Below are positions 1-33,398 of a stretch of DNA of 33,398 nucleotides, one piece after another. The number at the start of each line of letters is the position of its first letter. The first letter of the stretch is position 1. The notes under the pieces are model-generated. The model did no database searches, had not been told where the DNA came from, and worked only from the letters and a program-made list of their open reading frames with translations. A program made the translations under genes and the position numbers. The stretch is taken from positions 1 through 33,398 of the forward strand of contig JANQEG010000072.1 in the NCBI GenBank assembly GCA_028278505.1. The letters are read 5' to 3'. The stretch is from Rhodobiaceae bacterium. GTDB taxonomy: Bacteria > Pseudomonadota > Alphaproteobacteria > Rhizobiales > JAKPQE01.

Positions 1-1
1 C

Positions 2-1243
2 GAGCAGGCGATGAAACGCGCCCGCAACACGCTCGATCCCGACCGGCCGGCGGTGGTGGTGACCGGTTCGATCGCCGAGATGATCGGCGGCGGCGTCACC
101 CCCGACGGCGCCAACATCCGCCGCTTCCTGCCGCGCACCATCGACGAGGACCAGTGGCAATGCGCCGACCGCGCGCTGAAATGGCTGTGGAGCGAGTTCG
201 GCCCCAAGGGCAAGCGCGGCCGCCGGCCCAAACCGCGTAAAGAGGGCGCCAGGCCGAAAGTCAACATCATCGGCCCGATCTACGGCAGCTTCAACATGGC
301 CTCGGACCTGGCCGAGATCCGGCGCCTGGTCGAGGGCATCGGCGCCGAGGTCAACATGGTGTTTCCGCTCGGCAGCCATCTCTCCGACATCGCCAGGCTC
401 GGCGATGCCGAGGCCAATATCTGCCTCTACCGCGAATTCGGCCGGCTCTTATGCGAAGCGCTCGACCGGCCCTATCTGCAGGCGCCGATCGGCATCCATT
501 CGACGACCGCGTTCCTGCAGGCCCTCGGCGACATTCTCGACATCGACGTCGAGCCGTTCATCGAACGCGAAAAGCTCACGACGCTGAAGCCGATGTGGGA
601 TCTGTGGCGCTCGGTGACCCAGGACTTCTTCGCCACCGCCAGTTTCGCAATCGTCGCCGGGGAGACCTATGAGCGCGGCCTGCGCCATTTCTTCGAGGAA
701 GAGCTGGGCATGCCGTGCACCTTCTCGTTCCGGCGCGGCGCCGGGGTGAAGCCGGACAACCGGGCGGTGATGGAGGCGATCAGGGCAAAACCGCCGCTGA
801 TCCTGTTCGGCTCTTACAACGAGCGCATGTACCTGGCCGACATCGGGTCGAAGGCGATCTTCGTGCCGGCGTCGTTCCCGGGTGCCATCGTGCGCCGCCA
901 CACCGGCACGCCGTTCATGGGATATGCGGGCGCCGCATACGCCATTCAGGAAGTCTGCAACGGCCTGTTCGACGCCCTGTTCAACATCCTGCCGCTCGCC
1001 AGCAGTCTGGACGCGGTGGAGGCGACGCCGGCGCGCCGGCACGACGACATGGCCTGGACCGGCGACGCCCGCGCGGCGCTCGACAGGCTGGTCGCGGCGG
1101 AGCCGGTGCTGATCCGGATTTCATCGGCGAAGCGCCTGCGCGACGGCGCCGAAGCTGAAGCAAGACGTGCGGGCGCGGCAGAGGTCGCGGCCCATCATGT
1201 TAACGCCGCCGCGGCCGGAAATCCGGCCGGGCGGGCGGCGTAG
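2..1243 (+). CDS. bchZ: Chlorophyllide a reductase subunit BchZ, 5'-truncated
   Basis: The reading frame is open to the left window edge and encodes about 413 residues; BchZ is usually near 490, so some 70-80 N-terminal residues are missing. BchZ is the BchB/NifK-like subunit of chlorophyllide a oxidoreductase (with BchX and BchY), which reduces the C7=C8 bond of the chlorin ring. Visible family features are the [10 protein letters not shown] stretch, the block [20 protein letters not shown] and the C-terminal [20 protein letters not shown] segment. It lies 49 bp before pufQ on the same strand, the classic bchCXYZ-puf linkage; bchC, X and Y should lie to the left. The last ~40 residues are Ala/Arg-rich and probably not conserved. 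Family assignment is secure; only the 5' end is unknown. Confidence 0.95.
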
Positions 1244-1292
1244 AGGAACATACGGCACGGAGGGGGTGCCGCAGGAAAACGGAGGTAGTGCA

Positions 1293-1532
1293 ATGGCTTA
1301 TGAATGTCCGAACAGCCGCCGGAGCGGCGCGAGGCTCTCCGTGTGGGAGCAGATCGAATATCACGTCGTGATCTTCGTCCTGATCATCGCGTTTGTCGCG
1401 GCCGCTCCGTTCAAGGCACTGTTCCGCACTCGCAAGTCGACCTCGCCCGCCACCGGTATGCGGCGCGGATCCATCTTTTCCAAGGCGGTCTCGGAAGCGC
1501 AGATCGCCGCCGGCTACGCCTTCATGCGTTAG
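1293..1532 (+). CDS. pufQ: PufQ, puf operon assembly/bacteriochlorophyll-delivery protein
   Basis: A 79-residue protein starting at an ATG preceded by GGAGG (1281-1285); longer in-frame starts would run back into bchZ. It has a short polar N-terminus, one hydrophobic segment at about residues 26-46 (HVVIFVLIIAFVAAAPFKAL) and a basic C-terminal tail ending in SEAQIAAGYAFMR. This matches the size and layout of Rhodobacter PufQ, which has a single transmembrane helix and a tail resembling REAGQITPEIF. PufQ is known to be needed for normal bacteriochlorophyll levels and complex assembly, probably as a pigment carrier. Its place directly between bchZ and pufB supports the call. Similarity is modest, as is usual for this family. 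Confidence 0.85.
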   Translation: MAYECPNSRRSGARLSVWEQIEYHVVIFVLIIAFVAAAPFKALFRTRKSTSPATGMRRGSIFSKAVSEAQIAAGYAFMR

Positions 1533-1543
1533 CCAATAGAGCT

Positions 1544-1618
1544 TTGCCGGGGTCCAAACCGGCAAGAACCGCCGAAGATCGCTCCTGATGGCGTGATTCT
1601 AGGCACCCCGCCGCGGGG
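1544..1618 (+). promoter_or_regulatory. Two RNA hairpins in the pufQ-pufB leader
   Basis: Within the 120 bp between pufQ and pufB, TTGCCGG (1544-1550) pairs with CCGGCAA (1559-1565) and CCCCG (1606-1610) pairs with CGGGG (1614-1618). In Rhodobacter the 5' region of pufBA mRNA carries hairpins that slow RNase E attack. The role here is inferred from position; neither hairpin has a T-tract, so termination is unlikely. Confidence 0.4.
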
Positions 1619-1652
1619 GATCCGCGGCACTGGCAGATAGGAGAACGATCTT

Positions 1653-1874
1653 ATGGTCAGTAATACCCCTAGCTCGCTCTCGGGCTTCTCCGAAAGCGAG
1701 GCGCAGGAGTTCCATAAGCTCTTCGTCCAGGGCTTCATGGCGTTCATGGCGGTTGCTGTGCTCGCGCATATCTTGGCTTGGATGTGGCGCCCGTGGATTC
1801 CGGGACCGCAAGGTTACGCGTCTCTCAATGACGCGCAGCAGGCGGTTACCTCGCTCCTGCCGATGATCACGTAG
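1653..1874 (+). CDS. pufB: Light-harvesting 1 (LH1) beta polypeptide
   Basis: A 73-residue antenna beta polypeptide with AGGAG (1640-1644) upstream. The N-terminal block [17 protein letters not shown], the transmembrane segment with its bacteriochlorophyll-ligand histidine in [14 protein letters not shown], and the following WIPGPQGY are diagnostic. Two copies per alpha/beta unit of BChl are expected in the ring around the reaction centre. The chain continues about 18 residues past PQGY ([18 protein letters not shown]), longer than Rhodobacter LH1 beta but reminiscent of the C-terminal extension in Blastochloris LH1 beta. It is 11 bp before pufA. It is assigned to LH1 rather than LH2 because it sits in the puf operon. 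Confidence 0.97.
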
Positions 1875-1885
1875 GGAGAGGGAAC

Positions 1886-2086
1886 ATGTGGAGATTATGG
1901 TTACTCTTCGACCCTCGCAGGGTGCTCGTTGCGTTGAGTGTTTTCCTCACTGTGCTGGCACTCCTGATCCACTTCATTTGTCTGGGTTCGGAATGGCACA
2001 ACTGGCTCGCGGGGAAGCCCTATATGACGAGCGCGGTTGAGCAGTCCATCTCAGCACCTGTGGATACGCTGCGGTTTATCGGCTAA
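1886..2086 (+). CDS. pufA: Light-harvesting 1 (LH1) alpha polypeptide
   Basis: A 66-residue antenna alpha polypeptide; the start ATG follows a GGAGAGG ribosome-binding site. It begins [17 protein letters not shown], the typical amphipathic entry of LH1 alpha, followed by a single transmembrane helix with the BChl-ligand histidine in [18 protein letters not shown] and the tryptophans after it that hydrogen-bond the pigment. It pairs with PufB to build the LH1 ring. The gene is followed by a strong stem-loop and then pufL, the arrangement that gives pufBA mRNA a longer half-life than pufLM. Confidence 0.97.
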
Positions 2087-2099
2087 CGCGCTTGCCATT

Positions 2100-2142
2100 G
2101 CGGCGGGCCGGCCGGGCGGACACCCTCCCCTCGGCCCGCCGC
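2100..2142 (+). promoter_or_regulatory. pufA-pufL intercistronic stem-loop
   Basis: An 11-bp perfect stem, GCGGCGGGCCG (2100-2110) with CGGCCCGCCGC (2132-2142), around a 21-nt loop, starts 14 bp after the pufA stop. A second small hairpin (AAATC/GATTT) follows at 2146-2159. In Rhodobacter the equivalent structure blocks 3'-exonucleases and raises the LH1:RC ratio by stabilising pufBA mRNA. There is no T-run, so it is a processing/stability element rather than a full terminator. Confidence 0.8.
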
Positions 2143-2196
2143 ACCAAATCATCTGATTTCGCCGCCCGTTCGCTCAATTCGGCGTGGAGAGGAATG

Positions 2197-3042
2197 ATGG
2201 CACTACTCAGCTTTGAACGTAAATACCGTATCCGCGGAGGAACGTTGATCGGCGGAGATCTCTTCGACTTTTGGGTCGGACCTTTCTACGTCGGCTTCTT
2301 TGGCGTGACCACGGTATTTTTCACCGTTATCGGTGTGGCGCTCATCGTCTATGGCGCCGCGCTCGGTCCAACATGGAACATCTGGCGGATTTCAATAGCA
2401 CCGCCCGATCTCAGCTATGGCCTTTACATGGCGCCGCTTGCCGAAGGCGGGTTGTGGCAGATCATCACGATCTGCGCGACCGGCGCCTTCGTTTCCTGGG
2501 CGCTCAGAGAAGTGGAAATCTGCCGGAAACTCGGCATCGGATATCACGTGCCGGTCGCATTCGGCGTGGCAATCTTCGCCTACGTCACCCTGGTCGTCTT
2601 CCGTCCGTTGCTGCTGGGCGCCTGGGGACACGGATTTCCTTACGGCATCTTCAGCCACTTGGACTGGGTGTCCAATGTCGGCTACCAGTACCTGCACTTC
2701 CACTACAACCCGGCGCACATGCTCGCGATCAGTTTCTTCTTCACCACGACACTGGCGCTCGCGATGCATGGCGGACTTGTCCTTTCGGCCGCCAATCCCG
2801 GCCGGTCGCGGACCGATTCGCGCCAGCAGGGCACGGTGAAGACGCCGGAATGGGAAGACACCTTCTTCCGCGATGTCGTCGGCTATTCGATCGGCACCCT
2901 CGGTATCCACCGGCTCGGCCTTCTGCTGGCGCTCAATGCCGCCTTCTGGAGCGCCGTCTGCATCGTCATCAGCGGTCCGTTCTGGACCAAGGGATGGCCG
3001 CAATGGTGGAACTGGTGGCTTGACCTGCCGTTCTGGAGTTGA
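2197..3042 (+). CDS. pufL: Photosynthetic reaction centre L subunit
   Basis: A 281-residue subunit beginning [15 protein letters not shown]; this ATG has AGAGG four bases upstream, while the ATG directly before it (2194) is too close. Five transmembrane helices bind the special pair, accessory pigments and quinones. In mature numbering (Met removed) H168, H173 and H190 fall exactly where expected ([13 protein letters not shown]). The next iron-ligand histidine (TLGIHRLG) is at 237 instead of 230: the loop after SAANP (residues about 201-217) carries seven extra residues compared with Rhodobacter and Blastochloris L as I know them. pufM follows after 11 bp. Confidence 0.98.
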
Positions 3043-3053
3043 GGAGCAATCCG

Positions 3054-4031
3054 ATGACCCAATATCAAAACATCTTCACGACGATCCAGGTCAGAGGCCA
3101 CCCGGAAATCGGCGTGCCGCTGCCGCCGGAGGACGAAGCGCGGCTCGGCAAGCCGATCTTCGAATACTGGATCGGCAAGTTCGGCTACGCGCAGATCGGC
3201 CCGATCTATCTGGGCACTCTGGGCCTGGCGTCGATCGTCTTCGGCGCGATGTCGATTTTCATAATCGGCATCAACATGTGGGCGTCCGTCGGCTGGGATC
3301 CGATCCAGTTCGTCCGGCAATTGCCGTGGCTGGCGCTGGAACCACCGCCGGCGAAGTACGGCCTTCAGGTTCTGCCACCGCTCAACGAGGGCGGCTGGTG
3401 GCTGGTCGCCGGCTTCTTCCTGACTACGTCCATGTTGTTGTGGTGGACGCGCGTATATCGGCGGGCACGCCAGCTCGAGATGGGAACACATGTGGCCTGG
3501 GCCTTTGCCTCGGCGATCTTCCTGTTCCTGTCGCTCGGCTTCATCCGTCCGATCCTGATGGGGAGCTGGTCGGAAGCCGTGCCGTTCGGCATCTTCCCGC
3601 ATCTCGACTGGACGACGGCGTTCTCGATCCGCTACGGAAACCTCTACTATAATCCGTTCCACGCGCTCTCCATCGCCTTCATGTACGGTTCAGCCCTTTT
3701 GTTCGCCATGCATGCCGGCACCGTGTTGTCGGTCGCCCGCTATGGCGGCGAGCGTGAACTCGAACAGATCACGGACCGCGGCACCGCTTCGGAACGTGGT
3801 GCCCTGTTCTGGCGCTGGACCATGGGCTGGAACGCGACGATGGAATCCATCCACCGCTGGGCCTGGTGGTTTGCGGTGCTGACACCGCTGACCGGCGGGA
3901 TCGGCATTCTTCTGACCGGTACGGTGGTCGACAACTGGTATCTGTGGGGCATTGAGGCGGGCATCGTTGCGCCTTATCCGGACCTCTATCCAGATGTCGT
4001 CAATCCGGCAATATCGGGAGCAGCACAATGA
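3054..4031 (+). CDS. pufM: Photosynthetic reaction centre M subunit
   Basis: A 325-residue subunit starting MTQYQNIF, with GAGGAG (3041-3046) upstream of the ATG. It has five transmembrane helices. In mature numbering H202 (YYNPFHALS, special-pair ligand), H219 (FAMHAG) and H266 (ESIHRWAW, iron ligands) fall at the same positions as in Rhodobacter sphaeroides M, so this subunit has no length change over that region, in contrast to PufL. The M subunit forms the L/M heterodimer core and binds QA. The stop overlaps the pufC start (ATGA), implying translational coupling to the cytochrome subunit. Confidence 0.98.
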
Positions 4032-5392
4032 GACTCTGGATTCCCTTGTCCATCGCCGCCGCCGGCAGTCTGGTGTTGGCGATGCTCGTGATGCCGGATT
4101 GGGACATGCCGCCCAAGCAGACGGAACAACTCGGCTATCGCGGAACCGGCATGAACATCATTCGCGACATGGAGGACGAGGCTGCCTTGAAGGCCGCGAA
4201 TGTCGTGCCGGAGCCACCTTACGAGGCGGACCCTTCCGGCCCGCCGATCGCCATCATCTATGAAAACATCCAGGTGCTGGGCCATCTTTCGGAAGACGAG
4301 CATAACCGGTTGATGACAGCGTTCACCGAATGGGTTGCCCCTGAGGAAGAAGGCTGCAATTTCTGCCACAATCCGGACAACATGGCTTCGGACGAAAAGT
4401 ACCAGAAGGTCGTCGCCCGGCGCATGATCCAGATGACCCAGGCCATCAATGCGAACTGGCAGTCGCACGTTCTGGAAACCGGCGTGACCTGTTACACCTG
4501 CCATCGCGGCGAAACGGTTCCGCCCAATACCTGGTCGCGCGATACCGGGCCGCAGCCGACCGGCGGCTATATCGGATACCGCGCCGGTCAGAACGTGGTC
4601 GCCAAATATGCCGGCACCACGGCGTTGCCGCAGAATCATCTGGAGGCCTTCCTGCTGGGCGACGAGCCCATCGCCGTCCATTCGCAGACGGCCTTCCCGA
4701 CGGGTGCCAACACCACCGATCTGACGAATGCCGAGAACTCCTTCGCGCTGATGATCCATATGTCGGAAGCCCTCGGCGTCGGTTGCGTGACGTGCCACAA
4801 CACCCGTGCACTGGATGACTGGGACCAGAGCCCGCCGCAACGGGTGACGGCCTGGCACGGGATCCGCATGGCTCGTGAAATCAACAAGACCTATATCGAG
4901 CCGTTGACGTCGGTGGTGCCGAAGGATCGGCTGGGACCGGAGGGCGACATCCTCAAGGTGAGCTGCGCCACCTGTCACAACAGCGTCCAAAAACCGCTCT
5001 ACGGCGTCGCCATGCTGAAAGACTATCTCAAGTCTTTCGGCGCGGTGACATCGGCACCGATTACCGGCGCACCGACGATCGTCGACACGCCGCCGATCGA
5101 CAGGCCGCCGGCCGGGGAAACCGCGATCACGCCGCCGGCCGAAGAAGCTGCAATCACGCCGCCGGCCGCGGTTGGCGACGATGCCGCCGGTGCAGTACCG
5201 CCGGCATCGATTACCGACGCACCGACTGTCGTCGACACGCCGCCCATCGACGGCCCGCCGCAGCCGGCAGCCGCGCCGGCGGCGGCGGATGGTGGGGACG
5301 CCGCCGGAGCCGTACCGCCGGCACCGATTACCGGCGCACCGACTGTCGTCGACACGCCGCCGATCGACGGCCCGCCGCAGCCGGTACAGTAG
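4028..5392 (+). CDS. pufC: Reaction centre tetraheme cytochrome c subunit with repeat extension
   Basis: A 454-residue cytochrome, about 100 longer than the usual 330-360. An N-terminal hydrophobic segment (about 5-22) has no following lipobox cysteine, so it should remain a membrane anchor rather than be lipidated as in Blastochloris viridis. Four heme motifs are present: CNFCH (110-114), CYTCH (155-159), CVTCH (253-257) and CATCH (313-317). The subunit reduces the photo-oxidised special pair from the periplasmic side. From residue 343 the chain is Pro/Ala/Asp-rich and built of three related units (343-361, 393-411, 432-450) containing APTxVDTPPIDxPP; the last two are 117 bp apart in DNA. 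The extension should lie in the periplasm. Its start overlaps pufM by 4 bp. Confidence 0.97.
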
Positions 5393-5442
5393 AATGGGGC
5401 GAGGCCGGACATCCGGCACCTGCGTGGACCGCACGACTAAAA

Positions 5443-5469
5443 CCCCCGGCAAATCGCCGGGGGTTTTTT
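5443..5469 (+). terminator. Rho-independent terminator of the puf operon
   Basis: CCCCCGGC (5443-5450) and GCCGGGGG (5456-5463) form a perfect 8-bp stem with a 5-nt loop, followed by six T (5464-5469). It lies 50 bp after the pufC stop, on the coding strand, and is the natural end of the superoperon transcript. Confidence 0.92.
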
Positions 5470-5472
5470 CGT

Positions 5473-5510
5473 CGGTCGTGAAAAAGTCCCTCGGCTTCGC
5501 TTCGGTGTTC
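5473..5510. repeat. Dispersed ~38-bp repeat, copy 1 (other copy 33203-33240)
   Basis: The first 26 bases (5473-5498) are identical to 33203-33228, and similarity continues with a few mismatches to about 5510. This copy starts right after the puf terminator T-tract; the other starts six bases after a large hairpin. Two copies 28 kb apart, each just behind a hairpin, suggest a dispersed extragenic element. Confidence 0.7.
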
Positions 5511-5659
5511 GTTTTCGCGGGCTGGAGCGAGATGCGAAGAGACCGGGGAACCTGTTGAATATGGGCGTTTGTCACCGAATTGCGTCGACCTGGACACGAT
5601 TGGTGATGTGTCTGCGTAAAGGACGCTGCCCCACGCGCGGCGTCATCACCCGACCCCTC

Positions 5660-5680
5660 CGTTGTCACCACCCGGTTTAT
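5660..5680. repeat. 21-bp direct repeat, copy 1
   Basis: The sequence beginning CGTTGTCACCACCCGG is repeated exactly at 6266-6286. The two copies bracket the central part of the palindrome island, about 606 bp apart. Confidence 0.7.
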
Positions 5681-5742
5681 ACCAGCGGCACTTAATGCTG
5701 ACTCCCGACGACGCGCCACGCGCAAAAAGCGCCCTGTTGCTC

Positions 5743-5835
5743 GTCATTGCGACCCCGGCGGAAGCCGGGGGAAGCAATCCAGGGCTGCTTGCTCAGCCTG
5801 GATTGCCGCGCTCACTGGCGTTCGCTCGCAATGAC
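5743..5835. repeat. REP-like fold-back element (93 bp)
   Basis: Outer arms GTCATTGCGA (5743-5752) and TCGCAATGAC (5826-5835) are perfect inverted repeats; an inner stem GCAATCCAGG (5774-5783) / CCTGGATTGC (5797-5806) lies between them. Elements with GTCATTGCGA-type ends and a CAATCC/GGATTG core are common between genes in alphaproteobacterial genomes, as far as I recall. Frames crossing it encode repeat-derived peptides, not genes. Confidence 0.75.
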
Positions 5836-5955
5836 GAACCGACAGATTTCCGACCGTATAACGTGGGTCGGTAATTTCTGCCCCTGGTATTATCCGGGTG
5901 GTCCATTGGCCGCCTCGGATTTCCTTGATTGTCTATATGGTCCTCAACCTGCACC

Positions 5956-5975
5956 TTCCCCGCGACAGCGGGGAA
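5956..5975. repeat. Small GC palindrome
   Basis: TTCCCCGC (5956-5963) and GCGGGGAA (5968-5975) are perfect inverted repeats around GACA. It is related in sequence to the palindrome at 6069-6088. Confidence 0.6.
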
Positions 5976-6068
5976 CCATTAGCGGCGGCGACAAATCTTT
6001 GGTCCAATTGGCAATTTCGAGACATCGTCCGAATCGCGGCCGACATACCGTGTTGAGCGGGGCAATGG

Positions 6069-6088
6069 GTTCCCGCTTCCGCGGGAAC
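6069..6088. repeat. Small GC palindrome
   Basis: GTTCCCGC (6069-6076) and GCGGGAAC (6081-6088) are perfect inverted repeats around TTCC. It shares the TTCC(C)CGC/GCGGG(G)AA arms with the palindrome at 5956-5975. Confidence 0.6.
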
Positions 6089-6265
6089 GGTGCGTGGTGT
6101 GGGCATTTGCGTGAACCACACCGCCCCCTGCGGCGTCATTGCCGGGCTTGTCCCGTTTATTTGGTCAGAATCGCCACAGGTTATTGTCGTGATGACGTTT
6201 TTTGGACTGAAGGGGGTTCGAGCACGGGGACGGCCTTTCGTCTCGACGTCACCGCCCAACCCTTT

Positions 6266-6286
6266 CGTTGTCACCACCCGGTTTAT
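6266..6286. repeat. 21-bp direct repeat, copy 2
   Basis: An exact copy of 5660-5680 in the same orientation. Confidence 0.7.
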
Positions 6287-6367
6287 CCTTGTGGTCTATT
6301 GGCCTGTCGACTTGCCAACGCATTGGTGAAGGAATTCAAGCGCTTCTGAATGCCGAAAAGCCATTGG

Positions 6368-6391
6368 ATTGCCCGCTTGGGAGCGGGCAAT
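6368..6391. repeat. Palindrome ATTGCCCGC/GCGGGCAAT
   Basis: A perfect 9-bp stem (6368-6376 with 6383-6391) around a 6-nt loop, followed by GAC to give a GGCAATGAC end like the larger element at 5743-5835. Probably another member of the same REP-like population. Confidence 0.6.
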
Positions 6392-6436
6392 GACGATGGA
6401 GGAGGTGTCGAAACTATCCAAAAACGCTTTAACCAG

Positions 6437-6455
6437 CACCGGGACAAGCCCGGTG
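6437..6455. repeat. REP-like hairpin CACCGGG/CCCGGTG
   Basis: A 7-bp perfect stem (6437-6443 with 6449-6455) around ACAAG, followed by ATGAC. A partial relative (GCCGGGCTTGTCCCG) occurs near 6140. It lies 44 bp past the idi stop and has no T-tract on either strand, so it could protect the mRNA 3' end but is not a clear terminator. Confidence 0.6.
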
Positions 6456-6498
6456 ATGACAGGGGAGAAGGGTGGCGAAACGGAGCGCAGATTGCCGA

Positions 6499-7035
6499 TC
6501 AGGCGGCTTCAGAGAAGTCGAGATCGGGGAACCGGGTCAGGTAAATCCGGAACCACGGCGTGAAGGCGGCCGGGCGGGCCGCCATCTCGGCGCGCAGGAC
6601 GTCAAGGGGAACCCAGCGTGTTTCCGATACTTCGTTTGGATTCGGTTCGATCGCGATCGCATCGCGCGTCGTCCGGCCGATGAACACCGTGACCTTCTCA
6701 TGCTCATGCAGGCCGCCGCCGACATCTGCGGAATATTCGACGACGCCCTGAGGCTCGAGCGCGAGTGTGAAGCCCAACTCCTCCTTGAGGCGCCTTCTGG
6801 CGCAGTCGGTTTCGGTCTCGGCCCAAAAGGGATGTGAGCAGCATGTGTTCGCCCACATCCCGCCGCAATGGTATTTCGACGCCGCGCGCCTTTGAATGAG
6901 CAGCGCGCCATCCTCATCGAAGACGAACACGGACACGGCGAGGTGGAAGACGGCCTCGGCATGCGCCCGCATCTTCTCAATCGGATAGAGCGATCCGTCA
7001 TCGGCGATGGCGGGAATCACGATGGATTCGGTCAT
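6499..7035 (-). CDS. idi: Isopentenyl-diphosphate delta-isomerase (type I)
   Basis: A 178-residue Nudix-fold enzyme that interconverts IPP and DMAPP, supplying precursors for geranylgeranyl tails and carotenoids. The block [14 protein letters not shown] contains the catalytic cysteine (C65/C66, like C67 of the E. coli enzyme), and the Nudix signature ends in [10 protein letters not shown] (80-89). The ATG (7035) overlaps the hemA stop as ATGA, so it is translationally coupled as the last gene of the bchF...hemA operon. A longer upstream frame overlaps hemA and is not used. In Rhodobacter idi lies elsewhere in the cluster; here it is paired with hemA. Confidence 0.95.
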
Positions 7036-8246
7036 GCAACGTTCCGCGCCAATGCGCATTGCGACCACAGCTCGTTGAGCGCCTGCACCAGATGGTCGAT
7101 ATCCTCGTCGGTGTGCAGCGGCGACGGCGTGATCCTGAGCCGCTCGGTGCCCTTCGGCACGGTCGGGTAGTTGATCGGCTGGATGTAGATGCCGTACTGA
7201 TCGAGCAGGATGTCGCTGATGTTGCGACAGTGAACCGGATCGTTGACCATGACCGGGATGATGTGGCTCGGATTGTCCATATGGGGAATGCCGAGCGCAT
7301 CGAACCGGGCGCGCACCAGGGCAACACGCTCCTTCTGCAGGTCGCGTTCGATCTGGCTTTCCTTCAGATGCCGGATGCTCGCGGTTGCGCCCGCGGCGAT
7401 CGCCGGCGGCAGCGCGGTGGTGAAGATGAAGCCGGACGAGAAGCTGCGCACGAAATCGCACATCGCCGCCGAGCCCGCGATATAGCCGCCGAGCACGCCG
7501 AACGCCTTGCCCAGCGTTCCCTCGATCACGGTGACGCGGTCCATCAGCCCCTCGCGCTCGGCAACCCCGCCGCCGCGCGGCCCGTAAAGGCCGACCGCAT
7601 GCACTTCGTCGAGATAGGTCATCGCGCCGAACTCGTCGGCGGCGTCACAGATCTCGGCGATCGGCGCGATGTCGCCATCCATCGAATAGACGGATTCGAA
7701 GGCGACGATCTTCGGCCGGTCCGGATCGATCGCCGCCAGCTTGGCGCGCAGATCGTCGACGTCATTGTGCTTCCAGATCACCTTGTCGGCGCGGCTATGT
7801 CGGATGCCCTCGATCATCGAGGCGTGGTTGAGCGAATCCGACAGGATCACGCAGTTCGGGATCTTCGACCCCAGCGTCCCGAGCGACGCCCAGTTGGAGA
7901 CGTAGCCGGAGGTGAAGATCAGCGCCGCCTCCTTGTGGTGCAGATCGGCCAGCTCGGCTTCCAGCAGCAGGTGATAGTGGTTGGTGCCGGAAATATTCCG
8001 GGTTCCGCCGGCGCCGGTGCCGCATTTCTCGATCGCGGCATGCATCGCCTCGCGGACGAGCGGGTTCTGGCCCATGCCGAGATAGTCGTTCGAGCACCAG
8101 ACCGTTACCTCGTGCGTGGTGTCGCCGGTGTAGCGGGTCGCGCGCGGGAACTCGCCGGCATGGCGTTCCAGATCGGCGAAAATGCGGTAATTGCCTTCTT
8201 TGCGAAGACGGTTCAGTTCACCCTCAAAATAAGCGTCGAAGTTCAC
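7032..8246 (-). CDS. hemA: 5-aminolevulinate synthase
   Basis: A 404-residue PLP enzyme of the Shemin (C4) pathway that condenses glycine and succinyl-CoA to 5-aminolevulinate, the first tetrapyrrole precursor. The GTG at 8246 is chosen because AAGGAGG lies five bases upstream and the protein then begins [11 protein letters not shown], the usual start and length (about 404) of alphaproteobacterial HemA; an in-frame ATG at 8291 would run into puhE. Visible motifs are [17 protein letters not shown] (76-92), [12 protein letters not shown] (211-222) and the PLP lysine K247 in EGTLGKAFG. It lies 31 bp after puhE and overlaps idi by 4 bp. The puhE-hemA linkage is typical of photosynthesis clusters. 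Confidence 0.97.
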
Positions 8247-8277
8247 TGCAACCTCCTTCTCACTTGCCAGTTGCTCG

Positions 8278-9144
8278 TTACTCGATGTCATGGTTTGCGC
8301 CCCTGCAGGTCGCCACGGGCCGTGGCCGCGTCTGCAAGGTTCGGAGCATTTCGATACCGCCGGCCGAAGGAGCGATCTCCGCCACCACGGGGCGTTTCGG
8401 CATCGCCCACCGCCACAGGACGGCGTCCGATATGGGCAGCACCAGGAAAAAGTGTTCGACGATCGCCAGCGCCAGGAACGTCGCCGTCAGCGTCAGCCCG
8501 ACGACGGTGTGCGCATCGCTCGCGCTTGAGACGGCGGTGATCAGATAGACCAGGACCGAGACCGCCATCAGGATCAGCGCGGGAAAGGCCGGGGTCGTGC
8601 GGTCGGTGCGGAAATAGCTGGTCAGATAGGTCAGACGGTCGGGCGTCATCTGGCTGATCGCGTTGGGCGCGCCGAAGAACACGGTGAGCTTGGCGCTGAG
8701 CCGCATGACCCAGAGCACGAGGAACGCCCACAGGCCCGCCTGATTGGGCGCGTTCCAGGTCAATGCGGCGACGACCAGCACGGTGATCGCCAGCGCGACC
8801 TCATGGTCACGCACCGCCAGAAAGGCGGTCTGGAACCGCCGGAAACCGGAAGCATCGGACGGGCACGGCAGCCGCCGCGGTCCGGTGACCGTACCGGTCA
8901 GGAAGATCAGCTCATGCCACGCCCACAGACCGAGCGCGCTTAAGAATCCCAGATAGGCGCCGTGGACGGTCTCCATTCCGGCGCTGACATAGAGCCCGAC
9001 GAGGCAGAGGCCGGCCGCCACTGACGCCGCGATCATGGCGATGCGACGTTGCGCAAACGGCGACCGCACCGCGAAAAGCACCACCCCGGTGGAAAACCAC
9101 CAGGCGAAAAGCACAAACAGGATCGGCGCGACGTAAAGGGTCAC
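8278..9144 (-). CDS. puhE: Photosynthetic complex assembly membrane protein PuhE
   Basis: A 288-residue polytopic membrane protein of the PuhE/DUF3623 family (putative photosynthetic complex assembly protein 2). Hydrophobic segments begin at the N-terminus ([15 protein letters not shown]) and recur along the chain, about seven in all; the motif [13 protein letters not shown] and the [10 protein letters not shown] segment fit the family. The start is a GTG (9144) with AAGGAA about ten bases upstream. It is known to influence reaction-centre and bacteriochlorophyll levels in Rhodobacter; the mechanism is unknown. It stands directly after puhC with no acsF in between, and before hemA. Confidence 0.92.
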
Positions 9145-9217
9145 TGATCAGGCTTTCCTTAGATCGGCGGATCGGCCGGTTCCTCTGTATCGCAAAAAGG
9201 CGCTGCCGCTCATCTTC

Positions 9218-9706
9218 TTATCCCGCATTGTGGAGGAACTTCTCGAAGGCGGCCGCGTTGTCCGGCCCGAAGGCGTTCAGATAGAGTCTCTGGCCGGTCG
9301 CCGTATCGGACAGCGACACCCAGCCGTTTTGCCACTTTATTATCCGATAGGGCCGGTCCTTGTCGACATCCGCCACCAGACGCATGCGGTTGAGGCCGTT
9401 CATGGCGCCGCGGACGAACCCGCCCTTGTCGCTGGCGATTTCGCTGATCGCAGCCCCGGTGATGGCATCGGTCACCGTGATCCGCTCATCCGCGTGCACG
9501 GTGAGGACGACATCGCGGATGGCGACCGGCTTGCCGATCTTGTTGCGGACGGTGCCGATTTCGGTGACCTGGCCGAAGATCACCGCGGCCATGGCAAAGA
9601 CCACCAGCGCGATCGCCGAAAACAGCGGAACGCGCGGAAAGGCCGGCACGGCCTTCCCGGTCTCGGGCGTTTCCCGGCGGTCCCTGTCTCTCGTGCGCGC
9701 ACTCAT
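9218..9706 (-). CDS. puhC: Photosynthetic complex assembly protein PuhC
   Basis: A 162-residue protein with a charged, Arg-rich N-terminus, one transmembrane helix at about 28-46 (LFSAIALVVFAMAAVIFG) and a soluble, presumably periplasmic domain ending in LNAFGPDNAAAFEKFL. GGGAGG precedes the ATG. PuhC is known in Rhodobacter capsulatus as a factor for LH1 and reaction-centre accumulation and mRNA/complex assembly. It follows puhB by 15 bp. Family assignment rests on the puhABC context, size, topology and the GNxGxxxLxDTxTGxxLxLxAFG-like C-terminal part. Confidence 0.92.
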   Translation of the reverse strand: MSARTRDRDRRETPETGKAVPAFPRVPLFSAIALVVFAMAAVIFGQVTEIGTVRNKIGKPVAIRDVVLTVHADERITVTDAITGAAISEIASDKGGFVRGAMNGLNRMRLVADVDKDRPYRIIKWQNGWVSLSDTATGQRLYLNAFGPDNAAAFEKFLHNAG

Positions 9707-9721
9707 CTTCGACCTCCCGGA

Positions 9722-10408
9722 CTATTCGGCGGCGCCGACCATGCTGACCGAAGCGTCTTCCGGCCCCGCCGGCCGCTCGTCGGAGCGTTCGACCGAGATG
9801 CGCGGCGTCTCCGCGTCATTATACTTGCGCAAGGCGTCGGCGAGACGCTGGCCGGCCTCTTCGACCTTCGGAATACAGCGCAGCGCCGGTTCGGCCTTGA
9901 AGATGCGCAGCGCCCGGACATGAGGCCACGTCATCAGCCACGAGATGCGCTCTTCGCGATGGATGCGGACCGCGACATCGCCGATATCGCTGCCAAGGCG
10001 ACGGATGTCGGCCGAAATGATCCGCGCGAACGGCAGGTTCATGGTGAACGGCAGCGCCACGCCGATCCGCATGACGATCCGCTGATTGGTGATCGTGTAA
10101 AGCGTCGTCTTTTCCACGCCCCACGCATAGAGTTCGATCAGGCCCACGGTGATTGTGCCGAGCACGAGCAGCGCACCGGCGGAAAACAAGGATTCGCCGA
10201 TGCCCCGGCCGTCATAGAGACCGGTGATCATCGCCCAACCAGCGAGGATCACGAAGTAGGCGGTGAACCAACGGGTCTTCATCACCCGCCTGGCGATGGC
10301 GCGGCCATTCGGCCGCCCCTGCCAGAGAATGACTTCGCCCCGGGGCAGCTTCTCCGGCAGCCCCGGGATCGGTTCATACTCGTGCTCGTGGGCCGGCTCA
10401 GCCCTCAT
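9722..10408 (-). CDS. puhB: Photosynthetic complex assembly protein PuhB (PH domain)
   Basis: A 228-residue membrane protein. The N-terminal motif LPRGEVILWQGRP (20-32) is typical of bacterial PH-like membrane proteins; two to three hydrophobic segments follow (residues about 47-66 and 75-95), then a bacterial-type PH domain with TTLYTITNQRIVMRIG. PuhB helps assemble the reaction centre in Rhodobacter capsulatus. Its ATG overlaps the puhA stop (ATGA, 10405-10408), so the two are translationally coupled. The last 30 residues are polar and probably disordered. Confidence 0.94.
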   Translation of the reverse strand: MRAEPAHEHEYEPIPGLPEKLPRGEVILWQGRPNGRAIARRVMKTRWFTAYFVILAGWAMITGLYDGRGIGESLFSAGALLVLGTITVGLIELYAWGVEKTTLYTITNQRIVMRIGVALPFTMNLPFARIISADIRRLGSDIGDVAVRIHREERISWLMTWPHVRALRIFKAEPALRCIPKVEEAGQRLADALRKYNDAETPRISVERSDERPAGPEDASVSMVGAAE

Positions 10409-11178
10409 ATCAGCGGCTCCTGGCGCTCCGGCGTCGCATAGAGCGTGCCGCCGCCGTAATAGGCCGCGATCTTGTCTTCTTCCCGACGCGTGACCTTACC
10501 GGGTGCTGCCGGCATGGGCACGTCCGCGAACTGCGCGGCGGTGATCGCATCGACATAAACCCATTTCCTGCCAACACCGCCCTTCAACACGCAGAACGGC
10601 ATCGGCAGCATGACGGATTTGCCGTCGCAATCGACTTCCAGATAGCGGATCAGCGAATCCGCTCTGTCGACCCAGACATCGGTGACCTCGCCGGCGACCT
10701 CGCCGTCGGCGCCGACAACGGCCATGCCGCGCGGGTCCGGATCCTCCTCGACGACATGGAACTCAGTCGCCGTGCGCAGGGGAACGATGCGCTGATCGCC
10801 GTCGGCGGTAAGATCGACGACGTCCAACCTTTCGCTCCAGGCGGCCGGACCGACGCCGTCCGTCATCGGATTGCCCGTCGGCACCAGCGGTGATCCCGGT
10901 GAGGCGTCGAGCCGTTGCACATTCTCCGGAGCGCTATCGCGCTGGAAGTCGGGAACCTGCTTGGTTCCGCGATCATGCATGAGGCGGAAGGTCTTCGGCT
11001 TCGGGACGAACAGCCACGGAGCCTTGTCGTAGCTGCCGTCAAGATCGGATTCGAGCGGATAGCCCTCGCGCCGATCCTCCGTTCGCAGGTACCAGATGAG
11101 GCCGGCAAAAAACGCCCAGAACGCGTAGAGCGTAATCTGCGCGACATCGAAAATTCCAACAACCGATGCAGATTCCAT
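10405..11178 (-). CDS. puhA: Photosynthetic reaction centre H subunit
   Basis: A 257-residue subunit with one N-terminal transmembrane helix (about 11-31, ITLYAFWAFFAGLIWYLR) followed by the cytoplasmic PRC-barrel domain that caps L and M and guides protons to QB. The segment REDRREGYPLE-like after the helix, the acidic DVWVDRADSLIRYLEVD strand pair and the C-terminal EEDKIAAYYGGGTLYATP are characteristic. GGGAGAAAGGTC precedes the ATG. It sits downstream of lhaA (27 bp), as in most purple bacteria, so puhA can be read both from the bchF promoter and from a promoter within lhaA. Confidence 0.97.
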   Translation of the reverse strand: MESASVVGIFDVAQITLYAFWAFFAGLIWYLRTEDRREGYPLESDLDGSYDKAPWLFVPKPKTFRLMHDRGTKQVPDFQRDSAPENVQRLDASPGSPLVPTGNPMTDGVGPAAWSERLDVVDLTADGDQRIVPLRTATEFHVVEEDPDPRGMAVVGADGEVAGEVTDVWVDRADSLIRYLEVDCDGKSVMLPMPFCVLKGGVGRKWVYVDAITAAQFADVPMPAAPGKVTRREEDKIAAYYGGGTLYATPERQEPLI

Positions 11179-11205
11179 GACCTTTCTCCCGGTTGGCGAT
11201 TAAAG

Positions 11206-12645
11206 TTAGCCGGGCAGTTCGGCAAGGCCGAACCGCCAGTTGGCCGCCTCTCGACGGCCGCTTCGATAGGTAAGTGGGCCCAGAACAACCAGACTCACGA
11301 AGAGCAGCAGAATTTCAATGTTGTAGACGACGTTGTAGCCGACAGACGGATCGTTGAGCGTAGATCCCAGCGCGCCCGATGTGGCAACGGCGTTGACGAC
11401 GTCGCGCACGACCCCGCCGAGACCCAGCGAAACGCCGAGCGCGGTTGCCTGCACCGCCCCCCAGGCGCCGATCGCCAGGCCGTGATCCGTCGTCTCGCCA
11501 AGCTCCATCGCCGCCAGCATGGTGCCGACGGCAAAAAGCCCGCCGCCGAAACCGATCACCGCGGCGCCGGCGCGGAACAGGTTCGGCGCCTCCAGCGGCG
11601 CGGCGAAAATGACGGCGGCGAAGGCAAAGACACCGGCAAGCGCCCCCATGGCGGCGACGCGGTGCATCTCGAAGCCCTTGAGCAGCATCTGCCCGGCCAG
11701 CGCAAACCCAAGCAGCGTCCCCGCCGCCCAAAGCGCGGTCAGCATCGTCGTCTCGCTCACCGTGAGGCCCAGCAGTTCGGCGCCGTAAGGCTCCAGCAGG
11801 ATGTCCTGCATGCTGAACCCGGCGGTTCCGAGCGCAACGGCGAGCAGCAGCCGCACGGTCCGCGGATCGGAGCGATAGGAGGCCAGCGCCTGACCAAAGG
11901 TCGGCACCGGCCGATCGCGCCGGGTCCGCACCGGGTCGCGCACTTCCTGCTTCCACAACGCAACGACATTGACCGCCATGGTGAATACGGCGGCGCCCTG
12001 GATCACCTGGATCAGCCGCTTGGGGCTGAAATCGGCAAGCAGGAAACTGACCACGATCGCACTCACGAGCATGCCGATGAGCAGCATGACATAGGCCAGC
12101 GCCACGACCCGCGGCCGGCTTTCCGCGGCGGCGAGATCGGTTGCGAGCGCCAGCCCGGCGGTCTGGGTCATGTGCATGCCGAGGCCGGTCAACAGGAACG
12201 CCAGCGCGGCGCTGGCCGGTCCGGCCCATTCCGGACCCACTGTCTGTGATTGCAGCAGAAGCAGTGCAAACGGCATGAACGCGAGCCCGCCGAACTGCAG
12301 CAGCGAGCCGAGCCAGATATAGGGCACCCGGCGCCAGCCGAGGAACGATTTGTGGGTGTCGGAGCGATGGCCGATCAGCGCCCGGAACGGCGCGGCGAGA
12401 ACCGGAATCGCGACCATGATGGCGACCAGGCTGGTCGACACGCCGAGTTCGACGATCATCACGCGATTGAGCGTCCCGGTCAGGAGCACCACGGCCATGC
12501 CGACCGAAAGCTGGAACATCAACAGCCGCAGCAGCCGGCCGAGCGGAAGGTCGGGGGACGCCGCATCCGCGAACGGCAGGAACCGCATTCCGACGGTTCG
12601 CCAGAACGCGATGATTTGCCCGTTCGCTTTTGCGGCCAGGTTCAT
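11206..12645 (-). CDS. lhaA: LH1 assembly factor LhaA (PucC/BCD family MFS)
   Basis: A 479-residue, roughly 12-helix membrane protein of the PucC/BCD (bacteriochlorophyll delivery) branch of the major facilitator fold. Motifs include TGTLNRVMIVELGVS in helix 2, LIGHRSDTHKSFLGWRRVPY in the first cytoplasmic loop, GFSMQDILLEPYGAELLG and GLAIGAWGAVQATA. LhaA is known to be required for LH1 assembly, probably delivering BChl to nascent PufA/B. The start ATG overlaps the bchM stop (ATGA). It is assigned as LhaA rather than PucC because it lies between bchM and puhA. Confidence 0.95.
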   Translation of the reverse strand: MNLAAKANGQIIAFWRTVGMRFLPFADAASPDLPLGRLLRLLMFQLSVGMAVVLLTGTLNRVMIVELGVSTSLVAIMVAIPVLAAPFRALIGHRSDTHKSFLGWRRVPYIWLGSLLQFGGLAFMPFALLLLQSQTVGPEWAGPASAALAFLLTGLGMHMTQTAGLALATDLAAAESRPRVVALAYVMLLIGMLVSAIVVSFLLADFSPKRLIQVIQGAAVFTMAVNVVALWKQEVRDPVRTRRDRPVPTFGQALASYRSDPRTVRLLLAVALGTAGFSMQDILLEPYGAELLGLTVSETTMLTALWAAGTLLGFALAGQMLLKGFEMHRVAAMGALAGVFAFAAVIFAAPLEAPNLFRAGAAVIGFGGGLFAVGTMLAAMELGETTDHGLAIGAWGAVQATALGVSLGLGGVVRDVVNAVATSGALGSTLNDPSVGYNVVYNIEILLLFVSLVVLGPLTYRSGRREAANWRFGLAELPG

Positions 12646-13343
12646 TGCCGGATCACCTCAATGGCCTGCGACGTGTAAAAACCGCTTTTGACGCATTCGC
12701 TGCGCCCGACATTCCACCCCGAAAACGCCGCCTGCAGCATCAGATGCCGCTCCAGCCGCAATTTCGCCGTCGGCTGGATCGACGGCGCCCGGTCGGATTG
12801 GGGAAACAGCCGGCCGACCGCATGCATGACGGTGAGCGGAATGGTCCTCGGCGCAAACGTGGCGACGATCTTACGGTCGGTCCGCTCGGCCAGCGTCGAA
12901 AACGCCGCGACGGTATCGTCGAATTTGTAGTGGATCAGCGAATCCATGGCGACGACCGCATCGAACCGGCCGAAAGCCGGCGACAGCATGTCGCCGGCCT
13001 CAAAATGGACGCTGCCGGGCAGCGACAGGCGCTCAACGGCGGCCTCGGCGAACCGGATCATTTCCGGCGACAGATCGATGCCGATCACGTCGGCGCCGCG
13101 GCCGGCGAGCTCGACCGACATGGCGCCGGCGCCGCAGCCGGCGTCGAGGATGCGCCAGCCCGACAGGTCTTCGGGCAGGTAGGACAAAAGCAGATCGCGC
13201 ATCTGGTCGCGCCCGGCGCGCACGGTTTCGCGAATACGGTTCAGCGGCTCGTCGGTGGCGAGCTTCTTCCACCGGTCCAGAGCGGTGCCGTTAAAATAGC
13301 GTTTGATCTCACCGCGTCGTTGAATGTAGCGCGCGTGTTGCAT
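12642..13343 (-). CDS. bchM: Magnesium-protoporphyrin IX O-methyltransferase
   Basis: A 233-residue SAM-dependent methyltransferase that methylates the C13 propionate of Mg-protoporphyrin IX. SAM motif I is WRILDAGCGAGAMSVELAG (63-81), with an acidic end of strand 2 in DVIGIDLSPEM and the family block DAVVAMDSLIHY. The ATG at 13343 is preferred because GAGG lies seven bases before it; a GTG at 13355 in the same frame would add four residues and overlap bchL. It lies 8 bp after bchL and overlaps lhaA by 4 bp. Confidence 0.95.
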   Translation of the reverse strand: MQHARYIQRRGEIKRYFNGTALDRWKKLATDEPLNRIRETVRAGRDQMRDLLLSYLPEDLSGWRILDAGCGAGAMSVELAGRGADVIGIDLSPEMIRFAEAAVERLSLPGSVHFEAGDMLSPAFGRFDAVVAMDSLIHYKFDDTVAAFSTLAERTDRKIVATFAPRTIPLTVMHAVGRLFPQSDRAPSIQPTAKLRLERHLMLQAAFSGWNVGRSECVKSGFYTSQAIEVIRQ

Positions 13344-13351
13344 CAAAGACC

Positions 13352-17983
<4,632 letters not shown>

Positions 17984-18009
<26 letters not shown>

Positions 18010-19552
18010 CGTAAAGCGTCTCGATCGTGATCACATCGACGCCGCGTTCGCCGGCGTATCTCTCGGTGTTCCTGCGCGCCTTTCCGCGCACGAAGAACGG
18101 GATCTTCTTCAGTTCCTTTTCCGCCTCCGCCGACCATGTGGCGGCGCTGTCGCCGTCGTCAGCGTCCGCGTCGGGCACCGCTTCGACATGGGGCCCCGCG
18201 GCCGCGGCGCGGCCGGCCGGGGAAACGGCGGCCAGGTGCGAGGCCTGGACGTCGTCGTGAAATTCGAAATCGTCGCGGAACATGCCGAGCAGATGCTCTT
18301 CCAGCCCCATCAGCAGCGGATGGACCCAACCGTCGAAAACGACGTTGGCGCCTTCAAATCCCATGAGCGGGGAGTAGCGGGCCGGGAAATCCTGGACATG
18401 CGCCGGCGCCGAGATCACCGCGCAAGGGATTCTGAGCCGCTTGGCGATGTGGCGTTCCATCTGCGTGCCCAGCACCAGCTCGGGACGGGCGGCGGCGATG
18501 GCGTCCTCAACCTCGAGATGGTCGTCGGCGATCAGCGGCTCGACCCCGTATTCCCGCGCAGCAGTTCGGACATCGCGGGCGAATTCGCGCGCATAGGTGC
18601 CGAGACCGCAGACCTCGAAGCCCAGCTCGTCGCGGGCAACCCGGGCCGCGGCGATCGCATGGGTGGCATCGCCGAAGATGAAGACGCGCTTTCCGGTCAG
18701 ATAGTTGGAGTCGACCGACCGGGTGTGCCAGGACAGCCGCTGCGTCTCCGATTGCAGCGCCGGCAGCGGATCGACGCCGGCGAGCGCCGCCACTTCGCGG
18801 ACGAACGCCCGGGTCGCACCGACGCCGATCGGCACGGTGCGGACGATCTCCTGGCCGAACTCGCGCTTCAGCCATTCCGCCGCCGATTCGGCGACTTCCG
18901 GGTAGAGCAGGATGTTGAAGCCGGCATCGGGCAGCCGCGCCAGATCGGCCGGGCCGGCGCCGAGCGGCGCGACGACATTGACGGTCACGCCCAGGGCCTC
19001 GAGCAGCTTCCTGATCTCGACCAGATCGTCGCGGTGACGGAAGCCGAGCGATGTCGGCCCGAGAATATTGCAGGACGCGGCTGACGACCGCTCGCGGTCG
19101 GCCCCCCGGCCGCGCCCCGCAAACGCGCGCACGAGCCGGTAGAAGGTCTCGGCAGCGCCCCAGTTTTCCTTGCGCTGATAGGATGGCAGGTCGAGCGGAA
19201 TGACCGGAATGTCGAGATCGAGCGCCTTCGCCAGCCCGCCCGGATCGTCCTGCAGCAGTTCAGCCGTGCACGAGGCGCCGACAAGGACCACTTCGGGCTT
19301 GAACCGGTCGACGGCGTCGCGGCACGCGGCCTGGAACTTCTCGGCCGTGTCGCGGCCGAGATCGCGGGCCTGGAAGGTGGTGTAGGTCACCGGCGGGCGC
19401 GACGTGCGCCGCTCGATCATCGTGAACAGCAGATCGGCGTAGGTATCGCCCTGCGGCGCGTGAACCACATAGTGGACGCCGTGCATCGAGGCGGCGACCC
19501 GCATGGCGCCGATCTGCGGCGGTCCTTCATAGGTCCACACGGCCAGCTTCAT
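17984..19552 (-). CDS. bchB: Dark-operative protochlorophyllide reductase subunit BchB
   Basis: A 522-residue NifK-like subunit that forms the catalytic BchNB heterotetramer. The N-terminus [12 protein letters not shown] is typical, and D36 ([11 protein letters not shown]) is the unusual aspartate ligand of the shared [4Fe-4S] cluster. Further features are [16 protein letters not shown], the [23 protein letters not shown] block and the small C-terminal domain [19 protein letters not shown]. Between these an Ala/Asp-rich linker (about 435-475) is likely flexible. It lies 3 bp after bchN and overlaps bchH. Confidence 0.97.
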
Positions 19553-19555
19553 CGC

Positions 19556-21369
<1,814 letters not shown>

Positions 21370-21410
21370 CTCGCCCGCGGAGCCTGCTTCGATGGATCGA
21401 TCCACATTTG

Positions 21411-21440
21411 ACTCTAACGCCGGGGCGGCCAAAGTGTCAA
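21411..21440 (-). promoter_or_regulatory. Predicted bchF operon promoter
   Basis: On the minus strand TTGACA (21440-21435) is followed after 18 bp by TAGAGT (21416-21411), a -10-like hexamer matching TATAAT at four of six positions. The start of transcription would fall near 21404, about 35 nt before the bchF ATG. The -35 hexamer is one half of the degenerate PpsR palindrome described separately, the same geometry as in the bchG promoter. Confidence 0.5.
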
Positions 21441-21468
21441 TTTTATTTTACGTTAAAACTGGTTTACA
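21435..21468. promoter_or_regulatory. Degenerate PpsR-type operator pair
   Basis: The PpsR/CrtJ consensus is TGT-N12-ACA. Here TGT at 21435 is followed after 12 bases by ACG (21450-21452), and CGT at 21451 is followed after 12 bases by ACA (21466-21468). Each site therefore has one mismatch, and they overlap by two bases. Their position over the bchF -35 element supports a repressor role, but binding is uncertain. Confidence 0.45.
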
Positions 21469-21555
21469 ACGCCGCCGCAATTCGACATGCTAAAAGCGCC
21501 AGCAGGGCCGTCAGAACGGAATTGTTATGATCTGCATAATTAGGAAATGCACGTT

Positions 21556-22992
21556 ATGACCGGCCAGACAGAGGGCGATCAACGCCGGCATTTCCGGCGC
21601 CCATCGGTTTGGTTCGATGGAATTGACCCTATCGCCGCCGCCGAAATCGCGGCCGCTGGTTCCGACATCGCCCTCGTTATATCGGACAATGGAAGCGTCG
21701 AAGATCTCACCTATGACGACCCGAGTCTCAAAGACTATCAGCCGGAAAACTGGATCGGAAAGCACTGGGAAACAACGGTAACGGCGGAATGCGTCGACAA
21801 GATCCGCACCATGATGTCGGAAAGCGAGACCGCCGGCGCGACGCGCCGGCGCCAGGTCAATCATCCGGCCAACGGGCTTCCGGATCTGCCGATCACCTAT
21901 GCCGTCGTTCTCGTTGACGGCGCCTCGCGGCGGGTCGCGCTCGGCCAGGATCTTCGCAAATACGCCGAAATCCAGAGCAGATTGCTGCAGAATCAGATCG
22001 AGATGGAGCAGGAATACCGCAGCCTGCGCCAGGCCGAGAGCCGCTATCGGATTCTGTTCAACCTGCTGGTCCAGCCGATGATCGTCGTCGACGGCGAAAC
22101 CGACCGGATTCTCGACGCCAATCGCGCGGCCACGGAGCTGGTCGGCAAGCGCCCCGGCCAGCTCATCGGCGAGGCCGTCATATCGATCTTCGATCGCGCC
22201 GGGCGCAAGCCGGTCGAAGCGGCCTTCGAGAGCGTGCGCCGGCAGGGCACCGACGCCCGCGCGCAGGCGCGGCTGATCAGGCAAAACGGCCCCGTGAAGA
22301 TCGACGTTCAGCCGTTCCGCGACGGCGAAAAGGTCAATGTCATCGTGAAGATAAGGAAGTCGGCGCGAGTAAATGAAGCGTCGGAGGCACGCCCGTCGCT
22401 GGACCGCGACGCGCTGTTTCAAGCCTTCCCGGAAGCCGCCGTCATTACCGACGATTCGGGAACGATCGAACGGCCGAACGACCAGTTTCTGGCGCTCGCC
22501 AAGGCGGTCTCGCCGGCCCAGGTTGTCGGCCGCGATCTCGGCATGTGGATCGGCGCCTCGCCGGTGGACATGCAGCTGCTGCTGTCGGCGGTGAAGGAAC
22601 GCGGGGAAATCCGCAATTTCACGACCGTTTTCAACGATGAGTACGGCACCGCCGTGCCGGTGCGGATTGCCGCCCGCATCCATTCCGAGGGCCTGCCGCC
22701 GCGGATCGGCTTTCTCATTCTGGAAACCGGCGCGCGGGTCGCCGGTCAGCCCTCGGTCGCCGGCGCCCTGCCCTACGAGCCCGCCAGTTTCGGTGAACTG
22801 GTCGGCCGCGTCCCGCTCAAGGAATTGCTGCGCGAAGCCTCTGACATCATTGAAAAACTGTGCATCGAGGCGGCGCTGCGCCAGACCGACAACAACCGCG
22901 CATCGGCGGCCGAAATCCTCGGCCTCAGCCGCCAGAGCCTCTACATCAAGATGCGCCGCCACGGCCTCGGCGGTGCGGAGAATTCAGATTAA
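21556..22992 (+). CDS. ppsR: PpsR/CrtJ-family transcriptional regulator (bchG-linked copy)
   Basis: A 478-residue regulator with the PpsR layout: an N-terminal PAS-like domain (from about 20), a coiled linker QSRLLQNQIEMEQEYRSLRQ (about 140-159), PAS1 (from about 162), PAS2 (from about 285) and a Fis-type helix-turn-helix (NNRASAAEILGLSRQSLY). PpsR represses bch, crt and puc genes in oxygen. Only two cysteines exist, C79 and C436 (EKLCIEAAL, the conserved HTH cysteine); the PAS-region cysteine near 250 of Rhodobacter PpsR is missing. The ATG at 21556 has AGGA ten bases upstream; an ATG at 21547 adds three residues and lies 7 nt after a CATAAT (21535-21540), so a leaderless longer form is possible. 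It is divergent from bchF and lies upstream of bchG. Confidence 0.93.
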   Translation: MTGQTEGDQRRHFRRPSVWFDGIDPIAAAEIAAAGSDIALVISDNGSVEDLTYDDPSLKDYQPENWIGKHWETTVTAECVDKIRTMMSESETAGATRRRQVNHPANGLPDLPITYAVVLVDGASRRVALGQDLRKYAEIQSRLLQNQIEMEQEYRSLRQAESRYRILFNLLVQPMIVVDGETDRILDANRAATELVGKRPGQLIGEAVISIFDRAGRKPVEAAFESVRRQGTDARAQARLIRQNGPVKIDVQPFRDGEKVNVIVKIRKSARVNEASEARPSLDRDALFQAFPEAAVITDDSGTIERPNDQFLALAKAVSPAQVVGRDLGMWIGASPVDMQLLLSAVKERGEIRNFTTVFNDEYGTAVPVRIAARIHSEGLPPRIGFLILETGARVAGQPSVAGALPYEPASFGELVGRVPLKELLREASDIIEKLCIEAALRQTDNNRASAAEILGLSRQSLYIKMRRHGLGGAENSD

Positions 22993-22999
22993 GCGTAAA

Positions 23000-23017
23000 T
23001 GTAAAACAAACGCGACA
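23000..23017. promoter_or_regulatory. PpsR/CrtJ binding site, distal
   Basis: TGT (23000-23002), twelve bases, ACA (23015-23017): exact TGT-N12-ACA match. It is 5 bp from the proximal site, which would allow cooperative binding of a PpsR tetramer as known for paired CrtJ sites. Confidence 0.75.
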
Positions 23018-23022
23018 CAAAG

Positions 23023-23040
23023 TGTCATACTTAATTGACA
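23023..23040. promoter_or_regulatory. PpsR/CrtJ binding site, proximal
   Basis: TGTCATACTTAATTGACA is an exact TGT-N12-ACA match; the dyad extends to AGTGTCA/TGACACT (23021-23042). Its right arm TTGACA is also the predicted bchG -35 hexamer, so a bound regulator would exclude RNA polymerase. Confidence 0.85.
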
Positions 23041-23063
23041 CTTTCGGATTTCACTCCTAGCAT
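23035..23063 (+). promoter_or_regulatory. Predicted bchG promoter, probably giving a leaderless mRNA
   Basis: A perfect -35 TTGACA (23035-23040), 17-bp spacer and TAGCAT (23058-23063, four of six matches to TATAAT). Initiation about seven bases downstream would fall on the A of the bchG ATG (23070). No Shine-Dalgarno sequence is visible before that ATG, which agrees with a leaderless start. Confidence 0.65.
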
Positions 23064-23069
23064 CCCGCC

Positions 23070-23978
23070 ATGAGCGATCTTCGTGCCCTGCAGCGTCCGT
23101 CGCCGGTGCCGACGCCCGGCGCAGTCTTGGCGCTGTTGAAGCCGATCACCTGGTTTCCGCCGATGTGGGCCTATGCCTGCGGGATCGTCTCGGTCGGCGG
23201 CGTCGCCACCGAACGCTGGTGGTTCGTCGTCGGCGGCATTCTGCTCGCCGGGCCGCTGATCTGCGGCACCAGCCAGGCCGTCAATGACTGGTTCGACCGT
23301 CATGTCGACGCCATCAACGAACCGGATCGCGTCATTCCCTCCGGCCGCATGCCCGGACGCTGGGGACTGTGGATAGCGATCGCGACCAGCGCGCTGTCGC
23401 TAATTGTCGCAGCGCTGCTGGGCAAATGGGTGTTCTGGGCCGCCGTTGTCGGCCTGACGCTCGCCTGGGCCTACAGCGCGCCGCCGTTCCGGCTGAAGCA
23501 GAACGGCTGGTGGGGCAATGCCGCGGTCGGGTTCTCCTATGAAAGCCTGCCCTGGTTCACTGCCGCGGCGGCGGCGATCGGCACCTTGCCGCGCCCGGAG
23601 ATCATCATCATCGCCCTGCTCTACGGCCTGGGCGCGCACGGCATCATGACGCTGAACGACTTCAAGGCCGTCACCGGCGATCAGCGCATGGGGATCGCCT
23701 CGCTTCCGGTGCAGCTCGGCGTCGATAACGCCGCCCGGTTGGCCTGCGCGGTCATGGCCGTGCCGCAATTCGCCGTCGTCGCCCTGCTGGTGATCTGGGG
23801 ACAATATTGGGCGGCCGGTGCGGTCGCCACGCTTCTCGCCGTCCAGATCGGCTGCATGATCCATATGCTCGCCGATCCGCGGCAGCGGGCGGTCTGGTAC
23901 TCGGCCGTCGGCGTCGGTCTATATGTGTGCGGAATGATGATCACCGCGGTGGCCCTCGGCATGATGGCGGCCGTATAG
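23070..23978 (+). CDS. bchG: Bacteriochlorophyll synthase
   Basis: A 302-residue UbiA-family prenyltransferase that esterifies bacteriochlorophyllide a with geranylgeranyl (or phytyl) diphosphate. The first Asp-rich motif NDWFDRHVDAINEPDR (87-102) and the second region LNDFKAVTGDQRMG fit chlorophyll synthases; about eight to nine transmembrane helices are present. There is no ribosome-binding site and the predicted promoter ends 6 bp before the ATG. Two consensus PpsR sites lie directly upstream. bch2 follows 19 bp downstream and bchP after it: the usual bchG-bch2-bchP module for tail attachment. Confidence 0.96.
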   Translation: MSDLRALQRPSPVPTPGAVLALLKPITWFPPMWAYACGIVSVGGVATERWWFVVGGILLAGPLICGTSQAVNDWFDRHVDAINEPDRVIPSGRMPGRWGLWIAIATSALSLIVAALLGKWVFWAAVVGLTLAWAYSAPPFRLKQNGWWGNAAVGFSYESLPWFTAAAAAIGTLPRPEIIIIALLYGLGAHGIMTLNDFKAVTGDQRMGIASLPVQLGVDNAARLACAVMAVPQFAVVALLVIWGQYWAAGAVATLLAVQIGCMIHMLADPRQRAVWYSAVGVGLYVCGMMITAVALGMMAAV

Positions 23979-23997
23979 CGCATTTGGAGAGTTGCGG

Positions 23998-25368
23998 ATG
24001 ACGCGGACCGTCTCCGGCAAGGCAGCACCGCTCGGCGGGCTCGGATGGCTCGGCATCCTGCGGCTCGGGCTGGTTCAGGCCAGTCTCGGCTCGATCGTCG
24101 TGCTGACGACGTCGACCCTCAACCGGGTCATGGTCGTCGAGCTGGCGCTCGCCGCCGTCATCCCCGGCGCCCTGGTCAGCCTGCACTATGCGGTCCAGAT
24201 GCTGCGGCCGGTGTGGGGCTATGAATCCGATATCGGCGGCAGCCGCACGCGCTGGATTCTGGGCGGCATGGCGCTGCTTGCCCTGTCCGGCACGGCTGCT
24301 GCGGCCTCGACGATCGTGCTTGAATCGGATTTCTGGATCGGGCTTGCCTGCGCGATCGTCGCCTTCGTCTTCATCGGCTTCGGCATCGGCGCCGCCGGCA
24401 CCTCGCTGCTGGCGCTGCTGGCGAGCCGCACCGCGCCGGAACGGCGCCCGGCGGCGGCCACCATCGTGTGGATGATGATGATCGCCGGCATCGTGCTCAC
24501 CGCCTTCGTTTCCGGCCAATACCTCGATCCCTACTCCCACAACCGGCTGATCCTGATCACCGCGATCGCCGGCGCGATCTCCTTTGCCGTTGCCGGCGGC
24601 GCCGTCGGCCGCATCGAGCGGCGCGTCCCCGACCAGCGTGACGACAGCGCCGACGAGGCCGCGGAGAAGCCGTCGTTCTGGGAAAGCCTCGGCGAAATCT
24701 GGTCGGACCACGATGCCCGGCTGTTCACCGTTTTCGTGTTCACCTCCATGCTCGCCTACAGCATGCAGGATCTGATCCTCGAACCGTTCGGAGGACTGCT
24801 CTACGGACTGGAGCCCGGCGAGACGACGCAGCTTTCCGGCAACCAGCACAGCGGCGTCTTCCTCGGCATGGCAACCGTCGGCATCCTCGGCAGCCTGATG
24901 GCGAAACGAAAATCCAAAATCCTCAAGATGTTCACGATCCTGGGCTGCGTCGGCTCCGGCGTGGCGCTTGGATTGCTGGCGGTGTCTTCCGCCTTTGCAC
25001 CCGACTGGCCGCTGAAGCTCAACATATTCCTGCTCGGATATGCCAACGGCACATTCGCGGTGGCAGCGATCGGGTCGATGATGAGCCTGGCCGGCGCCGG
25101 CGTTAAGTCGCGCGAGGGCATCCGCATGGGGACCTGGGGCGCGGCCCAGGGCATTGCTTTCGGCATCGGCGGCTTCTTCGGCACCGCCGCGATCGACTTC
25201 ACCCGTTACCTGACCGCCGACGTCGCCCAATCCTATGCCTGGGTGTTCTCCGGCGAGGCGTTGCTGTTCCTGTTGGCGGCCTTGATCGCGACCCGGCTCA
25301 ACATGGCGCCGGTTCGACCTCACGCGGTGTCGTCCGCCAAATCCTCCGACTTCCAGCCGGCGGTGTAG
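23998..25368 (+). CDS. bch2: PucC/BCD-family membrane protein between bchG and bchP (Bch2/ORF428)
   Basis: A 456-residue polytopic protein related to LhaA in this window: compare TSTLNRVMVVELAL, YESDIGGSRTRWILGG, YSMQDLILEPFGGLLYGL and GIRMGTWGAAQGIAFGIGGF with their LhaA counterparts. Members at this position (ORF428 or Bch2 of Rhodobacter) belong to the BCD branch of the major facilitator fold and are thought to handle or deliver bacteriochlorophyll; the exact role is unknown. The ATG at 23998 has GGAG eight to nine bases upstream; a TTG two codons earlier is the alternative. bchP follows after 4 bp. Confidence 0.9.
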   Translation: MTRTVSGKAAPLGGLGWLGILRLGLVQASLGSIVVLTTSTLNRVMVVELALAAVIPGALVSLHYAVQMLRPVWGYESDIGGSRTRWILGGMALLALSGTAAAASTIVLESDFWIGLACAIVAFVFIGFGIGAAGTSLLALLASRTAPERRPAAATIVWMMMIAGIVLTAFVSGQYLDPYSHNRLILITAIAGAISFAVAGGAVGRIERRVPDQRDDSADEAAEKPSFWESLGEIWSDHDARLFTVFVFTSMLAYSMQDLILEPFGGLLYGLEPGETTQLSGNQHSGVFLGMATVGILGSLMAKRKSKILKMFTILGCVGSGVALGLLAVSSAFAPDWPLKLNIFLLGYANGTFAVAAIGSMMSLAGAGVKSREGIRMGTWGAAQGIAFGIGGFFGTAAIDFTRYLTADVAQSYAWVFSGEALLFLLAALIATRLNMAPVRPHAVSSAKSSDFQPAV

Positions 25369-25372
25369 AAAG

Positions 25373-26566
25373 ATGAGCACAGACCTTTATGACGCAATCG
25401 TAATCGGCGGCGGGCCGGCCGGAGCCACGGCCGCCCACGATCTGGCCCGGCAGGGGCGGCAGGCGCTGCTTGTCGACCGCGAGGGCCGGCCCAAGCCCTG
25501 CGGCGGCGCGATACCGCCGCGCGCGATCCAGGATTTCGACATTCCCCAGCACCTGCTGACGGCGCGCATCACCGCCGCACGCATGGTCTCGCCGTCCGAC
25601 GCGACCGTCGACATGGTCATCGACAATAACGGCTATGTCGGCATGGTCGACCGCGATGTCTTCGATCCCTGGCTGCGCGACCGCGCCGAAGCGGCCGGCG
25701 CCGAGCGGATCGCCGGGACATTCCAGGGCCTCACCGAGAATAGCGACGGCACGGTGACCGTGTCCGTTAAGGAAAAGGCCGGCGACGGGCCGGCGCGGGA
25801 ATTCCGCGGTCGCGCGGTGATCGGCGCCGACGGCGCCAACTCCCCGGTCCGGCGCGCCGTATTCGGCGGCAAGGTCAAGCCGCCCTTCGTCTTCGCCTAT
25901 CACGAGATCATCCGCTCGCCGCAGGCGGCCAATGGCGAGTTCGACCCGTCGCGCTGCGACGTCGTCTACAATGGCGACATCTCGCCCGATTTCTACGGCT
26001 GGGTCTTTCCCCACGGCCACGCCACCAGCGTCGGCTGCGGCAGCGCCATCAAGGGGTTCGATCTGAAGGCGGCAACGAAGCGGCTACGCACGCAGTCCGG
26101 CCTCGAGGATTGCGAGACCCTGCGCAGCGAGGGCGCGCCCTTGCCCCTGAAGCCGTTGAAGCGCTGGGACAATGGTCGCAATGTCGTGCTCGCCGGTGAT
26201 GCGGCCGGCGTCGTCGCGCCGTCATCGGGCGAGGGCATTTATTATGCCATGCTCGGCGGCCGGCTCGCCGCCGAAGCGGTCGCCGAGATGGTCGTCGACG
26301 CCGACGCAAGCTGCCTGAAGCGCGCGCGCAAGCGGTTCATGAAGGATCACGGGCGTGTCTTCTTCATGCTCCGCATCATGCAGACGATCTGGTACCGCAA
26401 CGACAAGCGGCGCGAGCAGTTCGTGAAGATGTGCCGCGACCCGGACGTCCAGCGCCTGACCTGGGAGTCCTATCTCAACAAGCGGCTGGTGCGGCGCGAT
26501 CCGATGGCGCATCTCCGGGTCTTCTCCAAGGACCTGCAGCAATTGCTCGGTCTTTCGGCCCGATGA
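25373..26566 (+). CDS. bchP: Geranylgeranyl diphosphate/bacteriochlorophyll reductase
   Basis: A 397-residue FAD-dependent reductase that saturates three double bonds of the geranylgeranyl tail to phytyl. The N-terminal dinucleotide-binding motif VIGGGPAGATAAHDLA (10-25), KPCGGAIPPRA, IGADGANSPVRR and the second FAD motif LAGDAAGVVAPSSGEGIYYA are all present. It has the typical length for BchP. It lies 4 bp after bch2, and a small membrane-protein gene follows after 15 bp. Distinguished from other geranylgeranyl reductases by the bchG-bch2-bchP context. Confidence 0.96.
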   Translation: MSTDLYDAIVIGGGPAGATAAHDLARQGRQALLVDREGRPKPCGGAIPPRAIQDFDIPQHLLTARITAARMVSPSDATVDMVIDNNGYVGMVDRDVFDPWLRDRAEAAGAERIAGTFQGLTENSDGTVTVSVKEKAGDGPAREFRGRAVIGADGANSPVRRAVFGGKVKPPFVFAYHEIIRSPQAANGEFDPSRCDVVYNGDISPDFYGWVFPHGHATSVGCGSAIKGFDLKAATKRLRTQSGLEDCETLRSEGAPLPLKPLKRWDNGRNVVLAGDAAGVVAPSSGEGIYYAMLGGRLAAEAVAEMVVDADASCLKRARKRFMKDHGRVFFMLRIMQTIWYRNDKRREQFVKMCRDPDVQRLTWESYLNKRLVRRDPMAHLRVFSKDLQQLLGLSAR

Positions 26567-26581
26567 TAGACGGTTTTCGCC

Positions 26582-26845
26582 GTGTCCGCGTTCGTCCAGT
26601 CCAGCGCCATTGTCGACCTCGCCCTGGCGATTGTGTTCGCCGAGATCGTCCTGTTCACGGTGTTCATCGTCCAGCGCCGGTCCGGATTCCGCCTTTCGCT
26701 GGTCCTTAACGGGCTCGCGGGACTGTTTCTGCTGCTCGCCCTCAAGACCGCCTGGCTGAAGACGGACGGCTATCTGGTCGCGGCCTTTCTGGCTGCAGCC
26801 GCTCTCGCCCATTCCGGCGATGTTTTGCTCCGAATCCGGAGATAG
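26582..26845 (+). CDS. Small membrane protein of unknown function downstream of bchP
   Basis: An 87-residue frame opening with GTG, 15 bp after bchP on the same strand. It has three hydrophobic segments (about 10-30, 37-55 and 62-79) joined by short basic turns (QRRSG) and ends RIRR, consistent with a small integral membrane protein. No motif identifies a function. As I recall, a short hypothetical gene also sits between bchP and tspO in Rhodopseudomonas-type clusters, so a conserved role around BChl tail reduction or the quinone pool is possible but unproven. No strong ribosome-binding site is visible; coupling to bchP is likely. Confidence 0.6.
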   Translation: MSAFVQSSAIVDLALAIVFAEIVLFTVFIVQRRSGFRLSLVLNGLAGLFLLLALKTAWLKTDGYLVAAFLAAAALAHSGDVLLRIRR

Positions 26846-26864
26846 AAACTGCGCTGGATTGCCT

Positions 26865-27368
26865 TTAATCGGCCGCCGGCGCCCCGGCATGAGGATTGCG
26901 CTGCCACACCTGCCAGGTCAGCAGCGCCGCCATCAAGGCCCAGACGAGATAGGGCACGAACAACAGCGCACCCAAGATCGTGACCGGCCATGCGGTAACG
27001 ACAAAGAGCGCGACGACGATCCACAACAGCGTGCCGTCGACAAACGCCAGATCTATTCGCCTGAGGCCGAAAAACAGCCACGACCAGGCGGCGTTGATCA
27101 CCAATTGGGCGCCCCAGAAGATCAGCGCAATGCTCGACGGGTCGAGCCGCCAGACCAGCCAGCCGGCGAACGCGATCATCACGTAGAGCACGCTCCAGAC
27201 CACCGGGAACACCCAGTTCGGCGGGTTCCAGCCGGGCTTGTCGAGCCGGTCGTACCAGGAATCGGGCTTGAAGAAGGCGCCGCTCAAGGAGGTCGCGAAA
27301 ACCAGCGCTGCAAAGACGAAGAAAGCCATCCGCAGTCCATGTCCTGTCTGGGTGGAAACACCGGGCAT
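26865..27368 (-). CDS. tspO: TspO/MBR tryptophan-rich sensory protein (CrtK)
   Basis: A 167-residue five-helix membrane protein of the TspO/MBR family: WYDRLDKPGWNPPNWVFPVV, VWSVLYVMIAF, NAAWSWLFFGLR and LLFVPYLVWA are hallmark segments. Rhodobacter TspO binds tetrapyrroles and modulates photosynthesis gene expression in response to oxygen, in part through the PpsR/AppA pathway. It lies 58 bp after the phytochrome-linked ppsR on the same strand, probably in one transcript, and converges with the gene after bchP (19 bp). The start is uncertain: ATG 27368 gives 167 residues, ATG 27329 (MAFFVFAAL) gives 154, closer to the family length. Confidence 0.93.
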   Translation of the reverse strand: MPGVSTQTGHGLRMAFFVFAALVFATSLSGAFFKPDSWYDRLDKPGWNPPNWVFPVVWSVLYVMIAFAGWLVWRLDPSSIALIFWGAQLVINAAWSWLFFGLRRIDLAFVDGTLLWIVVALFVVTAWPVTILGALLFVPYLVWALMAALLTWQVWQRNPHAGAPAAD

Positions 27369-27426
27369 CACGCCCCGGCCGTCAACATCGGCCGGTGCAT
27401 TGCCAGTCTAACATGCAGGAAGTCGG

Positions 27427-28827
27427 TCAGTCGTCGTCGGAAACAAGTCCATAACGCCGCAGCTTGCTGTAGAGGCCCTGCCGGCTGAGGCCGAGCACCC
27501 GGGCGGTCAGCGCCCGGTTATTGCCGGTCAGCTTCAACGCCGCCTCGATGCAGTTCTTCTCAATCACGTCCATTTCTTCGCGCACGAGGTCCTTCAACGG
27601 AACCTTGCCGATGAGGTCCTCGATCGCCGCGCCGGCCAGCGCCGGTCCCGGATCGCGGCGCTCCGACGCCGGCACCCTGAGCGTCACATTGCGCATCACG
27701 ACCCCGATACCGGGCGGCGTCCCGTCAGGCATCGACACCAGGGAAAGCTCGACATCGGTCGTCTCGCCGGTCGCGCCGCGCAGTCTGGCCGCCAGCATCT
27801 TGACCCGGCCGTGCCGGCGCACGGTCGCAAGCGTCACACCGACATCGAGTTCGGCACCGTCGAAGAACTCGCCCAGCGATCGCGAAAGCAGCGTTTCCAT
27901 GGCGCCGCTCTGGGTCAGAGCGACGAACGCCTCGTTCGCCCACAGGATCTCGCCGCCATCATCGACCAGAACGACGGCCTCGCTGGCGACGTGAATGAGG
28001 CGGGCGAGGTTCTGATCGGCCGGCGCGCTTTCACCGCCCGTGTCGGCCCGGTCCAGATGGACGAAGAACGTCGCCCCATCGCCGACCCGGCACAGCGTCG
28101 CCTTGACGGACAGCGCGCGTCCATCGGCGCTCGCATGGGCGGTCAGGGCTTCGCCCGCGCCGGCGCCCGCAACATGGTCGAGCATGGTCTGGATCGCCGC
28201 CCGGTCGGATTTGGCAAACAGATGTGTCAGGCGCCGCCCCGCCATGGCTTCCGCACCGGTCGCCAACAGGTCGGCGGCGGCCGGATTGGCCTCGCGGATT
28301 TGCCCGTTCGCGGCATCGACGATCAGAGCCGCCTCCGAGCCGATCTGGAACAGCATCCGATAGCGCGCTTCGTCCTGGCGCTGGCGTTCGAAGCTGCGCT
28401 CCATGGCCTGCTGCGAGGTCAGAAGGCGGTCCTGCAGCGCGCGCAGAGGATTGAGGTTGCGCCCCAGCAGCACGACGGCGCCATCCTTGCCGGCATGCAC
28501 GGCGGAATACCGGATCAGCACGCTGTCGCCGTCTGCCGTCGCGTGCTCGACGTCGCAGGCGACCGCACCCTCGCCGCTCGGCGTGGTGCCGATCAGATCG
28601 CGCACCCGCGGGCGCGAATCGGCGGCGACCACGTCATCGAGGCGATCACCGCGCCAGCCAGCGGCGCCGATCTGTTTCAGAACCTCTTGGGCGCCGGCGA
28701 CATCCATGATCACGCCGTCGCCGCCGACGATCAGGGCGATGTCGGAGGCAGCCGCAACGAGCGCGCCCACGGTCTGCGCGTCCGCGCCAGAGAAGTGGAC
28801 TGCGGATTGGAAAAAAGGTGCATTCAC
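27427..28827 (-). CDS. ppsR: PpsR/CrtJ-family transcriptional regulator (bacteriophytochrome-linked copy)
   Basis: A 466-residue regulator with an N-terminal PAS-like domain, coiled linker (LQDRLLTSQQAMERSFERQR), PAS1 (about 153-260), PAS2 (about 275-385) and a Fis-type helix-turn-helix near the end (NNRALTARVLGLSRQGLY). Cysteines are C91, C246 and C426; C246 and C426 (EKNCIEAAL) correspond in place to the C251/C424 and C249/C420 pairs that give redox control to R. sphaeroides PpsR and R. capsulatus CrtJ. By position, beside heme oxygenase and BphP, it matches the PpsR2 of Bradyrhizobium and Rhodopseudomonas, whose repression is relieved by the phytochrome. It starts with GTG (28827) with only a weak ribosome-binding site. 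tspO follows. Confidence 0.93.
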   Translation of the reverse strand: MNAPFFQSAVHFSGADAQTVGALVAAASDIALIVGGDGVIMDVAGAQEVLKQIGAAGWRGDRLDDVVAADSRPRVRDLIGTTPSGEGAVACDVEHATADGDSVLIRYSAVHAGKDGAVVLLGRNLNPLRALQDRLLTSQQAMERSFERQRQDEARYRMLFQIGSEAALIVDAANGQIREANPAAADLLATGAEAMAGRRLTHLFAKSDRAAIQTMLDHVAGAGAGEALTAHASADGRALSVKATLCRVGDGATFFVHLDRADTGGESAPADQNLARLIHVASEAVVLVDDGGEILWANEAFVALTQSGAMETLLSRSLGEFFDGAELDVGVTLATVRRHGRVKMLAARLRGATGETTDVELSLVSMPDGTPPGIGVVMRNVTLRVPASERRDPGPALAGAAIEDLIGKVPLKDLVREEMDVIEKNCIEAALKLTGNNRALTARVLGLSRQGLYSKLRRYGLVSDDD

Positions 28828-28856
28828 GACGGGCCATCCAGCTTTACGTCATTTCG

Positions 28857-28871
28857 TACATGCGTCATGTA
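28857..28871. promoter_or_regulatory. Palindrome in the ppsR/heme oxygenase divergent promoter region
   Basis: TACATG-CGT-CATGTA is a perfect 6-bp inverted repeat about 30 bp upstream of the ppsR GTG. It overlaps a possible minus-strand -10 (TATACA, 28873-28868). It is not a TGT-N12-ACA site. The rest of the 272-bp region (28828-29099) shows no clear promoter or operator; ATACC/GGTAT arms at 28924-28938 form a second weak dyad. Confidence 0.45.
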
Positions 28872-29099
28872 TATCAGACCCGCTTCAGATACAAATTTGC
28901 TCACACACATTTGACATCCTCGAATACCGCCGAGGTATCTGATGTCAGAGCATAAAACCGCGCCGTTACGCCGCTTGGAACAGCGTCATCATTTTGTTGT
29001 ATTGAACCGGACGGAAGGTTGATAGTGTCGGGGAAACAAGCGAGCGAACGACAACTCGGTGTCAACGAGGTTGCGTATTCGATCGTCGGGGAAGAGACG

Positions 29100-29747
29100 A
29101 TGTCAACGAAGACTACGGTTGGGCCAGGGGCAACCGTTCGGGACGTTCTGCGCGCCAAGACATGGGAAATCCATAAAAAACTGCACCTTCACGCAAGCTT
29201 CGTGGAGCTGTTCAATGAAACGTTGAGTCTCGACGGCTATCGCCTTCTGGTTGAGCGCCTGCACGGATTCTATGCCCCGCTGGACCGGGCGATCGATCAG
29301 GCGCTGGCCGGTGACGCGGCGCAAACCCGGTTTTCCTACGTCGCCCGCGCCGATATACTGGCCCGGGATCTGGCGGACCTTGGACTCGATCGTGGCGCGT
29401 TGGCGGACTCGCCCCAATGTCTTGGCGTTCACGACATCGTTTCGCCACTGACCGTCGGCGGCATCCTCTATGTGGTCGAAGGATCGACCCATGGCGGTTC
29501 CGTCATCGACACCGCAGCGCGCAAGCTTCTCGGCGACCATGCCGGCGGCAGGCGCTATTGGGCGTGGTGTCACGCAGAGAATGAGCGCCGCTGGACGGCG
29601 ACGAATCGCTATCTGGAGCACCTGCGCGCCGAGGGCGCCGCGCTGGAAGACCTTGTCGCCGGAGCGCGCGGAACATTTCAGCTCATGGCAGAATGGCTGG
29701 CACCGTTGAACCGATCCCCCGCCAAGGTTGAAAAGGGCATGTCGTGA
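29100..29747 (+). CDS. bphO: Biliverdin-producing heme oxygenase (bacteriophytochrome-associated)
   Basis: A 215-residue heme oxygenase of the bacterial phytochrome-associated group (called HmuO in Bradyrhizobium). It opens heme to biliverdin, the BphP chromophore. The proximal heme-ligand histidine is H25 in LRAKTWEIHKKLH, and the distal-helix glycines are in LYVVEGSTHGGSVID (124-138). The ATG at 29100 gives the normal size; the frame is open upstream to 29019, but that part has no family similarity. The stop overlaps the bphP start (GTGA, 29744-29747), so enzyme and apoprotein are translationally coupled. Confidence 0.92.
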   Translation: MSTKTTVGPGATVRDVLRAKTWEIHKKLHLHASFVELFNETLSLDGYRLLVERLHGFYAPLDRAIDQALAGDAAQTRFSYVARADILARDLADLGLDRGALADSPQCLGVHDIVSPLTVGGILYVVEGSTHGGSVIDTAARKLLGDHAGGRRYWAWCHAENERRWTATNRYLEHLRAEGAALEDLVAGARGTFQLMAEWLAPLNRSPAKVEKGMS

Positions 29748-32041
29748 GCACCGGATCCGTCGACCTCGACACTTGCGACCGCGAGCCCATTCACCTGATC
29801 GGCGCCATCCAGCCCCATGGCGCGCTCATCGCGGCCGACGAGAAGAGCGCGATCATCGACTACGCCAGCGCCAACACCGCGTCCTTTATCGGGTGGGAAA
29901 CGGAGGCGCTTCTCGGCAAAGGGCTGGTCGATCTGGTCGGCAGCGACAATCTCGCCGAGCTGCAACGGTTTCCGCTGACGCCGTCAACGCCCGAACTCCT
30001 GAAGCCCTGGTTCATCAAGGTTGCGGCCTGTGACCGGACCCCGATCGCAGTCGAGTGCCTGCCCCACCGCAATAACGGCCACATCATCCTGGAATTCCTG
30101 CCCCGCGAGGCAAACCCGGCCTCGGTCTGGGAAGACGAGATCCTCCGCCAGGGGATCATTTCCGAGCTCACCAAGCCGAACGCGCTCGCCGAACTGGCCG
30201 ATCTCAGCGCCGAGATCATCCGCAACGTGACCGGCTTCGACCGCGTCATGATCTATAAGTTCGCGGAGGACAAGCACGGCGAGGTCATCGCCGAGAGCAC
30301 GGACCGGCCGGACAGTTTCCTCGGACTGCACTATCCGGCCTCGGACATTCCCGACCCGGCCCGGCGCCATTTCTCGCTCAATGTCATGCGGTCGATTCCC
30401 GACATCAATGGCACCCACGTTGCGATCGTCAACCGCGCCGGTGCGATCGCCGACGCCGATGCCGCCCGGCCGCTCGACCTGACCTATTCCAAATTGCGCG
30501 CGGTCGCGCCGGTCCATGTGGAATATCTCAACAATATGGGCGTCAAGGCGAGCCTGTCGATCTCGCTCATCACCAACAACGAGCTCTGGGGCCTGATCGC
30601 CTGCCATCACTACGACACGCGCTACATATCGTCGAGCCGGTTGCGGTTCACCGAGCTTCTGGGCGGGACCATATCGGCGCTGCTCCAGAGCATCGAAAAC
30701 ACCAACCAGCTTCGCAAGAGCATCACGGCGGAGAAATTCGCCTTCAAGATCGAACAGAAAGCCCGTGCCGGAATGCCGCTGAGCGATCTGCTGACAGAAC
30801 ACGCCCCGGCCTTGACGGAGCTGGTGAACGCTCAAGGCATGGTGGTGGCGCTCGGTGGTCACGTTTTCGAACTCGGATCCGCACAGGCCAAATCGCTGGA
30901 TTTCAGCAATTTGCGAAAACACGTCGTCGACGGCATCGCCACGACATCGCACCTGTCCGGTCTGATTGATCTCGATGACGAACAAAGGCAGGCAGCGGCC
31001 GGCGCGGCCTTGCTGGAATTGTCGGAAGACGGCGACGACTATCTGGTGCTGCTGCGCAAGCATTTCGAAGAGATCGTTCGCTGGGCCGGCAAACCGGACA
31101 AGATCGAAATCCGCAGAGAGGACGGCACGATCCGGCTGTCGCCGCGCGGTTCGTTCGAGCTTTGGCGCGAAGAGCGCCTGGGCAAGAGCCAACCCTTCGA
31201 TGTCCTGGACAAGGACGCGCTCCGGATTATCCGCCGGGCATTGTTCGCCCTCAACAGCCTTGAACGCGAGCGCGCCGCGCTGGAGGCGCAACGGAGCGCC
31301 GAGGCCGAGGAGATCCGGCTCAGGCACGCACTTCTGGATGCCGCCCGCACGAGTTCGATGGGCGAACTCGCCTCGGCGATCGCCCATGAACTGAACCAGC
31401 CCCTGTCGGCGGTGGCCAACTACGTCAATGCGTGTCGCCAGGAATTTCACAATGCCGGCCTGGACATCCCCGATCGCGCCAAGGAACTCATCAATGAAGC
31501 GGTGATCGAATCCGCGCGCGCCGGCGACCTGGTGCGCCGCATGCGGAACTTCATTTCACAGGGCGATCTGAATACCGACTTCATCGACATCAACCAGGCG
31601 ATCGGCCACGGCATCGACCTTGCGCTGGTCACCAAGGATCTGCCGGAATTGCAGGTGATCAAGGCGTTCGGCGCCGATCTGCCGAAAGTCTGGGCCGATC
31701 CCGTTCAAATCGCGCAAGTGGTGTTGAACCTGGCGCGAAACAGCATTGCCGCGATGGCCGGCCAGCCGAAACCGATCCTCACCATCGAAACGATAGAACG
31801 CGACGGCCGCATTGAAGTGACCGTCCGCGACACCGGCAGGGGCATTCCCAAGGAGCTGAAGGACAAACTTTTCGATCCCTTCCATACCTCGACGACGCAC
31901 GGGATGGGGATCGGGCTGTCGCTGTGCCGCTCCATAATCGAGGCGCATGCCGGTCGAATCTGGGCAGAATCTTCAGCCAACGGCACAGAAGTGATATTCC
32001 GCCTTCCGATACGAGAGGAGCATAATGACCAAACCAAATAG
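29744..32041 (+). CDS. bphP: Bacteriophytochrome sensor histidine kinase
   Basis: A 765-residue red/far-red photoreceptor with a GTG start. The biliverdin-binding cysteine is C11 in DLDTCDREPIH, followed by the PAS domain (IGAIQPHGALI), a GAF domain with PASDIP (198-203, invariant aspartate D201) and VHVEYLNNMGV, and a PHY domain whose tongue carries PRGSFELWREE. The output half is a HisKA domain with H548 in AHELNQPLSAVANY, closely resembling FixL-type transmitters, and a HATPase domain with N-box NLARNSIAAM (662-671), DTGRGIP and GMGIGLSLC. All residues needed for chromophore binding and kinase activity are visible. It overlaps bphO by 4 bp and the response regulator gene by 17 bp. Confidence 0.96.
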   Translation: MSTGSVDLDTCDREPIHLIGAIQPHGALIAADEKSAIIDYASANTASFIGWETEALLGKGLVDLVGSDNLAELQRFPLTPSTPELLKPWFIKVAACDRTPIAVECLPHRNNGHIILEFLPREANPASVWEDEILRQGIISELTKPNALAELADLSAEIIRNVTGFDRVMIYKFAEDKHGEVIAESTDRPDSFLGLHYPASDIPDPARRHFSLNVMRSIPDINGTHVAIVNRAGAIADADAARPLDLTYSKLRAVAPVHVEYLNNMGVKASLSISLITNNELWGLIACHHYDTRYISSSRLRFTELLGGTISALLQSIENTNQLRKSITAEKFAFKIEQKARAGMPLSDLLTEHAPALTELVNAQGMVVALGGHVFELGSAQAKSLDFSNLRKHVVDGIATTSHLSGLIDLDDEQRQAAAGAALLELSEDGDDYLVLLRKHFEEIVRWAGKPDKIEIRREDGTIRLSPRGSFELWREERLGKSQPFDVLDKDALRIIRRALFALNSLERERAALEAQRSAEAEEIRLRHALLDAARTSSMGELASAIAHELNQPLSAVANYVNACRQEFHNAGLDIPDRAKELINEAVIESARAGDLVRRMRNFISQGDLNTDFIDINQAIGHGIDLALVTKDLPELQVIKAFGADLPKVWADPVQIAQVVLNLARNSIAAMAGQPKPILTIETIERDGRIEVTVRDTGRGIPKELKDKLFDPFHTSTTHGMGIGLSLCRSIIEAHAGRIWAESSANGTEVIFRLPIREEHNDQTK

Positions 32042-32630
32042 AACATTCTCCATCTACGTGGTCGAAGATGACGCTTCGGTTCTAAGATCGGTGTGCGCGC
32101 TGCTCAATTCGCACGGCTATGAGACGATCGCCTGCGCCTCCGCGGAAGAATTTCTCGAGGTTTACGACTCCGAACTCGAGGCCTGCATGCTGCTTGATCT
32201 GCGCATGCCGGGGATGAGCGGCATCGACCTGCAGGCACATTTGAACGCCATCAATGCCAGCATCCCGATCATCATCGTCACCGCCCATGGCGACGTTCCG
32301 ATCGCGGTGCGGGCGATGAAGGCCGGTGCCGTCGACTTCATCGAGAAGCCGGCCCAGGTCGACCAGCTTCTGGAAGCCGTCCAGCTCGCCGGCGCCGTCC
32401 TCACCAATCGGTCGGTTCCCCGCGTTCCCGACGAGGTCGTCGCCGATCGCATGTCCCGGCTGACCGAGCGGGAACGCGAAGTCCTCCAGCACCTCGTTCT
32501 CGGCAAGCTCAACAAAGAAATCGCCAACGAACTGGGGATCAGTCAGCGCACCATCGAAATCCACCGGTCGCGCATACGCGAAAAGATGCATGCCCGCGGC
32601 ATCTCGGACCTGATCCGCATGGTCCGGTGA
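32025..32630 (+). CDS. FixJ-like DNA-binding response regulator
   Basis: A 201-residue protein with an N-terminal receiver: acidic pair EDD (14-16), phospho-acceptor D58 (CMLLDLRMPGMSG), T86 and K108. The C-terminal LuxR/FixJ helix-turn-helix is LTEREREVLQHLVLGKLNKE...QRTIEIHRSRI, about 144-190. GAGGAG precedes the ATG. It overlaps bphP by 17 bp and is thus the obvious partner of the FixL-like phytochrome kinase. No sigma-54 domain is present. Its targets are unknown; photosynthesis genes are the natural guess from context. Confidence 0.93.
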   Translation: MTKPNRTFSIYVVEDDASVLRSVCALLNSHGYETIACASAEEFLEVYDSELEACMLLDLRMPGMSGIDLQAHLNAINASIPIIIVTAHGDVPIAVRAMKAGAVDFIEKPAQVDQLLEAVQLAGAVLTNRSVPRVPDEVVADRMSRLTEREREVLQHLVLGKLNKEIANELGISQRTIEIHRSRIREKMHARGISDLIRMVR

Positions 32631-32854
32631 AGGTCGCCGCCGCACGCCCGGCTGCGGCGTCGAAATACTCCAGCATCGTCAAACGCCTTCCGAATTTGTG
32701 CGCACTTTGTACGTTGTTTGTACGTAGTGGCAAATCCGAAATGGTTCCCCCTGACTTCGTGTCGTACCCTCACTAACGAGGGCGGGACTGGTTGTGGCGT
32801 AACAGCCCTCTCGGTTGAGTCCACCCACGCGTATCAAGCACACAGGCATTCCAA
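32631..32854. other. Intergenic region downstream of the phytochrome operon
   Basis: It contains a 7-bp GC hairpin (CGCCGCA 32638-32644 with TGCGGCG 32653-32659) without a T-tract, 8 bp after the response regulator stop; three 11-bp tandem repeats (32695-32727); and a 5-bp dyad CCCTC/GAGGG (32767-32782). No gene was found. Confidence 0.55.
32695..32727. repeat. Three tandem 11-bp repeats (iteron-like operator)
   Basis: TTTGTGCGCAC (32695-32705), TTTGTACGTTG (32706-32716) and TTTGTACGTAG (32717-32727) follow each other without gaps at one-helical-turn spacing. They lie 128 bp upstream of the ribbon-helix-helix-like gene. Such in-phase direct repeats are a typical arrangement for cooperative binding by ribbon-helix-helix proteins; this role is inferred. 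Confidence 0.65.
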
Positions 32855-33133
32855 ATGGCAGATTCAGACTCTTCGGAAGCGGATCTGGACAGAAGCCTGA
32901 AAGGGTCTCACAGTTTTGCTGTGACGCTTGACCCTGAGGAGCATGCGGCGATCGAAGGTTGGCGACAGGCCAACAACATCTCGACGCTGTCGGAAGCCGC
33001 GCGCGTACTTCTCCGATTGGGGCTGCTCGGCGAAATTTCGAAGGTTTACGGGGTCGTTTCGGCCGTTCGTCGTTCCGTCGGCGAGGAAACCGACGGTCAG
33101 TTCGCGTGCAAGGCACACGGTCGCCACAACTGA
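32855..33133 (+). CDS. Small ribbon-helix-helix-like protein, function unknown
   Basis: A 92-residue hypothetical protein. Residues about 19-56 (HSFAVTLDPEEHAAIEGW... to ...SEAARVLLRLGLLG) read as one beta strand followed by two helices with the SEAARxLLRLGL pattern of Arc/CopG/MetJ-type ribbon-helix-helix DNA-binding proteins. The N-terminal 18 residues are acidic; the tail (KVYGVVSAVRRSVGEE) has no recognised match. No toxin-like partner gene lies next to it and no ribosome-binding site is obvious. The 11-bp tandem repeats upstream may be its operator. Because it is a short frame, the gene call itself is tentative. Confidence 0.6.
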   Translation: MADSDSSEADLDRSLKGSHSFAVTLDPEEHAAIEGWRQANNISTLSEAARVLLRLGLLGEISKVYGVVSAVRRSVGEETDGQFACKAHGRHN

Positions 33134-33160
33134 TCCCGATCAAACTTCATGCCCCGATAG

Positions 33161-33197
33161 GCCGATGGGCCGGACGCGTTCCGACCTGCCCATCGGC
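33161..33197. repeat. Large hairpin downstream of the small gene
   Basis: GCCGATGGGC (33161-33170) and GCCCATCGGC (33188-33197) form a perfect 10-bp stem; an inner CGGA/TCCG pair (33171-33174 with 33180-33183) extends it. No T-tract follows, but the position 27 bp after the stop suggests a 3'-end structure. The dispersed repeat begins six bases later. Confidence 0.6.
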
Positions 33198-33202
33198 TTA
33201 GC

Positions 33203-33240
33203 CGGTCGTGAAAAAGTCCCTCGGCTTCACCTCGGTGTAC
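33203..33240. repeat. Dispersed ~38-bp repeat, copy 2 (other copy 5473-5510)
   Basis: Identical to 5473-5498 over the first 26 bases and similar for about 12 more. Same orientation as copy 1 and likewise directly downstream of a hairpin. Confidence 0.7.
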
Positions 33241-33279
33241 TTTTTCCCGTATAGAGACGGACAAATCAGTCCTTGGGGC

Positions 33280-33300
33280 GGCGCTCTGGATTAGAGCGCC
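33280..33300. repeat. Perfect 8-bp palindrome
   Basis: GGCGCTCT (33280-33287) and AGAGCGCC (33293-33300) around GGATT. Its role is unknown; it adds to the run of palindromes at the right edge of the window. Confidence 0.5.
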
Positions 33301-33380
33301 GGGCGACAAGGTTGGTTCAATTCTGTTTCTCGATTGGCGCGGCGGCCCGCCGGTGAGACGCTCGCCGCGCGATGCCTCCG

Positions 33381-33398
33381 ACGGCGATATATCGCCGT
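33381..33398. repeat. Perfect 18-bp palindrome at window end
   Basis: ACGGCGATATATCGCCGT reads the same on both strands and ends exactly at the window edge, so it may be the core of a longer inverted repeat. No gene is visible from 33134 to here. Confidence 0.45.

Follow-up and report, generated by a model that had tools for sequence, protein, structure and literature searches.

The window analysed here is a stretch of 33,398 nucleotides from a Rhodobiaceae bacterium (assembly GCA_028278505.1, contig JANQEG010000072.1). It is a photosynthesis gene cluster, in which the following genes are relevant:

left part of the window, + strand: bchZ, pufL and pufC
middle of the window, - strand: bchFNB, bchL, bchM, puhA, puhB and puhE
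20854..21369, - strand: bchF (TIGR02020)
21547..22992, + strand: ppsR copy 1, 481 aa, PAS and Fis-type HTH (TIGR02040, 353.9 bits; cut-off 275.4)
23070..23978, + strand: bchG, bacteriochlorophyll synthase, 302 aa (NF005742, 396.4 bits; TIGR01476, 341 bits)
23998..25368, + strand: pucC-like gene (PF03209, 316.2 bits)
25373..26566, + strand: bchP, geranylgeranyl reductase (TIGR02023, 495.8 bits)
27427..28827, - strand: ppsR copy 2, PAS and HTH_8 (TIGR02040, 347.7 bits)

The first ppsR copy is located directly upstream of bchG, and 77 bases separate its stop at 22992 from the bchG ATG at 23070. A preliminary description of this DNA called BchG the last step of bacteriochlorophyll synthesis. This is slightly wrong, as BchP, encoded by the next gene but one, reduces the bacteriochlorophyll tail. 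The pucC-like gene has a Shine-Dalgarno (SD)-like GGAG before its start; its mechanically defined open reading frame begins at a TTG at 23992. Both ppsR genes of the genome score above the curated cut-off, and both lie within the window. The second copy resides beyond bchP, near a set of genes for a heme oxygenase, a bacteriophytochrome kinase and a LuxR-type response regulator (29019-32630). An open reading frame of 222 aa between bchP and this copy (26820-27488, + strand) has no Pfam or NCBIfam match and is possibly no gene.

The sequence immediately ahead of bchG contains these features:

23000..23017, + strand: distal PpsR-type box TGTAAAACAAACGCGACA, exact TGT-N12-ACA, at -70..-53 of the bchG ATG
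23023..23040, + strand: proximal PpsR-type box TGTCATACTTAATTGACA, exact TGT-N12-ACA, at -47..-30 of the ATG
23035..23040, + strand: -35 hexamer TTGACA from the promoter scan, forming the 3' half of that box
23058..23063, + strand: -10 hexamer TAGCAT, at -12..-7 of the ATG, with a 17-bp spacer from TTGACA
23070, + strand: predicted transcription start, coinciding with the A of the bchG start codon, the seventh base after the -10 hexamer, leader 0 nt (uncertainty about 0-3 nt)

The preliminary description had proposed two exact sites 5 bp apart, a TTGACA within the proximal one and a TAGCAT 17 bp further on, and all of these were confirmed. Six nucleotides separate TAGCAT from the ATG. Reading of the sequence also reveals a perfect inverted repeat with 9-bp arms, AAAGTGTCA-N8-TGACACTTT (23019-23044), which has the proximal box at its core. 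In the 1.1 kb scanned, the only sigma-70-like site is the bchG promoter, and shuffled sequences gave a mean of 0.1.

Single TGT-N12-ACA sites carry no significance of their own, because their counts are not above chance: the window has three where 2.08 are expected, and the 3.35-Mb assembly has 269 versus 300 in a reversed control. More specific arrangements are rare. Two boxes with 5 bp between them occur once in the genome, as does a box with an embedded TTGAC and a TAnnnT at 17 bp, and the reversed control has neither.

The TAG at 23058-23060 inside the -10 hexamer is an in-frame stop 12 bases ahead of the ATG, so no start codon further upstream can yield BchG. Ahead of residue 20, a GTG at 23106 is the sole alternative start. 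The claim that bchG is not preceded by an SD also holds, since the window sequence from 23040 to 23069 has nothing SD-like. It was considered whether the G of TAGcnT-type -10 hexamers is kept as part of an in-frame stop. This idea was rejected, because the share of TAG among relatives is the same when it falls in frame (42/74) as when it falls one base out of frame (13/23).

Together, these features suggest, with a probability of about 0.8, that bchG has its own sigma-70-type promoter fused to the start codon, with a PpsR-type operator over the -35 element, and yields a leaderless mRNA. The +1 position is predicted at the ATG from the placement of TTGACA and TAGCAT, because an initiator-like C precedes the A and the coordinates match those of the Rhodobacter capsulatus bchC promoter described below. 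We infer that RNA polymerase would initiate at the A of the ATG, producing an mRNA that begins with AUG and lacks an SD. With transcription starting on the ATG itself, translation of bchG would be leaderless by necessity and would use the leaderless pathway (by 70S or by start-codon recognition). Under repressing conditions, PpsR, a repressor linked to light and oxygen, would bind to the box in this host and shut RNA polymerase out of the -35 element, and its release would turn on bchG-pucC-bchP. The downstream pucC-like and bchP genes would mostly use ordinary SD sequences, judging by relatives.

The generality of this arrangement was examined in 179 bchG loci from three overlapping samples. 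One holds 73 loci of one order (the window included; seven weak or off-target matches with E values of 3.7e-9 to 6.2e-4 left out), another the best 80 of 591 matches in genome contigs, and the last 30 of the 31 matches from a phylum sample. Grouping by shared 8-mers gave 149 clusters, and the 148 with 120 nt upstream of the start form the non-redundant set. A start is called TA-led when a TAnnnT begins 11-14 bases ahead of the start codon. This criterion is loose, and the start rule ignores the promoter but favours an ATG near the expected residue; scored in this way, 103 of the 148 bchG starts (70%) are TA-led, versus 0/60 for ppsR, 0/102 for pucC-like genes and 0/80 for bchP. Other four-wide windows upstream of bchG have TAnnnT in 1-14% of cases. 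TA-led bchG starts are found in every sample (54/73 in the order, 56/80 in genome contigs and 20/30 in the phylum), and carriers known by name include Hoeflea, Methylobacterium, Ectothiorhodospira and a betaproteobacterial genome bin. Clustering at 70% protein identity leaves 51 groups, of which 34 have mostly TA-led members; thus, relatedness raises the counts but does not create the pattern.

Further properties of these starts fit leaderless translation. With the SD threshold fixed at -3.4 kcal/mol for the duplex to CCUCCU, an SD precedes only 9 of the 103 TA-led bchG starts, versus 18 of the 45 other bchG starts, 85 of 102 pucC-like starts and 69 of 80 bchP starts. The start codon is ATG in all 54 TA-led loci of the order sample and in 125 of 127 when all loci are counted, and 52 of these 127 offer no start ahead of residue 20 other than the one chosen. 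A pyrimidine directly before the start, found in 92/103 TA-led bchG loci versus 66/102 for pucC-like genes, 51/80 for bchP and 32/60 for ppsR, would fit the A of the ATG as the initiating nucleotide. This is supporting evidence only, because C is the commonest base at -1 in the controls too (55% for pucC-like genes and 59% for bchP). The leaderless mRNA of the preliminary description is therefore strongly supported by the comparison of loci, and the transcription start itself is a prediction. Comparison of sequences thus gives good support for a leaderless bchG start, and the SD-independent, apparently leaderless arrangement is conserved in most of the loci examined; it is common, not universal.

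A measurement that ignores the start codon gives a similar picture. In the 500 bases ahead of residue 20, TGT-N9-TTGAC[AG] is present in 119 of the 179 loci. A TAnnnT follows this box at 17 bp in 84 of the 119, at 18 bp in 15 and at 16 bp in five, with at most four loci at any other spacing. With in-frame starts fewer than 8 bases on disregarded, the first one comes 29-31 bases after the box in 95 of the 119. These figures bear on the proposal that the -35 and -10 elements are a chance match within a PpsR operator and that bchG is transcribed only from ppsR. The -35 sequence does come free with the box, as most of the PpsR motifs in Table 2 of PMC4344238 contain TTGACA, and bchG overlaps ppsR in some lineages (for example, L044 and L045, labelled Bradyrhizobium). 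However, a TAnnnT lies 17-18 bp from the box in 99/119 loci and rarely elsewhere, and bchF behaves likewise. Moreover, ppsR is more than 1 kb from bchG in some TA-led loci (L019, L022, L024 and L025). A chance match is accordingly very improbable.

Start-site choice commonly shifts by a few nucleotides, and an alternative that deserves more weight is that the promoter is real and controlled by PpsR but that its transcripts begin 3-9 nt before the ATG, or that the mRNA arises mainly by read-through from ppsR. The mRNA would then be SD-independent without being truly leaderless. A minority of loci have 7 or 8 nt between the -10 element and the ATG; against this, the 6-nt class dominates, with a 17-bp spacer, 6 nt and ATG in 42 of the 81 representatives that have a box, a -10 element and a start, and pyrimidines stand just ahead of the A. 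In the window, ppsR is on the same strand and the scan found no + strand terminator between the two genes, so that read-through could add some leadered bchG mRNA even if the promoter reading is correct. However, the spacing is kept in loci where ppsR is distant. We regard this alternative as unlikely. It was also considered whether the short distance simply reflects crowding of ppsR and bchG; this was rejected, since 24 of the 88 TA-led loci with an upstream ppsR have a gap of more than 150 nt.

The position of the operator is more variable than that of the start. In the 103 TA-led loci, a box covers the -35 element in strict form in 76 and in relaxed form in 17, covers the -10 element in nine and is missing from one. 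Eight of the nine loci with a box on the -10 element belong to a single family, f60, in the phylum sample, and the ninth (L098) is labelled Rhodobacter sp. Those f60 loci that were inspected by eye have a TTGCC-type -35, 18 bp, a TAnnCT-type -10, 6-7 bases and the ATG, so the leaderless spacing is unchanged. Ten plasmid records, whose starts were annotated by others, also have bchG starting directly behind a promoter or box: those of Novosphingobium and Thiodictyon have the -35 layout, and in eight from Rhodobacterales the box ends 1-3 bases ahead of the ATG. In L197, which is R. sphaeroides by motif and coordinate, the ChIP motif (1501-1520) lies within bchG codons 2-8 and is a putative downstream operator. 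A second, imperfect box in this locus covers a -10-like TTAGGT, which does not match TAnnnT. The operator may move between the -35 element, the -10 element and the coding sequence with the bchG start staying leaderless. The close doublet of the window is not a conserved layout; an exact second box within 15 nt upstream occurs in only 8 of 106 loci with a proximal box.

The 45 representatives that are not TA-led fall into several groups. No strict box is present in 27, and in nine of these bchG overlaps ppsR or starts at most 9 nt behind it. In 11 others a strict box begins 44-49 bases before the chosen start and the -10 element is imperfect or shifted, in four the box is close to the start and in one it is far upstream. 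The remaining two (L016 and L030) have a true leader, with the box upstream and tens of nucleotides before the ATG. L016 and L030, together with L097, keep the box and have bchG leaders of tens of nucleotides, and are natural leadered counterparts of the arrangement. Two loci scored as not TA-led (L136 and L166) look like mis-assigned starts and were left in this class, which counts against the leaderless reading.

The bchF gene of the same cluster provides a control for PpsR promoters in general. Its promoter in the window has two elements:

21435..21452, - strand: degenerate box CGTAAAATAAAATTGACA over the bchF -35 element
21416-21411, - strand: bchF -10 element TAGAGT, spacer 18

In the window, 41 nt separate this -10 element from the bchF ATG. 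The comparison set comes from the same order: 73 genomes gave a match, the best 30 were taken, and one without a usable start was dropped to leave 29; [TC]GT was allowed as the first triplet of the box. A box covers the -35 element in 28 of the 29 loci and one has no box; TAnnnT follows at 16-18 bp in 25 of the 28. The bchF promoter is thus like that of bchG, with a box over the -35 element and a -10 element at 17-18 bp in most relatives. It differs in having a leader, of 22-67 nt from -10 to ATG where a -10 element was found, and an SD in most relatives (25/29); one of the 29 scored as TA-led. This control rejects the idea that PpsR promoters are leaderless in general. Because bchF has a similar box and -10 spacing but a leader, the leaderless start belongs to bchG and not to PpsR promoters.

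Published systems offer parallels for the operator. According to PMC5362033, the R. capsulatus bchC promoter has two CrtJ palindromes, which span -47..-30 and -21..-4 relative to the transcription start. The likeness to bchG is a TGT-N12-ACA over the -35 element, at -47..-30 in both if the bchG ATG is taken as +1. The second full palindrome of bchC covers the -10 element, whereas the second full box of the window is upstream, and the bchC passages of PMC5362033 do not mention a leaderless mRNA, unlike what is predicted for bchG. In the main class of bchG loci (53 clusters aligned), the conserved box is also at -47..-30 of the ATG, and the alignment has a weak TGTCA-like half-site from -21, a position at which 23 of 66 loci carry an exact TGT. 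The window bchG lacks this lower bchC-like half-site, and its upper site is exactly at -47..-30.

Control of bchG by PpsR, the second part of the original proposal, was shown in R. sphaeroides only. PMC4344238 gives a 7.8-fold PpsR ChIP enrichment for bchG-pucC-bchP and an expression value of -8.03 in the ppsR comparison. Gene order and regulator are alike in the two organisms, with PpsR bound in vivo in R. sphaeroides, but the boxes there are over the -10 element and inside the first codons, and the window box is over the -35 element. The conserved box over the -35 element and the R. sphaeroides ChIP-seq data (PMC4344238) make PpsR control of the window bchG plausible by analogy. The window also has two hallmarks of a PpsR/CrtJ promoter, with a palindrome over the -35 element and ppsR in the genome. 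It might instead be that the box serves another regulator, or that PpsR activates here, in which case the claim of repression would be wrong. Two ppsR paralogs are present in the genome, and the introduction of PMC5362033 states that the CrtJ homolog of Rubrivivax is believed to act as repressor as well as activator. On the other hand, a box over the -35 element is in a repressor position, and PMC4344238 lists R. sphaeroides bchG as a PpsR target with changed expression in a ppsR mutant. Activation or a different regulator is quite unlikely, and we favour repression by PpsR.

Leaderless bacterial genes are marked by a TANNNT about 12 bp before the start, according to PMC3160421. The likeness to bchG extends to the missing SD and the AUG start, and the window gene, with TAGCAT at -12..-7, no SD and ATG, belongs by sequence with these TA-led genes. 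Sinorhizobium meliloti has 171 leaderless starts, all AUG (PMC3616915), and 7% of Methylorubrum extorquens mRNAs are leaderless, counted as leaders of 0-9 nt (PMC9320726). Such published lists are genome-wide and usually catalogue leaderless genes per species. In contrast, bchG is one photosynthesis enzyme gene that appears to keep the trait over many genera and with two operator layouts. No paper calling bchG leaderless was found in the literature searched, which has most subscription journals outside its reach.

With bchG leaderless-looking in approximately 70% of non-redundant loci, spread over Alpha-, Beta- and Gammaproteobacteria, and because a leader is retained by its bchF neighbour, which has the same type of switch, the arrangement appears to be a conserved trait of bchG rather than a peculiarity of one genome. 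A tentative extension, which we consider possible but doubtful, is that, across phototrophic Proteobacteria, selection on bchG acts on leaderlessness itself. A mode of initiation separate from that of the surrounding genes, its operon partners included, would then yield BchG, the enzyme that adds the tail to bacteriochlorophyll, disproportionately to the other steps of the pathway under conditions that favour leaderless mRNAs, and would serve as a checkpoint, at the level of translation, on the completion of the pigment. The coupling to ribosome state suggested in the preliminary description is, likewise, a hypothesis. The bchG/bchF combination is a natural pair that makes the use of leaderless mRNA directly testable.

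There is also a consequence for genome annotation, as start prediction based on SD sequences has little to go on at bchG. The start of ppsR is itself poorly defined by the start rule used here, being GTG in 30 of 60 loci and preceded by an SD in only 19 of 60.

Follow-up and report, generated by a model that had tools for sequence, protein, structure and literature searches.

What does a phytochrome do inside a photosynthesis gene cluster, when it sits beside a PpsR-type repressor and is followed by a response regulator of its own? The phytochrome route to photosynthesis genes is largely open beyond Bradyrhizobium and Rhodopseudomonas, and most work on how aerobic anoxygenic phototrophs sense light has dealt with blue light (PMC12654162). 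The window considered here, the whole 33,398-nucleotide stretch of DNA that was analysed, places bphO, bphP and a FixJ-type regulator gene, all on the + strand, in such a cluster with ppsR adjoining, the remainder of the 33 kb being reaction-centre, puh and bch genes. The genes in question are these:

21547..22992, + strand: ppsR1, the second PpsR encoded in the cluster, upstream of bchG (TIGR02040, 353.9 bits)
27427..28827, - strand: ppsR2, PpsR/CrtJ-type repressor, divergently oriented beside the module (TIGR02040, 347.8 bits, above cut-off)
29100-29747, + strand: bphO, heme oxygenase for biliverdin supply (ATG start, 215 aa; PF01126, 40.8 bits)
29744-32041, + strand: bphP, PAS-GAF-PHY fused to a FixL-type HisKA/HATPase (GTG start, 765 aa)
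32025-32630, + strand: FixJ/StyR-type response regulator, REC plus LuxR-type HTH (ATG start, 201 aa; phospho-acceptor D58)

The open reading frames confirm the overlaps described in an earlier note on this DNA (4 bp for bphO/bphP, 17 bp for bphP/regulator), and the score of ppsR2 bears out its statement that the module still lies beside ppsR. Exact matches to the PpsR box (TGT-N12-ACA) number three, two of them upstream of bchG; the gap between bphO and ppsR2 contains none and thus offers no sign that PpsR controls bphO directly.

BphP has the sensory hallmarks of a bacteriophytochrome: PAS-GAF-PHY, the biliverdin Cys, and the DIP and PRxSF motifs. Its Pfam order is PAS_2-GAF-PHY-HisKA-HATPase_c, with PAS_2, GAF and PHY above their cut-offs; the photosensory module takes up about residues 1-510 and the kinase about 511-765, with His548 as phospho-acceptor. 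Across 13 BphPs (alignment A1), Cys11, PASDIP 198-203, His258 and PRGSF 467-471 are invariant, as are H548/E549, the N-box, the DTG G1 motif and the GMGxGL G2 motif in the kinase half. The best NCBIfam match of the kinase region is sens_FixL (NF041777), at 177.6 bits against a cut-off of 850; BphP is thus not a FixL, having a phytochrome module in place of the heme-PAS and a score below the FixL cut-off. Nor is it predicted to be of the RpBphP1 type, as it has HisKA/HATPase with all motifs and a C-terminus in which Pfam finds no PAS9. The regulator (Response_reg-GerE in Pfam) has the make-up of a FixJ-type protein, REC and LuxR-type HTH with the phospho-site Asp/Thr/Lys, and D58, T86 and K108 are invariant in 12 regulators (alignment A2). 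It is FixJ-like rather than FixJ: its best NCBIfam match, FixJ, reaches 204.9 bits against an equivalog cut-off of 255, and five FixJ sequences are not its sister group. Against PDB profiles it scores slightly better with StyR than with FixJ.

From where, then, was the kinase acquired? Its ancestry is FixL. In the kinase tree, 25 module kinases form one clade (100/100) that groups with FixL kinases (99/96), the remaining sampled phytochrome kinases being placed elsewhere, apart from this grouping; together with the full set of catalytic residues, this upholds the earlier reading of a FixL-type kinase half with intact ATP-site motifs. The module regulators are likewise monophyletic (99/91). As to the three-gene operon for which a survey of relatives had been proposed, it is the bphP-regulator pair that is constant, adjoining in 25/25 complete loci among those listed (Hyphomicrobiales and roseobacters), whilst bphO is adjacent in most relatives and not in all. 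A divergent ppsR-like gene adjoins the module in about 17/26 genomes; ppsR is not adjacent in six roseobacters (L075-L080) or in G040, where the kinase-regulator pair is still present. Moreover, pufL/pufM occur in 12/12 module carriers, against 60 of the 297 genomes of the order overall (hypergeometric p=1.8e-9, with kinship ignored). In the plasmid collection there was no phytochrome match at 60% identity or more, and no relative of the operon among the matches listed.

What such a pair might control is suggested by the DNA downstream, where the earlier note had omitted both a gene and a promoter box:

32709-32715, + strand: upstream half-site GTACGTT, 5' of the FixJ-box element
32717-32747, + strand: conserved FixJ-box promoter element, 31 nt, TTTGTACGTAGTGGCAAATCCGAAATGGTTC (contains GTACGTAG), directly after the regulator gene (alignment A5, ungapped)
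32855-33133, + strand: small ribbon-helix-helix-like protein, 92 aa, predicted target of the regulator (alignment A3; no Pfam family)

The box is near-unique per genome. Scanned with a leave-one-out model, it scores 35.5 bits while no other site in the 33-kb cluster exceeds 8 bits, and it is the only match with 0-1 mismatch in its own genome. Box model R1 gave one significant site per genome in 12/13 carriers tested, always just 3' of the regulator gene, a position repeated in a carrier outside the training set (G443); seven non-carrier control genomes yielded no strong match to the model. In a leave-one-out shuffle test, 22/24 intergenic regions outscored every one of the 400 shuffles. No FixJ box was found within 1.5 kb of the true fixLJ pairs of the same genomes. 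Two divergent loci, G040 and L083, retain the kinase-regulator pair with no recognisable box, so at least their regulators must act elsewhere or differently, and as the model is uncalibrated on weak or divergent targets, there may be additional, weaker ones. The CCGAAATAG half, which is strongly conserved, could be part of a sigma-factor promoter.

Which protein would recognise this element? In R. palustris, the FixJ motif of fixK is exactly GTACGTAG (PMC13327599). The window's own genome (85% complete) was searched for a second full-length FixJ-type regulator, with none found, and has no FixL-like kinase above 141 bits outside the module; a FixJ-consensus box therefore points to the module regulator, which we predict to bind it. 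We rejected the idea that the box serves autoregulation of the small protein, since it persists in roseobacters without that protein; retained where the downstream gene has been swapped, it belongs to the regulator and not to the ribbon-helix-helix protein.

The gene behind the box is of two kinds. The small-protein subfamily is found only alongside the module, with 12/12 carriers at 88-111 bits and a best match elsewhere in the order of 47 bits; in L083 it is absent, as is the box. Its AlphaFold2 model shows an extended segment and then two helices, with core pLDDT >90; the match to the NikR ribbon-helix-helix PDB profile is weak (E=0.048), and Foldseek places MazE, ParD and NikR structures in its top lists, none below E=0.4. 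We thus call the protein ribbon-helix-helix-like as a weak, model-based assignment. In the six roseobacters, an AerR/PpaA-like gene occupies the small protein's position after the box, and a Roseovarius (L085) has both, the box being followed by the small-protein gene and the ppaA-like gene side by side. These AerR/PpaA-like proteins carry PF02310 above cut-off in 6/6 scanned and PF02607 in four, match the AerR structure in the PDB (E=7e-10), and represent a second, divergent paralogue (26-36% identical) besides the usual ppaA. Studied members of the AerR/PpaA family are cobalamin-dependent antirepressors of PpsR/CrtJ (PMC10890935), a role that the module paralogues may, by analogy, share. The notion that the window organism has no AerR/PpaA was rejected: a distant homologue (25% identity) lies on another contig of its genome, C64.

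We posit a two-component system, switched by light and devoted to phototrophy, that arose when the photosensory part of a phytochrome was joined to a kinase of FixL descent with a FixJ-family regulator. BphO would supply biliverdin, light would alter the kinase/phosphatase activity at His548, and phosphate would pass from His548 to D58 of the regulator, which in its phosphorylated form would bind the direct repeat of FixJ-like type spanning 32709-32747 and activate, in essence, the promoter of the neighbouring gene alone. The output would be the small, putatively DNA-binding protein in most Hyphomicrobiales and the AerR/PpaA-like protein in roseobacters, its studied relatives being PpsR antirepressors, and would then tune PpsR-controlled photosynthesis genes. 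We place the probability of this chain, from light through BphP, regulator and one promoter to PpsR control, at roughly 60%. That phosphotransfer depends on light, that the regulator binds the box, which way the light response runs, and that the small protein acts on PpsR or on PpsR targets are steps that we infer from sequence; the far-red signal named earlier is not readable there, and a direct path from DNA-binding regulator to transcription of photosynthesis genes is not supported, the sole predicted target being the next gene.

Could the phytochrome instead antagonise the adjoining PpsR directly and light-dependently, like BphP1, with the phosphorelay secondary or vestigial? This has precedent in Bradyrhizobium ORS278 and R. 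palustris (PMC6899989, PMC3899966) and would fit the ppsR-like neighbour at most loci. However, the PAS9/HOS output of RpBphP1 is missing from BphP, all complete loci keep the FixL-type kinase and regulator with invariant catalytic residues, and the pair persists in L075-L080 and G040 with no ppsR adjacent; we consider it improbable. The earlier proposal of a phosphorelay therefore stands as a dedicated FixL/FixJ-type output, but not as a "second" route on top of PpsR antagonism, which the absence of the RpBphP1 output leaves unsupported. Indeed, such a relay is by far the likeliest output of the module, given a kinase that falls with FixL in the tree, a pair kept in 25/25 complete loci and a FixJ-consensus box adjoining the regulator gene.

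An unlikely variant would have the regulator act broadly and directly on puf, puh, bch and puc, the neighbouring box serving locus autoregulation only. R. palustris FixJ targets the promoters of nif and fixK and influences puf/puc indirectly (PMC13327599), and G040 and L083 retain a regulator without a box; yet the box has no rival above 8 bits in the cluster or, at 0-1 mismatch, in the genome, carriers show a single significant site each, and that site lies 3' of the regulator gene and not upstream of bphO. It is also rather doubtful that the small protein exerts feedback on the kinase, or is an unrelated unit, with no role in PpsR control. FixT is a small feedback inhibitor acting on FixL. 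Inhibitors of this type follow FixLJ in rhizobia (FixT is named in PMC13327599), and the weak ribbon-helix-helix assignment leaves room for such a role; against it stand the AerR/PpaA-like gene at the same promoter position in roseobacters and the restriction of the subfamily to phototrophic carriers.

With kinase, regulator, predicted binding site and single target gene all named, the whole chain from light to PpsR control is testable with one reporter and a few deletions, and cultured hosts include Rhodobium orientis and Pseudosulfitobacter koreensis. Optogenetics has built artificial phytochrome-FixL-type chimeras; the module is a natural one, with a natural promoter. We hold at about even odds a wider proposal: that this is a widespread, undescribed module in which a phytochrome captured the transmitter of FixL together with a regulon of one promoter, so that light controls whether just one small DNA-binding protein is transcribed, and that on the roseobacter branch this wire was reconnected to an AerR/PpaA-like antirepressor of PpsR, linking the sensing of red light and of B12 to PpsR repression in one chain.

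How does this compare with known systems? With FixL/FixJ of rhizobia and R. palustris, the module shares a FixL-sister kinase domain, a FixJ-family regulator, paired genes and a GTACGTAG-type box (PMC13327599); it differs in a biliverdin phytochrome module where FixL has a heme-PAS sensor, in a predicted small-protein or AerR-like neighbour gene where FixJ has fixK/nif targets, and in scores below the equivalog cut-offs for both components. As in the BphP1-PpsR system of Bradyrhizobium ORS278 and R. palustris, the phytochrome gene adjoins ppsR in a photosynthesis cluster, but RpBphP1 has PAS9 and a two-helix output and binds PpsR2 (PMC6899989), whereas the module has a complete FixL-type kinase and its own regulator. 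Our search of the open-access literature, with subscription journals largely outside it, found no prior description of this exact operon and no report of a phytochrome two-component system upstream of an AerR/PpaA-like gene, so that this wire from light to photosynthesis is apparently undescribed. Its predicted roseobacter target and convergence on PpsR control are shared with the AerR/PpaA (and LdaP) antirepressors of PpsR/CrtJ (PMC10890935, PMC5362033). The LH4 system of R. palustris, RpBphP2/P3-LhfD(RPA3017)-LhfE, likewise places phytochrome kinases and a phosphorelay over phototrophy genes (PMC6879726), but with another regulator, sited beside pucBAd, and without a FixJ box or AerR-like output. 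As a phosphorelay over light-harvesting genes is already known from that system, the route proposed here would be new in its wiring and not in its principle.

The earlier note had described bphO, the phytochrome gene bphP and a FixJ-like regulator gene as an overlapping triple inside the photosynthesis cluster, and both the coordinates and the overlaps of 4 and 17 bp that join the three genes are borne out.

Features of the window
21547-22992 (+), second PpsR gene (ppsR1)
27427-28827 (-), PpsR gene (ppsR2), divergent neighbour of the module
29100-29747, bphO
29744-32041, bphP, GTG start, product PAS_2-GAF-PHY-HisKA-HATPase_c
32025-32630, response regulator gene, product REC-GerE
32717-32747, box TTTGTACGTAGTGGCAAATCCGAAATGGTTC, in the intergenic gap after the regulator gene
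32855-33133 (+), small-protein gene (92 aa), beyond 32630, where the stretch covered by the earlier note ends

The kinase half of BphP (residues 519-757) matches the FixL model at 177.6 bits and the regulator matches the FixJ model at 204.9 bits; neither score reaches its equivalog cut-off. A tree built from 84 kinase domains puts all 25 kinases of the module's clade in a single group (100/100) that joins the FixL kinases (99/96), with the other sampled phytochrome kinases far off. The grouping upholds the FixL-type assignment, and because of it we read 'FixL-like' as ancestry, beyond motif resemblance: judged by its sequence, the BphP kinase is FixL-derived, the long branches elsewhere in this tree being unsure. 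The regulators are likewise monophyletic (99/91) within the FixJ/StyR family, but FixJ proper is not their sister group. The window genome, 85% complete, yielded no further full-length FixJ-type regulator. Among relatives, the chromophore Cys, PASDIP, PRGSF, the phospho-His and the N, G1 and G2 boxes of BphP are invariant, in line with the intact ATP-site motifs of the earlier note, and so are D58, T86 and K108 of the regulator.

A BphP of this clade occurs in 12 of the 297 genomes of the same order, the window's own included; the window's photosensory module shares 55-69% identity with those of the other 11, and the next best outside the clade reaches 37%. A class-wide sample contained one further member in 385 genomes (G443), and among the matches listed, named genomes add Rhodobium orientis, Roseovarius, Sulfitobacter, Pseudosulfitobacter koreensis, Planktotalea, Aquibium, Chelativorans, Anderseniella and others. 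As locus L074 and genome G060 are one Rhodobium orientis contig, this makes at least 26 distinct genomes, and the locus of one breaks off within bphP. Among these matches, the survey of relatives for the three-gene operon bore out the pair at its core, with a FixJ-like regulator directly after bphP in 25/25 complete loci; bphO adjoins in most loci and not in all.

All 12 carriers in the order possess pufL/pufM, against 60/297 genomes overall (hypergeometric p=1.8e-9, uncorrected for the relatedness of genomes). Of the 63 genomes with other phytochromes only, 18 are phototrophic. The link persists in G165 and G106, two genomes in which module and puf lie on different contigs. The module is patchy within genera, because two pufLM-bearing phototrophs of the same genera as carriers (G188 and G230) have neither the phytochrome clade nor the box. 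The module is real, conserved and phototroph-specific.

Since puf, puh and bch genes are present, the window is a true photosynthesis gene cluster, and the claim that the module sits within it beside ppsR holds. Among the matches listed, a divergent ppsR-like gene adjoins the module in about 17/26 genomes, and in three roseobacters one lies 1-3 kb downstream. In some relatives this gene is shortened, apparently by one or two PAS domains: the product at L085:6413-7192(-), from Roseovarius, has 260 aa (one N-terminal PAS-type region plus HTH), and that at L064:11307-12458(+), from genome G071, has 384 aa. Two exact TGT-N12-ACA PpsR-type boxes stand in tandem upstream of bchG (23000-23040); none was found between ppsR2 and bphO.

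The box after the regulator gene includes GTACGTAG, the FixJ consensus given for the R. palustris fixK promoter (PMC13327599), and a second half-site begins about 11 bp upstream in the window and several relatives. The 31 nt of the box align without gaps across 20 loci, and in a leave-one-out analysis 22 of 24 intergenic regions score above all 400 dinucleotide shuffles. It is the sole site above 8 bits in the 33-kb window, at 35.5; its core pattern occurs once in the whole genome at 0-1 mismatch, and matches with two mismatches show no excess over a reversed-pattern control. With a sequence-only profile, 12 of 13 carrier genomes gave a single significant site each, always directly 3' of the regulator gene, and seven non-carriers, mostly phototrophs without the module, gave none. 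G443, outside the profile-building set, still matches at E=7e-5. The simplest reading is that the regulator would have one target promoter, with the caution that this short model gives only approximate E-values and might overlook weaker targets. Two divergent members, L083 and L072 (G040), keep bphP and regulator; no recognisable box was found in either, and the small protein is also absent from L083.

Relatives of the small protein occupy the same position in 18/25 loci. Because, across the order, its profile scores 88-111 bits in each of the 12 carriers and no higher than 47 bits anywhere else, this subfamily is module-specific in our sample. The weaker relatives resemble ordinary small ribbon-helix-helix proteins, and a distantly related family of this kind (L236-L249, RLQIMLxxxELxAIxxWRFxxRMPSRxxAVRELLRRGL) is common in the order. 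No Pfam family was found for the small protein. A weak match to the NikR ribbon-helix-helix (E=0.048), an AlphaFold2 model in which two helices come after an extended segment (core pLDDT >90), and Foldseek matches that include MazE, ParD, NikR and MatP structures (E >=0.4) are suggestive only of a ribbon-helix-helix fold.

Six roseobacter loci (L075-L080) retain the box and have lost the small protein. The next gene there encodes a protein of ~280 aa with B12-binding domains (PF02310 in all, PF02607 in most), whose best match is the PDB structure of AerR (E=7e-10); AerR/PpaA proteins are PpsR/CrtJ antirepressors (PMC10890935, PMC5362033). The copies in these loci are paralogous to the usual ppaA, the one beside ppsR, and several of the loci carry that ppaA as well. 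Roseovarius L085, with the order box, small protein, ppaA-like gene, looks like an intermediate state of the swap. Since what follows this shared box is an antirepressor in one branch and, in the other, the small protein, we suggest that both products feed into PpsR control. Further AerR/PpaA-like genes or fragments lie near the module outside the main roseobacter group, at L065:12265-13005(-), L075:7013-7576(+), L082:154-678(+) and L083:6475-6828(+), hinting at a repeated association.

In the mechanism we propose, light would act on the BphP kinase (H548), the kinase on the regulator (D58), and the regulator on the box, which would govern the small ribbon-helix-helix-like protein or its AerR/PpaA-like counterpart; either product may then modulate PpsR-governed genes. 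The steps from light to box draw on intact domains, conservation and the box itself, and the last on neighbourhood and the swap.

We found no description of module, small protein or box in the open-access literature, nor the wide prior account of this exact operon that the earlier note would have counted against its reading. The parts are ordinary; the combination and the predicted single-target wiring are new. Membership tests place the kinase outside FixL and the regulator outside FixJ, whilst the module would probably work as FixLJ does, with a light sensor. BphP1 of Bradyrhizobium and Rhodopseudomonas is a different case: it has no classical kinase output and binds to PpsR (PMC6899989). 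RpBphP2/P3-LhfD (PMC6879726) has another regulator, another location and another target.
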